The position numbers and the translations under genes are program-made. From positions 124,001 to 188,000 of the forward strand of contig NZ_MAXC01000033.1 of assembly GCF_001693485.1 (NCBI RefSeq): a DNA stretch of 64,000 nucleotides, read 5' to 3'. Below are positions 1-64,000 of this stretch, piece by piece (the first letter of the stretch is position 1; the number at the start of each line of letters is the position of its first letter). The notes under the pieces are model-generated. The model was not told the DNA's origin and did not search any database. It saw only the letters and a list, made by a program, of their open reading frames with translations. Source of the stretch: Bradyrhizobium sp. LMTR 3 (GTDB taxonomy: Bacteria; Pseudomonadota; Alphaproteobacteria; Rhizobiales; Xanthobacteraceae).

Positions 1-170
1 CGGGCATTCCCTATTGGCAGGGCGCGCTCGCCCTGGCCGCGGCCATCGTTGTCATTCTGGTGCTGATCGAGAAGGCGCGGCCCTGGCGCAAGGACCTCGG
101 TTCGGATGTGGACGGAAACGTAGCGCAGAGACTCCCGCGACCGCACCGCCGGCTGGCGCCGGTGGATTAA
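1..170 (+). CDS. C-terminal end of a membrane protein (partial)
   Basis: The frame starting at base 3 is open from the window edge to TAA at 168-170. It encodes a final hydrophobic helix (WQGALALAAAIVVILVLI) followed by an Arg/Pro-rich cytoplasmic-looking tail. A last transmembrane helix plus charged tail fits the end of an MFS-type transporter, but only about 55 residues are visible, so the family is inference. Confidence 0.5.
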   Translation, partial: GIPYWQGALALAAAIVVILVLIEKARPWRKDLGSDVDGNVAQRLPRPHRRLAPVD

Positions 171-249
171 ATGCCGCGCATAGACCAGTCGCAGGATCGA
201 ATGAAGGGTGCGTTGAGAATCGGAGCAATTCTCAACGCCGAGGATTGTT

Positions 250-504
250 TCAGGTCCCGCGGGAGTTGATACCGCCCTTGCGAAACGGGGATTGCGGGAC
301 GGGTGGGGCTGCCCTGGGAAGGTCAGCTCTTGCGTCAAAGACGCTCCGCCTGCCGGCTGTGGTGGATTGCGTTGGGGCCGGCGCCGACGGTTCGATGTAG
401 TACCCGAGCTTGGGGAAGCCGTTGTAGCGAACTTCGGCCGAGGCGGACGCTGCAAATGCAATGAGGCTGCCGATCGCGGCGAGACCGATCTTGATGAATG
501 ACAT
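250..504 (-). CDS. Small secreted/periplasmic protein of unknown function
   Basis: The 84-residue product begins MSFIKIGLAAIGSLIAF and has a classical signal peptide ending near ASASA-E, then a short mature part with FPKLGYYIEPSAPAP and a Pro/Arg-rich C-terminus. The start at 504 is chosen because a GGAGAG ribosome-binding site lies just upstream; the frame also runs on to 684 without a signal-like start. No domain is recognised. It is followed downstream by no obvious partner. Confidence 0.6.
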   Translation of the reverse strand: MSFIKIGLAAIGSLIAFAASASAEVRYNGFPKLGYYIEPSAPAPTQSTTAGRRSVFDARADLPRAAPPVPQSPFRKGGINSRGT

Positions 505-647
505 GGTAGCTCTCCCTGACATGCCCCGCGGCAAGTTCTGCGGAGCGATGACGGGAGTGTCGCGAATGGCGAGGGCGATCGGAAATATCAATTGGCTTTC
601 GACACAATGCCGGAACGCTATGTAACGGCTGTCACGCCGATGCCGGA

Positions 648-675
648 AAACGAAACGGGGCCCGAAGGGCCCCGT
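648..675 (-). terminator. Rho-independent terminator of rpmG
   Basis: Read on the minus strand just after the rpmG stop, a GC-only stem (ACGGGGCCC / GGGCCCCGT, 3-base loop) is followed by a T-rich run (GTTTCGTTTTCC). Confidence 0.7.
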
Positions 676-701
676 CGAATCCATCAGCAGTGAGCTGCCA
701 A

Positions 702-869
702 CTATTTAATCTTCGCTTCGCGAAACTCGACGTGCTTGCGCGCGACCGGGTCGTACTTCTTCTTGACCAGCTTGTCGGTCATGGTGCGCGAATTCTTCTT
801 GGCGACGTAATAGAAGCCGGTATCCGCCGAGGAAACGAGCTTGACCTTGATGGTGACCGCTTTGGCCAT
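702..869 (-). CDS. rpmG: 50S ribosomal protein L33
   Basis: A 55-residue basic protein starting [19 protein letters not shown] and ending with [11 protein letters not shown], the full length and sequence of bacterial L33. It sits in the large ribosomal subunit near the E-site. It has no zinc-binding cysteines, so it is the Cys-minus (zinc-independent) form. Upstream residues in the same frame are not part of the family, so the ATG at 869 is the start. It is monocistronic and followed by a strong terminator. Confidence 0.95.
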
Positions 870-1015
870 GTTCAGAACCTCAAAAATGGGGGTGTCAGGC
901 GCCGGCCAAACCGGCCTGCATTTGCCGCGCAACCTAGCTTCTGATCGCCCAAAGTCAAGGTTTTCGGGGCAAAAACCGGCCTGATTGGCGGTAGAATCCA
1001 TGTTTTGCGGGTACT

Positions 1016-1057
1016 CTGATCGCAAAACCGGTGCCCACTTTTGCGGAATGTGCGCGT
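1016..1057. repeat. Dispersed 'CAAAACCGG...CCACTTTTGC' repeat, copy 1
   Basis: The stretch with GCAAAACCGGTGCCCACTTT followed by TGCGGAA resembles bases 35843-35880 (GCAAAACCGGTTTCCACTTT followed by TGCTGAT). It lies immediately downstream of the flavin monooxygenase gene. It is interpreted as a dispersed intergenic repeat. Confidence 0.55.
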
Positions 1058-2382
1058 TAACCTTCAAAGAACCGGTTTTTCGGCCTCGGCAGCCCCAAAT
1101 TCTCCCGCAGCGTCTTGCCTTCATACTCTTTGCGGAAAATCCCGCGCCGCTGCAGTTCCGGCACCACCTTGTCGACGAAATCGTCCAATCCGGCCGGGAG
1201 GAACGGGAACATGATGTTAAAACCGTCGCTGCCGCGGCTCATCAGCCACTCCTCCATCTGGTCGGCGATCGTCTGCGGCGTGCCTACAAAGGACAGCCCG
1301 CCATAGCCGCCGACGCGCTGGGCGAGCTGGCGCACCGTCAGCTTGTCGCGCGCGGCGGCATCGACGAGGCGCTGGCGGCCGCTCTTGCTGGCGTTGGTCT
1401 CGGGGATCGGCGGCAATTGTCCGTCGGGATCGAAGCCGGAGGCGTCGGTGCCGAGCTGCACCGAGAGCGAGGCGATGGCGCTGTCGTAATGCACCATGCT
1501 GTCGAGCCTGGCCCTTTTCTCCTTGGCTTCCTCGACGCTGTCGCCGACCACGACGAAGGCGCCGGGCAGGATCTTCAGATGCTCGGGGTTGCGGCCGATC
1601 TTCTCCATGCGGCCCTTGATATCGGCATAAAGCTTCTGCCCGTCGGCGAGGCTGCCGCCGCCGGTGAAAACGGCTTCAGCAGTTTCCGCCGCGAGCTGCT
1701 TGCCGTCCTCGGACGCGCCGGCCTGCACGATCAGCGGCCAGCCCTGCACGGGGCGGGCGATGTTGAGCGGGCCGCGCACGGACAGATGTTTGCCCTTGTG
1801 ATTGAGCACGTGCATTTTGGCGGGATCGAAATAGAGGCCTTGTTCGACGTCGCGCACGAAGGCGTCGTCGGCAAAGGAATCCCACAGACCCGTCACCACG
1901 TCATAAAACTCGCGCGCCCGCTTGTAGCGCTCGGCGTGCTCCATGTGGTCGTCGAGCCCGAAATTGAGCGCTGCGTCCGGATTGGAGGTGGTGACGATAT
2001 TCCAGCCCGCGCGTCCACCTGAGATGTGATCGAGCGAGGCAAAGCGCCGGGCCACATGATAGGGCTCGTCGAACGTCGTCGATCCCGTCGCGATCAGGCC
2101 GATATGTTCCGTCACGGCTGATAGCGCCGACAACAGCGTGAACGGCTCGAACGAAGTGACCGTGTGGCTGCGCTTGAGCGCATTGATCGGCATGTTCAGC
2201 ACGGCCAGATGATCGGCCATGAAGAACGCGTCGAACTTGCCGGCCTCCAGCTTCTGGATCAGTTGCTTGATGCGCGGGAAATTGAAATTGGCATCGGGCC
2301 AGGCGCCGGGATACCGCCACGCGCCGGTGTGGATGGAGACCGGCCGCATGAACGCGCCGAGCTTGAGTTGCCGCTGTGCCAT
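1057..2382 (-). CDS. NtaA/SnaA/DszA-family FMN-dependent monooxygenase
   Basis: A 441-residue bacterial luciferase-like (LLM class) protein. Features of the NtaA/SnaA/DszA branch are visible: the N-terminus with [35 protein letters not shown] around residue 115-130, and a full-length TIM-barrel. Such enzymes use FMNH2 from a partner reductase to oxidise amines, sulfones or chelators in the cytoplasm. No flavin reductase or transporter lies next to it, so the substrate cannot be read from context. The ATG at 2382 has only a weak ribosome-binding site. Confidence 0.85.
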
Positions 2383-2495
2383 TGCCCCGTTTCCGTAGCT
2401 GTTATTGTTGGGAAAGAGATAGGCACGGGCAAGGGCGACGCCATTAGGGGCGCGCAGAAGAATTTTTTGTTTTTGCGCGGAGTCTCAACACGACT

Positions 2496-2573
2496 GTCAT
2501 TCCGGGATGCGCGTAGCGCAGACCCGGAATCTCGAGATTCCGGGTTCATCGCTCCGCGATGCCCCGGAATGAC
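2496..2573. repeat. Palindromic intergenic repeat
   Basis: An imperfect palindrome beginning GTCATTCCGGGATGCGCGTA and ending in GCCCCGGAATGAC, with an inner perfect CCCGGAATCTCGAGATTCCGGG. It fills the gap between the NUDIX hydrolase and the monooxygenase and would form a long stem. Confidence 0.75.
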
Positions 2574-2592
2574 GCGGGGAGAGAGCAGAGCC

Positions 2593-3330
2593 TTACGTCC
2601 CCAGCACGTCCTTCTGCATCTTGCCGCCGTAGAAATGAAAGAACGGCACCGGCGCGTCGTGACGCAGCGGGCCGGTCGCAAGGCGGCGGTCGAGTTCGGC
2701 GAGCACGTTCTTGGTCATGGCGTGCGCGTCGGCGAGCGGCTGAGAGCCGATCTCGACCCACACCAGCTCCACCAGTTCGGCATCGGCGTGGATCACGCCT
2801 TCGACGCGATGGGCGATGGCCGACGCGTCGGCCGTGAAGAAGCGCGTATCAAAACGGCGGACGCGGCCGGGCGGGGTGATCGCGCGCGCGATCAGGAACA
2901 AGCCGGAAGGATCGGGCAAGAGGCCTGCCTCCGCAAACGGTTTCCACGCGCCGTCGAGCTTGACGGGCATGTCAACCTTGCATCCGAGGCAGAGGCCGGT
3001 TTCCTCGCAGGCCTCGCGGATCGCTGCAACCGCCAGCGCGCGCGCCCGCGATGGTGCGATCTTCGGACTGCCTTTGAGCAGGTTGGCCTCGAGCTCTGGG
3101 GTAATCGGCGCGGCGACCGGAATGCGGTTATCCGACTTGTCGACACGCCCGCCCGGGAAAACATATTTGCCCGGCATGAACACCACCTTGTCGTGGCGCT
3201 TGCCGACCAGAACTTTCGGTTTGTCGGCGGAGCGGTCGATCAGAATCAGCGTCGCTGCATCCTTGGGCCGGAAATAGGGATGATGATCGGCTTCTTTTTC
3301 TTCCTTTACGGCGGTCGCGACGTCGTTCAT
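2593..3330 (-). CDS. NUDIX hydrolase (NUDT19-like)
   Basis: A 245-residue NUDIX protein. The Nudix box is split: GGRVDKSD near residue 60 is separated by roughly 30 residues from AIREACEETGL, the REUXEEXGU part that binds Mg2+ and catalyses diphosphate cleavage. An insertion at this place is typical of the NUDT19/CoA-pyrophosphatase-like group, so a CoA or acyl-CoA diphosphate substrate is possible but inferred. The ATG at 3330 follows a GGGGATGGA ribosome-binding site. Confidence 0.85.
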   Translation of the reverse strand: MNDVATAVKEEKEADHHPYFRPKDAATLILIDRSADKPKVLVGKRHDKVVFMPGKYVFPGGRVDKSDNRIPVAAPITPELEANLLKGSPKIAPSRARALAVAAIREACEETGLCLGCKVDMPVKLDGAWKPFAEAGLLPDPSGLFLIARAITPPGRVRRFDTRFFTADASAIAHRVEGVIHADAELVELVWVEIGSQPLADAHAMTKNVLAELDRRLATGPLRHDAPVPFFHFYGGKMQKDVLGT

Positions 3331-3371
3331 TCCATCCCCGTCTTTGGTGCTTCTTGTTACTACCGGTCTAG

Positions 3372-3809
3372 CTAGACCGGCGGAATGTCGCTATGGGCAT
3401 TTTCGTCAAAACCGTGCATGCGCAGCGCCCATTGGATGCCGACCACCGCGCCCTTGATCGGCTGCAACAGAACCAGCGATAAGAGGAACGTCACCGGCAA
3501 ATAGATCGCCAACTGCAGCCATACGGCCGGCGAGAAATTGGTCTCGATCCAGAGCGCCGCCGGTACCACGATGTGGCCGACCACGACGATCACGAGATAG
3601 GCCGGCAAATCGTCGGCGCGGTGCGGAGTAAAATCGAGTCCGCACTTCGAGCAATTATCGGCGGTCTTCAGGAAAGCGCGAAACATCTTGCCTTCGCCGC
3701 AACGCGGGCAACGGCAACGGAAGCCGCGCTTCATCGCGGTCCAGAGGTCGCGCTTCTCGGCCTGTGCGGTGTCCCGGGTCCATGTCGTCGCGGCGTTCAC
3801 CGTTTCCAT
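3372..3809 (-). CDS. DUF983 membrane protein with zinc-ribbon-like cysteines
   Basis: 145 residues. Near the N-terminus are two CxxC pairs (RCPRCGEG and CSKCGLDF) typical of DUF983, followed by two hydrophobic segments (LVIVVVGHIVVPAALW and the VWLQLAIYLPVTFLLSLVLL region). Function is unknown in general; members are small membrane proteins. Its ATG overlaps the end of rnr by 13 bp, so it is translated as the last gene of the topA-rnr-DUF983 operon. Confidence 0.85.
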   Translation of the reverse strand: METVNAATTWTRDTAQAEKRDLWTAMKRGFRCRCPRCGEGKMFRAFLKTADNCSKCGLDFTPHRADDLPAYLVIVVVGHIVVPAALWIETNFSPAVWLQLAIYLPVTFLLSLVLLQPIKGAVVGIQWALRMHGFDENAHSDIPPV

Positions 3810-6151
3810 GACTTGCCTTTCTTCGATTTGCCGGGCTTGGCTTTTCCCGACTTGCCCTTGTGAGGCTTGCGAACCTTGTCGCGCGGGCTGCGGCCCGGAT
3901 GCGATTTCGATGGCTTTGCCGATGCCTTCGAGCCGTCGCGTTTTCTGCCGCGCGGAATGACCTTGCCTTTCACTTGGCCTTCCGACAACAGCTCGAACCG
4001 CAACGCGCCGGCTACCGGTGCAGCTTCTACCAGACGCACGTCGACAACGTCACCCAACCGGTGCATGGCACCGCTGCGTGAGCCGACGAGCGCGTGACGC
4101 GTCTCGTCATAATTGTAGTACTCGGTGCCGAGCGTGCGGATCGGGATCAGCCCGTCGGCGCCGGTATCCGATAACTTCACGAACAGGCCGGCGCGGGTAA
4201 CGCCCGAGATACGGCCTTGAAACGTCGCGCCGATACGGTCGGCGAGGAAATGCGCGATCAGCCGGTCGGCGGTTTCGCGCTCGGCCTTCATGGCGCGGCG
4301 CTCGGTGAGCGAGATCTGCGCCGCGATCTCGCTCAGTGTCTCCAGCGTCTCGCTCTCCGGCAACGCGCCTTCACCGAGACCGAGCGCGCGGATCAGCGCG
4401 CGATGCACGATCAGATCGGCGTATCGCCGGATCGGCGAGGTGAAATGCGCGTAGCGGCGCAGGTTGAGGCCGAAATGGCCGTAATTTTCCGCCGAGTATT
4501 CCGCCTGCGCCTGCGAGCGCAGCACCACCTCGTTCACCAGCGGCTCGTAATCCTCGCCGCGGACCTGGCCCAGCACCCGATTGAACAGCGAGGGGCGTAG
4601 CGCGCCGGTCTTCGCAAATGGCAGGTCGAGCGTTTTCAGGAATTCCTGGAGATTATGAACCTTCTCCAGGGTCGGTTCGTCATGCACCCGATAGATAAGC
4701 GGCAGCGCCTTCTTTTCAAGCATTTCGGCCGCGGCGACGTTGGCGAGGATCATGAATTCCTCGATCAAACGGTGCGCGTCGAGGCGCTCCGGCACGATGA
4801 CGCGATCGACCGTGCCGTCGGGCTTGAGCAGGATTTTTCGCTCGGGCAGATCGAGATCGAGTGGATCGCGTTCGTCGCGCGCGAGCTTCACCAGCGCGTA
4901 GGCCGCGTAGAGCGGCATCAGGATCGGCTCCAGCAGCGGGCCAGTGATATCGTCGAGCCGCCCGTCGATCGCGGCCTGCGCCTGCGCGTAGTGCAGCTTC
5001 GCGGCCGAACGCATCAGCACGCGATGAAAGCTGTGCGAGCGCTTGCGGCCGTCGGGGCCGATGACGAGCCGAACCGCGAGGGCGCCACGCGCTTCGCCCG
5101 GCACCAGCGAGCAGAGATCGTTGGAGATGCGCTCGGGTAGCATCGGCACCACGCGGTCCGGAAAATACACCGAGTTGCCGCGCGTCACCGCTTCGCGGTC
5201 CAGCGCCGAGCCCGGCCGCACATAGAAGGCGACGTCGGCAATCGCGACATGGACCACATAGCCGCCCTTGTTGTTCGGATCGGAATCGGGCGCGGCGTGC
5301 ACCGCGTCGTCATGGTCCTTCGCATCAGGCGGATCGATGGTGACCAGCGGCAAATCGCGCCAGTCCTCGCGGCCTTTCAAGTCGGCAGGCTGCGCCGCCT
5401 CGGCCTCGCGCAAGGCGGATGGTGAAAACGCCTGCGGGATTTCGTGGGCGTGGATCGCGATCAGGCTGATCGCCTTTTCGCTCGACAACGAGCCGAGCCG
5501 CTCCTTCACCTTGCCGGAGGCGAGGCCATAGCCGCGCGAGCGCACCAGATCGACGCTAATGAGGTCGCCGTCCTCGGCGTCCGCGGTGTCCGATGGCGCG
5601 ATGTTCAATTCGCGCCCGGCCTGCTTCTTGTCGACGGGAACGAGCAGGCCGCCGCCGCCAGGCAGTTTGCGGAAGATACCGAGCACGCGCGCGCGGGCCT
5701 GATCGATGATCTTGATGATGCGCCCGCGATAGGGGGCGCCTTCGCTATCATCGGCCTTCTCGATCCGCAACAGGGCTCGGTCGCCGACGCCCGCCGCCGT
5801 GCCGGGTTGCAGACGGCGCGGGACGTGGATGCGGATCTTCGGCGCGGGGCCGCTCTGTTCAGTGTCCCATTCGGTGGGAGTGGCGAGCAGTTCGCCGTCG
5901 GTGTCGCGCCCGGTGATGTCGGCGATCACGGTCGGGGGCAGGAGGGCCGTCTCGTGAATCTTCCGGCCGCGTTTGGCGATAGCGCCTTCGTCGGCGAGCT
6001 CGCGCAGGATACGTTTCAGTTCGGCGCGGTCGGCATTCTTCAGGCCGAACTCGCGGGCTATCTCGCGGGTGCCGACCTTGCCCGGATGGGCGCGAATAAA
6101 GGCGACGATGGCGTCCCGGGCCGGAAAGCCATGGTCGTGTTTTCTCTTCAC
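3797..6151 (-). CDS. rnr: Ribonuclease R
   Basis: 784 residues, the normal length of RNase R, a processive 3'-5' exoribonuclease that degrades structured RNA and acts with SmpB/tmRNA. An N-terminal winged-helix-like region, cold-shock/OB segment, RNB catalytic domain (the DPPDAKDHDDAVHA region carries the metal-binding Asp residues), an S1 domain and a Lys-rich tail are visible in order. The start is GTG at 6151, directly abutting the topA stop, so it is translationally coupled to topA. Its partner gene smpB is at 46.4 kb. Confidence 0.95.
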   Translation of the reverse strand: MKRKHDHGFPARDAIVAFIRAHPGKVGTREIAREFGLKNADRAELKRILRELADEGAIAKRGRKIHETALLPPTVIADITGRDTDGELLATPTEWDTEQSGPAPKIRIHVPRRLQPGTAAGVGDRALLRIEKADDSEGAPYRGRIIKIIDQARARVLGIFRKLPGGGGLLVPVDKKQAGRELNIAPSDTADAEDGDLISVDLVRSRGYGLASGKVKERLGSLSSEKAISLIAIHAHEIPQAFSPSALREAEAAQPADLKGREDWRDLPLVTIDPPDAKDHDDAVHAAPDSDPNNKGGYVVHVAIADVAFYVRPGSALDREAVTRGNSVYFPDRVVPMLPERISNDLCSLVPGEARGALAVRLVIGPDGRKRSHSFHRVLMRSAAKLHYAQAQAAIDGRLDDITGPLLEPILMPLYAAYALVKLARDERDPLDLDLPERKILLKPDGTVDRVIVPERLDAHRLIEEFMILANVAAAEMLEKKALPLIYRVHDEPTLEKVHNLQEFLKTLDLPFAKTGALRPSLFNRVLGQVRGEDYEPLVNEVVLRSQAQAEYSAENYGHFGLNLRRYAHFTSPIRRYADLIVHRALIRALGLGEGALPESETLETLSEIAAQISLTERRAMKAERETADRLIAHFLADRIGATFQGRISGVTRAGLFVKLSDTGADGLIPIRTLGTEYYNYDETRHALVGSRSGAMHRLGDVVDVRLVEAAPVAGALRFELLSEGQVKGKVIPRGRKRDGSKASAKPSKSHPGRSPRDKVRKPHKGKSGKAKPGKSKKGKSWKR

Positions 6152-8926
6152 TTATCCTCGCGCCTTGCCCGCGCGCTTTTTCGCAGGCGTCTTGGGTGCA
6201 GTGGGCTTCGCCGCCGATGTCTTGGCGGCGGAGGCGACCGGCGCGCGCGCCTTGCTCACGGCCTCTGATTTCGGCTTCACAGCCGGCTTCTTCGCCGGCG
6301 CCTTCTTGGCGGGCTTCGGCGCATCGGGATCGGCAGCTTTGCTGGCAGTCTTGGTCGCGGTCTTGGCGGCGGCCTTCTTCGGCGCGGCCTTCTTGGCGCC
6401 GCGTTTCGGTTTGCCGCCGCCCTTTGCGGCGCGCTCGTCGATCAGCGCGATCGCCTCGGCCAGGGTGATCGTGTCCGGCGTCTTGTCGCTCGGGATCGTG
6501 GCATTGACACCGCCTGCGGTGACATAGGCGCCGTAGCGGCCGTTCTTGACAGCTACGCCGCCAAGGCTCGGATGCTCGCCGAGCGGCTTGCCAGGATCGG
6601 CGCCGAAGCGGCGGCCGCTCGGGCCTTTTGCGATCTTTTCCGCGATCAGCGTCACCGCGCGGTTGAGGCCGATGTCGAACACCTCGTCGCCGGCTTCAAG
6701 ACTCGCATAGGTCTTCTCGTGACGCACGAAGGGCCCGAAGCGACCGATGCCGGCAGTGATCGGCTGGCCGGTTTCCGGATGCTTGCCGATCTCACGCGGC
6801 AGCGATAGCAGCTTCAGCGCCAGATCGAGCTCCATGTCGCCGGGCGACATGTTCTTCGGGATGCCGGCGCGTTTCGGCTTTTCGCCCTCGGGGTAGTCCT
6901 TCTGCTCGCCGAGCTGGATGTAGGGGCCGAAGCGGCCGGCCTTTACCGTCACGTCGAGGCCGGTTTCGGGATCCTTGCCGAGAACGCGGTCGGCGCTCGC
7001 CTCGGAGTCGGCGGCGAGCGGACGGGTGTAGCGGCATTCCGGATAGTTCGAGCAGCCGACGAAGGCGCCGAACTTGCCGGCTTTCAGATTGAGCCGGCCG
7101 GTACCGCAGGTCGGGCACTGCCTGATGTCGCCGCCATCGGCGCGCGGAGGATAGATGTGCGGCCCCAGCATGTCGTCGAGCGCATCCAGCACCTCGGCGA
7201 CGCGCAGATCCTTGATGTCGTTGACCGCGCCGATGAAGCCGGTCCAGAAATCCTGCAGCACCTGCTGCCAGGAAATCTCGTTGTTGGAGATGCGGTCGAG
7301 CTGTTCTTCCAGCGCGGCGGTGAAGTCATACTCCACATAGCGCGAGAAGAAGTTTTCCAGGAAGGCGACCACGACGCGGCCCTTGTCCTCGCCATGCAGC
7401 CGCTTCTTCTCCAGCTTGACGTAACCGCGGTCCTTCAGGACCTGCAGGATCGAGGCGTAGGTCGAGGGACGGCCGATGCCGAGCTCTTCCATCCGCTTGA
7501 CCAGCGAGGCCTCCGAGAAGCGTGGCGGCGGTTCGGTGAAATGCTGGGTGACGGCAAGCGCCTGCCGCTTCAGGGCTTCGCCTTCGCTCATGGCGGGGAG
7601 GCGGCGTGAATCTTCGTCTTCCTCGTCGTCGCGGCCTTCCTGGTAGAGCGCGAGGAAGCCGTCGAACTTGATGACCTGGCCCGAAGCGCGCAGCTCCAAC
7701 ACGCGGGAGCCGGCTTTCGCCGCAATGTCCACGGTGGTGCGTTCGAGTTCGGCCGATTCCATCTGGCTCGCAATGGTGCGGATCCAGATCAGTTCATAGA
7801 GTTTCGCCTGATCGGGGTCGAGGCGGCGGCGCATCTCGGCGGGCCGGCGCGACAGATCGGTCGGGCGGATCGCTTCGTGCGCTTCCTGCGCGTTCTTGGC
7901 CTTGGTCTGGTACTGGCGCGGCGCGTCGGGGACATAGGCGTTGCCGTAATCCTCACCGATCACCTTGCGGGCTTGGGTGATCGCCGAGCCGTCGATCTGC
8001 ACGCCGTCGGTTCGCATATAGGTGATGAGACCGGTGGTCTCGCCGCCGATGTCGATACCTTCATAGAGGCGCTGCGCGATCCGCATGGTGTGCGCCGGCG
8101 CAAAGCCGAGCTTGCGGCTGGCTTCCTGCTGCAGCGTCGAGGTCGTGAACGGGGCCTGCGGATTGCGGCGCGCGGGTTTTGCTTCGACGGTCGAAACCGT
8201 GAAGTTCGCCGCTTCAATGGCCTTCTTGAGATCTTCGGCTTCGGCGCCGGAGCCGATGTCGAGCCGCTGGATCTTCTTGCCGTCGGCGCCGACGAGGCGC
8301 GCCTCAAAGCTGTCGCCGCGCGGCGTGGTCAGGGTCGCGACCAGCGACCAGTATTCGCGCGAGACGAATTTTTCGATTTCGAGTTCGCGGTCGCAGACCA
8401 GCCGCAGCGCGACCGACTGCACGCGGCCGGCCGAGCGCGCGCCCGGCAGCTTGCGCCAGAGCACCGGCGAGAGCGTGAAGCCGACCAGATAGTCCAGCGC
8501 GCGGCGCGCCATATAGGCGTCGACCAGCGCACCGTCGATCTGGCGCGGCGCCTTCATGGCATCGGTCACCGCTTGCTTGGTGATGGCGTTGAACACCACG
8601 CGCTCGATCTTCTGATCCTTCAGCGCGCGTTTCTCTTTCATCACCTCCAGCACATGCCAGGAGATCGCCTCGCCCTCGCGATCAGGGTCGGTTGCGAGAA
8701 TCAGGCGGCTGGCGCCCTTCAAGGCCTTGGCGATGTCGTTGAGCCGGCCGGCCGCCTTGGGATCGACCTCCCAGATCATCTGAAAATTGGCGTCCGGATC
8801 GACGGAACCGTTCTTGGCGGGGAGGTCGCGGACATGGCCGAACGAGGCCAAAACCTCGTAGGAGGCGCCCAAATACTTATTGATCGTCTTGGCTTTCGCC
8901 GGCGACTCCACGATGACGATATTCAT
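6152..8926 (-). CDS. topA: DNA topoisomerase I
   Basis: 924-residue type IA topoisomerase that relaxes negative supercoils. It starts MNIVIVESPAKAKTINKYLG (Toprim), has DPDREGE at about residues 80-86, and the catalytic Tyr in LITYMRTDG at about 303. A C4 zinc motif (CPTCG...CSNYPEC) near residue 600 is followed by further TopA C-terminal repeats and a long Lys/Ala/Pro-rich tail of about 85 residues likely to bind DNA. In many relatives dprA lies directly upstream; here about 3.4 kb of accessory genes intervene. Confidence 0.97.
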   Translation of the reverse strand: MNIVIVESPAKAKTINKYLGASYEVLASFGHVRDLPAKNGSVDPDANFQMIWEVDPKAAGRLNDIAKALKGASRLILATDPDREGEAISWHVLEVMKEKRALKDQKIERVVFNAITKQAVTDAMKAPRQIDGALVDAYMARRALDYLVGFTLSPVLWRKLPGARSAGRVQSVALRLVCDRELEIEKFVSREYWSLVATLTTPRGDSFEARLVGADGKKIQRLDIGSGAEAEDLKKAIEAANFTVSTVEAKPARRNPQAPFTTSTLQQEASRKLGFAPAHTMRIAQRLYEGIDIGGETTGLITYMRTDGVQIDGSAITQARKVIGEDYGNAYVPDAPRQYQTKAKNAQEAHEAIRPTDLSRRPAEMRRRLDPDQAKLYELIWIRTIASQMESAELERTTVDIAAKAGSRVLELRASGQVIKFDGFLALYQEGRDDEEDEDSRRLPAMSEGEALKRQALAVTQHFTEPPPRFSEASLVKRMEELGIGRPSTYASILQVLKDRGYVKLEKKRLHGEDKGRVVVAFLENFFSRYVEYDFTAALEEQLDRISNNEISWQQVLQDFWTGFIGAVNDIKDLRVAEVLDALDDMLGPHIYPPRADGGDIRQCPTCGTGRLNLKAGKFGAFVGCSNYPECRYTRPLAADSEASADRVLGKDPETGLDVTVKAGRFGPYIQLGEQKDYPEGEKPKRAGIPKNMSPGDMELDLALKLLSLPREIGKHPETGQPITAGIGRFGPFVRHEKTYASLEAGDEVFDIGLNRAVTLIAEKIAKGPSGRRFGADPGKPLGEHPSLGGVAVKNGRYGAYVTAGGVNATIPSDKTPDTITLAEAIALIDERAAKGGGKPKRGAKKAAPKKAAAKTATKTASKAADPDAPKPAKKAPAKKPAVKPKSEAVSKARAPVASAAKTSAAKPTAPKTPAKKRAGKARG

Positions 8927-9156
8927 GTCATTCCAATGGCTTACGGGAAAAGATAAAGGCGGGTTCCGCGAGACTCGCGGCCCACCGATTGGACCCGAAC
9001 ATGGGTGGTGAGGCGGCCCCTGTCAAATCGGCAAATGCCGCCAGGGAACCTTTCGCTGTCCACTTATATCTGAGGAGTTGCGAAATGCGCCCTAGAGTTG
9101 CGCCTCCAAAGGGGTTATTTTTGGGCAATATTTTGTGCTGTTAGGATGCAAATTTT

Positions 9157-9405
9157 TTGAGCAAGGCTGCGGGCGGCCGGAAGCGGAAGGCTTCAGGCAA
9201 GAAACCGGAATCGCCAACCGAAGAACCAGAACGAGGTGAGGAAGGCGGCCCCGACGAGGCCGTGGCCTTCATTGCGGAGACCGTTGCCGAACTGGTCAAG
9301 CTCGCGGAGCGCCATCGGCTCGAGGTACTCAGCCATTTGCTCGGCATGGCGCAGCTTGAGGCGGAAGAGCGGCTGCGCACCCGCAGCAAGCGCAAGCTCT
9401 CGTGA
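9157..9405 (+). CDS. Small charged protein of unknown function
   Basis: 82 residues from a TTG codon at 9157, with TTAGGA about ten bases upstream as ribosome-binding site; the nearby ATG at 9147 runs into a stop. The first 30 residues are Lys/Glu/Pro-rich and disordered-looking, followed by an amphipathic helix (FIAETVAELVKLAERHRLEVL) and a basic end (RTRSKRKLS). No family recognised. The strand is the opposite of topA and the composition looks coding. Function unknown. Confidence 0.5.
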   Translation: MSKAAGGRKRKASGKKPESPTEEPERGEEGGPDEAVAFIAETVAELVKLAERHRLEVLSHLLGMAQLEAEERLRTRSKRKLS

Positions 9406-9440
9406 GAGCTCGATCCGGACGGCAACCTCTCACGGAGCAT

Positions 9441-9484
9441 TCTCCTTCTCCCCGCAAGAATGTTCAGACCGGGGGAGATGGAGA
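9441..9484. terminator. Inverted repeat between convergent genes
   Basis: TCTCCTTCTCCCC at 9441-9453 pairs with GGGGGAGATGGAGA at 9471-9484. It lies between the stop of the 82-residue gene and the stop of the HxlR gene and could end transcription from both sides, although there is no clear T run. Confidence 0.4.
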
Positions 9485-9493
9485 AGAATCTGC

Positions 9494-9970
9494 TTACGCC
9501 ATGACCCGCCGGCTTTGCTTCCCTGTCGCCCGCGGCTTCAGCGCGGTATCGGCCGCACTCAATAACCGCCCATCCTGCGAGTGGAGTTCGAGTTTGCGAA
9601 CCGGCTTACCCTTTTCCTTGTCGACCAGGATGGTGGCGATCTCTTGCGGGCGCTCGTCGAATTCCTCGCTCCATTGCCTCAGGGCGACCAGGATGGGGAA
9701 GACGCCACGGCCTTTCGGCGTCAGCAGATATTCCTGATAGGCGCTGCCGTCGGAAGCGGGCGCGGTTTTCAGAATGCCCTGATCGACCAGCGCGCGCAGC
9801 CGCACCGTGAGGATGTTCTTGGCGAGCCCCAGTCTCTTCTGGAATTCGCTGAAGCGGCTGATGCCAAACAGCGCCTCGCGAATGATCAGCATCGACCACC
9901 AGTCGCCGATCGCATCCAGCGCGCGCGCGACCGGGCAATCGTCGTGCTCAAAGCTGGTTCGTTTCACCAT
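9494..9970 (-). CDS. HxlR-family transcriptional regulator
   Basis: 158 residues with the HxlR winged-helix signature: CPVARALDAIGDWWSMLIIREA at the N-terminus, then FSEFQKRLGLAKNILTVRLRAL and an acidic wing region. The Cys near residue 12 is the conserved redox/electrophile-sensing position of many HxlR proteins. It is divergent from the SDR gene and shares a 111-bp promoter region with a strong inverted repeat, so it most likely represses both genes and responds to a reactive small molecule (inference). Confidence 0.9.
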   Translation of the reverse strand: MVKRTSFEHDDCPVARALDAIGDWWSMLIIREALFGISRFSEFQKRLGLAKNILTVRLRALVDQGILKTAPASDGSAYQEYLLTPKGRGVFPILVALRQWSEEFDERPQEIATILVDKEKGKPVRKLELHSQDGRLLSAADTALKPRATGKQSRRVMA

Positions 9971-9980
9971 TTCAGTCTCC

Positions 9981-10000
9981 GATCGGGTTTGAGACCGATC
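9981..10000. promoter_or_regulatory. Short palindrome upstream of the HxlR gene
   Basis: GATCGG at 9981-9986 and CCGATC at 9995-10000 form a 6-bp inverted repeat with an 8-base spacer, ten bases before the HxlR start codon. It may be a second operator half or an mRNA hairpin covering the ribosome-binding site. Confidence 0.3.
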
Positions 10001-10012
10001 ACGGTCTTGTGT

Positions 10013-10068
10013 GGTTGCAATATTAAACCATATGCCCTAACTGATCAACACAGTTTAATAATGCAACC
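10013..10068. promoter_or_regulatory. Probable HxlR operator (16-bp inverted repeat)
   Basis: GGTTGCAATATTAAAC (10013-10028) and GTTTAATAATGCAACC (10053-10068) are reverse complements at 15 of 16 positions, separated by 24 bp. The pair sits between the divergent HxlR and SDR genes, where a dimeric winged-helix repressor would be expected to bind and block both promoters. Confidence 0.7.
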
Positions 10069-10081
10069 ATCGGAGATGGCC

Positions 10082-10855
10082 ATGAGGCTCGCGAACAAGA
10101 CGGCGTTCATCACAGGGGGCAACAGCGGCATCGGGCTCGCGACCGCAAAGCTGTTCGTGGCCGAAGGTGCCCGGGTCGTCATAACCGGACGAAATCAGGC
10201 AACGCTCGATGCCGCAGCGAAGGAATTGGGCCCAAACGCGCTGGCGCTCGCGGCTGACGCCACCGACATCGCGGCGACCGAAGCTGCGATCGGGAAGGGG
10301 GCCGAAAAGTTCGGCAAATATGACATCCTGTTCGCCAATGCCGGGATCGCCGGTGGCACGCCGCTTGGTGACTCAACCCTCGAGACGTTCGAGAAAGTCA
10401 TCAGCACCAACCTGACCGGTGTGTTCTTCACCGTGCAATCGGCGCTGCCGCATCTCAACGACAACGCCTCCATCATTCTCAACGGCTCGGTGATCTCGGT
10501 GCTCGGAATCCCCGGCTATTCGGCCTATGGCGCGGCCAAGGCCGGCGTGCGCGCGATGGCGCGGATCATGGCGTCGGAATTGTCGCCGCGTGGCATCCGC
10601 GTCAACGTGGTAGCGCCCGGCGCGATTCGCACCCCGATCTGGGGGGCGGCGATCGCCACGCCGGAAGCCGAAAAGGTGTTTGAACGGCGCATCGCGTTGT
10701 CGACGCCGCTCGGCCGGATCGGCGAACCCGACCATATTTCCAAGACGGTCCTGTTCCTCGCTTCCGACGATTCCGCCCATGTGCAGGGGCAGGAATTGTT
10801 CGTGGACGGCGGCGCCACGGCCTCTCCGAGTGGTGCGCCAATCTATCGGGGATAA
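10082..10855 (+). CDS. Short-chain dehydrogenase/reductase (SDR)
   Basis: 257 residues. The Rossmann motif TGGNSGIG is at about residues 11-18, NAG around 85-90, catalytic Ser-Tyr-Lys in NGSVISVLGIPGYSAYGAAK, and the C-terminal VDGGATAS end typical of classical SDRs. It should be an NAD(P)H-dependent oxidoreductase; the substrate is unknown. ATG 10082 is preferred over 10061 and 10076 because CGGAG at 10071-10075 has correct spacing. Divergent from an HxlR regulator, suggesting inducible expression. Confidence 0.9.
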   Translation: MRLANKTAFITGGNSGIGLATAKLFVAEGARVVITGRNQATLDAAAKELGPNALALAADATDIAATEAAIGKGAEKFGKYDILFANAGIAGGTPLGDSTLETFEKVISTNLTGVFFTVQSALPHLNDNASIILNGSVISVLGIPGYSAYGAAKAGVRAMARIMASELSPRGIRVNVVAPGAIRTPIWGAAIATPEAEKVFERRIALSTPLGRIGEPDHISKTVLFLASDDSAHVQGQELFVDGGATASPSGAPIYRG

Positions 10856-11027
10856 GCAGGTCCCGGCACGATCCAAGCCGGTAAGCTGTCTAATCTCTGT
10901 CGTGCTGGCCGGCTCCGGCGCCCTGCGGCGGATTGGCGCGGAGCCAGAACGCGCATTGAACCCGGGGTGTAACTGCAGGACATTTTGAGGCAGGCGTTCT
11001 TGCCAATCAAAGAACCGGAGAGCCGTC

Positions 11028-11168
11028 ATGCCGAAAACCGCTGGCATCTCCTCGTCGGCGTCGCAAAGTTCGGATACCGCTCAACTTGTTTCAGTTGCCC
11101 TGTTTTCCGGGGTCGGTCTGCTGATCTCGCTGGTCGTCGTTATCCTCCGCATCAACGGCGTGTTCTGA
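11028..11168 (+). CDS. 46-residue predicted single-pass membrane peptide
   Basis: An ATG at 11028 preceded by CCGGAGAG (11015-11022) opens a 46-residue frame. The first 20 residues are Ser/Thr/Ala-rich; the rest contains one strong hydrophobic helix (LVSVALFSGVGLLISLVVVIL) and ends INGVF. Good ribosome-binding site and clean transmembrane pattern argue it is real. No homolog recognised; it lies between the SDR and azoreductase genes. Confidence 0.5.
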   Translation: MPKTAGISSSASQSSDTAQLVSVALFSGVGLLISLVVVILRINGVF

Positions 11169-11170
11169 TT

Positions 11171-11207
11171 GAGCGGCTGCCGTCGCGCCTGGCGGCGGCA
11201 ACCGCTC
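11171..11207. terminator. Hairpin between the membrane peptide and azoreductase genes
   Basis: GAGCGGCTGCCG (11171-11182) pairs with CGGCAACCGCTC (11196-11207) at 11 of 12 positions. It lies between convergent genes; no T tract, so terminator function is only suggested. Confidence 0.35.
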
Positions 11208-11216
11208 TCGCTCCAA

Positions 11217-11825
11217 CTACGCCGCGTGCAGGTCGCTCGCGGCCCTCAGCGCGCCGGCCACGGCTTTTTCGCGGTGCTCCGGGCCGACCTGGATGCCATC
11301 GGCGGAAATGAATTCGGGATTCCGGATGCCGATGAAGCCGAACACCCAGCGCAAATAGGTTTCGAGATGTTCGCCGAGCGCGGCCGGTGTGCCCGGGCCG
11401 TAATAGCCACCGCGCGAGATCGCGATGATGACGCGCTTGTTGCCGGCCAGCCCCTGGACACCTTGGGCATCGTATTTGAAGGTCTTCCCCGCGACCAGGA
11501 TACGGTCGATCCAAGCCTTGAGCTGGCTCGGGATCGTGAAATTGTACATGGGCGCGCCGATCACGACGATGTCGGCGGCCAGAAACTCTTCCAGGACGGC
11601 CTGACCGGCGGCGATATCCTCCCGCAATGCAGCTTCCGGGGCCGCTCCCTGGCCGGCAGCGAGGTGTGAGCCGGTGAGATGCGCCAGCGGGGTCAGCGTG
11701 AGATCACGGTAGCCGACTTCGAGGCCGGGGGTGGATTGACGCAGGCGGTCGACGACGGCGGCGGAAACCTGGCGGCTGACGGAGTGGGGGCCGAGAACGC
11801 TGGAATCGAGATGCAGAAGCTTCAT
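11217..11825 (-). CDS. azoR: FMN-dependent NADH-azoreductase
   Basis: 202 residues of the flavodoxin-like AzoR family. It starts [18 protein letters not shown] (phosphate-binding loop for FMN), contains [19 protein letters not shown] around residue 95 and [14 protein letters not shown] near 140, both FMN-contact regions. AzoR proteins are cytosolic two-electron quinone/azo reductases that detoxify electrophiles. The ATG at 11825 begins the family's conserved N-terminus; the frame is open further upstream but not conserved. Divergent from the second HxlR gene. Confidence 0.9.
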
Positions 11826-11921
11826 GAGGGTCACCCTTGGTATACGTTTGTAACTGGCGCTATATGAGTGACTGTCGTAAGGTCCCGCAAGAACGCACAT
11901 TTTTTACACCCGAGCACATCC

Positions 11922-12323
11922 ATGAGACCCGAGCACACCCATGTGCCTGCCCTGCCGCCCAGCCCGCATGCCGACGGCAATTGCCGCGCGGTGGCTTCCG
12001 TCCTGGCCCGCGTCGGCGACAAGTGGAGCGTGCTCGTGATCATGATGCTGATCGACGGGCCGGTGCGCTTCAACGAGCTCAAGCGCATGATCGGTGGCAT
12101 TTCGCAGCGGATGTTGACGCTCACCCTGCGCGGGCTTGAGCGCGATGGGCTGGTGACACGCACAATCTTTCCGACCATTCCGCCGCGGGTCGATTACGAG
12201 TTGACCGATCTCGGGCGCGGGCTGGCGCAGCCGGTACAGGCGCTTGGCAAATGGGCGTTCGAGCACCTGCCGGAGATTGAGGGCGCGCGCACGAGCTTCG
12301 ACGCGCGTAACGGTCAGGGCTAG
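11922..12323 (+). CDS. HxlR-family transcriptional regulator
   Basis: 133 residues with the HxlR core: [53 protein letters not shown], and the wing with [11 protein letters not shown] Cys sits at the conserved sensor position before the first helix. It is divergent from azoR, an arrangement typical of electrophile-responsive HxlR (YodB/QorR-like) control, so azoR is the likely target. ATG 11922 is preferred to the upstream ATG at 11868. Its stop overlaps the dprA stop by 4 bp. Confidence 0.9.
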
Positions 12324-13435
12324 ATCAGCGACACCAGCCCGCCGCCGTGACGCTCCAGCCGTCCGGCGAGTTCGAGTTCGAGCAGCACCGTGCGAACGAT
12401 GGTGGGCGAGAGGCCCGACATCCGGATCAGATCGTCGAGGCTGACCGGGCTCGGTCCCAGCAGCGCGACGATGCGCTCGCGTTCGCCTGGATCGGTATCG
12501 AAGTCGAGCGGCTCGTCGTCCTCGCGCGCCTCGAGCATGATCGGCCGTTCGAGGATCGGCTGAATGGCGTTGATGACGTCGTTCGCTTCGGTGACTAGCG
12601 CTGCGCCCTGCTTGATGAGATCGTTGGTGCCGGCGGCGCGTGGGTCGAGCGGCGAGCCGGGCACTGCGAACACTTCGCGGCCCTGTTCAGCAGCCATCCG
12701 CGCCGTGATCAGCGATCCCGACCGATGCGCGGCCTCGATCACGACGACGCCGAGCGAGGCACCCGAGATCAGGCGGTTGCGGCGTGGAAAGTCGCGGGCG
12801 CGCGGCACGTGGCCGAGCGGCATTTCGGAAATCGCGCCGCCGTGCTCGAGCAGGGCGGCGAGCAAATCCCCATGCTCCGGCGGATAGATCCGGTCGTGGC
12901 CGCCGGCCAGCGCCGCGACCGTGCCGCTTTCGATCGTCGCGCGATGCGCGGCCTGATCGATGCCGCGCGCCAGCCCGGAGATGACGACGAAGCCGGCGTC
13001 GCCAAGATCGCGCGCCAATTGGCCGGCGAATTTCAACCCGGCGCCGGAAGCGTTGCGCGAGCCGACTATCGCGATCATCGGCCGCATCAACGCGTCGGGC
13101 GCACCGCGCACGCCGAGTAGCGGCGGCGGATCGTCGAGCGTCGCCAGCCGCGGCGGGTAGGCGGCTTCGCCCGGCGCCACCAGCGAAACGCCGATCTTGC
13201 TCGCCGCCGCGATCTCGGCCCGCGCTTGCTCCTCGCTGCAGATGCGCCCCGAACGCGCAGCGCCGCCACGCTGCGCCAGATCGGGCAGCCGCTCCAGCGC
13301 CGCGCGCGCATTGCCAAAATGACTGATGAGCGAGTTGAAGGTCCGCGGGCCGACATTGTCGCTGCGGATCAGGCGCAGCCGGTCGATCCGCTCAGCGTCG
13401 GTGAGGTGAAGGGCTTGTGGCGTCCGGTCATGCAT
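12320..13435 (-). CDS. dprA: DNA-processing protein DprA
   Basis: 371 residues. An N-terminal helix-hairpin region, central Rossmann-like DprA domain ([58 protein letters not shown]) and a C-terminal winged helix are all present. DprA binds incoming single-stranded DNA and loads RecA during natural transformation. Length is normal. It is usually near topA in related genomes; here accessory genes separate them. Confidence 0.95.
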
Positions 13436-13502
13436 GCGGACACAGCTTTGACCAACCTGAGATTGCGATCAACCTGTTTGACGTAAAAACGTCCTGAGCT
13501 AG

Positions 13503-13712
13503 TTAGCGGCATGAGGCACCTTTGCCGCTTTCCTGAACGGGAGGACACGGCACGGAGCCGTACGAGCAGAACACGCAGCAGTCGCCCGCCAGCGGTTTCA
13601 GCGTCTCGCCGCAGCCTTTACAGACATACAAAAACTGGCAGGCGTCCGTTGGCATTTGCTCATCGGATTGATGGCTGCAGCGCGGACAGGTCAGGATGGA
13701 TTCAAGCTGCAT
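13503..13712 (-). CDS. Small Cys-rich protein with GDCCVFCSYG motif
   Basis: 69 residues with two CxxC pairs (TCPRCSH, VCKGCGE) and the run GDCCVFCSYGSVPCPPVQ. The eight or nine cysteines suggest a zinc or other soft-metal binding mini-protein. Such proteins are often found near metal-resistance or mobile genes, but none is adjacent here. Function is unknown. ATG 13712 is the only plausible start. Confidence 0.75.
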   Translation of the reverse strand: MQLESILTCPRCSHQSDEQMPTDACQFLYVCKGCGETLKPLAGDCCVFCSYGSVPCPPVQESGKGASCR

Positions 13713-13795
13713 CAGGACTCACGGACAACTTTGACAGCGGCGGATCAATCATATTCCATCCAGTCGCCACGATCAAAAGCCGCAGGAACACGCCC

Positions 13796-15064
13796 ATGAT
13801 CTCGGTCGCCCACCTTCAGCGCGGCATCGATGCCGGCGAACTTTCACCCGATGCCGCCGTCGCGCAGTCACTGGAAGCGATCACCGCGCAGGACAAGACC
13901 ATCGGCGCCTTCGTCTGCCGGACCGAAAATCTGCGCGCGGCAAGCGCCGGACCGCTACGCGGCATTGCGGTGGGCATCAAGGACATCATGGATACGGCGG
14001 AGTTTCCGACCGAGATGGGCTCGCCGATCTACCGGGGATATCGATCGCGCGGCGACGCTGCCGTCGTGATGATGCTGAAGCAGGCGGGCGCAAGCATCAT
14101 CGGCAAGACCACGACGACGGCATTCGCCTCGATGGATCCGACGCCGACGCTCAATCCGCACAACAAGGGTCATACACCCGGCGGATCGTCATCGGGCTCG
14201 GCCGCAGCGGTTGCGGCCGGCATGATCCCGCTGGCACTGGGGACGCAGACCGGCGGTTCGGTGATCCGGCCGGCCTCGTTCTGTGGCGTCGCCGCTATCA
14301 AGCCGTCCTACCGCTTGCTGCCGACGGTCGGCGTCAAATGCTACTCGTGGACGCTTGATACGGTGGGGCTGTTCGCGGCCGGCATCGATGACGTCGCGCG
14401 CGGGTTGTCCGCGATGACCGGCCGGCCCGAATTGCTTCTGCCGCCCACGATTTCAACACCACGAATCGGCCTCGTGACCCAGAACTTCGCCGGTCCGCCG
14501 GAAGCGTCGGGCGAGGCGGCGTTGCGGATTGCGAGGCGGGCGGTGGAGAAGGCCGGCGCGTCCGTGCGTGCGCTGAACCTGCCCCAGATTTTTGCCGACG
14601 CATGGGCTGCGCAGCCGGTCGTGCAGGAATTCGAGGCACATCGGGCGCTCGCCTGGGAATACCGTGAACATTACGACGCGATGGCGCCGCTCTTGCGGGC
14701 CAAGCTGGATGGGAGCAGGGACACAACGCCCGCCGCCTATGACGCGGCGATTGGAACAGCGAACCGCGCCAGACAAGCGCTGGAAAAAGTGTTCGATGAG
14801 GTCGATGTGCTGCTGACCTTGTCGGCACCAGGTGCTGCCCCGCGGGGTTTGGCTTCGACCGGCGACGCCCGTTACAATCGGCTATGGACGCTGATGGGCG
14901 TACCCTGCATCAACGTTCCGGCTATTGTGGCGGAAGTCAATTTGCCCGTGGGCGTGCAGGTGATTGCGAGATACGGCGCCGATGCCCAAGCACTGGCAGC
15001 GGCGCGGTTTGTGGAGGGGGGCTTGCCCGGAAATAAAATGTCAATGGGCTTGTTGCTCCCATAA
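13796..15064 (+). CDS. Amidase (amidase-signature family)
   Basis: 422 residues. The amidase signature is clear: Lys in GIAVGIKDIMDTAEFPTEMG (catalytic Lys), the Gly/Ser-rich stretch HTPGGSSSGSAAAVAAGM, and the nucleophile region TQTGGSVIRPASFCG. It hydrolyses an amide to acid plus ammonia in the cytoplasm; substrate unknown. It is a second, divergent relative of GatA (at 31.1 kb), shorter and monocistronic. The ATG at 13796 starts the conserved region (ISVAHLQRGIDAGELSP). Confidence 0.88.
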   Translation: MISVAHLQRGIDAGELSPDAAVAQSLEAITAQDKTIGAFVCRTENLRAASAGPLRGIAVGIKDIMDTAEFPTEMGSPIYRGYRSRGDAAVVMMLKQAGASIIGKTTTTAFASMDPTPTLNPHNKGHTPGGSSSGSAAAVAAGMIPLALGTQTGGSVIRPASFCGVAAIKPSYRLLPTVGVKCYSWTLDTVGLFAAGIDDVARGLSAMTGRPELLLPPTISTPRIGLVTQNFAGPPEASGEAALRIARRAVEKAGASVRALNLPQIFADAWAAQPVVQEFEAHRALAWEYREHYDAMAPLLRAKLDGSRDTTPAAYDAAIGTANRARQALEKVFDEVDVLLTLSAPGAAPRGLASTGDARYNRLWTLMGVPCINVPAIVAEVNLPVGVQVIARYGADAQALAAARFVEGGLPGNKMSMGLLLP

Positions 15065-15088
15065 TGGGATCATGATATATTACGGCGA
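15050..15088 (+). promoter_or_regulatory. Candidate higBA promoter
   Basis: TTGTTG at 15050-15055 and TGATAT at 15073-15078 are 17 bp apart, and ATCATGAT (15069-15076) is a small palindrome overlapping the -10, where the HigA helix-turn-helix could autorepress. The start codon follows at 15089, leaving almost no leader. Confidence 0.3.
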
Positions 15089-15412
15089 ATGAGGGTTATT
15101 GCTCGCCGCACATTGCGGGAATTCGTCCAGAGGCTTTCCGGCAGGAAGGATCAGCCGGCAGTAAAAGCGGCGCTGGATGCATGGTTCGACGAAGTGAGCA
15201 AGGCTTCGTGGAAGAGCACGGCGGAGGTCAAGCGTCGCTATGCCACGGCAAGTATCGTCAGCGCGGAGCGGATCGTCTTCAACATCAAGGGTAATGACTA
15301 TCGACTTGTGGTGGCTGTCGATTTCGAAAAGGGCATCGTCTGGATCAAATGGATCGGCACTCACAAGGCCTATGACAGGATCGACGTGACAGAGGTGCGA
15401 TATGGCGACTGA
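15089..15412 (+). CDS. higB: HigB-type toxin (mRNA interferase)
   Basis: 107 residues of the HigB_toxin family, recognisable from KRRYATASIVSAERIVFNI, NDYRLVVAVDFEKGIVWIKWIGTHKAYD and the ending DVTEVRYGD. Family members are RelE-like ribosome-dependent endoribonucleases. It precedes and overlaps the antitoxin gene by 11 bp, the toxin-first order typical of higBA. All core basic and Tyr/Asp positions of the family pattern appear intact. Confidence 0.9.
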   Translation: MRVIARRTLREFVQRLSGRKDQPAVKAALDAWFDEVSKASWKSTAEVKRRYATASIVSAERIVFNIKGNDYRLVVAVDFEKGIVWIKWIGTHKAYDRIDVTEVRYGD

Positions 15413-15782
15413 ACTGAAACCGATCCGCACCAAGGCGGACTACAAGAACGCACTTGCCGAGGTGGAGCGCCTTTGGGGTGCAAAAAGCGGGACAGTGAAG
15501 GGCGACCGGCTCGATGTGCTGGCGACCCTGATCGACGCCTATGAAGCGAAGCACTATCCCATGGATCCGCCGGATCCAATCGAGGCGATCCAATTCCGAA
15601 TGGAACAGCAAGGCCTTAGCCGCAAGGATCTCGAACCGTTGATTGGCACTCGCGCGCGGGTCGCAGAGGTGATGAATCGCAGGCGTAGCCTGTCAATCGA
15701 TATGATCCGGCGTCTGCATGAGCAACTCGGAATTTCTGCCGAGATACTGATCCGTCCGACGCGGGAGGAAGAGGCAGCGTGA
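15402..15782 (+). CDS. higA: HigA-type antitoxin
   Basis: 126 residues. The N-terminal part (LKPIRTKADYKNALAEVERL) and the C-terminal helix-turn-helix (RMEQQGLSRKDLEPLIG, VMNRRRSLSIDMIRRLHEQL) match HigA proteins that sequester HigB and repress their own operon. Overlap with higB ensures coupled synthesis. Confidence 0.92.
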   Translation: MATELKPIRTKADYKNALAEVERLWGAKSGTVKGDRLDVLATLIDAYEAKHYPMDPPDPIEAIQFRMEQQGLSRKDLEPLIGTRARVAEVMNRRRSLSIDMIRRLHEQLGISAEILIRPTREEEAA

Positions 15783-15814
15783 TCGGCGGTTTGCTCCTCC
15801 ACAACAAGCCGCGG

Positions 15815-16408
15815 CTACCTCGCCCCGATCCGGCCCTCAGTCCCGGCCTGCAGCCGCTTGATATTCTCGCTGTGCTTCCAGAACAGCAGCAGCGTCAGCA
15901 CGACGAACAATGACGCCAGCGCGGGGTGGCCGAACCACCACAGGAAAAGCGGGGTGACGAACGCGGCAACCAGCGCCGACAGTGACGAATAGCGCGTGGT
16001 TAAGGCGGTGGCTAACCAGATCAGGCAGAACATCACGGCCCCCGGCCAGAACAGGCCGATCAGCACGCCGATATAGGTGGCGACGCCTTTGCCGCCGTTG
16101 AATTTGAGCCAGACCGGGAAGAGATGACCGAGGAATGCGCCGAGCGCAGCCAGCATCGCCGCATCGGCGCCGCCGAAATAGCCTGCGATCATCACCGCAA
16201 CCGTGCCCTTGAGCATGTCGCCGATCAGCGTCGCAGCGGCGAGGCCCTTGCGCCCGGTGCGCAATACGTTGGTGGCGCCGATGTTGCCGGAGCCGATCGA
16301 GCGCAGGTCCTGCGTGCCCGCGACTGTGGTCAGCACCACCCCGAAGGGAATCGAGCCCAGCAGATAGCCGAGAACGAATGCCAACGGCAGCCATACTTCA
16401 GGTGACAT
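15815..16408 (-). CDS. plsY: Glycerol-3-phosphate acyltransferase PlsY
   Basis: 197 residues, multi-pass inner-membrane enzyme that acylates glycerol-3-phosphate with acyl-phosphate in phospholipid synthesis. Family signatures are present: [12 protein letters not shown] near the N-terminus, [17 protein letters not shown], and [13 protein letters not shown]. Length is normal. It lies 33 bp downstream of pyrC on the same strand, so it is probably cotranscribed with pyrB-pyrC. Confidence 0.95.
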
Positions 16409-16441
16409 CGCCGTTACTCCACGCGGGCTGGTTCGGACGAA

Positions 16442-17743
16442 TCAGACGTGTTCATAAACTGTCCGCCCGCCCACGATAGTACGCACGACGCGCCCCGAGA
16501 AGCGGGCTTCGTCGAACGGTGTGTTCTTGCACTGCGATTTGAGGTCGGCGGGATCGAGCACCCAGGGCGTATCGGGATCGATGACGATCACGTCGGCCGG
16601 GGAACCCGCCCGCAGCGAGCCGCCGGGCAGGCCGAGAAGCTCCGCAGGGCGGGTCGACATCGCCCGGATCAGCGTCCTGAAGTCCATTTCGCCATTGTGG
16701 ATCAGCCGCAGCGCCGCCGGCAGCATGGTCTGCAGCCCGACCGCGCCGGAAGCCGCTTCCGCGAACGGCAGCCGCTTCACCTCGACGTCCTGCGGATTGT
16801 GATCGGACATCACGACGTCGACCAGGCCGGCGGCGACCGCTGCGACAAGGGCGAGGCGGTCCTCCTCGGTGCGTAGCGGCGGCGAAAGCTTCAGGAAGGT
16901 GCGATAGGGGCCGATGTCGTTTTCGTTCAGCGTGACGTGGTTGATCGATACGGAAGCGCTGACGTCGAGGCCGGCGTCGCGCGCGCGTTTCAGGATTTCC
17001 AGCGACTCGATCGACGACAGCGAGGCCGCGTGATAGCGCCCGCCGGTCAACGCCACGAGACGCATGTCGCGTTCCAGCATCACCGCCTCGGCGGCGTTGG
17101 GAATGCCGGCGAGCCCAAGCCGGGCGGCGAACTCGCCCTCGTTCATCACGCCTTCGCCGACGAGATCAGGGTCCTCGGTGTGGTGCACGATCAGCGCGTC
17201 GAAATCGCGCGCATAGGTCAGCGCCCGGCGCATCACCTGCGCGTTGGTGACGCTCTTGTCGCCATCGGTAAAGGCGACCGCGCCGGCGGCCTTCAAGAGG
17301 CCGATCTCGGTCATTTCCGCACCACCTAGCCCCTTGGTCAGCGCCGCCATCGGGTGGATGTTGACAATCGCGGTGTCGCGGGCCCGGCGCAGCACGAAGT
17401 CGACGGTGGCCGAATTGTCGATGACGGGCGAAGTGTCCGGCTGGCAGATGATGGTGGTGATGCCGCCGGCGGCCGCCGCCTGGCTCGCTGAGGCAAAGGT
17501 TTCGCGATGGCTGGCGCCGGGTTCGCCGACAAAGGCGCGCATGTCGATCAGCCCCGGAGCGACGATCTTGCCGGCGCAATTGATGATGTCGGTACCTTCA
17601 GGCACGCCGGCGGCGCCGATGCCGCGCCGGGAGTCACGGACCGTTCCGTCGGCAATCAGGACGTCGCCGGGGCCGTCAAGGTCCCTGGAGGGATCGACGA
17701 CGCGGGCATTGGCGAGCAGGATCGGGCGGCGGTCGGTCAGCAT
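16442..17743 (-). CDS. pyrC: Dihydroorotase-like protein lacking the HxH motif
   Basis: 433 residues, amidohydrolase fold, class I dihydroorotase-like. The first metal motif, normally DxHVHLREPG, reads DMRAFVGEPG here, so both histidines are gone. Later ligands partly remain (HHTEDPDLV, GRYHAAS, MSDHNPQDVEVKRLPFAEA). In Pseudomonas a similar inactive PyrC' assembles with PyrB as a structural subunit of aspartate transcarbamoylase; pyrB is three bases upstream. Thus a structural role is likely and an active dihydroorotase should exist elsewhere (inference). Confidence 0.9.
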   Translation of the reverse strand: MLTDRRPILLANARVVDPSRDLDGPGDVLIADGTVRDSRRGIGAAGVPEGTDIINCAGKIVAPGLIDMRAFVGEPGASHRETFASASQAAAAGGITTIICQPDTSPVIDNSATVDFVLRRARDTAIVNIHPMAALTKGLGGAEMTEIGLLKAAGAVAFTDGDKSVTNAQVMRRALTYARDFDALIVHHTEDPDLVGEGVMNEGEFAARLGLAGIPNAAEAVMLERDMRLVALTGGRYHAASLSSIESLEILKRARDAGLDVSASVSINHVTLNENDIGPYRTFLKLSPPLRTEEDRLALVAAVAAGLVDVVMSDHNPQDVEVKRLPFAEAASGAVGLQTMLPAALRLIHNGEMDFRTLIRAMSTRPAELLGLPGGSLRAGSPADVIVIDPDTPWVLDPADLKSQCKNTPFDEARFSGRVVRTIVGGRTVYEHV

Positions 17744-17746
17744 GAT

Positions 17747-18700
17747 TTAAGCGTTCGGCAGGTTGCGGGCGAGCGCTTCAAGCACCGCCATCCGCACTGC
17801 CACTCCCATTTCCACCTGTTCACGGATCAGCGATTGCGCGCCGTCGGCCACGATCGAGTCGATCTCGACGCCGCGGTTCATCGGGCCCGGATGCATCACC
17901 AGCGCGTCCGGCTTGGCGTAAGCAAGCTTCTTCTGGTCGAGGCCGAAATAGTGGAAGTATTCGCCCGACGACGGCACGAAGGAGCCGTTCATGCGCTCGC
18001 GCTGCAGCCGCAGCATCATCACGATATCGGCGCCGTTGAGGCCTTCGCGCATGTCGCGCGCGACCTCGACACCCATCCGCTCGATACCGCGCGGCAGCAG
18101 CGTGGAGGGGGCGACGACGCGGACGCGCGCGCCCATGGTGTTGAGCAGGAGGATATTGGAGCGCGCTACGCGGGAATGCATGACGTCGCCGCAGATCGCG
18201 ATCACGAGGCCTTCCAGCCGGCCTTTATTCCGGCGGATGGTCAGTGCGTCCAACAGCGCCTGGGTCGGATGTTCGTGCGCGCCGTCGCCGGCATTGATCA
18301 CGGAACCGTCAACCTTGCGCGCCAGAAGTTCCACCGCACCGGAGGCGTGGTGCCGCACCACCAGGATATCCGGGTGCATGGCGTTGAGCGTCACGGCGGT
18401 GTCCATCAGCGTCTCGCCCTTGCGGATCGAGGACGAGGACACCGACATGTTCATAACGTCGGCGCCAAGCCGTTTTCCCGCCAGTTCGAACGAGGATTGG
18501 GTTCGGGTCGATGCCTCGAAAAACAGGTTCACCTGGGTGCGACCGCGCAAGGAGGTGCGCTTTTTGTCCACCTGGCGGTTGAGCTCGACATATTCCTCGG
18601 AAAGGTCGAGCAGGCCGGTAATATCGGCAGCGGAAAGCCCCTCGATTCCCAGCAGATGCCGGTGGCCGAGGACGAAGGTCGATTTCGATGCAGGGGTCAT
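17747..18700 (-). CDS. pyrB: Aspartate carbamoyltransferase catalytic chain
   Basis: 317 residues. [21 protein letters not shown] (carbamoyl-phosphate site; STRTQ in place of the common STRTR), [11 protein letters not shown] and [12 protein letters not shown] are visible. It catalyses the committed step of pyrimidine synthesis. The start MTPASKSTF at 18700 begins the family's conserved region; an in-frame ATG at 18739 is possible. First gene of pyrB-pyrC-plsY. Confidence 0.95.
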
Positions 18701-18888
18701 TAAAGCGAGAGCTATAGGCAGAGATGCCATGCAGGGCAAGCTTCAAATCCGAGGTGCCGACTTATCCACTAGCGCTTCGGCGACAGGGTAAATGGGCCCC
18801 CAGCGTTCCGCGCCAGGGGAATTCCACTAGAATGGCCGGGATCGGCACGCGGTATATCGGGCCATCGAAAACGTGCGGCATTTCATTC

Positions 18889-19692
18889 ATGCATTCGGAT
18901 CATGTGGGCGCTGGCGTGATCGTCGGCAGGGGTGCTGGAAGGCGGGTGGCACTCGTGGCGATATTCGCGGCGGGTTGCATCGCGAGCGCCGCTGCGCAGG
19001 CGCCAAAACTGCCGGCCGGTTTCGTCTATTTGCGCGACATAGATCCGACCATCATCCAGGATATCCGCTACGCCGGTCCGAACAATTTTGTCGGCCGTCC
19101 GCTGCGGGGCTATCAGGCTGCCGAATGCGTGGTGAAGCGCGAGGTCGGCATGCGCTTGAAGAGCGTTCAGGAAGAACTCGCGCTGCAGAACCTGTCGCTA
19201 AAGATGCTCGATTGTTACCGCCCGGTGCGCGCGGTGGCCGACATGGTGGCGTGGTCGCGCGATGGCCGCGAAACATCGGCGCAGAAGCGCTACAATCCAT
19301 CGTTCAGGAAAGCCGACCTGTTTCGCCTGGGCTATATTGCTAAACGTTCGGGGCATTCGACCGGTGCGGCGCTCGATCTCACATTGGTTGACCTGAAGGT
19401 CGACAATTCGGCAACCTTCGATCCCGCCAAGGATTATGCCGACTGCATCGCCAACGTGAACCTGCGCGCGCCGGAAGGCAGCGTCGACATGGGCACCGGC
19501 TATGATTGTTCCGACGCCAAGTCGCATACGGCGGCAAAATCCATCACCGCGGCGCAACGCCGCTGGCGCGAGAAGCTGGTTCAGGTGATGGCGCGGCGAG
19601 GATTTGTAAACTATTCGAAGGAGTGGTGGCACTTTTCGCTGCCGGGCGCGGGCGGGCAGGCCTATGATTTCCCGATCACGCCGCGGAAGTGA
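18889..19692 (+). CDS. Secreted VanX-type D-alanyl-D-alanine dipeptidase
   Basis: 267 residues. A hydrophobic signal-like segment (VALVAIFAAGCIASAAAQA) precedes a peptidase M15D domain. Zinc ligands of the family are visible: SGHSTGAALDLTL (His and Asp) and WWHFSL (Glu/His region reads KEWWHF). It should cleave D-Ala-D-Ala in the periplasm, a wall-recycling or growth role. ATG 18889 gives a proper signal peptide. It is divergent from pyrB. Confidence 0.88.
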   Translation: MHSDHVGAGVIVGRGAGRRVALVAIFAAGCIASAAAQAPKLPAGFVYLRDIDPTIIQDIRYAGPNNFVGRPLRGYQAAECVVKREVGMRLKSVQEELALQNLSLKMLDCYRPVRAVADMVAWSRDGRETSAQKRYNPSFRKADLFRLGYIAKRSGHSTGAALDLTLVDLKVDNSATFDPAKDYADCIANVNLRAPEGSVDMGTGYDCSDAKSHTAAKSITAAQRRWREKLVQVMARRGFVNYSKEWWHFSLPGAGGQAYDFPITPRK

Positions 19693-19715
19693 TTTTAACC
19701 GTTCCAGGATCAGCC

Positions 19716-21359
19716 ATGAGCCAGGCAACATTTTCGACCCACGAGGTCTTCAACCAGTCGCCGCCATTTTGGGATGTCGATCTATACGTGGCCGACCGGC
19801 CGCTGCTCGATGCCGTCGCCGCCAATGGCGGCGCTGCGGCAGAGGTGGAGCTGTCTGATTTCGGCAAGCATTGGGGTTCTGCGGCGATGGCGGAGCGCGG
19901 CCACATCGCGAACGAGAATACGCCCAAGCTGCGTGCCTTCGATTCACGCGGCAATCGCCGCGACGAGGTCGAGTTTCACCCGGCCTATCACGATCTGATG
20001 GCGCACTCTGCGCATGCCGGCGTGCACAATTCGACGTGGACCGCCGACGGCAAGCCGGCCGGCGGTGCGTCCGAAGTGGTGCGCGCGGCAAAGTTCTACA
20101 TGGCAGCACAGGTCGAGACCGGGCATCTCTGCCCGATCACTATGACGCGCGCGTCAGTGGCGGCGCTTGCGGAACAGCCTGACCTATTGGCGAAGGTGAT
20201 GCCGGTCGTCGCGACGCGTTCCTATGACCCGAGCTTTGCGCCGTGGCTGACAAAACGCGGCATGACGCTCGGCATGGGCATGACCGAGAAGCAGGGTGGC
20301 ACCGACGTCCGTTCCAACATGACGCGGGCGGAACGTGACGGGGACGTCTACCGCATCACGGGGCACAAATGGTTCATGTCGGCGCCGATGTGCGACGCTT
20401 TTCTGGTGCTGGCGCAGGCCGAGCAGGGATTGACCTGCTTCTTCATGCCGCGCTTTGCCCCGGACGGTTCGGTCAATTCGATCCGGTTCCAGCGGCTGAA
20501 AGACAAGCTCGGCAACCGCTCGAACGCCTCCTCGGAAGTTGAGTTTCACAGCGCCTACGCCGAGCGCGTCGGCGCCGAGGGCAAGGGCATCCGCACCATC
20601 ATCCAGATGGTGCAGTTGACGCGGCAGGATTGCGCGATCGCGTCTGCCGGCCTGATGCGATCGGGGCTGGCGCATGCGCTGCACCACGCACGGCACCGCA
20701 GCGTGTTCCAGAAACATCTCGCCGACCAGCCGCTGATGCAGGCGGTGCTGTCGGACATGGCGCTGCATGTCGAGGCCACCGTCGCGCTTGTGATGCGGCT
20801 ATGCCGTTCGTTCGATCGCGCTCCCCTGGACGCCAAGCAAGCCGCCTATATGCGGCTGCTGACGCCCGCCATCAAATACTGGGTCTGCAAGAGTGCCCCT
20901 GGCTTTCTCTATGAGGCGATGGAGTGCCTCGGCGGCAACGGCTACGTGGAGGAGGGCATTCTGGCGCGGCATTACCGGGAGTCGCCGGTCAATGCGATCT
21001 GGGAAGGCTCCGGCAATGTGATGTGCCTCGACGTGCTGCGCGCGCTGTCGCGCGAGCCGGAAGCGGCCTCCGGCATCGTGCATGAACTGACCGGCGAGAC
21101 GCTCGGATTGCCGGGTGCAGGTGAAGCAACCGCGTTCATCGGCAAGGCGTTCCACCGGCCGGACAGCGAGCGTGTGGCGCGGCTGGCGGTCGAAAAGCTG
21201 GCGCTGCTGGCGGCTGCTGCGGCGCTCAATGCCGTGTCGCCGCGGCATGCCGAGCTGTTCGCAGCCACGCGCCTTGCCGGCAACCACGCCGGCATGTATG
21301 GCGCGGTCGACCTGGCTCCTGAAGATATCCGCAACCTTTTGGAGCGCGCGTTGCCGTGA
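19716..21359 (+). CDS. AidB-like acyl-CoA dehydrogenase
   Basis: 547 residues. The N-terminal FNQSPPFWDVDLYVADRPL, the FAD-contact GMGMTEKQGGTDVRSN around residue 190, and ECLGGNGYVEEGILARHYRE with IWEGSGNVMCLDVLRA are typical of the AidB subfamily. AidB protects DNA from alkylation or metabolises branched acyl-CoA; which applies here is not visible. ATG 19716 (MSQATFSTHE) follows CCAGGATC as ribosome-binding site, 23 bp after the peptidase gene. Confidence 0.9.
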   Translation: MSQATFSTHEVFNQSPPFWDVDLYVADRPLLDAVAANGGAAAEVELSDFGKHWGSAAMAERGHIANENTPKLRAFDSRGNRRDEVEFHPAYHDLMAHSAHAGVHNSTWTADGKPAGGASEVVRAAKFYMAAQVETGHLCPITMTRASVAALAEQPDLLAKVMPVVATRSYDPSFAPWLTKRGMTLGMGMTEKQGGTDVRSNMTRAERDGDVYRITGHKWFMSAPMCDAFLVLAQAEQGLTCFFMPRFAPDGSVNSIRFQRLKDKLGNRSNASSEVEFHSAYAERVGAEGKGIRTIIQMVQLTRQDCAIASAGLMRSGLAHALHHARHRSVFQKHLADQPLMQAVLSDMALHVEATVALVMRLCRSFDRAPLDAKQAAYMRLLTPAIKYWVCKSAPGFLYEAMECLGGNGYVEEGILARHYRESPVNAIWEGSGNVMCLDVLRALSREPEAASGIVHELTGETLGLPGAGEATAFIGKAFHRPDSERVARLAVEKLALLAAAAALNAVSPRHAELFAATRLAGNHAGMYGAVDLAPEDIRNLLERALP

Positions 21360-21370
21360 ATAGGTCTTTC

Positions 21371-21411
21371 ATCGTCATGGCCGGGCTTGACCCGCACAAG
21401 GCCGGGCATGA
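21371..21411. repeat. Short imperfect palindrome
   Basis: CGTCATGGCCGGGCTTGACC is answered by GGCCGGGCATGACG, forming an imperfect stem between the AidB-like and CPBP genes. It looks like a short version of the dispersed palindromes elsewhere in the window. Confidence 0.5.
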
Positions 21412-21432
21412 CGTCGACGAGAAAGTCACTTG

Positions 21433-22215
21433 ATGGACTCCCTCACCACCGCTAGTCCCGCGGCCGTACCGCCCGCGATCCCCGATCAGCGGCCACGATG
21501 CGCCTGGAAATTCTGGCGCACGACGCTGTGGGGCCTGTTCATCTTTGCCGCGATGTTCCTCGGCCAACTCTCGGTCATCATCTATTTTGTGCTGCGGCAG
21601 GGCGGATCGTTCGACATCGCTGAGGCGATCCGTGTCATCGGCGGCGGCCTGACCATCTCGCTCTCGGTCATCCTGGGATTGCCCGCAGTGCTGCTGGCGA
21701 CGTGGATTGCAATCCGACCGACGCGCATACCGTTTGCCGATTATCTAGCGCTGCGCTGGCCCTCATGGCGCGATTTCTTCATCGGCCTCGCTACGCTAGT
21801 CATTCTCGTCGGCGGCTGGGACCTGCTGTCGCGCGCGCTCGGGCGCGAGGTGACACCGGGCTTCATGGGCGAGGTCCTGAAAACAGCGCAGGCCGACGGC
21901 GCGCTGTGGCTATTGGTGATCGCGTTTGCCGTCGCCGCGCCGATGTGGGAGGAGATCTTCGCGCGCGGGTTTCTCTATCGCGGCTGGTCGGAGTCGCGGC
22001 TCGGCGTCGCCGGGGCCATCTTCCTGTCCTCGCTGGCCTGGACTTCGCTGCATCTGCAATACGACTGGTTCTTTTTCGGCGAGGTGTTTTCGATCGGCCT
22101 GCTGCTGGGCTATCTGCGCTACCGCGCCAATTCGACCTGGCTGACCGTCGTCCTGCACGGCATCAACAATCTGGCGGCGACCATCCAGACTTTCTGGCTG
22201 GCGGGGCAGGGGTAA
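21433..22215 (+). CDS. CPBP-family intramembrane metalloprotease
   Basis: 260 residues with about six to eight hydrophobic segments. The CPBP/Abi signature EEIFARGFLYRGW (EExxxR) is followed by the histidine motifs WTSLHLQYDWFF and VVLHGINNLAA, which complete the intramembrane active site. Relatives include Rce1-type prenyl proteases and bacteriocin self-immunity proteins; target unknown. TTG at 21430 directly precedes ATG 21433. Confidence 0.88.
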   Translation: MDSLTTASPAAVPPAIPDQRPRCAWKFWRTTLWGLFIFAAMFLGQLSVIIYFVLRQGGSFDIAEAIRVIGGGLTISLSVILGLPAVLLATWIAIRPTRIPFADYLALRWPSWRDFFIGLATLVILVGGWDLLSRALGREVTPGFMGEVLKTAQADGALWLLVIAFAVAAPMWEEIFARGFLYRGWSESRLGVAGAIFLSSLAWTSLHLQYDWFFFGEVFSIGLLLGYLRYRANSTWLTVVLHGINNLAATIQTFWLAGQG

Positions 22216-22226
22216 GGCTCTCTCCC

Positions 22227-22310
22227 CGTCATTGCGCGCGAAGCGAAGCAATCCATCGCTCCGCAAGCGGAGGAATGGATTGCTTCGTCGCTACGCTCCT
22301 CGCAATGACG
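22227..22310. repeat. Palindromic repeat 'CGTCATTGCG...CGCAATGACG', copy 1
   Basis: An 84-bp inverted repeat: CGTCATTGCGCGCGAAGCGA and AGCAATCCA on one arm, TGGATTGCTTCGTCGC and CGCAATGACG on the other. It fills the gap between convergent CPBP and AEC genes. A second copy is at 56543-56619. Confidence 0.85.
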
Positions 22311-22312
22311 AT

Positions 22313-23236
22313 CTACGCAACTAAAGCGATCGCAATTGGCATTGTGATGGCCGCCAGAATGGTCTGCAGCGTGATGATCTGGGCCAGCAGCGGTGCGTCG
22401 CCGCCCATTTGTCGCGCCAGCACATAGGCCGAGGAAGAGGTGGGCACGGCCGAGCAGACAGCCACGATCACCAGGCTTGAGCCCGATATGCCGAACCACA
22501 GCGCCAGCGCGACGCCAAGAACCGGCATCAGGATCAGCTTGAGGAACACCGCAATCGAAGCGGCCAGGCTCGGGCGGAACATACCTGCAAGCTGCAGGCC
22601 CGCGCCGGTGACGAGCAGGCCGATGCCGAGGGAGGAGCGGCCGAGCGCCTCGGCGACGTCGTGCCAGACCTGTGGCAGCGGCAGATGCGTGACATTCACC
22701 GCAAGCCCGACCGCGCAGGCCCAGATCAAAGGATTCGTCAGCACTGTCATCACGATCGCGCGGAGCGACTGCTTTTCCGGCGTAGCGTAGTGAGCCAGCA
22801 CCGACACGCTGAAGACATTCACAAGCGGAATGATCGCGACCATGGCGACGGAGGCCAGCGCCAGCCCGGTGTGGCCAAAGAGATTGCTGGAGATGGCGAG
22901 CGCGACAAAAGTCTGCCAGCGCGTTGCGCCCTGGAAGATCGAGGTGAAGGCCGGGCCATCGATGTTCCAGCGGGAGAAGAGGGGCCGCAGCGCCAGGCAC
23001 AAGAGCGACATCACTAGCGCCGAGAGCATCAGCGCGCCGCCGACCCCGGCCACCGGAACGCTGGACAGATCGGCCTTCACCAGCGTCTGGATCAGTAGCG
23101 TCGGGAACAGGACGTAATAGGTGAGCCTCTCCAGCCCGTGCCATTGCGTGTCAAGCCGCATCAGGCTGCGCTTGAGGACGAAGCCGAGCACGATCAACAG
23201 AAACACCGGCAGCAGCGCCGAGATCACCACCGCCAT
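22313..23236 (-). CDS. AEC-family transporter (auxin efflux carrier-like)
   Basis: 307 residues with about ten hydrophobic helices, typical length for the AEC/malonate permease family (e.g. LLIVLGFVLKRSLM at the N-terminus; ISGSSLVIVAVCSAVPTSSSAYVLARQMGGD with the conserved Pro/Ser loop). It is probably a secondary carrier for an organic acid. Its ATG is two bases after the ruvX stop, so it is cotranscribed with ruvX. Confidence 0.88.
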   Translation of the reverse strand: MAVVISALLPVFLLIVLGFVLKRSLMRLDTQWHGLERLTYYVLFPTLLIQTLVKADLSSVPVAGVGGALMLSALVMSLLCLALRPLFSRWNIDGPAFTSIFQGATRWQTFVALAISSNLFGHTGLALASVAMVAIIPLVNVFSVSVLAHYATPEKQSLRAIVMTVLTNPLIWACAVGLAVNVTHLPLPQVWHDVAEALGRSSLGIGLLVTGAGLQLAGMFRPSLAASIAVFLKLILMPVLGVALALWFGISGSSLVIVAVCSAVPTSSSAYVLARQMGGDAPLLAQIITLQTILAAITMPIAIALVA

Positions 23237-23238
23237 GC

Positions 23239-23721
23239 TCAGCGATCCCTGCGCAGTTTTGCGAGCCGGTCCAGCGCGCCCTGCAGGATGAAGATCGCGG
23301 CGTGCTCATCGATCACCTCGGCGCGGCGGGCGCGGGAAACGTCCATTCCGATTAGCTCACGCTCGACCGCCGCGGTTGAGAGCCGCTCGTCCCATAAGGC
23401 AATGGCAAGCCCGGTGAGATTGGAGAAATTGCGGGCAAAGGCGCGTGTCGATTGCGCGCGCGGCCCCTCGCTGCCGTCCATGTTGATGGGCAGCCCAAGC
23501 ACGAAGCCGACCGCGTTGCGCTCGCCTGATATCGCGAGCAGCCGCGCCGCGTCGGCCTTGAAGGCCTTGCGCTGGATGGTCTCGACACCGGTCGCTAGCC
23601 GGCGATCGGGATCGGACACGGCGACGCCGATGGTCTTGGTGCCAAGATCGAGGCCGATCAGGGCGCCGCGCTCGGGCCAATGGGTGACGGCGTCGATCAA
23701 CGGAAGAATAGGGGCGGGCAT
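23239..23721 (-). CDS. ruvX: Putative pre-16S rRNA nuclease / Holliday junction resolvase YqgF
   Basis: 160 residues. GLDLGTKTIGVAVSDP at about residues 22-37 carries the first catalytic Asp of the RNase H-like fold, GLPINMDGSEGPRAQSTRAF and WDERLSTAAVER complete the site. YqgF processes the 5' end of 16S rRNA. ATG 23721 is preferred over 23793 because conservation begins there. The AEC gene follows. Confidence 0.93.
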   Translation of the reverse strand: MPAPILPLIDAVTHWPERGALIGLDLGTKTIGVAVSDPDRRLATGVETIQRKAFKADAARLLAISGERNAVGFVLGLPINMDGSEGPRAQSTRAFARNFSNLTGLAIALWDERLSTAAVERELIGMDVSRARRAEVIDEHAAIFILQGALDRLAKLRRDR

Positions 23722-23806
23722 CGCCCCGCTTAACACGCGCCGCGGCGCGCACGCAAAGCCGATGGTGGCGTGGCATCCATGCGAGAAGGCCACGCCACGC
23801 TTGATC

Positions 23807-24742
23807 TTACCGGATCGCGACCGGGTTGATCATGCTCTGCACGCCGCCCTTGAAGCGCGGCTGTCCGAGCACGAACAGGAACTCATAGGCCTTGTCCTTG
23901 GCGAGTTCGGCCGTGTCCATGTTCTCCAGAATGTAGGTGCCGTTCATCGGCAACAGGACCTGGTGCACCTCGAAGACGTTCTTGGTCTCGAACGGCACCG
24001 CCTCGAGGCCCCAGGTATCGGCACCGACGGCGACGACGCCCTTGCCGGCGAGGTACTTGGCGCCTTCGACGCCGAGACCGGGTTCGCCGGCGCCAAAGCG
24101 CTTGTCGTCCTTGCCGATCAGGCTGAGCCAGCCGGTATGGAAGATCACGACGTCGCCCTGCCGGATCTCGACGCCCTGTTTCTTCGCGACTTCCTCGATC
24201 TCCTTGGTGTTGAAGGCGGTGCCCTCCTTGACCACGTCGGTATTGTAGTGGGCTGCCATGTCGAGCAGTACGCCACGGGTCACCATCGGCGGAATCTTTT
24301 CGACGCCGAGCTTCTTCAGCCCGGTCGGATCGGCGAAATCGGCGAGCTTGTTGCCGTTGTAATAGACATGCTCGACGCCAATGTGGCCGAGGCCGTCGAG
24401 CTGGCTGCCGACGCCGGCCCAGCCCTCGATGATGTCGTCATTGTAGGTGGTCTTGGTCGGCCCCAAGCCGGGAATGCCGGCCTGGCCGGGCTGCACGATC
24501 GTGACCTTGAAGGCCCGCGGCGGGTACGCTGGGGTCTTGGAGTCGACGGGGATGCCAAGCGCGTAGGTCTTGCCGGTCTTCACCAAGCCCGCTGCCTTCA
24601 CGACAAGTTCGGGCTTCATGTAGTTGGCGGCGCCGATCTCGTCGTTCGGTCCCCATTTCGATTTCGTCCAGTCTTGAGCGCTTGCCGTTCCGGCCGTACC
24701 CAACAGGGCAACAGAACAGCACAATACGTACGCAACGTGCAT
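23807..24742 (-). CDS. Secreted cyclase-family (kynurenine formamidase-like) protein
   Basis: 311 residues. A signal peptide (VLCCSVALLGTAGTASA-Q) precedes a PF04199 fold. The usual HxGTHxDxPxH metal motif reads GVGSQLDGLGHIGVEH, so the first His pair is substituted while Asp and the last His remain; this looks like a subfamily variant. GDVVIFHTGW is present. It would be a periplasmic metal-dependent hydrolase of unknown substrate. The upstream LysR gene, on the same strand, could regulate it. Confidence 0.8.
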   Translation of the reverse strand: MHVAYVLCCSVALLGTAGTASAQDWTKSKWGPNDEIGAANYMKPELVVKAAGLVKTGKTYALGIPVDSKTPAYPPRAFKVTIVQPGQAGIPGLGPTKTTYNDDIIEGWAGVGSQLDGLGHIGVEHVYYNGNKLADFADPTGLKKLGVEKIPPMVTRGVLLDMAAHYNTDVVKEGTAFNTKEIEEVAKKQGVEIRQGDVVIFHTGWLSLIGKDDKRFGAGEPGLGVEGAKYLAGKGVVAVGADTWGLEAVPFETKNVFEVHQVLLPMNGTYILENMDTAELAKDKAYEFLFVLGQPRFKGGVQSMINPVAIR

Positions 24743-24881
24743 CGCAAGTCCCTCCCAGATTGACGTTATGGTTTTTGGTAGCTAGCGGCTCATACTAACG
24801 TAGCGGTGCGCGGCGGCTAGAAATTTTTCGAGCCGATGCGTGTGTTGCAATTGAAGGCCGCGAGTGCTGCGGCGCTGGCAT

Positions 24882-25763
24882 TCAGGCGGCGATGACCTCG
24901 CCGCTATTTTCCAGGCAGGCGACAAAACCCTGCAGGGCGCTGTATTGATGGGCCGTGCGACGGGTGATGAAAAGCGTCTCGACGCGTGCCTGCGCCGGGT
25001 TCAGCGTGTGGACGTTGACGGTTTCGTTCCGCCCGACGACGGCGCGCGGCAGCAGCGTCACGCCCATATCGGCGGCGACGCAGCCGATCATGCCGTCGAG
25101 CGTGCCGAGTTCGAACCGCGCCGAAGACGGCCAGCCGAATTCCGAGAACACCTGTTCGAGCCGCTGCCGGTACGTGCAGCCGATGCGGAAGACCAAGGCG
25201 GTCGGACCCGAGCCCGGCGTGCCTGCGCGTAAAGCACTGAGGCTCTGCCAGCGCCGTGCCGTGACCAGCACCAGTTCTTCGCGGAAGGCGAGCGTCGTGT
25301 CGAGTTCGGCATGCTCGATCGGACCGGCAACGAATGCGCCGTCAAATTTGCCGTTGAGCACGCCGGCCACGAGGTCAGCCGTTGTCGAGGTCCGCAGGCT
25401 CAATTGAACAGCGGGGAAGCGGCGATGGAATTCGGCGAGCAAAGAGGGCAGGCGTACCGCGGCCGTCGTTTCCATCGAGCCAATCGAAAGCGGCCCCTTC
25501 GGCTCGCCATCGTCGCGCGCGGCCAGCACAGCCTCGCGCGACAGCGCCGCCATCCGGTCGGCATAGGGAAGCAGGCGGCGGCCGGCGCCGGTCAGCGTCA
25601 TGCCGCGGCTATGCCGTTCGAACAGCGCGGTGCCGATCTCGGCTTCGAGCGCCTTCACGCGCTGGGTGACGTTGGATTGCACGGTGTTGAGTTCGTCGGC
25701 GGCGCGGGTGATGCCGCCGAGCCGGGCCACGGCCGAGAAGGTGACGAGATCGCTCAGCTCCAT
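24882..25763 (-). CDS. LysR-family transcriptional regulator
   Basis: 293 residues. The N-terminal helix-turn-helix (MELSDLVTFSAVARLGGITRAADELNTVQSNVTQRVKALE region) is followed by a periplasmic-binding-like effector domain. It is divergent from the first nitronate monooxygenase gene across a 103-bp intergenic region, the classical layout for LysR regulation of that neighbour; the cyclase gene is downstream on the same strand. Confidence 0.93.
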   Translation of the reverse strand: MELSDLVTFSAVARLGGITRAADELNTVQSNVTQRVKALEAEIGTALFERHSRGMTLTGAGRRLLPYADRMAALSREAVLAARDDGEPKGPLSIGSMETTAAVRLPSLLAEFHRRFPAVQLSLRTSTTADLVAGVLNGKFDGAFVAGPIEHAELDTTLAFREELVLVTARRWQSLSALRAGTPGSGPTALVFRIGCTYRQRLEQVFSEFGWPSSARFELGTLDGMIGCVAADMGVTLLPRAVVGRNETVNVHTLNPAQARVETLFITRRTAHQYSALQGFVACLENSGEVIAA

Positions 25764-25866
25764 GGCGAGCTCCGTTTCTTTCTAGAGATGGTAGGGTTCT
25801 ATAGTATTCATTTTTAGAGAAGGATAGTTCGATCTAAATTGCCTGTCCAGTTTGCAGGGAATGGAC
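25764..25866 (+). promoter_or_regulatory. Divergent LysR / nitronate monooxygenase control region
   Basis: A 103-bp AT-rich region relative to its flanks, with TATAGTATTCATTTTTAGAG near the middle. LysR sites usually carry T-N11-A dyads in this position; no single convincing dyad can be fixed by eye. Confidence 0.35.
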
Positions 25867-26898
25867 ATGCCGATCTCCACGCCGTTGACCGCCCGTCTGG
25901 GCATCCAGCATCCGATCCTGTCGGCGCCTATGGATGTGATTGCGGGCGCGCGTCTCACCTCGGCCGTCAGTGCTGCCGGAGGGTTCGGCATTCTCGGCGG
26001 CGGCTATGGCGACCGGGCATGGCTCGAGCAGGAGACGGCCAAGCTTGCCGATCTATCCGATCCCTTCGGCATTGGCTTCATTACCTGGAGCCTTGCCAAG
26101 CAGCCGGCACTCCTGGATGTCGCGCTTGAAGCCGGTCCACGCGCGATCATGCTCTCGTTCGGCGATCCCACACCTTTCGCACCGCGCGTCAAATCATCGG
26201 GCGCGTTGTTGATCTGCCAGGTTCAGGACGAGGACATGGCGCGACAGGCGCTCGATGCGGGCGCCGAGATTCTGATCGCGCAGGGAACGGAAGCCGGCGG
26301 CCATGGTGCGTCGCGCAGCACGATCGACATTGTGCCGGCGATAGTTGATCTGGCGGCCGGCCGGGTGCCAGTCGCAGCAGCAGGCGGGATAGGCGACGGC
26401 CGCGGGCTTGCGGCGATGATGATGCTGGGCGCTTCCGGCGTGCTGCTCGGCACCCGCTTTTATGCCAGCCAGGAATGCGACGGCGCGGACGAAGCCAAGC
26501 GGCGCATCTGTGCCGCAACCAGCGGCAACAGCGTCCGCGGTATCATTTTCGATCTGTCGCGCAACAATGTCTGGCCGGCGCCGTTTACCGGCCGCTGCCT
26601 GATCAACGATCATGCGCGGCGCTGGATGGGACGCGAGGTCGAACTGATGCAGAACATCAAGGCGGTCGCCGCCGAATATGCGGCAGCGAGAGCGGCAGGC
26701 AATTTCGATATCGCTGCCGTCATCGCGGGCGAAGCCGTCGGGCTGATTCACGATATCCCGCCGGCCGGCGAGATCGTTGACAGGATCGTTACCGAGGCGG
26801 AGCAGATATTGGGCGGACGGCGGAATTCCGTCGCCGCTTCTTCTTTCCCTTCTCCCCTTGTGGGAGAAGGTGGCGCGGACATAGTCCGCGCCGGATGA
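25867..26898 (+). CDS. Nitronate monooxygenase (2-nitropropane dioxygenase-like), first copy
   Basis: 343 residues, TIM-barrel FMN enzyme. LGIQHPILSAPMDVIAG starts the fold; AQGTEAGGHGASR around residue 142 and PVAAAGGIGDGRGLAAMM with GASGVLLGTRF contact FMN. Members oxidise alkyl nitronates such as propionate-3-nitronate. ATG 25867 has CAGGGA six bases upstream. The last 19 or so residues are encoded by a palindromic repeat (26847-26985) and are not part of the family. Likely controlled by the divergent LysR. Confidence 0.88.
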   Translation: MPISTPLTARLGIQHPILSAPMDVIAGARLTSAVSAAGGFGILGGGYGDRAWLEQETAKLADLSDPFGIGFITWSLAKQPALLDVALEAGPRAIMLSFGDPTPFAPRVKSSGALLICQVQDEDMARQALDAGAEILIAQGTEAGGHGASRSTIDIVPAIVDLAAGRVPVAAAGGIGDGRGLAAMMMLGASGVLLGTRFYASQECDGADEAKRRICAATSGNSVRGIIFDLSRNNVWPAPFTGRCLINDHARRWMGREVELMQNIKAVAAEYAAARAAGNFDIAAVIAGEAVGLIHDIPPAGEIVDRIVTEAEQILGGRRNSVAASSFPSPLVGEGGADIVRAG

Positions 26899-26985
26899 GG
26901 GGTATGTCTCCGCGGATAAAACCCCTCACCCGTCTCGAATGAGCTTCCGCTCATTCGATCCACCCTCTCCCACAAGGGGAGAGGG
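26847..26985. repeat. Large imperfect palindrome, overlapping a gene 3' end
   Basis: CTTCTCCCCTTGTGGGAGAA at the left and CCCTCTCCCACAAGGGGAG at the right flank inner arms GGATGAGGGGT / ACCCCTCACCC and AATGAGCTTCCGCTCATT. The element starts inside the first nitronate monooxygenase gene and supplies its stop codon. Confidence 0.8.
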
Positions 26986-27021
26986 TACAGCGGCCGAGCA
27001 ACCTAACTAGCGAGCACAATC

Positions 27022-28098
27022 ATGTGGCCAGACCGCCGGATCATCGACCTCTTCAAGACCGAATTTCCGATCGTGCTGGCGCCGATGGCCGGCGTCATGG
27101 ACGCCGAACTCGTGATCGCCGCAGCCCAGGGCGGTGCGCTGGGTTCGCTGCCATGCGCGATGATTTCGGTCGAGAAAGCGCGCGAGCAGGTCAACATCAT
27201 CCGCCAGCGCGTCACCGCGCCGGTCAACATGAACTTCTTCTGTCACAAGCCGGTCGATGCCAATCCCGCGCGCGAGGCCGGTTGGAAGGCGCGGCTTGGC
27301 TCCTATTACAAGGAATTGGGTATCGATCCTGCCACGCCCATCAGCGCCGCCAACCGCGCACCGTTCGACGAGGCGATGTGTGCGGTGGTGGAAGAACTGA
27401 AGCCGGAAATCGTCAGCTTCCACTTCGGCCTGCCGGATCCGGCGCTGGTCAAGCGCGTCAGGGCGGCGGGTTGCCTCGTGATGTCCTCGGCAACCATCGT
27501 GAAGGAAGCGATCTGGCTGGAGGAGAACGGCGCCGACGTCATCATCGCGCAAGGCGCCGAAGCCGGCGGCCATCGCGGCATGTTCCTGACCGACAATATC
27601 GCCCAGCAGCCCGGCACGTTTGCGCTGGTGCCGCAGGTGGTCGACGCAGTGAAAGTGCCTGTGATCGCGGCCGGCGGCATCGCCGATGGGCGCGGCATTG
27701 CGGCGGCGTTCGCGCTCGGCGCATCCGGCGTGCAGATCGGCAGCGCCTATCTGCGCTGCCCGGAATCCAAAGTGATCGGACCGGTTCGCACTGCGCTAGC
27801 CCAGTCGCATGATGATTCCACCGTCATCACCAATGTCATGACCGGCCGTCCTGCGCGTGGCGTTGCCAACCGTGTCATGCGCGAGGTCGGACCGATCTCG
27901 CCGGACGCGCCCGCATTCCCCCATGCCGCAACCGCGCTTGGGCCGCTGAAGGCAGCAGCCGAAAAGCTCGGCAGGGTCGATTTCACCAGTCTGTGGGCCG
28001 GGCAGGCGGTGCGGATGGGGCGCGAGATGCCGGCGGCGGAATTGACCCGCTCGCTCGCAGGCGCTGCGCTAGCGCGGTTCAGTGCGTTGAGCGGCTAG
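27022..28098 (+). CDS. Nitronate monooxygenase, second copy
   Basis: 358 residues of the same superfamily but a different branch from its neighbour: IVLAPMAGVMDAELVIAAAQ, AQGAEAGGHRGMFLTD and PVIAAGGIADGRGIAAAFALG with GASGVQIGSAYL give the FMN site. ATG 27022 begins the conserved region. It follows the first copy by 123 bp filled with a palindromic repeat, so cotranscription is possible. The TAG stop lies within the left copy of an inverted repeat that frames the next gene. Confidence 0.9.
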   Translation: MWPDRRIIDLFKTEFPIVLAPMAGVMDAELVIAAAQGGALGSLPCAMISVEKAREQVNIIRQRVTAPVNMNFFCHKPVDANPAREAGWKARLGSYYKELGIDPATPISAANRAPFDEAMCAVVEELKPEIVSFHFGLPDPALVKRVRAAGCLVMSSATIVKEAIWLEENGADVIIAQGAEAGGHRGMFLTDNIAQQPGTFALVPQVVDAVKVPVIAAGGIADGRGIAAAFALGASGVQIGSAYLRCPESKVIGPVRTALAQSHDDSTVITNVMTGRPARGVANRVMREVGPISPDAPAFPHAATALGPLKAAAEKLGRVDFTSLWAGQAVRMGREMPAAELTRSLAGAALARFSALSG

Positions 28099-28137
28099 TA
28101 CCGCTGCACAGTGATTTTGACCGGCTGAATCTGCGAT
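28095..28137 (+). repeat. Left inverted repeat framing the double OMP gene
   Basis: 43 bp starting CTAGTACCGCTGCACAG and ending GGCTGAATCTGCGAT; its reverse complement recurs at 29909-29949 with about 38 of 41 aligned positions matching. Confidence 0.75.
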
Positions 28138-28201
28138 CAGGCTAGCTCCGGCACTTGTTTGGGATCAACGAGCAGCTCGATGTTGCGTCTCCGTGTTGAA
28201 G

Positions 28202-29749
28202 TCAAAACGTCCCAGCAATGGGTGCCGGACCGAACCGGTAGTTCAAGCCGAATGTGAAGGAATTAACCTTCAGGTCGACATCGAAGGGCGTCGGCGGTTG
28301 GCCCGCGGCCGTGATGCTGCGCGTCTCCGTTCCGAAATCCATGAAGCTGTATTCGAGCCGAGCCGTCCAGCGGCCGGCGATTGCCCACTCCACGCCGGCG
28401 CCAATTACCCATCCGGAGCGTGTGTCGTTGGCATCCGAGATCGGTATCGACGCCCCCAGCAAGGTAGAGTCGGTCGCGTAGCGCTCACCGGCCAGCGCCC
28501 AGCCGCCCTTGACGTAGGGGAGCGAGCTGCCGAGCGGGAGGCCGACACGGCCCGTGACCGTCGCAAGCCAATCGATGTCACTGCTGAGCCGGATGGTCGC
28601 GTTGAAGGGCGGAGGCGCACTGATCGGCAGAATGCTTCCCGTTGTATTGGCCCACGCTCCCTGAGCCTCAATGCCGAGCGCCCAACCGCCAGCTTGATAA
28701 TTGAAGCCCACCTGACCGCCGGCAATGAAGCCGGCAGCATCCACACGAAACACACTGCCGGGGAGATTGGGCGGACCCAGATTGGCCGTGGGATCGAATA
28801 ATTCCGTGCTGGTCCAAGCGCCGCCGATATGGGGACCGAGATAGAAGCCGGTCCAGTTGTACCCGAGAGCCGGCCTAAGATCTGGCGCCCGGGTTGCGGC
28901 GCGATCGGGCGTGCTTGCGGCCGCACCCGCCGGGAAGAGGTAGGACAAGCCGAGATAGGCCGTGTGCGTCTGCTGGTCCACCGAGAACCTGAACTGCTCG
29001 GCATTTACGCCGGTTGTGCCGAAGAAGGTGAAATCGGTGCTCTCATACTTGGAATAGCGGTACTCTCCGCGCAGCATCCAGTTGTCGGCCACCCTCCATT
29101 CCAAGCCGCCGCCTACCGTCCAGCCAACGAGGATATCCGACGCCGATTGGGTGCGGTTCCCGATGACCCCGAGACCGGGAACCAAGAGGGATGGACACAA
29201 GCTCACAGGCGCCAGCGGACCGGCACACGACGCGCTCACCTTCCTGCTGGTCCACGACGGGCCGCCGGTGGCGTAAAGCAGAAGATCAGGCGCGGCGAGA
29301 TAGCCGAGGCGGGCGCGCACACTGGTATCCCACTCGTCCTTCACGGAGGCGGTGTCGGCGAGCCCTGGAGCGAAGACAGCAAGGCTGCCCGGTATGCCGA
29401 TGCGGCGCCTGCCGTTGTCGCCCCAGCCGAGGTCGGCCTCGACGCCGAGCACCCAATGCGCGATCTGCCAGTTGTAGCCGAGATAGGCGCTGATTCTCGC
29501 ATCGTTCAGGTCGAAGCCCGCCGGATTGCTGGTCGCGAACGGCGCGCGGGCGGTCTCGTCTTCTCCCAGTGCCGTCGTTATCCAATTGGCGTCGGTCCAG
29601 CGGCCGCCAAGTCCGACGCCGAGGTAGAAGCCGGACCAAGTAGGGAGAGATGCGGGAGGAGGCACACCGCCGTCAAGGTCTGCCGCGGCTGCCGAACGCC
29701 CGGCCAAGCCCCCTGCGAGTACAAGCCCCGCCAGCAAGATACGCATCAT
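28202..29749 (-). CDS. Tandem (two-domain) Omp25/31-like outer-membrane beta-barrel protein
   Basis: 515 residues, about twice the usual length. After a signal peptide (LLAGLVLAGGLAGRSAAAA) come two homologous barrels: the first starts LPTWSGFYLGVGLGGRW and closes near HTAYLGLSYLFPAG; the second starts YNWTGFYLGPHIGGAW around residue 298 and ends with FTFGLNYRF, a terminal aromatic as required for outer-membrane insertion. Each half has the GVEADLGWG/GIEAQGAWA and WTVGGGLEWRV/WVIGAGVEWAI repeats. A GAGG ribosome-binding site precedes ATGATG at 29749. The gene lies between inverted repeats, suggesting a moved cargo. Confidence 0.88.
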   Translation of the reverse strand: MMRILLAGLVLAGGLAGRSAAAADLDGGVPPPASLPTWSGFYLGVGLGGRWTDANWITTALGEDETARAPFATSNPAGFDLNDARISAYLGYNWQIAHWVLGVEADLGWGDNGRRRIGIPGSLAVFAPGLADTASVKDEWDTSVRARLGYLAAPDLLLYATGGPSWTSRKVSASCAGPLAPVSLCPSLLVPGLGVIGNRTQSASDILVGWTVGGGLEWRVADNWMLRGEYRYSKYESTDFTFFGTTGVNAEQFRFSVDQQTHTAYLGLSYLFPAGAAASTPDRAATRAPDLRPALGYNWTGFYLGPHIGGAWTSTELFDPTANLGPPNLPGSVFRVDAAGFIAGGQVGFNYQAGGWALGIEAQGAWANTTGSILPISAPPPFNATIRLSSDIDWLATVTGRVGLPLGSSLPYVKGGWALAGERYATDSTLLGASIPISDANDTRSGWVIGAGVEWAIAGRWTARLEYSFMDFGTETRSITAAGQPPTPFDVDLKVNSFTFGLNYRFGPAPIAGTF

Positions 29750-29908
29750 CGCCGAGCCTCCTCGGAGGATCGCTGCTTATTCTCACCTTGGCGCAACTAG
29801 AATGGGGGCCGGAGCTTCGCGCTAGTGTGCCGGAAGCACACCGATACAGAAAAACTGATGTACGGCATATGCTAGGCCAGGACGTCCTGCACACGCTGCA
29901 GGCGGCGC

Positions 29909-29949
29909 ATCGCAGATTCAACCGGTCAATTACTGTGCAGCGCTACTAG
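29909..29949 (-). repeat. Right inverted repeat framing the double OMP gene
   Basis: Reverse complement reads CTAGTAGCGCTGCACAG then GGTTGAATCTGCGAT, matching 28095-28137 apart from three substitutions and a 2-bp gap. Confidence 0.75.
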
Positions 29950-29979
29950 CTGGCGGCTTGGAGCGGGTTTTGTGCTGTC

Positions 29980-30144
29980 CTAGTGTGCCGGTTCGTCGCG
30001 GTGGACCTCAAGATGCTCAACCGCCAGCGACCTGTAATGCGCCGCCATCTCCTTGTAATGCTGCTTTGAGATGGGGTCGGTCGCATTTTCGGCACGGCGC
30101 TCGAACATTTCCGCCTTTTCCCGCAGGATTTTAGCCTGGGACAT
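29980..30144 (-). CDS. 54-residue charged helical protein
   Basis: ATG 30144 follows GGGAGAAGAGCC. The product (MSQAKILREKAEMFERRAEN, then a part containing KQHYKEMAAHYRSLAVEHLE) is predicted to be nearly all amphipathic helix, rich in Lys/Glu/His. No domain known. The upstream mini-gene ends 19 bases before it on the same strand, so both may form one small operon. Confidence 0.55.
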   Translation of the reverse strand: MSQAKILREKAEMFERRAENATDPISKQHYKEMAAHYRSLAVEHLEVHRDEPAH

Positions 30145-30163
30145 GGCTCTTCTCCCGATTGGG

Positions 30164-30274
30164 TCAGGTTAGGCAGGCGAGGTAGATGATGGCGACGCCG
30201 AGAACGGTCCCGATGGACCAGAGGGCCGGATCCCAGCTTTCCGATCCGGCGCGGTCATTTTCGATGGTCGACAC
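30164..30274 (-). CDS. 36-residue predicted membrane peptide
   Basis: GTG 30274 with GGGAGG about nine bases upstream. The product starts with a polar stretch (STIENDRAGSESWDPALW) and ends in one hydrophobic helix (SIGTVLGVAIIYLACLT). Single-pass membrane peptide of unknown function; support is the ribosome-binding site, hydrophobic pattern and the adjacent small gene. Confidence 0.4.
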   Translation of the reverse strand: MSTIENDRAGSESWDPALWSIGTVLGVAIIYLACLT

Positions 30275-30520
30275 GACGCGGCCTCCCGATGTTCCGGCCG
30301 CGACTTTCATCCCCCGACTGTTTCAGGATGACTACGTCAATCGATAAAAATGGTTTCGTCGGGGCGCTTTTGCGCAGGAAATCTGCGCTTCGCACACAAA
30401 ATCTTGTGCATCAGGGCAGGGCGACCGAAAGGGCGTGTGGCCGCCTGTTCCCGCGGTTGCGGCGCAAAAGCGGCCTCTGCTATACGGCGGGTGCGAATTC
30501 CCCGTTTGAGGCCTATATTT

Positions 30521-30808
30521 ATGTCCGTTGATGCCGCCACCGTTCGCCGCATCGCGCATCTGGCGCGGATTGCGGTCACCGAGGCCGAGGTTCCCCATCT
30601 GCAGGGCGAGCTGAACACCATGCTGGCTTTCGTGGAGCAGCTTTCGGAAGTGAACATCGACGGCGTCGAGCCGATGACCTCGGTGACTCCGATGGAAATG
30701 AAGAAGCGGCAGGATGTGGTCAATGACGGCGAGATTCCCGACGACATCGTCAGGAATGCGCCGGAGACGCAAAACCATTTCTTCCTGGTGCCAAAGGTGG
30801 TCGAATAA
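30521..30808 (+). CDS. gatC: Asp-tRNA(Asn)/Glu-tRNA(Gln) amidotransferase subunit C
   Basis: 95 residues. [18 protein letters not shown] and [26 protein letters not shown] are GatC hallmarks; it wraps around GatA and stabilises GatAB. Normal length. It heads a gatC-orf-gatA-orf-gatB cluster; alphaproteobacteria use GatCAB to make Gln-tRNA and often Asn-tRNA. Confidence 0.95.
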
Positions 30809-30815
30809 GGCCATA

Positions 30816-30859
30816 GCGTTTTCGAGCGAAGTGGGTACCGGTTCGCGTTAAGAAAACGC
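30816..30859. repeat. Hairpin repeat between gatC and the next small gene
   Basis: GCGTTTTCGAGCGAA at the left pairs with TTCGCG and GAAAACGC at the right. A related sequence (GCGTTTTCGAGCGAAATTGA ... ACCGGTTCGCGTCAGATGCGC) occurs at 48288-48352. As a structure inside the gatCAB transcript it might tune GatC to GatA ratio (inference). Confidence 0.6.
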
Positions 30860-30897
30860 ATCAAACAAAGAAGCTCTGTTTTGAGATCGGAAGTCCG

Positions 30898-31113
30898 ATG
30901 TGTCTGCTCTGCGACGATGAAAAGGCCTATCAGTCGTATATGGATTATCTTGACGCGATGGCGCGGCAGGGCAAGGCCGCCGATCCCGACAAGGCGATGG
31001 ATGCCGTGCTGGATCAGCTCGAGGCCGCCGACAAGGCGCGCGCCCAGGAATCGAATAGCCCCGCCAACGACAAGACGCTTTCTCCGTTCTTCTGCAGCCC
31101 GATCAATAAATGA
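30898..31113 (+). CDS. Small conserved-looking protein embedded in the gat operon
   Basis: 71 residues starting [20 protein letters not shown], with a CxxC pair at residues 2-5, a central acidic helix and a C-terminal [10 protein letters not shown]. Its TGA overlaps the gatA ATG as ATGA, so the two are translationally coupled. No family recognised. Position suggests a link with the amidotransferase or simply with gatA translation. Confidence 0.7.
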
Positions 31114-32585
31114 CCGACCTGACATCTCTGACGATCGCGGAGGCCCGCGAGGGCCTCGCGAGCAAGTCTTTCACCTCGCTCGAACTGACGGACGCGCATC
31201 TCGCCGCGATCGAAGCGGCGCGCTCGCTCAATGCCTTCGTGCTGGAAACGCCGGACCAGGCCCGCGCCATGGCGCGCGCGGTCGATGCGAAGATTGCCAA
31301 GGGCGAGGGCGGGCCGCTTGCCGGCATTCCGCTCGGCATCAAGGACCTGTTCGCAACGAGAGACGTGCGCACCACCGCGTGCTCGAAAATCCTCGGCAAC
31401 TTCGTGCCGCCGTATGAATCCACCGTGACCTCGCAGCTCTGGCGCGACGGCGCGGTGATGCTCGGCAAGCTCAACAACGACGAATTCGCGATGGGCTCGT
31501 CGAACGAGACCTCATGCTTCGGCCCCGTGGTCAATCCGTGGCGACGCGAGGGTTCCAACACCACGCTGGTGCCGGGCGGCTCGTCCGGCGGATCGGCATC
31601 CGCCGTGGCAGCGCTGCTCTGCATGGGCGCGACTGCGACCGACACCGGCGGTTCAATCCGCCAGCCGGCCGCCTTCACCGCAACCGTCGGCGTCAAGCCG
31701 ACCTACGGCCGCTGCTCGCGCTGGGGCATCGTGGCGTTCGCATCCTCGCTCGACCAGGCCGGTCCGATCGCGCGCACGGTGCGCGATTCCGCGATCCTGA
31801 TGCGCTCGATGGCGGGCCACGACCCGAAGGACACGACCTCCGTCGACATCGGCGTGCCCGACTACGAAGCCGCGATCGGCAAGTCGGTGAAGGGTATGAA
31901 GATCGGTATCCCGAAAGAGTATCGCCTCGACGGCATGCCGGCTGAGATCGAAAAGCTCTGGAGCGAAGGCGCGGCATGGCTGAAGGCGGCCGGCGCCGAA
32001 CTGGTCGAGGTGTCGCTGCCGCATACCAAATACGCGCTGCCGGCCTATTACATTGTGGCGCCGGCGGAAGCCTCGTCGAACCTCGCGCGCTACGATGGCG
32101 TGCGGTACGGCCTGCGCGTGCCGGCACGCAGCATCGGCGAGTTGTACGAGAACACCCGCGCGGAAGGGTTTGGCGATGAAGTGCGCCGCCGCGTCATGAT
32201 CGGCACTTATGTGCTCTCGGCCGGCTATTACGATGCCTATTATCTGCGCGCGCAGAAAGTGCGCACCCTGATCAAGAAAGATTTTGAAGATTGCTTCGCC
32301 AAGGGCATCAGCGCGATCCTGACGCCCGCGACGCCCTCGGCCGCCTTCGGCGTCGGCGAAAAGGGCGGCGCCGATCCCGTCGAGATGTATCTCAACGACA
32401 TCTTCACGGTGACGGTGAACATGGCGGGGCTGCCGGGCATCGCCGTGCCGGCCGGCAAGGATGCGCAGGGACTGCCGCTTGGCCTGCAGTTGATCGGCCG
32501 TCCGTTCGATGAGGAGACGCTGTTCTCGCTTGGCGAAGTCGTGGAGCAGGCGGCCGGCCGCTTCACCCCGCCGCGCTGGTGGTGA
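31110..32585 (+). CDS. gatA: Asp-tRNA(Asn)/Glu-tRNA(Gln) amidotransferase subunit A
   Basis: 491 residues. Amidase-signature catalytic triad: Lys in [20 protein letters not shown], and Ser residues in [17 protein letters not shown] and [12 protein letters not shown]. GatA releases ammonia from glutamine for transamidation on GatB. Length and motifs are full. Overlaps the preceding small gene by 4 bp. Confidence 0.96.
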
Positions 32586-32586
32586 C

Positions 32587-32880
32587 ATGCCGGATTTCCG
32601 CGCCAGCCTGACGGATGCAGCGCCCGCGCCGGGCCTCGAGCCGCCGCTGGCCGCGTTGTGGTGGGCTGCCAAGGGCGACTGGGATCGGGCGCACAAGATC
32701 GTGCAGGATGAAGGCACCGCCGAGGCCGCCTGGGTGCATGCCTATCTGCACCGGGTCGAAGGCGATCTCGGCAACGCCGGCTACTGGTATCGCCAGGCCG
32801 GCCAGCCGGTGGCGAAGGATTCTCTGGAAGCCGAATGGGAGCGGATCGTGTCCGCGCTGCTCGGAGGTGGAAAAGCATGA
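32587..32880 (+). CDS. Small protein between gatA and gatB
   Basis: 97 residues, Trp/Ala/Glu-rich: [20 protein letters not shown], then [20 protein letters not shown], which looks like a single TPR-like helical pair. One base separates it from gatA, and its TGA overlaps the gatB ATG by 4 bp, so it is strongly coupled to both. No named family recognised. A scaffold or chaperone role is only a guess. Confidence 0.75.
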
Positions 32881-34361
32881 CCGTGTCAGTCAAACCGGGA
32901 AAATTGATCAAGGGCCAGACCGGCGACTGGGAAGTCGTGATTGGGATGGAGGTGCACGCCCAGGTCACCTCGAAGTCAAAGCTGTTCTCCGGCGCTTCGA
33001 CCGAATTCGGCGGCGAGCCCAACAGCCATGTGTCGCTGGTCGATGCCGCGATGCCGGGCATGCTGCCGGTCATCAACGAGGAATGCGTCAAGCAGGCTGT
33101 CCGAACCGGGCTCGGCCTCAACGCCAAGATCAACCTGCGTTCGGTGTTCGACCGAAAAAACTATTTCTATGCGGACTCGCCGCAGGGCTACCAGATCAGC
33201 CAGTACAAATCGCCTGTTGTGGGCGAGGGCGAGATCGTCGTCGAGCTCGACGGCGGCAGGACTGCCACCATCGGTATCGAGCGGCTGCATCTGGAACAGG
33301 ATGCAGGCAAATTGCTGCATGACCAGTCACCGACGATGTCCTATGTCGACCTCAACCGCTGCGGCGTGGCGCTGATGGAGATCGTCTCCAAGCCCGACAT
33401 CCGCGACGCCGAGCAGGCCAAGGCCTATGTGACCAAGCTGCGCTCGATCCTGCGCTATCTCGGCACTTGCGACGGCGACATGGAGAAGGGGTCCTTGCGC
33501 GCCGACGTCAACGTGTCCGTGCGAAAGCCCGGCGGGCCGCTCGGTACCCGCTGCGAGATCAAGAACATGAACTCGATCAACTTCATCGGCCAGGCGATCG
33601 AGTACGAGGCCCGGCGTCAGATCGAGATCATCGAGGATGGCGGCACGATCGACCAGGAGACGCGCCTGTTCGACCCCAACAAGGGCGAGACGCGATCGAT
33701 GCGCTCCAAGGAAGAGGCGCACGACTATCGTTATTTCCCCGATCCCGACCTGCTGCCGCTCGAGTTCACGCAAAGCTATGTCGATGAGCTCAAGGCGAAG
33801 CTGCCGGAATTGCCGGACCAGAAGAAGGCACGCTTCATCGAGAGCCTCGGCCTGTCGCCCTATGATGCCGGCGTGCTGGTCGCCGAGCGGGAGAGCGCAG
33901 TGTTCTATGAGACCGTGCTCGCGGGGCTCGCCGACAAGGCGCGCGACGGCAAGCTCGCCGCCAATTGGGTGATCAACGAGCTGTTCGGACGCCTCAACAA
34001 GGAAGGCCATGGCATTGGAGATTCGCCAGTGTCGGCGGCGCAGTTGGCCGCGATCGTCGGCCTGATCGGCGAGGGCACGATCTCCGGCAAGATCGCAAAG
34101 GACCTGTTCGAGATCGTCTGGACCGAAGGCGGCGACCCGCGCGAGCTGGTCGAAGCGCGCGGCATGAAGCAGGTCACCGATCTCGGTGCGATCGAGAAGG
34201 TCGTCGACGACATCATCGCCGCCAATCCGGACAAGGTCGCGCAGGCGAAAGCCAAGCCGCAGCTCGCCGGCTGGTTCGTCGGCCAGGTGATGAAGCAGTC
34301 CGGCGGCAAGGCCAATCCGCAAGCAGTCAACGATCTCCTGAAGGCGAAGCTCGGCATCTGA
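32877..34361 (+). CDS. gatB: Asp-tRNA(Asn)/Glu-tRNA(Gln) amidotransferase subunit B
   Basis: 494 residues. [20 protein letters not shown] opens the kinase-like domain, then [32 protein letters not shown] and [20 protein letters not shown], followed by the helical and YqeY tail domains ending [10 protein letters not shown]. GatB phosphorylates and amidates mischarged tRNA. ATG 32877 overlaps the preceding stop and has GGAGG-like sequence (TCGGAGGTGG) upstream. Confidence 0.96.
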
Positions 34362-34924
34362 AGCGTCCCGTAACGGGACGACTCCGTCGTTGACGGCGCC
34401 GCGACTGATGCGTGCGAGCGCGTTTCGATCGTCGATCGCGATCTGAAATTCACCTGCGCGCCCGATAGCGCAGTTGCGAATCGGTGTTCGCGATTCGCAA
34501 AAAAGTTCGGTTTTGGCGAGCGGCGATGAGACGCCAGCGCTGTGTCCACGAAAATTTTTTTATTGCCAAAATTTGCGACTCAGAGTCCGTGCACACGATG
34601 TTTTCGCGGCATCAGTGAGTCGCGACGACATCGAGTGCGCATCGAACGTGGTTGGCGCGAATTCAAGAAAGCGCTGCGGCACAGGCGATTCTTGCAATCT
34701 TGACAAACGCCGATGTCGGTCGTTGCGGCACTTTTTGCATCGACGCGCGAGCATGTCGTTGCGTCGCCGACTGCAGCGCTGTGCGCGCTCTCACATTGCC
34801 GCGTCAACACTTCCTTAAGCGGGACGCTGTTTTTTTGAATGTGTTGGTGTATTCGGGATGTAGTGCATCTCGATTCCCGAGTGCACGCAGCGACTAAGCC
34901 ATCTCACTACATTAGGAGGGCAAC
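34362..34924 (+). other. Non-coding stretch upstream of the lysine-rich mini-gene
   Basis: 563 bp without a convincing gene. CGTCCCGTAACGGGACG (34364-34380) is a perfect hairpin just after gatB and may end or attenuate the operon, though no T run follows. Further on, TTCGCGATTCGC repeats near 34487-34500, a T-rich run at 34552-34562, and TTGACA near 34700. GC content is visibly lower than in flanking genes. The end is likely a long leader for the mini-gene at 34925. Confidence 0.45.
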
Positions 34925-35017
34925 ATGGCCAAGAAAGCTAAGAAGGCGAAGAAAGCGAAGAGCGCAGTGAAGAAGACTGCGAAGAAGACCCGCAAGGTCG
35001 CCAAGAAGAAGAAGTAA
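34925..35017 (+). CDS. 30-residue Lys/Ala histone-H1-like peptide
   Basis: ATG 34925 is preceded by a near-perfect ribosome-binding site TTAGGAGGGC. The whole product is AKK repeats: MAKKAKKAKKAKSAVKKT followed by AKKTRKVAKKKK, about half lysine, resembling bacterial histone-H1-like Hc2/AlgP tails and the TopA C-terminus. Nucleic-acid binding is likely. Strong translation signal for so short a peptide is notable. Missed by length-limited gene callers. Confidence 0.7.
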   Translation: MAKKAKKAKKAKSAVKKTAKKTRKVAKKKK

Positions 35018-35949
35018 GTTCGCTTCTTTGAAAATTGCCGGCGGCTCGATGCCGGCACGTCACCCGAGCCCCAAGACGAAACGCTGAAGGCTCTGGTCGA
35101 CGAAAGAGGGTGTCGGCGAGACATCAGGTCAAACGGCTGGATCGTATTTCGGAAGAGCTTGCTCTTTCAAACCGGTCCGGCAGAAGAAACAGGTTTTCTT
35201 CGTTCGGTGCGGGCATCCTTAACTGCCCGCAATTTCATCGGGCCAAAAGCCCGGTTTGAAATCTGGTCCTGACGTGTTCGCCGACGCCCTCGTTCCCTTG
35301 GGGCGTCGTACCCGCGCTCGGGAACGCCCGCTCTCGCTGGAGCGCTCCGACAGCCCGCGCATCAGGCGTCCGGCGCTGAAGTTTCCCAAATTCACTTCAT
35401 CGTTCACAGGCGCCGACGGTTCGGTTCCGCCTGTCGCGCCGATTCAGGCGCGTTTCGGTGGCCGGCGCGCCTTGAACTCCTGCATGGCTGCAGAGCTGCG
35501 CGACACCGGGTCATCTGGGAACCGTCAACGCTTCGGTCGGGTGACGGGTGATGATGACACCGACATTGGCCGCAATGGTTATCGTTCCGCGAAACCGCAG
35601 GGTAAACCGACTTTCACGATTGGCCACTTCTCCTTGTGCCGCAGATACTTCTGCGATTTTCGTGTCAACGGCGCAAGGTGCGCGTTTACACCCCGTTCAT
35701 CGCGAACCTTAAACTGCTCTTCAAATTTGTTCGGCCATGATCATCCCAACAACAGACCGGAAAACGGTACGCGCATGATCCGCCAAAGTGTGGGTGGTTT
35801 GGCGATCAGATCATGCGCTCTTCTAATAATGGGCGCGCGATCGGACGCAAAACCGGTTTCCACTTTTGCTGATCGCGCGCTGGGGAAGTCAACAGTGGAC
35901 AGGGGCCGCGCTCGGGGGAGGGCGGCAACGATAAGAAGGGGAGCTACAT
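35018..35949. other. Long region without recognisable genes
   Basis: 932 bp. Open frames here give low-complexity Arg/Ser/Pro products with no family and no ribosome-binding site, so none is called. The stretch 35843-35880 resembles the repeat at 1016-1057. The last bases hold the AGAAGGGGAG ribosome-binding site of the Sel1-like gene. A structured RNA cannot be excluded but none is recognised. Confidence 0.4.
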
Positions 35950-36216
35950 ATGTTTCAGGGGCAGATCGATCTCGACACCGCAATTCCGGTGGAGGCGACC
36001 GCGATTCCGGACGTGCTGTTCGAGCGCGGCCTTTACTGGGCGAGCGGCCGTTCCGGCGTGGTCAATCTCGTCGCGGCCCACAAATGGTTCAATCTCGCCG
36101 CGCTGAAGGGACGCGCGGATGCAATCTCCATGCGCCGCGAGGTCGCCGCCATGATGTCGGATGCCGAAATCGCCACCGCACAGCGCGAGGCGCGTGCGTG
36201 GATGACGGCGCATTGA
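35950..36216 (+). CDS. Sel1-repeat-like small protein
   Basis: 88 residues with a single Sel1/TPR-like unit: [32 protein letters not shown] followed by an acidic helix ending MTAH. Sel1 repeats mediate protein contacts. A strong ribosome-binding site (AGAAGGGGAGCTACAT) precedes ATG 35950. Convergent with a decayed DUF1186 gene that nearly abuts it. Confidence 0.75.
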
Positions 36217-36228
36217 AAGTCGCCGGCG

Positions 36229-37146
36229 TCACGCCGGCGGCTCTCCGTTGGCAAAGGCAGCATTTCTTCGCTTTCTTGCCGCTCCCGCAGGGACATGGAT
36301 CGTTACGTCCGACGTGGCGCCAGGGATTTCTGACCGGCTCGTTCGGATACACGAAATCGGCCCAGGACGATTTCTCGTCGCCTGCTTCGAACACATCGTC
36401 TTCGGACCGGCGCGCCCAATCCATCGATACCAGCACGTCCTCGATGTATCCCAGATTGATCTGCGCGAACCGGCCGATGTCGTCGGGCGCACTTTCGGCG
36501 TCGGCAAGATCCTCATCGAACTGAGGGCGATCGATCCACTCGGGGATACGGTCTTTGCGGAAGGTCTTGTCAACCAGCGGCACCAGATCACGCAGGCCGA
36601 GCAGGGCGATCGCCCGCAGCCAGCCGACCCAGGCCTGATCGCCGTCTTCTGCCGGCCGTTCCTCATGGAACCGGACAAGAAATCCCTTCAGCCGATCGCG
36701 CTCGATGCGGCGCTCCCATGCCAGGAAGGTCGCTGCACCAAACAATGCTTCACGGATGAATCCGTCGACCGAGCTGTCGGCGATCAAGGCTAACAAGCCG
36801 TCGGTATCGCCGTCGATACGCCAGCGACGATTTTAGCCAGGCTCTCGGTGACGGTGTCGCCGAGCAGCAGGTCGACTTCTTCATAGGGACGGCGCAGCAG
36901 ACGCAGCGGCGGCTGGCACGCTTCGCGGTTGCGAGCTCCGCCCAGGATATGAAGCCCGCGGAACAGCAGCAGGCTGTCATCGTCTGACAAGACCTCGCCA
37001 TCCGCAGCTCTCTCGAGGACGGCGAGCAATTTCGGCGCGGCTTCTCGCCGTACAAACTGCGATGGCGAAATCAGGAAGGTCCGGTTCGGTCGTCGCGACG
37101 GTGGTCCAGGCAACGTCGCCCTGGCGTATGTCTCCCGCAAAACCAA
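36229..37146 (-). pseudogene. DUF1186/SEC-C protein, frameshifted
   Basis: Two frames together make a DUF1186 protein with a C-terminal SEC-C zinc motif ([18 protein letters not shown]). The N-terminal part (LLFRGLHILGGARNREACQP ... SLAKIVAGV) ends at a stop near 36833, while the continuation ([20 protein letters not shown]) lies in another frame from about 36815; one lost base explains it. The end after KKCCL also seems shifted: no family-like tail follows. The N-terminus is atypical too. Called a pseudogene. Confidence 0.75.
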
Positions 37147-37688
37147 TGCCGCTCACAGCGGCAGCAAAGGATGTAATAACGACCTTTCGTAACGGCCTTG
37201 CTTCGCTTCTTCGTCCAGAAGACTCGGTACTCGTTCTGATCGACCACCAGCCTTACCAACTCGCGAACGTGAACAGCCACGAACCCCAGATGGTGATCAA
37301 CAATACGGCGGGTCTGGCGAAGGCCGCCAAGGCCTTCGGCGTCCCCACCATCCTAACCACCGTGATTGCTGAGCGGGGCGGTCTCCTCTTCCCTCAGATC
37401 ACGGATGTTTTCCCAGGCCAGGAAGTGATCGACCGGACGTTCATCAACACCTGGGAGGATCAGAAGGTGGTGGACGCGGTCAGGTCGCCATCAAGCGCAT
37501 GATCGCCGCCGGCGCGAACATGATGACCTGGCTGGCGCTGGCGGCCGAATGGCAGCGCGACTGGGCTCGGACAGATCAAAGCCGTCGCGTTGACGGAAGT
37601 GATCACGCAGCATGCCGGCGGTAGCGGCATCGCGTTCCTGTGGGAGCAGCAGTTGCTCAACACGCCGGTGCCGAGCGCCGCTGGTTGA
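37128..37688 (+). pseudogene. Isochorismatase-family (YcaC-like) hydrolase, decayed
   Basis: The first part (SVLVLIDHQPYQLANVNSHE ... PTILTTVIAERGGLLFPQI ... FINTWEDQKVVDAV) is intact to about 37480. Then roughly 40 residues including the catalytic Cys region are missing, and the C-terminal pieces AIKRMIAAGANMMTWLALAA and IKAVALTEVITQHAGGSG plus FLWEQQLLNTP appear in two other frames. An internal deletion and frameshifts make it non-functional. Confidence 0.8.
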
Positions 37689-37969
37689 TTTGAGCGGCGA
37701 TGCAGAGATTCTCGAGCGGCGCGTTGCGAGAAAGCTGATTGCTTATCGAGCCTCGTCATCCCCTCTCAATAGGAAGGCCGTCCATGCCCTAATGCACGCG
37801 GTCGGCATGATCAACGACCACCAGCCGCGCTGCTTTCTTCGCGGAGGTTCAGGGCCAGGCGGACGCGCGTGGTCGGGCACTCGGTCCAACCATTTCCCGC
37901 GACTGCAGCGGACACCGCTGCCTAGCGGTCAGTTTCTGCGAATGACCGGGACGTTTGCGATTGCTCGAC

Positions 37970-38309
37970 CCGCTGATCGTGCCTTCGATGATCGTCCCCA
38001 GCGCAATAAGGCGCTGGTGATCGAGGCGATGACCTCACTGTTTGTCACGATGCGTCGGCAGTGGAACGCCTCGACGCTCCAAATTACATCCAGCACAATC
38101 CCAACATTCCCCAAGGTCGCGAGGCGTTGCAGGCGCTCGTCGCTGACCTGTCGCAGGCCGTCTACTCCGAGCCCGGCCTAATCGTCGCTGAAGGCGATTT
38201 CGTCGCCATCCACGGCCGCATCCGCGGCTGGGCAGACGAATCGCAGGTGGTGATCGATCTCTTTCGGGTTGAGGGCGGCAAGCTAGCCGAGCATTGGGAC
38301 GTCGACTGA
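37970..38309 (+). pseudogene. NTF2/SnoaL-like protein, frameshifted and truncated by IS
   Basis: NKALVIEAMTSLF is in one frame and the continuation HDASAVERLDAPNYIQHNPN through VAIHGRIRGWADESQVVIDL and KLAEHWDV in another, consistent with one lost base near 38042. The expected tail after HWDV is absent; an IS481-type terminus starts seven bases after the stop. Related proteins are small cone-shaped barrel enzymes or binding proteins. Confidence 0.7.
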
Positions 38310-38316
38310 GCGACCC

Positions 38317-39602
38317 GAGACATAGGTGACATTTCGTACCGGACACATGGGACACTTTCCGCTTTTTGGTCGGGAGGTGTTGATGCCGTGGAAAGCGAGT
38401 TCGGTCATGGAAGAATGCCTTCGCTTTGTCGCTCGGCTTCTCGACGGAGAGGCCATGACGGATGTGTGCCGGGATTTCGGGGTATCTCGCAAGATCGGCT
38501 ACAAGATCTATGGCCGCTACAAGGAGCAGGGGCTGGAGGCCCTGACGGACCGGTCGCGGCGACCGGTGCGCTACGCCAACCAATTACCGCACCAGGTCGA
38601 AAGCCTGATTGTCCGCCTCAAGGCCGAGAAACCACACTTGGGCGCCCGCAAGATCCGCGAGCTGCTGGTGCGTCGGCTCGACGGCGATGTCAGGGTTCCG
38701 GCCAAAAGTACCATCCATACGGTTCTCGACCGCCATGGCCTTGGTCAAGCGCGCCGGCGGGCCGCGCCACCGCGCGCGGCACGCCTCCCGCCAAGGGCGT
38801 GGCGCCCAATGATCTGTGGTGTGCCGACTTCAAAGGCGAGTTCAAGCTCGGCAATGGCCGGTATTGCTACCTGCTGACCGTGACAGACCATGCGTCCCGC
38901 TATCTGCTTCTCTGCGAAGCCCTCGGTTCGACCCGCGAGGACACGGCCTGCATCGCCTTTGAGCGGCTGTTCTGCGAGCACGGCTTGCCCTTGGCCATTC
39001 GCTCCGACAACGGCGTGCCCTTTGCCAGTCCCAATGCCCTGTTCAATTTGTCAAAGCTGTCGGTCTGGTGGCTTCGGCTCGCATCGCCATCGAACGCATC
39101 AAGCCGGGTCATCCGCAGCAGAACGGCCGCCACGAGCGCATGCACCTCACCCTCAAAAAAGAAGCAACACGGCCGCCGGGCTTCAACAGCCTGCAGCAGC
39201 AGGATCGCTTCGACGCCTTCGTAGGTGAGTTCAACACTGAACGGCCGCACGAGGCGCTCGACATGAAGTGCCCCGCCGAACTCTACACCGCCTCACCACG
39301 CCGCTACGACGGATTGCCCGAACTGTCTTATCCGTTCCACGATCGCGACGTGCTCGTCACCGCCTGCGGCCGCCTCTGCTTGCACCGAAAAAGGATCAAC
39401 ATCTCCACCGTGCTGGCAGGTCAGAGACTGGGCATCAAGGAGGTCGACGAGGGCATTTGGCTCGCCAGCTTCATGCACCATGATTTGCGATACTTCGACC
39501 AGGAGCAGAAAACCTTGCAGCCCCTCGACAACCCGTTCGGCACGAGGTTGTCACCCATGTCTTAGGTACGTTTCTTAGGTACGTTCCGTTACCCATGTCT
39601 CC
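38317..39602 (+). mobile_element. IS481-family insertion sequence, inactive
   Basis: About 1.29 kb bounded by imperfect inverted repeats: GAGACATAGGTGACATTTCG plus TACC at 38317-38340 and its counterpart at 39578-39602, whose reverse complement reads GGAGACATGGGTAACGGAAC plus GTACC. It lies between an NTF2-like remnant and tRNA-Ser. The single transposase frame is broken twice, so it cannot move by itself. Exact target duplication could not be identified. Confidence 0.75.
38383..39565 (+). pseudogene. IS481-family transposase with two frameshifts
   Basis: An N-terminal helix-turn-helix (FVARLLDGEAMTDVCRDFGV) is followed by a DDE core: NDLWCADFKGEFK (first Asp), AIRSDNGVPFAS (second Asp) and GHPQQNGRHERMHLTLKKE (Glu). 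These three parts sit in three different frames; single lost bases near 38750-38790 and at about 39081 (CTCGCATC where CTCGGCATC is expected) explain both shifts. A GGGAGG ribosome-binding site precedes ATG 38383. Confidence 0.85.
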
Positions 39603-39621
39603 GGGCCGGACAGATGGCAAA

Positions 39622-39715
39622 TGGCGGAGCCGGAGGGATTCGAACCCTCGATAGGGCTTTACAACCCTATAACGGTTTAGCAAACCGCCGCCTTCAGCCA
39701 CTCGGCCACAGCTCC
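39622..39715 (-). tRNA. tRNA-Ser (GCT anticodon)
   Basis: Minus-strand sequence GGAGCTGTGGCCGAGTGGCT begins the acceptor and D arms; the anticodon loop TTTGCTAAA gives GCT (reads AGC/AGU). A long variable arm typical of Ser tRNA follows, then the T arm GGGTTCGAATCCC and acceptor CCGGCTCC with discriminator G and an encoded CCA. The IS481 remnant sits 19 bp beyond its 3' end. Confidence 0.95.
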
Positions 39716-40409
39716 ATGAGGGCGGATATGCCCGACGCGAGGGCGAGCCGCAAGCGGCAGATTCAGGTTACGCCGGGGCTATTTGGTGGCGGTGCCGCCA
39801 CAGGCGTTCCTGCCGTGTCGATCCCGCATCCCGCGGAGCAGATCACACCGCTTCTTTTCCTCTGACCATGACGGCGGGGGCGTCGGCTCCAGCCTTTATA
39901 CTTGTCATGAATCGCCCAAACCGGCTGCCGCACGTCGCCTTTTCTTATGCGTTTGTTCAATGCGGATTCGGCGAATCCCACCATTCGATTCGACGCGATG
40001 ACATCGTTCGGAGGGCAGAACCGCTTGCTGCGCTGCCCACGCAGCAACTCACGTGTCAAATAGAACTAATCAAAAATGTCTATTGGATACAAAGGCTTGC
40101 AGAAAAACTTCGATCACAAACACGTGTTATTTGTGCAACACCCTTCGGAAAAGGGGCGGAGTCGGGCCGCTCGAAGCGGTTCCTTTGTTGCTTGTGCAGG
40201 AGTCCTCGGTAATTGTGATCGGGCGACGGAGGGGGGCATCCCGAGGTCGTCCCGTTTTAGGTGGTTCGCTTAAGTCCCTCGCGTTCATGCGGGAGTGTCC
40301 GAAGGCGCGAAGCGACTAAGCGGGTTCAGGGGACAAGGGAACCAACCTTAGGGTGTTTCACCCAGCGGATCCGGAACCTTCCCTACAGAGCAACTTTTGG
40401 AGGTTTAGC
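39716..40409 (+). promoter_or_regulatory. Long upstream region and leader of the major porin
   Basis: 694 bp without a gene. It contains the inverted repeat CACAAA-CACGTGTTA-TTTGTG at 40115-40135, a small hairpin (CCCTTCGGAAAAGGGG) at about 40141-40156, and then a leader ending with TTTTGGAGG, the ribosome-binding site. Such a long structured region fits strong, regulated porin expression, but promoter elements cannot be fixed by eye. Confidence 0.4.
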
Positions 40410-42002
40410 ATGAAGATGGTTAAGAGCCTTATTCTCGGCTCAGCGGCGGGTCTGGTCGCCATGAGCGGAGCACAGGCGGCCGATCTTCCCGTCAAGGCCA
40501 AAGCGGTCGAGTACGTGAGGATCTGCTCCCTTTATGGTGCGGGTTTCTTCTATATCCCCGGCACCGACACCTGCATGAAGATCGGTGGTTACCTACGCAT
40601 TGACACCACGTTCAACGGCAACGTCTACGGTGGTCCGGCCTGGAGCGGCGATCTCGGTCAGGGTAACCGCTACCGCGATTACTTCGCTAGCCGTTCTCGT
40701 TTGGCGCTCACAGTTGATACGCGTACCGCCACTGAATACGGTGTTGTCCGCACCTTCGGCCAGGGTAACTTCCAGTTCAACAACTTCGGCACGGCCAACC
40801 CGAGCGCACTTGCCTCGTTCCCGGGCGGTGCTTCCAACGCGCTCAACACCGCGGGTGGCGGCTACGTCGCGGTCGACCAGATCTTCCTGCAGTTCGCCGG
40901 CTTCACCTTCGGTAAGTCGGTGTCGGCTTTTGCGACGCCCTGGAACGGCTATCCGGGCAACAACAACTCGTTCTTGATGGGTGGCCCCGACTACGTCACC
41001 GGCGTCAACAACATCCAGTACACCGCTCAGTTCGGAAACGGCGTGTCGGCCACCATCGGCCTCGATGATCCGACCCAGTACGGCCGTACCTCCCTGCTGA
41101 ACCTCGGCGTGGCCGCCACACCCGCAGGGTTTGCATTGGGTGCTGTCCAGGCCACGGCCGCTGGTGCTAACGCCTACGGCGGAACGCATGCTCCCGACAT
41201 CGTCGGCAACATCCGCGTCGACCAGGCCTGGGGTCTGTTCCAGATTTCGGGTGCTGCGCATCTCGTGAACGCTTCCTACAACATCCTCAACGTTGGCGGC
41301 ACTCCGAACAATCTGTCGGAAATCTCCGGTCACCCCGACGACAAGTGGGGCGGTGCGGTGATGGCAGCCTTGCAGATCAAGAACCTGCCGACCGGCGCGG
41401 GTGACGACATCAAGATCGATGCCACCTACTCCAAGGGTATGACGAAGGCCGTGGTCGCCACGAGCGGTACCTCGCCGAACTTCGCGATGTTCGGTTCAAC
41501 CGGCCTTGCGGGCGGTTACCAGAGCATCGGCTTCGGCCAAACGGCTGACGGGGTTTTCCTGCCCGGGTTTATTACCGGCGGTCTTACCGGCGACATCAAG
41601 CTGGTGGATGCATGGGGTATCCGTGGTGCGTTCAACCACAACTGGGATCCCTTCTGGTCGACCAGCCTCTGGGGCAGCTACGGTTCGGTGCGCTACGGCG
41701 GCGACGCTCTGGACATCCTTACCGCCAAGGGTCAGTTCTGCGCGAGTTTCAACTTCGGCAAGGTCGTGTCTGCAGACTATAGCTGCAACCCCGACTTCAA
41801 CTTTGCCCAGGTTGGTGTGGTCACCCGCTGGACTCCCGTTAGGAACCTGACCTTCTCGGCTGAAGTCGGCGCGTTCTTCCTCGACCAGAAGTTCACGGGC
41901 TCTGCCATTCTGACGCCGGCGGCTCCGAAGCCGACCGCTGTGTACGAGTTCAGGGACCAGAGCACCGTCTTCCTGAACGTTCGCGCTCAGCGTAACTTCT
42001 GA
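40410..42002 (+). CDS. Major outer-membrane porin (Porin_2 family)
   Basis: 530 residues. Signal peptide MKMVKSLILGSAAGLVAMSG followed by AQAADLPVKAKAVEYVRICS, then the Porin_2 hallmark with Cys residues and YIPGTDTCMKIGGYLRID. The rest is a 16-strand-like barrel of alternating polar/aromatic residues, ending with Phe (RAQRNF) for BAM-dependent insertion. These trimers allow diffusion of small solutes. Ribosome-binding site TTTTGGAGG and a strong terminator indicate high expression. Confidence 0.95.
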   Translation: MKMVKSLILGSAAGLVAMSGAQAADLPVKAKAVEYVRICSLYGAGFFYIPGTDTCMKIGGYLRIDTTFNGNVYGGPAWSGDLGQGNRYRDYFASRSRLALTVDTRTATEYGVVRTFGQGNFQFNNFGTANPSALASFPGGASNALNTAGGGYVAVDQIFLQFAGFTFGKSVSAFATPWNGYPGNNNSFLMGGPDYVTGVNNIQYTAQFGNGVSATIGLDDPTQYGRTSLLNLGVAATPAGFALGAVQATAAGANAYGGTHAPDIVGNIRVDQAWGLFQISGAAHLVNASYNILNVGGTPNNLSEISGHPDDKWGGAVMAALQIKNLPTGAGDDIKIDATYSKGMTKAVVATSGTSPNFAMFGSTGLAGGYQSIGFGQTADGVFLPGFITGGLTGDIKLVDAWGIRGAFNHNWDPFWSTSLWGSYGSVRYGGDALDILTAKGQFCASFNFGKVVSADYSCNPDFNFAQVGVVTRWTPVRNLTFSAEVGAFFLDQKFTGSAILTPAAPKPTAVYEFRDQSTVFLNVRAQRNF

Positions 42003-42028
42003 TCCTGAAAGACTTGAAACACTAGGAG

Positions 42029-42059
42029 AACCCCCGGCAGGCAACTGCCGGGGGTTTTT
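42029..42059 (+). terminator. Rho-independent terminator of the porin gene
   Basis: CCCCCGGCAG (42031-42040) and CTGCCGGGGG (42045-42054) form a perfect 10-bp stem with a GCAA tetraloop followed by five T. Confidence 0.95.
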
Positions 42060-42373
42060 CATTGTGGGTATGGTTCGTGGCACGGACAAAGGGCGGCGCA
42101 TGCCTTATCCGCGCTTCAGCACTTATTGCGAAAGATAGCTGCTGCCCGCAGGCTCGTTCTGGGCCCTGGCTCAATATTCAGGTCAAGTCGGGTTCGTTCC
42201 ACGGCGTCATAATCGCTCAAACCCCTCATCTCAGGAATAAGCGCACTTGCGCTTATTCCGAAGGAGCCCGCGAGAAGCGGGCGTCTCGAAGGATGTAGGC
42301 CACAGACGGGGCCTCATGGTTCGAGACGCGCGTTCCAGGCTCCTCACCATGAGGGGCTTATGACGCAGTATGA
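42060..42373. other. Intergenic region with dispersed repeat
   Basis: 314 bp between the porin terminator and the lytic transglycosylase stop. About half is the palindromic repeat at 42222-42356; no gene seen in the rest. Confidence 0.6.
42222..42356. repeat. Palindromic repeat 'CCCCTCAT...ATGAGGGG', copy 1
   Basis: CCCCTCATCTCAGGAATAAG at the left and CTCCTCACCATGAGGGG at the right enclose inner palindromes AATAAGCGCACTTGCGCTTATT and GCCCGCGAGAAGCGGGC. A related copy is at 52424-52553 in opposite orientation. Confidence 0.75.
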
Positions 42374-44599
42374 TTATTCGATGCTCGCGCCGCGATGCAG
42401 GTCGGCCTCGATCTGGAGCTTGGTCCCGCCGCCGAACCGCGCGCGATAGACCTGCATGTTCTCCATGATCCGTTGCACGTAGTTGCGCGTCTCGGAGAAC
42501 GGGATCAGTTCGACCCAGTCGACGGCGTCGACCTTGGGATCGCGCGGATCGCCGTAACGCTCGATCCATTTCTTCACGCTGCCACGACCGGCATTGTAGC
42601 CGGCGAAGGTCAGGATGTAGGAGCCGCGATAGTCCTCGAGCAGCCCGCCGAGCTCGGCGGCGCCGAGCATGGCGTTGTAGACCGAATCGGTCTTCATCCG
42701 GTTCAGATCGAAGCTGACGCCGGCCCGCTTGCAAACGTAGCGTCCGGCATCCGGCGTCACCTGCATCAGCCCGTAGGCCTGGGCCGGCGAGACCACGGCC
42801 GGATTGAAGGCGCTTTCCTGCCGCGCGATCGAGTAGATGACGCTTCGCTCGACCTCGGGGCCAAGCTGCTTGAACGAAGGGATGCCCATGACGGGATAGG
42901 CGTAGTGCTCGAACGGCAGGCCGCGGTTGAGCGCGGCCTTGCCAAGCAGCAGCATGCCGCGGGCATCGTTGTAGCGCGCCGTGAGTTCGCCGATGCCGGC
43001 CACGGCATCCGGATCGCCGTTCTCACCCATGTCGCCGAAAATCGGAAGCGCAAGTTCGCGCTCATCGAGCTCATAGAGCAACTGGACGGCGCGAACGATC
43101 TCCAGTCGTTCGGCTCCGCGGCCCCGCGGCGCGCCATTCAGATCGAGCTGCGGCAGGCCGAGTTTTGCGCGTGCCAACTGGCCGTAATAGCTCGTCGATT
43201 GCTCGGCGGCGCGGCCGTACGCTGCGCGCGCTTCCTGGGCGCGGCCCGCGGCTTCCGCGGCGCGGCCCTGCCAGTAGCCGGCGCGCGCGAGCGCGGTCGG
43301 GTTTGCGCTGCCGACGCCGATGCGGGCGAAGTGCTGGGCGGCGATGGCTGGATCCTTCAGGAAGCGCAACGCGATCCAGCCCGCGGTGAATTCCTGCTCG
43401 GTTTTGTAGATGTCACGCGTCGGCAGCGCCGCATCCCGCGCGATCAGGTAGGCGTTGCGATACTCGCCGACATCAATCATCTTGCGCGCCAGGAGGCGCC
43501 GCTCGATCCACCATTCGTTAAGATTGTGCAGGCGATTGGGATCTTTCGGCGCGCTCAGCATGAGCTGCGCGGCTTCGTTGAACTTGTCTTCGCGGCGAAG
43601 CAGTTGGATTCTTGCGAAGAGATAGCCGGTTTCGCCATGCAATTCGCGCGGCACCGCCTCGAGCAGGGCCCTGAGGTTGGAGGCCTTCTTGTTGGCCGCA
43701 ATGCGCGCCTTGGCGAGCGCGACATGACCTGAGCCGAGCCGTTTCGCGGCGCGCATGCCTCCGGCTTCCTGTTCGGTGCCGTAAAGCAAAGATTCCATCC
43801 GCGCCTTGTGGTCGCCCGCGGTCAGTAGCGCACCGAACATATCGAGCGCCGCGTTCTCGGTATCTTCCGACATGCCATCGCGGCGCCAGGACTCGCGGAC
43901 CAGCCGTTCGGCATTGTTGCGATCGCCGCGCGCGAGCATCGCCTTCGCCAGCACGAACTTGCCCTTGCCCGAGATCGGCGATTGGTTTTCAAACCAGGAC
44001 CAGACCGCCGCATCGTCGCGGCGGTCGTCCCAAAGGGCCGCCTCGATGCGCCGGCGCAGAAAGGTTTGCGAGGGCCAGCTCGGATTGGCGGAAATGAACG
44101 CACGATAGCGTTCGACCGAGGCGTTGTTGTTGTCGCTGCGCAGGATCAGCCATTCTGCAAGCTTGCGGGCGACAGGGTCCGAGATCGTGGCCTGCACTTG
44201 CGTCGCATCGCCGTGCTTCTGCTTGCGCACCAATTCGATGACGTTCTCCAGCGCGTCCTTGTCGGCCTGAGACGTCGAGGAGGTCGCGGCCACTGCGGCT
44301 GGGGCGTGTCTGCGCGGCGGCGGCGCGACAGCATGCTGGCGGGTCGCAGGCGCCAGAACAGGCGGCGGCGGGGCCGGCGCTGCATGGGTCGGCGCAGCCG
44401 GGGTGCTGGTATTGGCTGTCGGCGCGGACTTGGGCAGGGACTTGGGAACGACGTTGCGGGCAATCGGTCGCGGCTTCGGGACGGGAACTTTTGACTTGGC
44501 CCAGCTTTCCAGAGGGAAGGAAGTCAGTCCGACCGCCAGCGCCAGGCCTGTGGCCAGTGCGGTCGATCGCAACGCGGCGGCGCGGGCGGAAGGGATCAC
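42374..44599 (-). CDS. Soluble lytic murein transglycosylase (Slt-type)
   Basis: About 741 residues. A signal-like hydrophobic stretch (STALATGLALAVGLTSFPLE) is followed by a Pro/Ala-rich linker, a long superhelical alpha domain, and an SLT catalytic domain: the Glu in ARQESAFNP, SPAQAYGLMQVTPDAG and TFAGYNAGRGSVKKWIE. It cleaves peptidoglycan glycan strands in the periplasm. GTG 44599 with AGAGGAAAG upstream is preferred; a TTG at 44629 would add ten residues. Confidence 0.92.
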   Translation of the reverse strand: MIPSARAAALRSTALATGLALAVGLTSFPLESWAKSKVPVPKPRPIARNVVPKSLPKSAPTANTSTPAAPTHAAPAPPPPVLAPATRQHAVAPPPRRHAPAAVAATSSTSQADKDALENVIELVRKQKHGDATQVQATISDPVARKLAEWLILRSDNNNASVERYRAFISANPSWPSQTFLRRRIEAALWDDRRDDAAVWSWFENQSPISGKGKFVLAKAMLARGDRNNAERLVRESWRRDGMSEDTENAALDMFGALLTAGDHKARMESLLYGTEQEAGGMRAAKRLGSGHVALAKARIAANKKASNLRALLEAVPRELHGETGYLFARIQLLRREDKFNEAAQLMLSAPKDPNRLHNLNEWWIERRLLARKMIDVGEYRNAYLIARDAALPTRDIYKTEQEFTAGWIALRFLKDPAIAAQHFARIGVGSANPTALARAGYWQGRAAEAAGRAQEARAAYGRAAEQSTSYYGQLARAKLGLPQLDLNGAPRGRGAERLEIVRAVQLLYELDERELALPIFGDMGENGDPDAVAGIGELTARYNDARGMLLLGKAALNRGLPFEHYAYPVMGIPSFKQLGPEVERSVIYSIARQESAFNPAVVSPAQAYGLMQVTPDAGRYVCKRAGVSFDLNRMKTDSVYNAMLGAAELGGLLEDYRGSYILTFAGYNAGRGSVKKWIERYGDPRDPKVDAVDWVELIPFSETRNYVQRIMENMQVYRARFGGGTKLQIEADLHRGASIE

Positions 44600-44888
44600 G
44601 GCTTTCCTCTGCGGCGGCGAATCATTCAATCGCTCCAGCCTTGGTCTATTTTGATTGAATATGTGGACAAAATGCTAAAAACGTCGCGGTGGACCTGTTT
44701 GCGCCATCACCACGGCAAAATCGCGGCTATCAGCGTTCGAGGATGGCAGATATTGGCCCGCGGCAGGAAAGAGCGTCGGAACAAGGCGCTAGCGCCTGAT
44801 GCACGGCCCTTTCGCCTGGTCGCCAGACCCGATATGAATTGAAATCCAGTTTCGGTCGTGCCGTTTCTTAAGCGTTTGGAGGAAGTCC

Positions 44889-45779
44889 ATGGCAGCCAAG
44901 ACAAAATTCCGGGGGTCGTTTACCGCCTTGGTCACGCCATTCAAGAACGGCTCGGTCGACGAGGCCGCCTTCCGCGGCTTGGTGAACTGGCAGATCGCCG
45001 AAGGCACCCACGGCTTGGTCCCGGTGGGCACGACCGGTGAAAGCCCGACGCTGAGCCATGACGAGCACAAGCGCGTGGTCGAATGGTGCATCGACGAGGC
45101 CAAGGGCAAGGTGCCGGTGATTGCCGGCGCGGGTTCCAACTCGACCAAGGAAGCGGTCGAGCTTGCCGAGCATGCGGAGAAGGCGGGAGCAGATGCGGTG
45201 CTGGTGGTGACGCCGTACTACAACAAGCCCACCCAGGAAGGCATGTACCAGCACTTCAAGGCGATCAACGATGCCATCGGCATTCCGATCATCATCTACA
45301 ACATTCCCGGCCGTTCCGTGATCGACATGTCGGTCGAGACCATGACGCGGCTGTTCGCGCTGAAAAACATCGCCGGCGTGAAGGATGCGACCGCCAGCAT
45401 GGTGCGGGTATCGCAGCAGCGCGCGGCGATGGGCGAGGACTTCAACCAATTGTCGGGCGAGGACGCCACCATCCTCGGCTACATGGCGCATGGCGGCCAT
45501 GGCTGCATCTCGGTCACGTCCAACGTCGCGCCGCGGCTGTGCTCGGAATTTCACGCGGCATGGCAGAAAGGCGATCACGCCACCGCGCTCAAACTGCATG
45601 ACAAGCTGATGCCGCTGCACAACAACCTCTTCATCGAAAGCAATCCGGCGCCGGTGAAATACGCGCTCTCGCTGCTCGGCAAGATCGACGAGAAGCTGCG
45701 GCTGCCGATGGTGCCGGTGTCCGAGCCGACGCGCGTCGCCGTGCGCAGCGCCATGGTCCATGCCGGCCTGATCAACTAG
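44889..45779 (+). CDS. dapA: 4-hydroxy-tetrahydrodipicolinate synthase
   Basis: 296 residues. [28 protein letters not shown] (Tyr of the proton relay) and [10 protein letters not shown] (Schiff-base Lys) define DapA, which condenses pyruvate with aspartate semialdehyde for lysine and diaminopimelate. GGAGGAAG ribosome-binding site precedes ATG 44889. mscL and smpB follow on the same strand. Confidence 0.96.
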
Positions 45780-45821
45780 GGCGGTTCCGCTTCGCCTGAA
45801 GAACGAAGAGGGGAAGCCAGC

Positions 45822-46235
45822 ATGCTGAAGGAATTCCGCGAATTCGCGATGAAGGGTAACGTCGTCGACCTTGCGGTTGGCGTCATCATCGGTGCGGCCT
45901 TCGGCGCGATCGTGACCTCGTTGGTCGGCGACGTCATCATGCCGGTGATCGGCGCGATCACCGGCGGTCTTGATTTCTCCAACTATTTCACGCCACTGTC
46001 GAAGGCGGTAAACGCCAGCAACCTGGCGGACGCCAAAAAGCAAGGCGCCGTGCTGGCTTGGGGCAATTTCCTTACGCTGACGCTGAACTTCCTCATCATC
46101 GCCTTCGTGCTGTTCGTCGTCATTCGCGCGATGAACAAGCTGAAGCGCAAGGACGAAGCCGCGCCCGCGCCGCCGAAGCTGACCAAGCAGGAAGAACTGC
46201 TGATCGAGATCCGCGATCTCCTCAAGAAGGGCTAG
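45822..46235 (+). CDS. mscL: Large-conductance mechanosensitive channel
   Basis: 137 residues. [20 protein letters not shown] with [15 protein letters not shown] is the pore helix, a second helix ([19 protein letters not shown]) and a charged C-terminal bundle end the protein. It opens on hypo-osmotic shock. Its TAG stop is part of the palindrome at 46232-46309. Confidence 0.96.
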
Positions 46236-46309
46236 TGCCGCCGATTTGAGGTCCCCACAATGTTTGCCGCGTGTCCGCGTGGGGACCTCAAATCGAAAAG
46301 CGGCACTAG
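46232..46309. repeat. Composite palindrome containing the mscL stop
   Basis: CTAGTGCCGC at 46232 pairs with GCGGCACTAG ending 46309; inside, GATTTGAGGTCCCCAC pairs with GTGGGGACCTCAAATC. The TAG of mscL is bases 46233-46235 of the left arm. Confidence 0.9.
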
Positions 46310-46323
46310 CGATCATAAGTTTG

Positions 46324-46397
46324 CTAGTGCCCTTTGTCTTCCGAAGTTCGTATAAGGGCTCAGCAATCACTGTACGAACTTCGGAAGAGGGCACTAG
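46324..46397. repeat. Composite palindrome carrying the smpB ribosome-binding site
   Basis: CTAGTGCCC at 46324 pairs with GGGCACTAG ending 46397, and CTTCCGAAGTTCGTA pairs with TACGAACTTCGGAAG. The right arm includes GGAAGAGGG, the only ribosome-binding site before the smpB GTG at 46400. It shares CTAGTGCC/GGCACTAG ends with the preceding palindrome but not the core. Confidence 0.9.
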
Positions 46398-46399
46398 CC

Positions 46400-46873
46400 G
46401 TGGCCGAAAAAAAAGAACGCCCGACCAAGGTCGTCGCCGAAAACCGCAAGGCCCGATTCAATTATGCAATCGAGGACACGGTCGAGGCTGGCATCGCGCT
46501 GACCGGCACCGAAGTGAAGTCGATCCGCAATGGCAAGACCACCATTGCGGAGTCCTATGCGGATTCCAAGGACGGCGAGATCTGGCTGATCAACGCCAAT
46601 ATTCCGGAATATCTGCAGGCCAACCGCTTCAACCACGAGCCGAAACGGCCGCGCAAATTGCTGTTGCACCGAAAGCAGATCAACAAGCTGATGGGCGCAG
46701 TCGATCGCGAAGGCATGACGCTGATTCCGCTAAAACTCTATTTCAACGAGCGCGGCCGCGCCAAGCTGTTGCTGGCGATCGCCAAGGGCAAGAAACTGCA
46801 CGACAAGCGCGAGAGCGAAAAGAAGCGCGACTGGGGCCGGGAAAAAGGCCGCCTGATGCGGGCGAGAGGATAG
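46400..46873 (+). CDS. smpB: SsrA-binding protein
   Basis: 157 residues. [54 protein letters not shown] and the basic tail [20 protein letters not shown] are SmpB hallmarks. It delivers tmRNA to stalled ribosomes and works with RNase R (3.8 kb here). GTG start at 46400; the frame is open upstream through the palindrome but without homology. Confidence 0.95.
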
Positions 46874-46947
46874 GGGTGAATAGCGAATAGGGAAATTCTC
46901 TGAAGCCGACCCTTCCATTCGCTATTCGCGAACGAGAGGAAGACGAG

Positions 46948-47523
46948 ATGGCTCAATCCAATCTGCATGAAGTCGACTGGAGCAAGATCCCTCCGCCGGT
47001 CGACGACGGCGCGTCTGCGCATCTCGTCGGCATGGCGATTCCGCCGGTCACGCTGCTGGCCACCGATGATAGTTCGGTGACGCTCTCGGCGCTTCCCGGC
47101 CGCACCGTGGTGTTCGCCTATCCCCGCACCGGGTCGCCGGGCAAGATCAGCCTGGTCGACGACTGGGACATGATCCCTGGCGCGCGGGGCTGCACGCCGC
47201 AAACCTGCTCGTTCCGCGATCTGTTTGCGGAATTGAAAGCGGCCGGCACCAGGCAGGTGTTCGGTCTATCAACCCAGGACAACGTCTACCAGACCGAGAT
47301 GGCGTCACGGCTGCATTTGCCGTTTCCGGTTCTGTCGGATGAAAAGCTTAGGCTCACCCGCGCCCTGAACTTGCCGACCATGGAAGTGGCGGGACTGACG
47401 TTGATCAAGCGGCTGGCGCTGATCGTCGACGATGGGCGCATTGCTCACGTGTTCTATCCAGTTTTCCCGCCCGACCGGAACGCCGCCGACGTACTGGCAT
47501 GGCTGAGGGAAAATCCGCGGTAG
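46948..47523 (+). CDS. Peroxiredoxin-like thiol protein (AhpC/TSA fold)
   Basis: 191 residues. The thioredoxin-fold core shows TVVFAYPRTGSPG followed by GARGCTPQTCSFRDLFAELK, with Cys residues at the peroxidatic region shifted relative to classical peroxiredoxins, then GLSTQDNVYQTEMASRLHLP and PVLSDEKLRLTRALNLPT. Probably reduces peroxides or organic hydroperoxides. Ribosome-binding site GAGAGGAAG before ATG 46948. Confidence 0.82.
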   Translation: MAQSNLHEVDWSKIPPPVDDGASAHLVGMAIPPVTLLATDDSSVTLSALPGRTVVFAYPRTGSPGKISLVDDWDMIPGARGCTPQTCSFRDLFAELKAAGTRQVFGLSTQDNVYQTEMASRLHLPFPVLSDEKLRLTRALNLPTMEVAGLTLIKRLALIVDDGRIAHVFYPVFPPDRNAADVLAWLRENPR

Positions 47524-47530
47524 GCATTTT

Positions 47531-47620
47531 GTAGGGTGGGCAAAGGCGCTCTTGCGCCGTGCCCACCATCTATCGAACCGCGACACTGATGGTGGGCACG
47601 CTTCGCTTTGCCCACCCTAC
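47531..47620. repeat. Repeat 'GTAGGGTGGGCAAAGGCGC...', copy 1
   Basis: 90 bp: GTAGGGTGGGCAAAGGCG, inner GTGCCCACCAT / ATGGTGGGCAC arms, and a right end CTTTGCCCACCCTAC. Copies at 57064-57190 and 60422-60513. Confidence 0.9.
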
Positions 47621-47624
47621 GATT

Positions 47625-48278
47625 CTACGACTCCAAATCGTTCCGCACTTTTGCAAACACGTCGCGAAACATCTCCGGTGTCAGCACCCGTGTGTTGGTG
47701 TTGTAGCGCGAGCAGTGATAGCTGTCGTAGAGTCTGATCGCGCCGGCTTTATGCACGGCGCCGTGCGCAAAGGGGGCGGCGCCATTGCGCAGGCCGAGCG
47801 CCTTCAGGGTCGAGTCATGTGCAATGCGGCCGAGCAGCACGATCGCGCGCAGTTTGGGCATGGTCGCAATTGTCGTCGCCAGAAATTGCCGGCAGGTGCT
47901 GATCTCGACCGGCAGCGGCTTGTTTTGCGGCGGCACGCAGCGCACCGCGTTGCTGATCCGGCAGTTGACGAGCTTCAGTCCGTCGTCCGGTCGCGCCTGG
48001 TAGACGCCCTTCGCAAAGCCGTATTCCAGCAAGGTCGCATACAAGAGATCGCCGGCGTAATCGCCGGTGAACGGGCGTCCGGTCCGGTTGGCGCCCTGCA
48101 GGCCCGGCGCCAGCCCGACAATCAACAGTTGCGCGGAGGCATCGCCGAACGAAGCGACCGGCGAGTTGTGCCAGCCCGGCTCGCGGGCACGTGCCTGCGC
48201 GCGAAATTCGGCGAGCCTCGGGCAGAGCGGGCAGTTGCGGTCGGGTTCGGCAGCCGCAGGGGCGGGGAGATTAGCCAT
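47625..48278 (-). CDS. Uracil-DNA glycosylase, family 5 (UDGb)
   Basis: 217 residues. CPLCPRLAEFRAQ with Cys residues for an iron-sulfur cluster, GLAPGLQGANRTGRPFTGD (family-5 motif with no catalytic Asp of family 1), and YHCSRYNTNTRVLTPEMF. It removes uracil and hypoxanthine from DNA. Length normal. It is convergent with the peroxiredoxin gene across a repeat. Confidence 0.92.
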   Translation of the reverse strand: MANLPAPAAAEPDRNCPLCPRLAEFRAQARAREPGWHNSPVASFGDASAQLLIVGLAPGLQGANRTGRPFTGDYAGDLLYATLLEYGFAKGVYQARPDDGLKLVNCRISNAVRCVPPQNKPLPVEISTCRQFLATTIATMPKLRAIVLLGRIAHDSTLKALGLRNGAAPFAHGAVHKAGAIRLYDSYHCSRYNTNTRVLTPEMFRDVFAKVRNDLES

Positions 48279-48287
48279 CAGTCCAAT

Positions 48288-48352
48288 GCGTTTTCGAGCG
48301 AAATTGAGTCACGGACCTGATCCGGCGTCGATACCGGTTCGCGTCAGATGCG
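48288..48352. repeat. Hairpin repeat related to 30816-30859
   Basis: GCGTTTTCGAGCGAAATTGA at the left and ACCGGTTCGCGTCAGATGCG at the right; same ends as the gatC-linked repeat, with a longer middle. Confidence 0.55.
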
Positions 48353-48356
48353 CGCG

Positions 48357-48401
48357 CCAAAACAAAAAGCCCCGGTTCTGTTTTCAATCAGAACCGAGGC
48401 T
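48357..48401 (-). terminator. Rho-independent terminator of the NYN gene
   Basis: On the minus strand, GCCTCGGTTCTG pairs with CAGAACCGGGGC, followed by TTTTTGTTTT. Confidence 0.85.
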
Positions 48402-48423
48402 CTAGCAGTGTACTGGCTCATGC

Positions 48424-49053
48424 TCAATCGTCGAAATCGTCGTCGCCGGCCCGTGGCGCCACGGTGGTCGCGCGCTGCAGGAATTGCGGCGAGTGGTGAC
48501 GCGGCTCGCGCGGGGCAGGGCGCTCGGAGGGATCACGGCCCAGCTTTGATTGCAGTTCGACGAGATCGGTGAAGACATCGGCCTGGCGGCGCAGTTCGTC
48601 GGCGATCATCGGCGGCTGGCTCGAAATGGTCGAAACGACCGTGACGCGAACGCCGCGGCGCTGCACCGCTTCCACCAGCGAGCGGAAATCGCCGTCGCCC
48701 GAAAACAACACGATCTGATCGACATGCTCGGCGAGTTCCATGGCATCGACGGCGAGTTCGATATCCATATTGCCTTTCACCTTGCGGCGGCCGGATGCGT
48801 CGATGAATTCCTTCGTTGCCTTGGTGACGACGGTGTAGCCGTTGTAGTCGAGCCAGTCGATCAATGGACGGATCGAGGAGTATTCCTGATCCTCGATGAT
48901 TGCCGTGTAGTAAAACGCACGCAACAGCGTTCCCCGGCTCTGAAATTCCTTGAGAAGGCGCTTGTAATCGATGTCGAAGCCGAGCGTCTTGGCCGTTGCG
49001 TAGAGGTTGGCGCCATCGATGAAGAGCGCAATCTTGTTGGAAGCTGGTGACAT
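48424..49053 (-). CDS. NYN-domain (LabA/DUF88-like PIN fold) protein
   Basis: 209 residues. NKIALFIDGANLYATAKTLG supplies the first Asp, then KGNMDIELAVDAMELAEHVD and IVLFSGDGDFRSLVEAVQRRGV the others of a PIN-like nuclease site; the C-terminus is an acidic/Arg-rich disordered tail ending DDDFDD. Family members are putative RNases. TTG precedes the preferred ATG at 49053. Monocistronic with its own terminator. Confidence 0.88.
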   Translation of the reverse strand: MSPASNKIALFIDGANLYATAKTLGFDIDYKRLLKEFQSRGTLLRAFYYTAIIEDQEYSSIRPLIDWLDYNGYTVVTKATKEFIDASGRRKVKGNMDIELAVDAMELAEHVDQIVLFSGDGDFRSLVEAVQRRGVRVTVVSTISSQPPMIADELRRQADVFTDLVELQSKLGRDPSERPAPREPRHHSPQFLQRATTVAPRAGDDDFDD

Positions 49054-49145
49054 CAAATGGTTCTCACGTTGTTGTTAGCTTTTCTAGCGCAGCGGCTAAC
49101 GACCGCGCGCACTTTCCGGTTCTGTTGCCTAAAGTTCGGTGAATC

Positions 49146-49340
49146 GTGCCCCACGACAGTCACCACTGCAATTATGGTGAGGCGAGGGCGAAAAACCTAT
49201 ACTTTGGACAGTGCAATGAAGAGATTTACTTGTCCTGTACGGCAACCCTGCCGCGTCTGGACGCTCCGGCCGTTCCTGTCCCCGTTCCGGCCCCAGAGTT
49301 GGCGTACCAGAGCCCATTGGGAAGGCAAATCACAATTTAG
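49146..49340 (+). CDS. Possible small Cys/His protein
   Basis: 64 residues from GTG 49146. The N-terminal half has His/Cys (DSHHCNYGEARAKNLYFGQC and a Cys after EEIYLS), the second half is Pro/Val/Ala-rich and ends SPLGRQITI. Its length, composition and mirror-free frame are suggestive, but no ribosome-binding site is strong. It lies within the 364-bp gap between the NYN and rpoZ genes, which otherwise shows no gene. Confidence 0.35.
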   Translation: MPHDSHHCNYGEARAKNLYFGQCNEEIYLSCTATLPRLDAPAVPVPVPAPELAYQSPLGRQITI

Positions 49341-49417
49341 TCTTGCGAAACGGCCTCAGCCGCTATAACTAGCGCCGATAACCGACATATTGGCCCCCAT
49401 TAACGGAGCGACAGTCT

Positions 49418-49810
49418 ATGGCGCGCGTCACCGTGGAAGATTGCATTGACAAGGTCGACAACCGGTTCGACCTGGTCCTGCTGGCGGCGCATCGCGCCCG
49501 TATGATTTCGTCCGGATCGCAACTCACGGTTGATCGCGATAACGACAAAAATCCGGTCGTTTCGCTGCGGGAAATCGCCGATTCCACGATTTCCCCGGAA
49601 GACCTCCGCGAGGAACTGGTTCATTCCCTGCAGAAATTCGTCGAGGTCGACGAGCCTGAGCCCGATACCGTGCCTTTGATCGGCTCGGCCGGTGCCAGCG
49701 TGGATGCCGACGACACCGAGGTTGCGGTCGAGCGCATGACCGAAGAAGAGCTCCTCAAGGGGCTGGAAGGCCTGGCGCCGCCGGAAGAGCAGCCCGAAGA
49801 GGACGAGTAA
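49418..49810 (+). CDS. rpoZ: RNA polymerase omega subunit
   Basis: 130 residues. [20 protein letters not shown] and [20 protein letters not shown] are standard omega; an extended acidic C-terminal half ([21 protein letters not shown]) is typical of alphaproteobacteria. It helps assemble beta' and takes part in ppGpp binding; rsh, which makes ppGpp, follows. Own terminator follows. Confidence 0.96.
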
Positions 49811-49849
49811 CCCGGAACCTTCTGGTCCGTCCCGAACTCCCGATCTGTC

Positions 49850-49884
49850 AAAGGCCCGGACGTCAGTCCGGGCCTTTGCTTTTG
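49850..49884 (+). terminator. Rho-independent terminator of rpoZ
   Basis: AAAGGCCCGGAC (49850-49861) and GTCCGGGCCTTT (49866-49877) form a perfect stem with a 4-base loop, followed by GCTTTTG. Confidence 0.93.
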
Positions 49885-50114
49885 TTGACATTTTTGCGGT
49901 TACAATGCGTCCTTGGCCGGCGCGGCCGAAAACGGCTGACCAGGCGGGCTGACAGGACGTCGGGTTGGGCGTTGGACGGCCGCAGGCCCAAGCGAAATTG
50001 AACCGTATCGCGGCCAGCGCGGCGTGCATCGCCGTTCGAAAACGCATTAGATACGTAAACGAGATACATAACGGCGGGACCCGTCCGGGTCTGTTGGAAG
50101 AAGGTAGTGATGTG

Positions 50115-52406
50115 ATGGCGTATTGGCGCCGCAGCTCCCGGCAAATGCAGGCCGCGACCGGCCAGGTCGCGGTGGCGCCGGGGTCGCCCGTGGCGGAGAA
50201 GCCGAAATCGCCGCGTTCGCGCATGATGCGGCAGTACGATCTGGTCGAGCGCGTCCGCACGTATAATCCGGATACCAACGAAGACCTGCTCAATCGCGCC
50301 TATGTCTACGCCATGAAGGCGCATGGCACGCAGACGCGCGCGTCCGGCGATCCCTATTTCTCGCATCCGCTCGAGGTCGCGGCGATCCTGACCAATCTTA
50401 AGCTCGACGACGCCACCATCGTCGCGGCGCTGCTGCACGATACCATCGAGGATACCGAAGCGACGCGTGCCGAGATCGACAATATCTTCGGCCACGAGAT
50501 CGGCGCGCTGGTCGAAGGGCTCACCAAGCTGAAGCGGCTGGAGCTGGTCTCGCGCGAAGCCAAGCAGGCCGAGAACCTGCGCAAGCTCTTGCTGGCGATC
50601 GCCGACGACGTCCGCGTGCTCCTGATCAAGCTCGCCGATCGCCTGCACAACATGCGCACGCTGGAATTCGTGCCGCACGCCTCGCGCCGTCGCATTGCCG
50701 AGGAAACGCTGGACATCTATGCGCCGCTCGCCGGCCGCATGGGTATGCATGAGATGCGCGAGGAACTGGAAGATCTATCCTTCCACGTGCTCGATCCCGA
50801 AGCCTATGCGGTGGTGAAGCAGCGGCTCGACGCGCTTGCCGACCGCAACCGCAACCTGATCGGCGAGATCGAAAGCCAGCTCTCCAAGAACCTGCAGAAG
50901 AACGGGATCACTGCGCGCGTCTATGGCCGCCGCAAGCAGCCGTTCTCGATCTGGACCAAAATGGAGCGAAAGTCGGTCGGCTTCGAGCAACTGTCCGACA
51001 TCTACGGCTTCCGCATCATTCTGGGCGACGCCGAGTCTTGCTACCGCGCGCTTGGCGTGGTGCATACCACCTGGCCGGTGGTGCCAGGGCGCTTCAAGGA
51101 CTACATCTCGACGCCGAAGCAGAACGACTATCGCTCGCTGCACACCACCGTGATCGGACCCGGCAACCAGCGTGTCGAGCTGCAGATCCGCACCGAGGAA
51201 ATGAACCAGATCGCCGAATTCGGCATTGCCGCACATGCCTTCTACAAGGAGGGCATGGGCTCGCCGACCGAGCGGCTGGAGCATGAATCCAACGCCTTTG
51301 CCTGGCTGCGTCACACCGTCGGCATCCTCTCCGAAAGCGCCAATCCGGAAGAGTTTCTGGAGCACACCAAGCTCGAATTGTTCCACGACCAGGTGTTCTG
51401 CTTCACCCCGAAGGGCAAACTGATCGCGCTGCCGCGGGAAGCCAATGTGATCGACTTCGCGTATGCCGTGCATACCGATGTCGGCAATTCGGCGGTCGGC
51501 TGCAAGATCAACGGCAAGTTCGCGCCGCTGTCGTCCGAATTGCAGAACGGCGACGAGGTCGAGGTGTTGACCTCGCAGGCGCAGTCGGCGCCGCCCTCGG
51601 CATGGGAATCGCTAGCGGTCACCGGCAAGGCCCGCGCCGCGATCCGCCGTGCCACGCGTACCGCGGTGCGCGATCAATATGCGGGACTTGGCCGCCGCAT
51701 CGTCGACCGCCTGTTTGCCCGCGCCAAGATCGAATACGCCGACGACAAGCTGAAGGGTGCATTGCCGCGCCTGGCGCGCGCCTCGATCGAAGACGTGATG
51801 GCCTCGGTCGGACGGGGTGAACTGAAGGCCTCCGACGTCGCCCGCGCGATGTACCCGGACTACAAGGAAGAGCGGTTGGTGAAATACGGGGCCAAGAAGA
51901 GCCTCGCGGTGAAATTGAAGCTGAAGTCGCCACCGCATCCGGCGCGCAGCACCTCCGTGATCCCGGTACGTGGCATCAATTCGGATTTGCCGGTGAAATT
52001 TGCGCCGAACGGCGGTGCGGTTCCGGGCGATCGCATCGTCGGCATCGTCACGCCGGGTGAGGGGATCACGATCTATCCGATCCAGTCGCCTGCGCTGAAG
52101 GATTTCGAGGAGGAGCCGGAGCGCTGGCTCGACGTGCGCTGGGATATCGATGAAGCCATGCCGCAGCGTTTCCCGGCGCGGATCCTGGTGCACAACGTCA
52201 ACGAGCCCGGCAGCCTCGCCCAGGTCGCCACCGTGATCGCCGAGCACGACGGCAATATCGACAATATCAGCATGTCGCGCCGCTCGCCCGATTTCACCGA
52301 GCTGACCATCGATCTCGAGGTCTATGACCTCAAGCATCTCAGTGCAATTATCGCTCAATTGCGTGCCAAGGCCGTCGTCGCCAAGGTCGAGCGCGTCAAT
52401 GGGTAG
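50115..52406 (+). CDS. rsh: Bifunctional (p)ppGpp synthetase/hydrolase
   Basis: 763 residues. HD hydrolase domain (SHPLEVAAILTNLK, ALLHDTIEDTEATR), synthetase domain (YGRRKQPFSIWTKMERK, DIYGFRII, KQNDYRSLHTTV), TGS (HDQVFCFTPKGKLIALP) and ACT at the C-terminus (PGSLAQVATVIAEHDGNID). It is the single Rel/SpoT homolog typical of alphaproteobacteria. ATG 50115 (MAYWRRSSRQ) is chosen. rpoZ directly upstream is the usual rpoZ-spoT order. Confidence 0.95.
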   Translation: MAYWRRSSRQMQAATGQVAVAPGSPVAEKPKSPRSRMMRQYDLVERVRTYNPDTNEDLLNRAYVYAMKAHGTQTRASGDPYFSHPLEVAAILTNLKLDDATIVAALLHDTIEDTEATRAEIDNIFGHEIGALVEGLTKLKRLELVSREAKQAENLRKLLLAIADDVRVLLIKLADRLHNMRTLEFVPHASRRRIAEETLDIYAPLAGRMGMHEMREELEDLSFHVLDPEAYAVVKQRLDALADRNRNLIGEIESQLSKNLQKNGITARVYGRRKQPFSIWTKMERKSVGFEQLSDIYGFRIILGDAESCYRALGVVHTTWPVVPGRFKDYISTPKQNDYRSLHTTVIGPGNQRVELQIRTEEMNQIAEFGIAAHAFYKEGMGSPTERLEHESNAFAWLRHTVGILSESANPEEFLEHTKLELFHDQVFCFTPKGKLIALPREANVIDFAYAVHTDVGNSAVGCKINGKFAPLSSELQNGDEVEVLTSQAQSAPPSAWESLAVTGKARAAIRRATRTAVRDQYAGLGRRIVDRLFARAKIEYADDKLKGALPRLARASIEDVMASVGRGELKASDVARAMYPDYKEERLVKYGAKKSLAVKLKLKSPPHPARSTSVIPVRGINSDLPVKFAPNGGAVPGDRIVGIVTPGEGITIYPIQSPALKDFEEEPERWLDVRWDIDEAMPQRFPARILVHNVNEPGSLAQVATVIAEHDGNIDNISMSRRSPDFTELTIDLEVYDLKHLSAIIAQLRAKAVVAKVERVNG

Positions 52407-52423
52407 ACTTTCCTGCGTCGTCG

Positions 52424-52553
52424 CCCCTCATGGTGAGGAGGCGCACTTGCGCCGTCTACGGACGACGCTTAGCGTCGCCGCGAGAACCATGAGGCCACAG
52501 TAGGGCCCGCATCCTTCGAGACGCGGCGAAGACGCCGCTCCTCAGGATGAGGG
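52424..52553. repeat. Palindromic repeat 'CCCCTCATGG...ATGAGGG', copy 2
   Basis: CCCCTCATGGTGAGGAGGCG at the left; CTCCTCAGGATGAGGG at the right; inner GCGACGCTAAGCG-type and GCGGCGAAGACGCCGC hairpins. Related to 42222-42356 in inverted orientation. Confidence 0.75.
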
Positions 52554-52568
52554 ATCGTCCACCAGAGA

Positions 52569-53351
52569 ATGCCCGCGAGTCCCAAAATGCCCAATCCCCC
52601 GCTTCGCCTCGGCGTCAATGTCGATCACGTCGCCACCTTGCGCAACGCGCGGCGCGGCGAGCGGCCGGATCCGGTGCGCGCCGCGCTGCTCGCGATCGAG
52701 GCGGGCGCCGACGGCATCACCGCGCATCTGCGTGAGGACCGCCGCCACATCCGCGACAGCGACATGGCCCGGCTGAAGGCCGAAATATCAAAACCGCTGA
52801 ATTTCGAGATGGCGGCTACGGAAGACATGCTGCGGATTTCGCTCGCGACAAAACCCCACGCCGTATGCCTGGTGCCGGAGCGCCGTGAAGAACTCACCAC
52901 CGAGGGTGGATTGGACGTGGTCGGCCAGCACAACGTGCTGGCCCCGTTCATCGCGCGGCTCAACGATGCCGGCATCCGGGTGTCGCTGTTCATCGCCGCC
53001 GACCCGCCGCAGATCGAGATGGCGGCAAAGTTGCGCGCGCCCGTGATCGAGATCCACACCGGCGGCTGGTGCGACGCCGTGGTCGACGGCCACGCTGACA
53101 AGGCCGAGGCGGAGTGGCGGCGAATCGTCGAGGGCGCCGCCCTGGCGCGGGCGGCGGGGCTGGAGGTCCATGCCGGCCACGGCCTCGACTACCAGACCGC
53201 GGAGACGATTTCAGCGCTGCCCGAGATCGCCGAGCTCAACATCGGCTATTTCATGATGGGGGAGGCCCTGTTCGTCGGCCTTGGCGAGACTGTGCGGCAG
53301 ATGCGCTCCGCAATGGACCGCGGCCGCCAGAAAGTCGCGGGCCGACCATGA
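52569..53351 (+). CDS. pdxJ: Pyridoxine 5'-phosphate synthase
   Basis: 260 residues. [54 protein letters not shown] and [12 protein letters not shown] are the PdxJ motifs for its TIM barrel. It makes pyridoxine phosphate from DXP and aminoacetone phosphate. A second ATG at 52587 is an alternative start. Its TGA overlaps the acpS ATG by 4 bp. Confidence 0.96.
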
Positions 53352-53767
53352 TCATCGGCATCGGTTCCGACCTGATCGACATCACGCGGGTTGCCAAGGT
53401 GATCGAGCGCCACGGCGACCGCTTCCTCGACCGCATCTTCACCGACGTCGAGCGCGCCAAGGCGGCGCGCCGCGCCAACAGTGAAAAAATGGTGGTCGCA
53501 ACCTATGCCAAGCGGTTCGCGGCCAAGGAGGCCTGTTCCAAGGCGCTCGGCACCGGCATCCGGCGCGGCGTCTGGTGGCGGGACATGGGGGTGGTGAACA
53601 TGCCGGGGGGACGGCCGACCATGAAACTTACCGGCGGCGCGCTGACCCGGCTCGAAGCGCTGACGCCGGAAGGCTTCGAGGCGCGAATCGATCTGTCGAT
53701 CACCGATGACTGGCCGCTGGCGCAGGCCTTCGTCATAATTTCGGCGGTCGCACCCGGCAAATCATGA
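53348..53767 (+). CDS. acpS: Holo-[acyl-carrier-protein] synthase
   Basis: 139 residues. [20 protein letters not shown] (Mg-binding Asp), [10 protein letters not shown], and [20 protein letters not shown] are AcpS motifs. It attaches phosphopantetheine to ACP. Overlaps pdxJ by 4 bp; the pdxJ-acpS-lepB-rnc-era order is common in this group. Confidence 0.96.
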
Positions 53768-54050
53768 GCCGCGCAGGCGTTTGCGCCGGGGAAGCGGGAA
53801 AACTAAAAATCATTGATGTATCAATGGATTATAAAGTTTTGACAAGGCGCTTGATTGCGCGCCCACCAACAACCGTCTAAAAACGCCGCCAACGACCTGT
53901 TCGAGCCAGGGCCGATTCCGGTTACCGTCGGAATTGGCTCTCAACATCAGTTATCTAGACCATTTTCCTGACGCGAACGTATTTGGCGATTCGCGTGCGG
54001 AAAACGTTCTGCCACCGTGTGGGCTGGGGCCCGCGGGAATTGGGAAAGCG

Positions 54051-54809
54051 ATGAGCGTGACATCCGGCACAAAATCTGAAAGCGGCTTGGGTGAAACCAT
54101 CCGCGTCGTCATCCATGCTCTCCTGATCGCGCTCGTGATCCGCACCTTCCTGTTCCAGCCGTTCAACATCCCCTCGGGATCGATGAAGGCGACGCTTCTG
54201 GTCGGCGATTACCTGTTCGTCTCGAAATATTCCTACGGCTACAGCCACTATTCCATTCCATTGTCGCCGCCACTGTTCTCGGGCCGCATCTTCGGCTCGG
54301 AGCCGAACCGCGGCGACATCGTCGTGTTCCGCCTGCCGAAGGACGACTCCACCGATTACATCAAGCGCGTGATCGGCTTGCCGGGCGACCGCATCCAGAT
54401 GCGGGAAGGACTGCTCCACATCAACGACAAGCCGGTCAAGCGCGAGCGGCTTTCCGACTTCATCGGCGAGGACCCCTGCGGCTCCGACGCCACTGCGCGC
54501 GTCAAGCGCTGGAAGGAAACGCTGCCGAACGGCGTCAGCTATGAATCGCTCGATTGCGTCGACAACGGTTTCTACGACAACACCAACGTCTATACCGTGC
54601 CCCCCGGCCACTTCTTCATGATGGGCGACAACCGCGACAACTCCACCGATAGCCGCGTGCTGTCGGCGGTGGGCTACGTGCCGTTCGAAAACATCGTCGG
54701 CCGGGCACAGATGATCTTCTTCTCCATTGCCGAGGGCGAACACGCCTGGATGTTCTGGCGCTGGCCGACTGCGGTGCGCTGGAATCGCCTATTCACAATT
54801 GTGCGATGA
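54051..54809 (+). CDS. lepB: Signal peptidase I
   Basis: 252 residues. One N-terminal membrane helix (IRVVIHALLIALVIRTFLF), catalytic Ser in FNIPSGSMKATLL, Lys in YIKRVIGLPGDRI, and MGDNRDNSTDSR. It cleaves Sec/Tat signal peptides at the inner membrane. ATG 54051 follows GGGAAAG. It overlaps rnc by 4 bp. The preceding 283 bp hold no gene. Confidence 0.96.
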   Translation: MSVTSGTKSESGLGETIRVVIHALLIALVIRTFLFQPFNIPSGSMKATLLVGDYLFVSKYSYGYSHYSIPLSPPLFSGRIFGSEPNRGDIVVFRLPKDDSTDYIKRVIGLPGDRIQMREGLLHINDKPVKRERLSDFIGEDPCGSDATARVKRWKETLPNGVSYESLDCVDNGFYDNTNVYTVPPGHFFMMGDNRDNSTDSRVLSAVGYVPFENIVGRAQMIFFSIAEGEHAWMFWRWPTAVRWNRLFTIVR

Positions 54810-55618
54810 ACGACGAGACAGCGACCATTCCCGACACATCGGCCTCGGGCGAGCCGGGCCAGCAGGCGGATGCGCCCCGCGAAGCTGCGCCGAAGAAGAA
54901 GCGCGGCAAGGCCGGCGCGAAGGCTGCGGCTGCCGCGATCGAGGGACGCATCGGCTACAAATTTTCCGATCCGGCGCTGCTGACGACCGCCTTTACCCAT
55001 GTCTCGGCCTTGAAGCCCGCGACCCGACATCGCGCCGACAGTTATCAGCGGCTGGAATTCCTCGGCGACCACGTGCTCGGGCTGATTATCTCCGACATGC
55101 TATATCGCGCCTATCCGAGGGCGGACGAAGGCGAATTGTCCAAACGTCTCGCCGACCTCGTGCGCAAGGAAAGCTGCGCCGACGTCGCCAAGTCGCTCGG
55201 GCTGCTCGACGACATCAAGCTCGGCGCGGTGGGCGCAGGGGCGGGCGCGCGCCTGCGCAAATCCGTTCTCGGCGATATCTGCGAGGCGGTGATCGGGGCG
55301 ATCTATCTCGACGGCGGCTATGCGGCGGCCTCGCAATTCGTCGAGCGCAACTGGCTGGAGCGGATGCGCAAACCGCGCCGGCCGCTGCGCGATCCCAAGA
55401 CGGTGCTGCAGGAATGGGCCCAGAGCAAGGGCTTGCCGACGCCGGTCTATCGCGAGATCGAGCGCACCGGGCCGCATCACGACCCGCAGTTCCGCGTCGC
55501 TGTCGACTTGCCGGGGCTGGCGCCCGCCGAAGGCGTCGGCGGCTCCAAGCGCGCAGCCGAGAAGGTCGCAGCCTCCGTGATGATCGAACGCGAAGGCGTC
55601 GGCAGCAATGACAGTTGA
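54806..55618 (+). CDS. rnc: Ribonuclease III
   Basis: 270 residues. An alphaproteobacterial Lys/Ala-rich N-terminal extension of about 45 residues precedes the RNase III signature YQRLEFLGDHVLGLIISDML and GDICEAVIGAIYLDGG, then a dsRNA-binding domain. The extension resembles the Lys/Ala-rich tail of TopA. It processes rRNA and dsRNA. Overlaps lepB and era. Confidence 0.96.
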   Translation: MNDETATIPDTSASGEPGQQADAPREAAPKKKRGKAGAKAAAAAIEGRIGYKFSDPALLTTAFTHVSALKPATRHRADSYQRLEFLGDHVLGLIISDMLYRAYPRADEGELSKRLADLVRKESCADVAKSLGLLDDIKLGAVGAGAGARLRKSVLGDICEAVIGAIYLDGGYAAASQFVERNWLERMRKPRRPLRDPKTVLQEWAQSKGLPTPVYREIERTGPHHDPQFRVAVDLPGLAPAEGVGGSKRAAEKVAASVMIEREGVGSNDS

Positions 55619-56534
55619 ACCCGCACCCGGCTCGTCCAGCGAGACCCGCTGCGGTTTCGTCGCGCTGATCGGCGCCCCCAACGTCGGCAAATCCACCCTT
55701 GTCAATGCGCTGGTTGGCTCCAAGGTCACCATCGTCTCGCGCAAGGTGCAGACGACGCGCGCGCTGATCCGCGGTATCGTGATCGAGGACAATGCGCAGA
55801 TCATTCTGGTCGACACGCCCGGCATCTTCTTGCCGAAGCGGCGGCTGGACCGGGCCATGGTGTCGACCGCCTGGAGCGGGGCCCACGATGCCGACCTGGT
55901 CTGCGTGCTGCTCGACGCCAAGGCCGGAATCGATGAGGAGGCCGACGCGATCCTGAACAAGCTTGCGACGGTTGCGCACCCGAAAATCCTGGTGCTGAAC
56001 AAGATTGACCTGATCCCGCGCGAAAAACTGCTGGCGCTGGCGCAGGCCGCCAATGAGCGGATGAAGTTCGAGCACACCTTCATGATCTCGGCACTGTCGG
56101 GCGACGGTGTCGCCGACCTGCGCAAGACGCTCGCGAAGAGCGTGCCGCCGGGTCCATTTCACTATCCCGAGGACCAGATGTCGGATGCGCCGCTGCGGCA
56201 TCTGGCGGCGGAAATCACCCGGGAAAAGATCTACCGCCAGCTCCACCAGGAACTGCCGTATCAATCGACCGTTGAGACCGATAGCTGGACCGAGCGCAAG
56301 GACAAGTCGGTCCGGATCGAACAGACGATCTTTGTCGAGCGCGAGAGCCAGCGCAAGATCGTGCTCGGCAAGGGCGGCGCCACCATCAAGTCGATCGGCG
56401 CGGAGTCGCGGAAGGAACTCGCCGAAATTGTCGGCGTCCCCGTGCACCTGTTCCTGTTCGTCAAGGTGCGCGAGAACTGGGGCGACGACCCCGACCGCTA
56501 CAGGGAAATGGGGCTGGAATTCCCCAAGGAATGA
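55608..56534 (+). CDS. era: GTPase Era
   Basis: 308 residues. G1 GAPNVGKSTLVNAL, G3 DTPG, G4 NKIDLIPRE, and the KH motif LGKGGATIKSIGAESRKEL. Era binds the 3' end of 16S rRNA during 30S maturation. Overlaps rnc by 11 bp. Confidence 0.97.
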   Translation: MTVEPAPGSSSETRCGFVALIGAPNVGKSTLVNALVGSKVTIVSRKVQTTRALIRGIVIEDNAQIILVDTPGIFLPKRRLDRAMVSTAWSGAHDADLVCVLLDAKAGIDEEADAILNKLATVAHPKILVLNKIDLIPREKLLALAQAANERMKFEHTFMISALSGDGVADLRKTLAKSVPPGPFHYPEDQMSDAPLRHLAAEITREKIYRQLHQELPYQSTVETDSWTERKDKSVRIEQTIFVERESQRKIVLGKGGATIKSIGAESRKELAEIVGVPVHLFLFVKVRENWGDDPDRYREMGLEFPKE

Positions 56535-56542
56535 TCGAGGAA

Positions 56543-56619
56543 CGTCATTGCGGGCGCGGCGAAGCAAGCCACAGATGCAATGATGGATTGCTTCGTCGCT
56601 TTCGCTCCTCGCAATGACG
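56543..56619. repeat. Palindromic repeat 'CGTCATTGCG...CGCAATGACG', copy 2
   Basis: 77 bp with the same arms as 22227-22310. Its right end creates an ATG (56614) in frame with the next gene. Confidence 0.85.
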
Positions 56620-56634
56620 GCTAGAACGCAACTC

Positions 56635-57051
56635 ATGATGACGCAACAACAAACAAGCCCGATTAACGTACCCCGGAACGTAGTGTGGTTTGAGGCTCTG
56701 CTGTACATGTCGCTGACGCTGGATGCAGTGTCGGTGGCGTTCCAGGACCGTACGCCGAAGGCCGACGTGACGGCGCAGACGATCCAGATGATCGGCATCG
56801 CGACCATGATGGCGGCCGGCCTCATCCTGCTGTTGGTCTACTTCGTCTGGCTCGCGGCCCAGCGCCGCAAGAACTGGCCGCGCTGGGTCTTGGTGGCAGC
56901 CCTCGTGCTGACGGTGATTTCGCTTGCGCAAATGATCGGCGAAAAGGGCATTCAGTTCGACAGCGGCATCGAAGTGATCTCCTGCGTGCTGACTGCGGCG
57001 GGGCTGTATTTTTCGTTCACCGGCGATGCGGTCGGCTGGTTCAACGAGTGA
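56635..57051 (+). CDS. Small membrane protein, about three to four helices
   Basis: 138 residues with three to four hydrophobic segments (FEALLYMSLTLDAV; MMAAGLILLLVYFVWLA; WVLVAALVLTVISLAQMIG; a last one near ISCVLTAAGLYFSF). No family recognised. ATG 56635 is preferred to the ATG at 56614, which is repeat-derived. It lies between era and recO without coupling. Confidence 0.7.
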   Translation: MMTQQQTSPINVPRNVVWFEALLYMSLTLDAVSVAFQDRTPKADVTAQTIQMIGIATMMAAGLILLLVYFVWLAAQRRKNWPRWVLVAALVLTVISLAQMIGEKGIQFDSGIEVISCVLTAAGLYFSFTGDAVGWFNE

Positions 57052-57063
57052 GCGTAGGACCGC

Positions 57064-57190
57064 GTAGGGTGGGCAAAGGCGCTCCGCGCCGTGCCCACCA
57101 TCTATCCACCGGTTCGTCGTGAATGGTGGGCACGCGGAGCCTGTCATCGGGCGCGCATTTCGCGCGACCCGTTGGCTTTGCCCACCCTAC
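57064..57190. repeat. Repeat 'GTAGGGTGGGCAAAGGCGC...', copy 2 with an insertion
   Basis: Same ends and inner arms as 47531-47620, but the right arm is interrupted: between GGTGGGCACGC and GGCTTTGCCCACCCTAC lie about 35 extra bases that include a small GGGCGCGCATTTCGCGCG palindrome. Confidence 0.85.
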
Positions 57191-57219
57191 AAGCTCTGAA
57201 ATCCTGTAAACTCCCGCCC

Positions 57220-57972
57220 ATGGAATGGACCGACGAAGGCATCGTGCTGGGCGTACGGCGGCATGGCGAATCCTCCGCCATCGTCGAGCTCTTGACGCGT
57301 GGCCATGGCCGTCATCTCGGTCTGGTGCGCGGAGGTGCCTCCTCGCGGATGCGGCCGCTGCTGCAGCCTGGCAACAGCGTCACCGCCGTGTGGCGGGCGC
57401 GGCTCGACGAGCATCTCGGTACCTACGCCATCGAAGGCACGCGGCTGCGCGCCGCGACGCTGCTCGCGTCCTCGCATGCGGTCTATGGCGTTACCCATCT
57501 GGCCGCGCTGGCGCGGCTGCTGCCGGAGCGCGACCCGCACGAGGACATTTACGAGATGCTCGACCGCACCCTGGACGATTTCGACGACGCCGGCGGCGCG
57601 GCGGCGCACCTGATCCGGTTCGAGCTCGCGATGCTCGCCGAGCTCGGCTTCGGCCTCGATCTGGAAAACTGTGCCGCGACTGGCGCAACCTCCGACCTGA
57701 TCTACGTCTCGCCGAAATCCGGCGGCGCCGTCTCGCGGGAGGCCGGCGAGCCCTATCGGGATCGCCTGCTGCGGTTGCCCGCCTTCCTGCGCGAAGGCGA
57801 GGGCGGGGCGAACAGTTGGTCGGACCAGGACCTGCAGGACGGTTTTCGCCTGACCGGCCTGTTCCTGCTCCGCCACGTGCTGGAGCCGCGCGGGCAGGTC
57901 CATTCCGACGCGAGGGACGGGTTCATCAATGCGGTGACGCGGCATCGGGCGCGAATCAGTTCGTCGGCCTGA
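57220..57972 (+). CDS. recO: DNA repair protein RecO
   Basis: 250 residues. [20 protein letters not shown] opens the OB-fold, [18 protein letters not shown] follows; RecO annealing domain helices complete it. It anneals ssDNA with RecR/RecF. The four zinc-ligand cysteines of some RecO are not present (only one Cys is visible). ATG 57220. Confidence 0.94.
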
Positions 57973-57986
57973 CCGCTCCCTCAGCC

Positions 57987-58107
57987 CGTCGTTCCTGCGA
58001 ACGCAGGAACCCATACGCCGCGGCCTATCAATTGGCGCTGGAGCCTCCGCCATTTTTCGCCACAAACACCTGTGGTTATGGGCCCCTGCATTCGCAGGGG
58101 CGACGGA
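57987..58107. repeat. Palindromic repeat upstream of parC
   Basis: CGTCGTTCCTGCGAACGCAG with GGAACCCATA on the left, and TATGGGCCCCTGCATTCGCA with GGGGCGACGG on the right, including inner GCGTTC/GCATTC stems. It lies between recO and parC. Confidence 0.6.
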
Positions 58108-58158
58108 GGGCGCGTTTCGCGTCTTGCCCGATTCACCGCAAAAGTTTAACGCCTCCCC

Positions 58159-60414
58159 ATGGGAAAACGACAGCTACCGCCGGAAGAACCGGCCGAAATC
58201 CACGAGGTCATGCTGCGCGATGCGCTGGAAGAGCGCTATCTCGCCTACGCGCTCTCGACCATTATGCACCGCGCTTTGCCGGACGCCCGCGACGGGCTGA
58301 AGCCGGTGCACCGGCGCATTCTCTACGGCATGCGCCTGCTCAGGCTCGACCCCGGCACGCCGTTCAAGAAATCGGCAAAAATCGTCGGCGACGTGATGGG
58401 CTCGTTCCATCCGCATGGCGACCAGGCGATCTACGACGCCATGGTGCGTCTCGCCCAGGATTTTGCCTCGCGCTACCCGCTGGTCGACGGCCAGGGCAAT
58501 TTCGGCAATATCGACGGCGATAACCCGGCCGCCTACCGCTACACCGAAGCGCGCATGACCGAGGTCGCGCGGCTCCTGCTCGACGGCATCGATGAGGATG
58601 GCGTCGAGTTCCGCGCCAATTACGACGGCCAGAGCAAGGAACCGGTCGTTCTGCCCGGCGGCTTCCCAAACCTACTCGCCAACGGCGCGCAGGGCATTGC
58701 GGTCGGCATGGCCACCTCGATCCCGCCGCACAATGTCGCCGAGCTCTGCGACGCGGCGCTGCATCTGATCGACAAGCCTGAGGCGAAGTCGAAGTCGCTC
58801 CTGAGATGGGTCAAGGGTCCGGATTTCCCGACCGGTGGCATCGTGATCGATTCCAAGGAAAGCATCGCGGAGGCCTACACCACCGGGCGCGGCTCGTTCC
58901 GCACCCGCGCCAAATGGACTCAGGAGGAGGGCGCGCGCGGCACGTGGGTCGTGGTCATCACCGAGATCCCGTGGCTGGTGCAGAAATCCCGGCTGGTCGA
59001 AAAGATTGCCGAACTGCTCAACGAGAAGAAGCTGCCGCTGGTCGGCGACGTCAGGGATGAATCGGCCGAGGATGTTCGCCTCGTGATCGAGCCGAAATCC
59101 CGCGCCGTCGATCCCGCGCTGATGATGGAATCGCTGTTCCGGCTCACCGAGCTCGAGAGCAAGATTTCGCTGAACCTCAATGTGCTGATCAAGGGCAAGA
59201 TCCCCAAGGTGGTGGGGCTTGCCGAGTGCCTGCGCGAATGGCTCGACCATCTGCGCGACGTGCTGGTGCGCCGCTCCAACTATCGCAAGACCCAGATCGA
59301 GAACCGGCTCGAAATACTCGGCGGCTACCTGATTGCCTATCTAAACATCGACAAGGTGATCAAGATCATCCGTACCGAGGACGAGCCGAAGCCGGCGCTG
59401 ATCAAGGCGTTCAAGCTGACGGAAGTCCAGGCCGATGCGATCCTCAACATGCGGCTGCGCTCCTTGCGCAAGCTCGAGGAGTTCGAAATCCGCACCGAGG
59501 ACAAGAACCTTCGCAACGAATTGAAGGGCATCAAGTCGCTGCTCGGGTCCGAAGCCGAGCAATGGTCCAAGGTCGGCGAACAGGTTCGGAAGGTGCGCGA
59601 CATCTTTGGGCCGAAGACACCGCTCGGCAAGCGCCGCACGCAATTCGCCGACGCGCCCGAGCATGATCTTGCCGCGATCGAGGAAGCCTTTGTGGAACGC
59701 GAGCCAGTGACGGTCGTGATCTCGGAAAAGGGCTGGGTGCGTACACTGAAGGGCCATGTCGAGGATATCTCGGGCCTTGCCTTCAAGACCGACGACAAAC
59801 TCGACCACGCCTTCTTCGCCGAGACCACGTCGAAGCTTCTGCTCTTCGCCACCAACGGCAAATTCTATTCGCTCGATGTGGCAAAATTGCCCGGCGGACG
59901 CGGCCATGGCGAGCCGATCCGCATGTTCATCGACCTCGAGCAGGACGCCGCGATCGTCTCGCTGTTCGTCAACAAGGGCGAGCGAAAGTTCCTGATCGCG
60001 AGCAGTGAGGGGCAGGGCTTTGTCGTCAAGGAAGAGGATTGCGTCAGCAATACCCGTAAGGGCAAGCAGGTGCTCAACGTCACCATGCCGAACGAGGCTT
60101 GCGCGATCGCAACCGTGCAAGGCGATACCGTTGCCGCGATCGGCACCAACCACAAGATGGTGCTGTTCCCGCTCGATCAGGTGCCGGAGATGGCGCGCGG
60201 CCGCGGCGTGCGGCTGCAGAAATATTCCAGCGCCAAATTGTCCGACGTCGCAGTGTTCGAGTTCAAGGCCGGGCTGACCTGGAAGGATTCGGCCGGCCGC
60301 GAGCAGAGCATGAGCGCCAAGGAACTGGCCGACTGGCGCGGCAACCGCGCCGACGCCGGCCGTCTCGCGCACGGCCTGCCGAAGTCGAACAAGTTTTTGC
60401 GCGGCGTAGAGTAG
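58159..60414 (+). CDS. parC: DNA topoisomerase IV subunit A
   Basis: 751 residues. [51 protein letters not shown] (catalytic Tyr about residue 134) and a C-terminal beta-pinwheel with repeats such as [11 protein letters not shown] and RKGKQVLNV. It decatenates chromosomes with ParE, which is not in the window. ATG 58159. Confidence 0.96.
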
Positions 60415-60421
60415 GAGAGAA

Positions 60422-60513
60422 GTAGGGTGGGCAAAGGCGCACTAGCACCGTGCCCACCGTTAGTCGGCACCCTCATTGCGAATGGTGGGCACGCTTCGCT
60501 TTGCCCACCCTAC
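60422..60513. repeat. Repeat 'GTAGGGTGGGCAAAGGCGC...', copy 3
   Basis: 92 bp with the ends GTAGGGTGGGCAAAGG and CTTTGCCCACCCTAC as in the other two copies. Confidence 0.9.
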
Positions 60514-60578
60514 GATTCCGGCCGTAATAGTATTCGAGAATCCGCGCGCTATATAAGTCGTCGTCGAACCGAGACGAG

Positions 60579-61520
60579 TTGGAATTGGCGCACCATCACG
60601 ACCATCACGATCATTCTCACCCACACGGTCACGCCGGCCACAGCCACGCGCCGGATAGTTTTGGCTGGGCGTTCGCCATCGGCGCCACGCTCAACACTGC
60701 GTTCGTCATTGCGGAGCTGATCTTCGGCTACGCCGCCAATTCGCTGGCGCTGATCTCTGACGCTGTTCACAATCTGTCCGACGTGATCGCACTGCTGCTG
60801 GCGTGGGGCGCCTCATGGCTGGCGCAGAAGCAGCCGACCCAGCGGCACACTTACGGTTATCGCCGGGCCTCGATCCTGGCGGCCCTCTTCAATGCCGGCC
60901 TGCTGCTGGTCGCCGTCGGCGGCATCGTCGTCGAGGCGGTCAATCGCTTTTATGCCCCGGCGCCGGTCGCGGGCATGACCGTCGTGCTGGTCGCCGCGCT
61001 CGGCGTCGCCATCAATGGTTTTACCGCACTTCTGTTCATGCGCGGCCGCCACGGCGATCTCAACATTCGCGGCGCCTATCTGCACATGGCGGCCGATGCG
61101 GGCGTTTCTCTTGGGGTGGTGGTCGCCGCCGGCATCATCATGCTGACCGGTTGGCTGTGGCTTGATCCAGCGATCAGCCTTGTCATTGCGGCTGTGGTGT
61201 TCTGGAGCGGATGGGGTCTGGCCCGCGACAGCGTCAATCTCGCGCTCGACGGCGTGCCGCGCGGCATCGAGCTTTCGGATGTGAAGGATTACCTTGGCGG
61301 GCTGGAAGGCGTCGTCGAGGTACACGACCTCCACGTCTGGGCCATGAGCACCAACGAGACCGCGTTGACGGCTCATCTGGTGCGGCCGGGCGGAACGGAC
61401 GACGCGTTCCTGCACCGCGTGTGCGAGGAACTATCGAACCGCTTCAACATCCACCATTCCACGCTGCAGATCGAAGTCGGCCCCGACGTGTGCAAACTGG
61501 CACCGGCGCAGGTGGTTTAG
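60579..61520 (+). CDS. Cation diffusion facilitator metal exporter
   Basis: 313 residues. A His-rich N-terminus (AHHHDHHDHSHPHGHAGHSH), six helices with NSLALISDAVHNLSDVIALL and HMAADAGVSLGVVVA carrying the Asp/His metal site, and a cytoplasmic domain with VHDLHVWAMSTNETAL. Zinc or cobalt export is likely. TTG 60579 is used; a second TTG at 60585 is possible. No metal regulator is adjacent. Confidence 0.88.
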   Translation: MELAHHHDHHDHSHPHGHAGHSHAPDSFGWAFAIGATLNTAFVIAELIFGYAANSLALISDAVHNLSDVIALLLAWGASWLAQKQPTQRHTYGYRRASILAALFNAGLLLVAVGGIVVEAVNRFYAPAPVAGMTVVLVAALGVAINGFTALLFMRGRHGDLNIRGAYLHMAADAGVSLGVVVAAGIIMLTGWLWLDPAISLVIAAVVFWSGWGLARDSVNLALDGVPRGIELSDVKDYLGGLEGVVEVHDLHVWAMSTNETALTAHLVRPGGTDDAFLHRVCEELSNRFNIHHSTLQIEVGPDVCKLAPAQVV

Positions 61521-62170
61521 CTGGTTTGCAGCAGCCGCCTCGCCGGTGAACGGAGCGCAAGCAGTGGTACAGCGATCAGGCCACTGACGAGCAAAAACCA
61601 GTCCTGTGGCACATGGAGCAGGATGGCTGCACTGCCTCCGATCAGCGACCAGACAACCGGAATGACAAGCAACCATCGCGACAGTGGCGGCACGGTCGCA
61701 AGCAACATTCCGAAGGTAAAGATCGTCACCGGACAGGGCGTCAGGCCGAACATGGGCACTGCCGGGTAGGTATGCCCGGCCACTCTGCCGATCAGGGGGT
61801 ACAGGGCGGCCGCGTAAGTTACGAAGGCAAGGCCCAGCCACGCGAGGGGGCCAGACTCAATCGTGAAGTGAATTCGGCCGCGGAGGTAACCTTCGTAAAA
61901 GAAGTAGCCGCCTTGAATGACGAATAGTGCAGCGAAGAGATACGCTGCCTTGTTGATGCTGGCGAAGAAGAACGCGTGATAGGCGATTGCCGTCCATAGC
62001 CACATTGCCGCGAGAATGCCGGCGATTGCCCTATCGCCGCCGCGTGGTTTCCAGAACAGGAGCGCTACGGCGACGCCACCGAGCAAGTAGGCGCCGATCT
62101 GGGCCGGCCAGATTGCATGATTGTATCTTGCGAAGACCAATAGAAACTGGTCCGGCGTGAACGGCAGCAT
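61517..62170 (-). CDS. DUF6064-family membrane protein
   Basis: 217 residues with six to seven hydrophobic helices; ML PFTPDQFLLVF and HAIWPAQIGAYLLG at the N-terminus, and PMFGLTPCPVTIFTFGMLLA centrally are typical. Function unknown. Its stop overlaps the CDF gene's stop by 4 bp in convergent layout. Confidence 0.75.
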   Translation of the reverse strand: MLPFTPDQFLLVFARYNHAIWPAQIGAYLLGGVAVALLFWKPRGGDRAIAGILAAMWLWTAIAYHAFFFASINKAAYLFAALFVIQGGYFFYEGYLRGRIHFTIESGPLAWLGLAFVTYAAALYPLIGRVAGHTYPAVPMFGLTPCPVTIFTFGMLLATVPPLSRWLLVIPVVWSLIGGSAAILLHVPQDWFLLVSGLIAVPLLALRSPARRLLQTS

Positions 62171-62275
62171 GTCGAGCCTCGCTGGCGCCAGACACTGTAT
62201 CCGCAGCGGACACCGTGCGATTTGATCTGCCGCAAACGCCTTGCGGTGAACGATCTTCTCGTGCGCGACAGTCGA

Positions 62276-63676
62276 TCAGGCAACCCCCACTAGCCGCAGC
62301 GCCACACCCGCCGCGCACGACCCCGCCAGCACCCACAACATCCCGACGTTAAGCCGGAAGATCGCCGTCGCCGCGGCGGCCGCCAGCACGAACGCTGCGA
62401 CATCGAGACTTCCCCATACCGGCATGTCGAACGAAAGCCCCAGCGAGCGAACCGGCGTGGTCTGCCGGAATAGCGTGTGCAATCCGAACCAGATCGAGAG
62501 ATTGAGGATCACGCCAACGACAGCAGCGGTGATGGCAGAGAGCGCGCCCGCGGGCCCCTTGTTGCCGCGTAGCGTCTCGATGTAGGGCGCGCCGAGAAAG
62601 ATCCAGAGGAAGCAGGGGATGAAGGTGACCCAGGTCGCCAACAATCCGCCCAGCGTCGCGGCCAGCATCGGCGACAGCGTGCCGGGGTCGCGATAGGCGG
62701 CCATGAAGCCGACGAATTGCAGCACCATGATCAAGGGCCCCGGCGTGGTCTCGGCCATGCCGAGGCCATCCAGCATCTCGCGTGGCTGTAGCCAGTGATA
62801 ATGCTCGACCGCCTGCTGGGCGACATAGGCCAGCACCGCATAGGCGCCGCCGAACGTCACCATCGCCATCTTGGAAAAGAACAGCGCGATCTGGCTGAAC
62901 ACATTGGCCTGTCCAAGCCCGATCAGCAGCGCCGCGACCGGCACCACCCACAGCAACAACCATATCGAGCTTACGCGCAGCGCGCGCGCCACGCTGGGGC
63001 GGACATGGTCGGGCAGTTCCTCGCCGAGCAGGCTGTCGACCGCCGCGGATTGCTTGCCGCCGCCGTGTTCGATGGCGGCAAACTCCGGCCGGCCGCTGCG
63101 CGCGCCGAAATAGCCGATCACGCCGGCCGCGATGATGATGACCGGGAAGGGGACGTTGAAAAAGAAGATCGCGACAAATGCGATCGCCGCGAGCGCGATC
63201 ATCACGCGGTTGCGTAGGGACCGCTTGCCGACCCGGACGACCGCATGGACCACGATCGCCAGCACTGCAGCCTTCAGCCCGAAGAACAGCGCCTCGATGA
63301 AGCCGACGTTGCCATAGGCCGCATAGATGTAGCTCAAGCCCATGATGGCGATGATGCCGGGCAGGATGAATAGCCCGCCCGCCATGATGCCGCCGGCGGT
63401 ACGATGCAACAGCCAGCCGATATAGGTCGCGAGTTGCTGCGCCTCCGGGCCCGGCAACAGCATGCAATAGTTCAGCGCATGCAGAAACCGCCCTTCGGAG
63501 ATCCAGTTCTTTTCCTCGACCAGGATGCGGTGCATCACCGCGATCTGCCCGGCCGGGCCGCCAAAACTCAGTATGGCGACCCGCAGCCAGACCCGGAAGG
63601 CCTCGCCGAAGCTGATGCCGTGACCGGTTTCCCTGACGACATCGGCTTCGGCCGCCTTGTTCATCGCCGCGTCCAT
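62276..63676 (-). CDS. chrA: Chromate transporter ChrA (two-domain)
   Basis: 466 residues, about ten to twelve helices in two CHR halves. SFGGPAGQIAVMHRILVEEK in the first and MVTFGGAYAVLAYVAQQAVE with GMAETTPGPLIMVLQFVGF in the second are family motifs. It exports chromate by an anion-proton mechanism. Its ATG overlaps the chrB stop by one base (TAATG). Confidence 0.93.
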   Translation of the reverse strand: MDAAMNKAAEADVVRETGHGISFGEAFRVWLRVAILSFGGPAGQIAVMHRILVEEKNWISEGRFLHALNYCMLLPGPEAQQLATYIGWLLHRTAGGIMAGGLFILPGIIAIMGLSYIYAAYGNVGFIEALFFGLKAAVLAIVVHAVVRVGKRSLRNRVMIALAAIAFVAIFFFNVPFPVIIIAAGVIGYFGARSGRPEFAAIEHGGGKQSAAVDSLLGEELPDHVRPSVARALRVSSIWLLLWVVPVAALLIGLGQANVFSQIALFFSKMAMVTFGGAYAVLAYVAQQAVEHYHWLQPREMLDGLGMAETTPGPLIMVLQFVGFMAAYRDPGTLSPMLAATLGGLLATWVTFIPCFLWIFLGAPYIETLRGNKGPAGALSAITAAVVGVILNLSIWFGLHTLFRQTTPVRSLGLSFDMPVWGSLDVAAFVLAAAAATAIFRLNVGMLWVLAGSCAAGVALRLVGVA

Positions 63677-64000
63677 TACGGTTTCGCCTTGTTGGTCGGC
63701 CAATTGTGGGTCTCGCCGGTCGCGTCCCGGCACCATCGGTAGAACGCGTCGTACAGCGTCATGCCGGCTTCCAACTGCTCGAGATCATCATCGAACATGC
63801 GCGACAGCCCGAGCGAAGCCGCGAGCAGGCCGGGCGCTTCCGGTGACAGGTCGAGCCGCCCGGTGTCAGCGCCGCGGACCATTGTCGCCAGCCGCAGCAA
63901 GGGCGGCGTCGCGAGCCCGAATTCCTCGATCATGACGTCAAACGTGCAGAGTTCGCCGCGATGGCTCCAGAATACGTTCTCGACGTCGAAGGGGGCGGCG
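63676..64000 (-). CDS. chrB: Chromate resistance protein ChrB, C-terminal part
   Basis: Open from the window edge to TAA at 63676-63678. About 107 residues: PFDVENVFWSHRGELCTFDV, IEEFGLATPPLLRLATMVRG, a helical tail and RWCRDATGETHNWPT. This is the end of ChrB, the chromate-responsive regulator that usually precedes chrA. The rest lies outside the window. Confidence 0.85.
   Translation of the reverse strand, partial: AAPFDVENVFWSHRGELCTFDVMIEEFGLATPPLLRLATMVRGADTGRLDLSPEAPGLLAASLGLSRMFDDDLEQLEAGMTLYDAFYRWCRDATGETHNWPTNKAKP

Follow-up and report, generated by a model that had tools for sequence, protein, structure and literature searches.

A CTAG-ended twin-hairpin repeat between mscL and smpB of Bradyrhizobium sp. 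LMTR 3 and its predicted effect on the smpB start

Background

RIME1 of Rhizobium, said to have been described by Osteras in 1995, is reportedly a rhizobial intergenic mosaic with two large palindromes and a length of about 106-109 bp. In the Correia/NEMIS elements of Neisseria, one stem is formed by the terminal repeats. Among transposition systems, IS5 duplicates a 4-bp target, YTAR, and insertion by a Y1 transposase leaves no target duplication. Correia/NEMIS elements are MITEs, and passages in three papers report that they are cut by RNase III (PMC10969869, PMC2229807, PMC2649163). Bradyrhizobium itself carries GTAG and CGTC REPs, for which sections of one paper give GTAG stems of 6-13 bp and REP lengths of 20-40 bp; CTAG is absent from its main text, outside which the consensus figures stand (PMC3733652). 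A 4-bp target duplication is given for the IS701 family in part of another report (PMC2266710).

In this study, the junction of mscL and smpB was analysed in a window of 64,000 nucleotides from Bradyrhizobium sp. LMTR 3, and all coordinates without a contig or locus label are positions in this window. With a probability of about 85%, we read the two hairpins found there as a mobile repeat of approximately 166 bp that inserts at CTAG, with the second hairpin predicted to block the smpB start and the block tolerated via RNase III or an internal start.

Results and discussion

Layout of the mscL-smpB junction

The mscL gene (45822-46235, forward strand) is an ORF that matched NCBIfam NF010557 with 202.8 bits, and smpB (46400-46873, forward strand) matched NF003843 with 224.6 bits. 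Between them, on the same strand, lie hairpin A (46231-46310), a spacer (46311-46322) and hairpin B (46323-46398). These are the two composite palindromes with common ends and different cores that an earlier note on this DNA had described, and both were located as claimed. A CTAG at 46232-46235, within the outer foot of A, contains the TAG stop of mscL (46233-46235), so the same note had rightly placed this stop inside the first palindrome; a second CTAG lies at 46394-46397. By comparison with a sister element (see below), the two CTAGs, which have no strand, are read as the copies of a duplicated 4-bp target.

The GTG start of smpB (46400-46402), which is aligned in many relatives, begins 2 bases past the right CTAG. 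A putative ribosome-binding site, GGAAGAGGG (46383-46391, forward strand), was found in the 3' arm of B, is buried in the predicted fold, and is the only evident site for smpB. Its location in B agrees with the earlier note, which had set it three bases before the GTG; it is the palindrome's CTAG that ends 2 bases before the start, and the ribosome-binding site ends 8 bases before it.

Directly 3' of smpB, another inverted repeat (GAATAGCGAAT/ATTCGCTATTC) was observed at 46878-46929. Palindromes resembling it were seen at L204:3141-3200 and 3' of smpB in L049, and it probably belongs to another repeat family. In two loci of relatives (L039 and L042), palindromes of the CGTCATTGCGAGC type stand 3' of smpB; these are perhaps CGTC-type REPs.

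Structure of the hairpins

Hairpin A is formed by outer arms at 46231-46241/46300-46310 and inner arms at 46242-46258/46279-46295, giving stems of 11 and 17 bp, a 4-nt bulge (AAAA) on the 3' side and a loop with GCCGCG, a motif common to many loops. The arms of hairpin B are at 46323-46333/46388-46398 (outer) and 46337-46352/46373-46388 (inner), and its 3-nt bulge is 5'. As separate RNAs, A folded at -54.8 kcal/mol (z -10.0) and B at -47.0 kcal/mol (z -10.2), and none of 200 shuffles was as low in either case. The hairpins have common ends, CTAGTGCC/GGCACTAG, and different cores. Both bulges adjoin the spacer, and B, when reverse-complemented, is similar to A, making the twin quasi-symmetric. 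The CTAG feet of A and B that face each other are 14 nt apart here and 13-16 nt apart in the relatives inspected. A terminator-like site at 46302-46331 consists of these inner feet of A and B and was given no weight as a terminator, 2 such sites being present in 45700-46500 against 1.2 expected.

Among the A hairpins, of which 94 distinct ones were compared, standard pairs filled 98.2% of the 2442 pair cells, and 71 cells were changed on both sides (shuffled mean 14.5) as against 23 on one side. These hairpins came from 96 selected sources, most of them found by a pattern fixing much of the 5' arm, and were fitted to the model; as a result, the covariation leans towards structure. For B, changes on both sides were likewise present in an alignment of 21 sequences. 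Where an outer foot differs from CTAG, the inner foot of that hairpin often has the matching sequence, as with CACG. At one conserved locus (L012 and orthologues, 13 distinct records), the A feet are CACG on both sides and B still has CTAG; the CACG feet of this type are a compensated change after insertion.

Strong covariation and a loop motif common to many copies would also be expected of a structured regulatory RNA family, such as a leader or riboswitch, that is not a mobile element. The few one-side intermediates (23 against 71) suit DNA palindromes, or arms corrected by template switching, better than a constraint on RNA only, and no Rfam match above gathering was obtained in 45700-47000. 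Together with the recent multicopy spread and the overall orientation counts reported below, against which stands only a subset of loci running mostly with their genes, this makes such an RNA family hardly probable at all.

Distribution of the repeat

Hairpins A and B together make up a single repeat of ~166 bp without genes. In the 7.8-Mb genome, the strict pattern CTAGTGCC-N(43-73)-GGCACTAG matched three hairpins, which lie at two loci, and the reversed-pattern control found 0. Besides the twin at mscL-smpB, two further twins were found in this genome, a count for which 150 of 6751 candidates were scored, so that weak copies may have escaped it. The twin at C1:439285-439452 has both hairpins in the same order and orientation as at mscL-smpB, with 77% identity, and sits between co-directional AMP-ligase-like and MaoC-like genes, as named by eye; the third, on C54, is more distant.

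In the genus, the strict pattern was present in 40 of 117 genomes, its matches including a few other sequences (e.g. L016 and L017), and the model of B (R2) matched 69 of the 117 at E 0.001. In the family, the model of A (R1) had matches in 68 of 149 genomes, which cover 27 of 47 genera; these are lower bounds, since the counts per genome approach the 31 scored places in several genomes. Among the matches listed, the A arm occurred in records of Bradyrhizobium, Rhodoplanes, Pseudolabrys and Nitrobacter, many of them MAGs. The earlier note had called the palindromes a repeat, and these twins in the same genome and in many others of the genus and family bear it out.

Of 133 chains detected, 80 had two hairpins, 9 had three or four, and 44 were single, some of the last being unrelated and some having a degenerate partner. 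Single hairpins do exist, accounting for 13 of 202 A matches, and no cargo was found between the hairpins of the twins. The twin of the window had 0 matches in 72,556 plasmid records. A description of the repeat was not found in the literature searched, which mostly lay outside subscription journals. In one genome (G105; L011/L103), two twins were observed less than 1 kb apart, one of them directly before an flhB-like gene.

Insertion at CTAG

The repeat has recently been copied in some genomes: one of them (G010) carries, in unrelated flanks, 7 near-identical copies of a sister subfamily, each 165 bp long. A search of this genome with the end pattern of the subfamily (up to 2 mismatches) returned only those 7 copies, all complete, and thus no solo ends. 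One of them (L088) is placed, as judged by eye, where two convergent genes end. At a sister locus, the filled site reads CTAG[161 bp]CTAG. Of 13 relatives with the empty site, 10 have one CTAG there and the other 3 have TTAG. As read from these sites, the insertion duplicated a 4-bp CTAG target in the manner of DDE-type insertion. Because CTAG is palindromic, a duplicated target and a CTAG borne by the element are not told apart by sequence.

Neighbouring twins with one common CTAG occur; examples were observed in the four-hairpin chains L215, L238, L266 and L312, and such chains give the impression of an element inserting into its own ends. In the mechanism we propose, the two hairpins and the short spacer would move as one non-coding repeat, which would insert at CTAG between the mscL stop and the smpB start and duplicate the 4 bp. 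The repeat has features of a MITE: it is short (~166 bp), has no coding capacity, ends in palindromes that are alike when inverted, and shows a target duplication of fixed length, 4 bp (CTAG), at the sister locus and presumably at mscL-smpB. Neither a transposase nor an autonomous relative turned up, the search for solo ends having covered one genome (G010).

Two inverted palindromes, a short spacer, mosaics and tandem copies would also fit a REPIN or BIME whose mover is a Y1 (RAYT) transposase. Movement of that kind calls for a Y1 transposase where the repeat is active and for insertion with no target duplication. The sister site has a 4-bp duplication; the genome with 7 near-identical copies gave 0 Y1_Tnp candidates; and the hairpins measure ~75 nt, against stems of 6-13 bp in described GTAG REPs. 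We therefore consider a RAYT-moved repeat very unlikely. A phage origin was likewise dropped, a search with one pattern having given 0 viral contigs.

In a MAG locus (L261:1888-1960), the ATG of lspA was observed in the loop of a related hairpin whose 3' arm encodes N-terminal residues; this hairpin became coding sequence. The locus was considered as hairpin-flanked cargo and rejected, since the enclosed genes are lspA and one other, and no transposase was recognised by eye.

The mscL-smpB site in relatives

A full-length match to the filled site was found in 5 of 265 genomes of the genus. In close relatives that lack the element, the site is often GGGCTAACGTGG, and others have a longer gap and then ATG. 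One exact pattern, written for the mscL-smpB junction with a TAG stop and no element, gave 0 matches in the 265 genomes. The presumed target can nevertheless be present at this place in the absence of the element: one element-free genome (G099) has CTAG at the mscL stop, the rest of its junction being unlike that of the carriers. Had CTAG been cleanly duplicated in GGGCTA-ACGTGG, the right flank of the carriers would be one base shorter than it is. With the sister site as the guide, the target at mscL-smpB was presumably CTAG and the insertion route the same.

In a tree of the mscL and smpB flanks (27 rows), the 5 carriers did not form one clade: 4 changes were needed, at least 2 of them forced by well-supported branches, with the empty genomes G057 and G087 beside carriers and the carrier G052 among empties. 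On this patchiness, single inheritance by simple descent was rejected. The similar loops of the 5 carriers suggest one origin followed by loss or recombination.

The mscL stop codon at the edge of the repeat

The earlier note had further held that the repeat gave mscL its stop. This was not supported: the end of mscL was readable in 46 of 49 element-free rows, and it stops at the same codon in 38 of the 46 and one codon earlier in the other 8. The mscL stop lies at the edge of the element because CTAG is the target and holds a TAG stop. Among 91 flank clusters, the outer CTAG contains the TAG stop of 14 of the 34 genes that run into the repeat from the A side and of 8 of the 34 that do so from the B side. 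In 119 flanking loci, 40 of 206 CTAGs outside gene interiors are stops, and 91 more CTAGs lie inside called genes. The frequency of stops at the repeat edge is in line with how CTAG is distributed. A repeat using CTAG can thus slip between genes and leave the upstream gene unbroken.

Predicted occlusion of the smpB start

The calculated cost of opening smpB positions -18 to +6 at 30 C was 28.3-36.9 kcal/mol in the 5 carriers and 5.9-19.1 kcal/mol (median 10.9) in 44 element-free rows, in which some genomes are counted twice. In these calculations, the folded mRNA would hide the smpB site, as the earlier note had supposed, and hairpin B should block initiation at smpB. A mobile repeat can evidently replace the start region of smpB, a quality-control gene.

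A stronger claim was that B is a dedicated translational switch, which reversibly hides the smpB site, opens on a signal and tunes trans-translation. The buried site and an opening cost ~20 kcal/mol above that of element-free relatives are in keeping with it. Among the 5 carriers, variable columns are also fewer in the arms (5/106, one counted twice) than in loops, bulges and spacer (10/61; p 0.02) or at third codon positions (98/293); the insertion could also have diverged less through horizontal exchange. No evidence was found for a switch specific to trans-translation, against which speak the small number and patchy placement of the filled sites, the close relatives without the repeat, and one carrier (G110) that has lost the GAGG core and one pair of B. 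The same element also precedes unrelated genes, and a stem of -47 kcal/mol appears too stable to reverse without cleavage or a helper. Such a switch is very unlikely; some regulatory role of the twin at smpB is possible.

On the reading preferred here, that of a mobile repeat at CTAG, the blocked start is most likely tolerated through RNase III cleavage or an internal start. Stems of 23-26 model pairs would suit RNase III. Cleavage of the long stems would free the 3' arm of B, which holds the purine-rich site, and by analogy this is the relief route we prefer. Alternatively, a start signal inside the element may serve smpB. Model mRNAs starting in the 3' arm of B gave opening costs for smpB of 14.4-15.7 kcal/mol. 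The earlier note had named an internal promoter beginning after the hairpin as evidence against it. A scan of 45700-46500 found no forward sigma-70-like promoter and one on the other strand; this is weak evidence, with which an internal promoter in the element is still compatible. The mover of the twin, like any effect on SmpB, is inferred.

An upstream in-frame extension of SmpB from TTG 46334 was considered and is doubtful: the frame is not common to the carriers because G000 has one base fewer in its B loop than the other four.

Orientation at gene junctions

A first count of typed copies gave 35 running with the genes and 4 against, and the overall bias was rejected as inflated by orthologues after flank clustering levelled it. 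Clustering assigned the 202 matches (189 twins and 13 single A hairpins) to 100 flank clusters. Either side had a gene in 91 of these, and the orientation was the same in 29, opposite in 29, divergent in 28 and convergent in 5. Unrelated loci are merged, via element sequence in the flanks, in one shared cluster of 8 records with mixed orientations, and a cluster of 15 members may also contain such loci. Flanking genes were called with a home-made codon model trained on the window, the starts being the nearest in-frame codons.

Loci present in at least two records showed 9 same and 1 opposite, compared with 20 and 28 for single loci (Fisher p 0.012, a post hoc subset); this is the subset noted above as favouring an RNA family. 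In another post hoc subset, the element reached from a stop at one of its edges to the following start at its far edge in 11 of 29 same-orientation clusters and 1 of 29 opposite ones (p 0.002). These stop-start loci include smpB, flhB, modB, quinone-oxidoreductase-like and XdhC-like genes and mraY after a murF-like end, names that are approximate because the short stretches fell below NCBIfam cut-offs. In other genomes, then, the repeat directly precedes flhB-, modB- and mraY-like genes. A stronger ribosome-binding site in B was rejected as the cause of the bias, the anti-Shine-Dalgarno duplex having a median of -5.0 at both ends (97 loci). ATG or GTG stood near the B edge in 18 of 57 cases and near the A edge in 11 of 57, an excess that was not significant (p 0.20).

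One tentative interpretation, which we hold to be doubtful, is that the A-to-B orientation is kept at stop-start bridges as a junction module: the hairpins, as RNA, would re-set downstream translation, and an RNase III cut would uncouple the genes and expose the start signal in the 3' arm of B. If this were true, smpB, flhB, modB, mraY and others would be under one mobile post-transcriptional control. If the orientation bias at junctions holds, the domestication of mobile hairpins as translation signals becomes directly testable.

Comparison with known systems

The twin is an ordinary kind of element, a MITE-like twin-palindrome repeat between two genes, and it resembles a MITE or a mosaic of the RIME/BIME type. 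Like the Correia/NEMIS elements, as sections of the papers cited above describe them, it falls within 100-170 bp, is gene-less, adjoins genes and would form hairpins in mRNA; it differs in having two separate hairpins and a CTAG target. With RIME1, as described, it has in common two palindromes in an intergenic mosaic, at about 166 bp as against about 106-109 bp. The GTAG/CGTC REPs are palindromic repeats of the same genus that, in the parts of the text concerned, form dimers and clusters (PMC3733652), whereas the twin has ~26-bp stems in 75-nt units. IS701 and IS5 are like the twin in the 4-bp target duplication and differ from it in that no transposase was seen with the twin.
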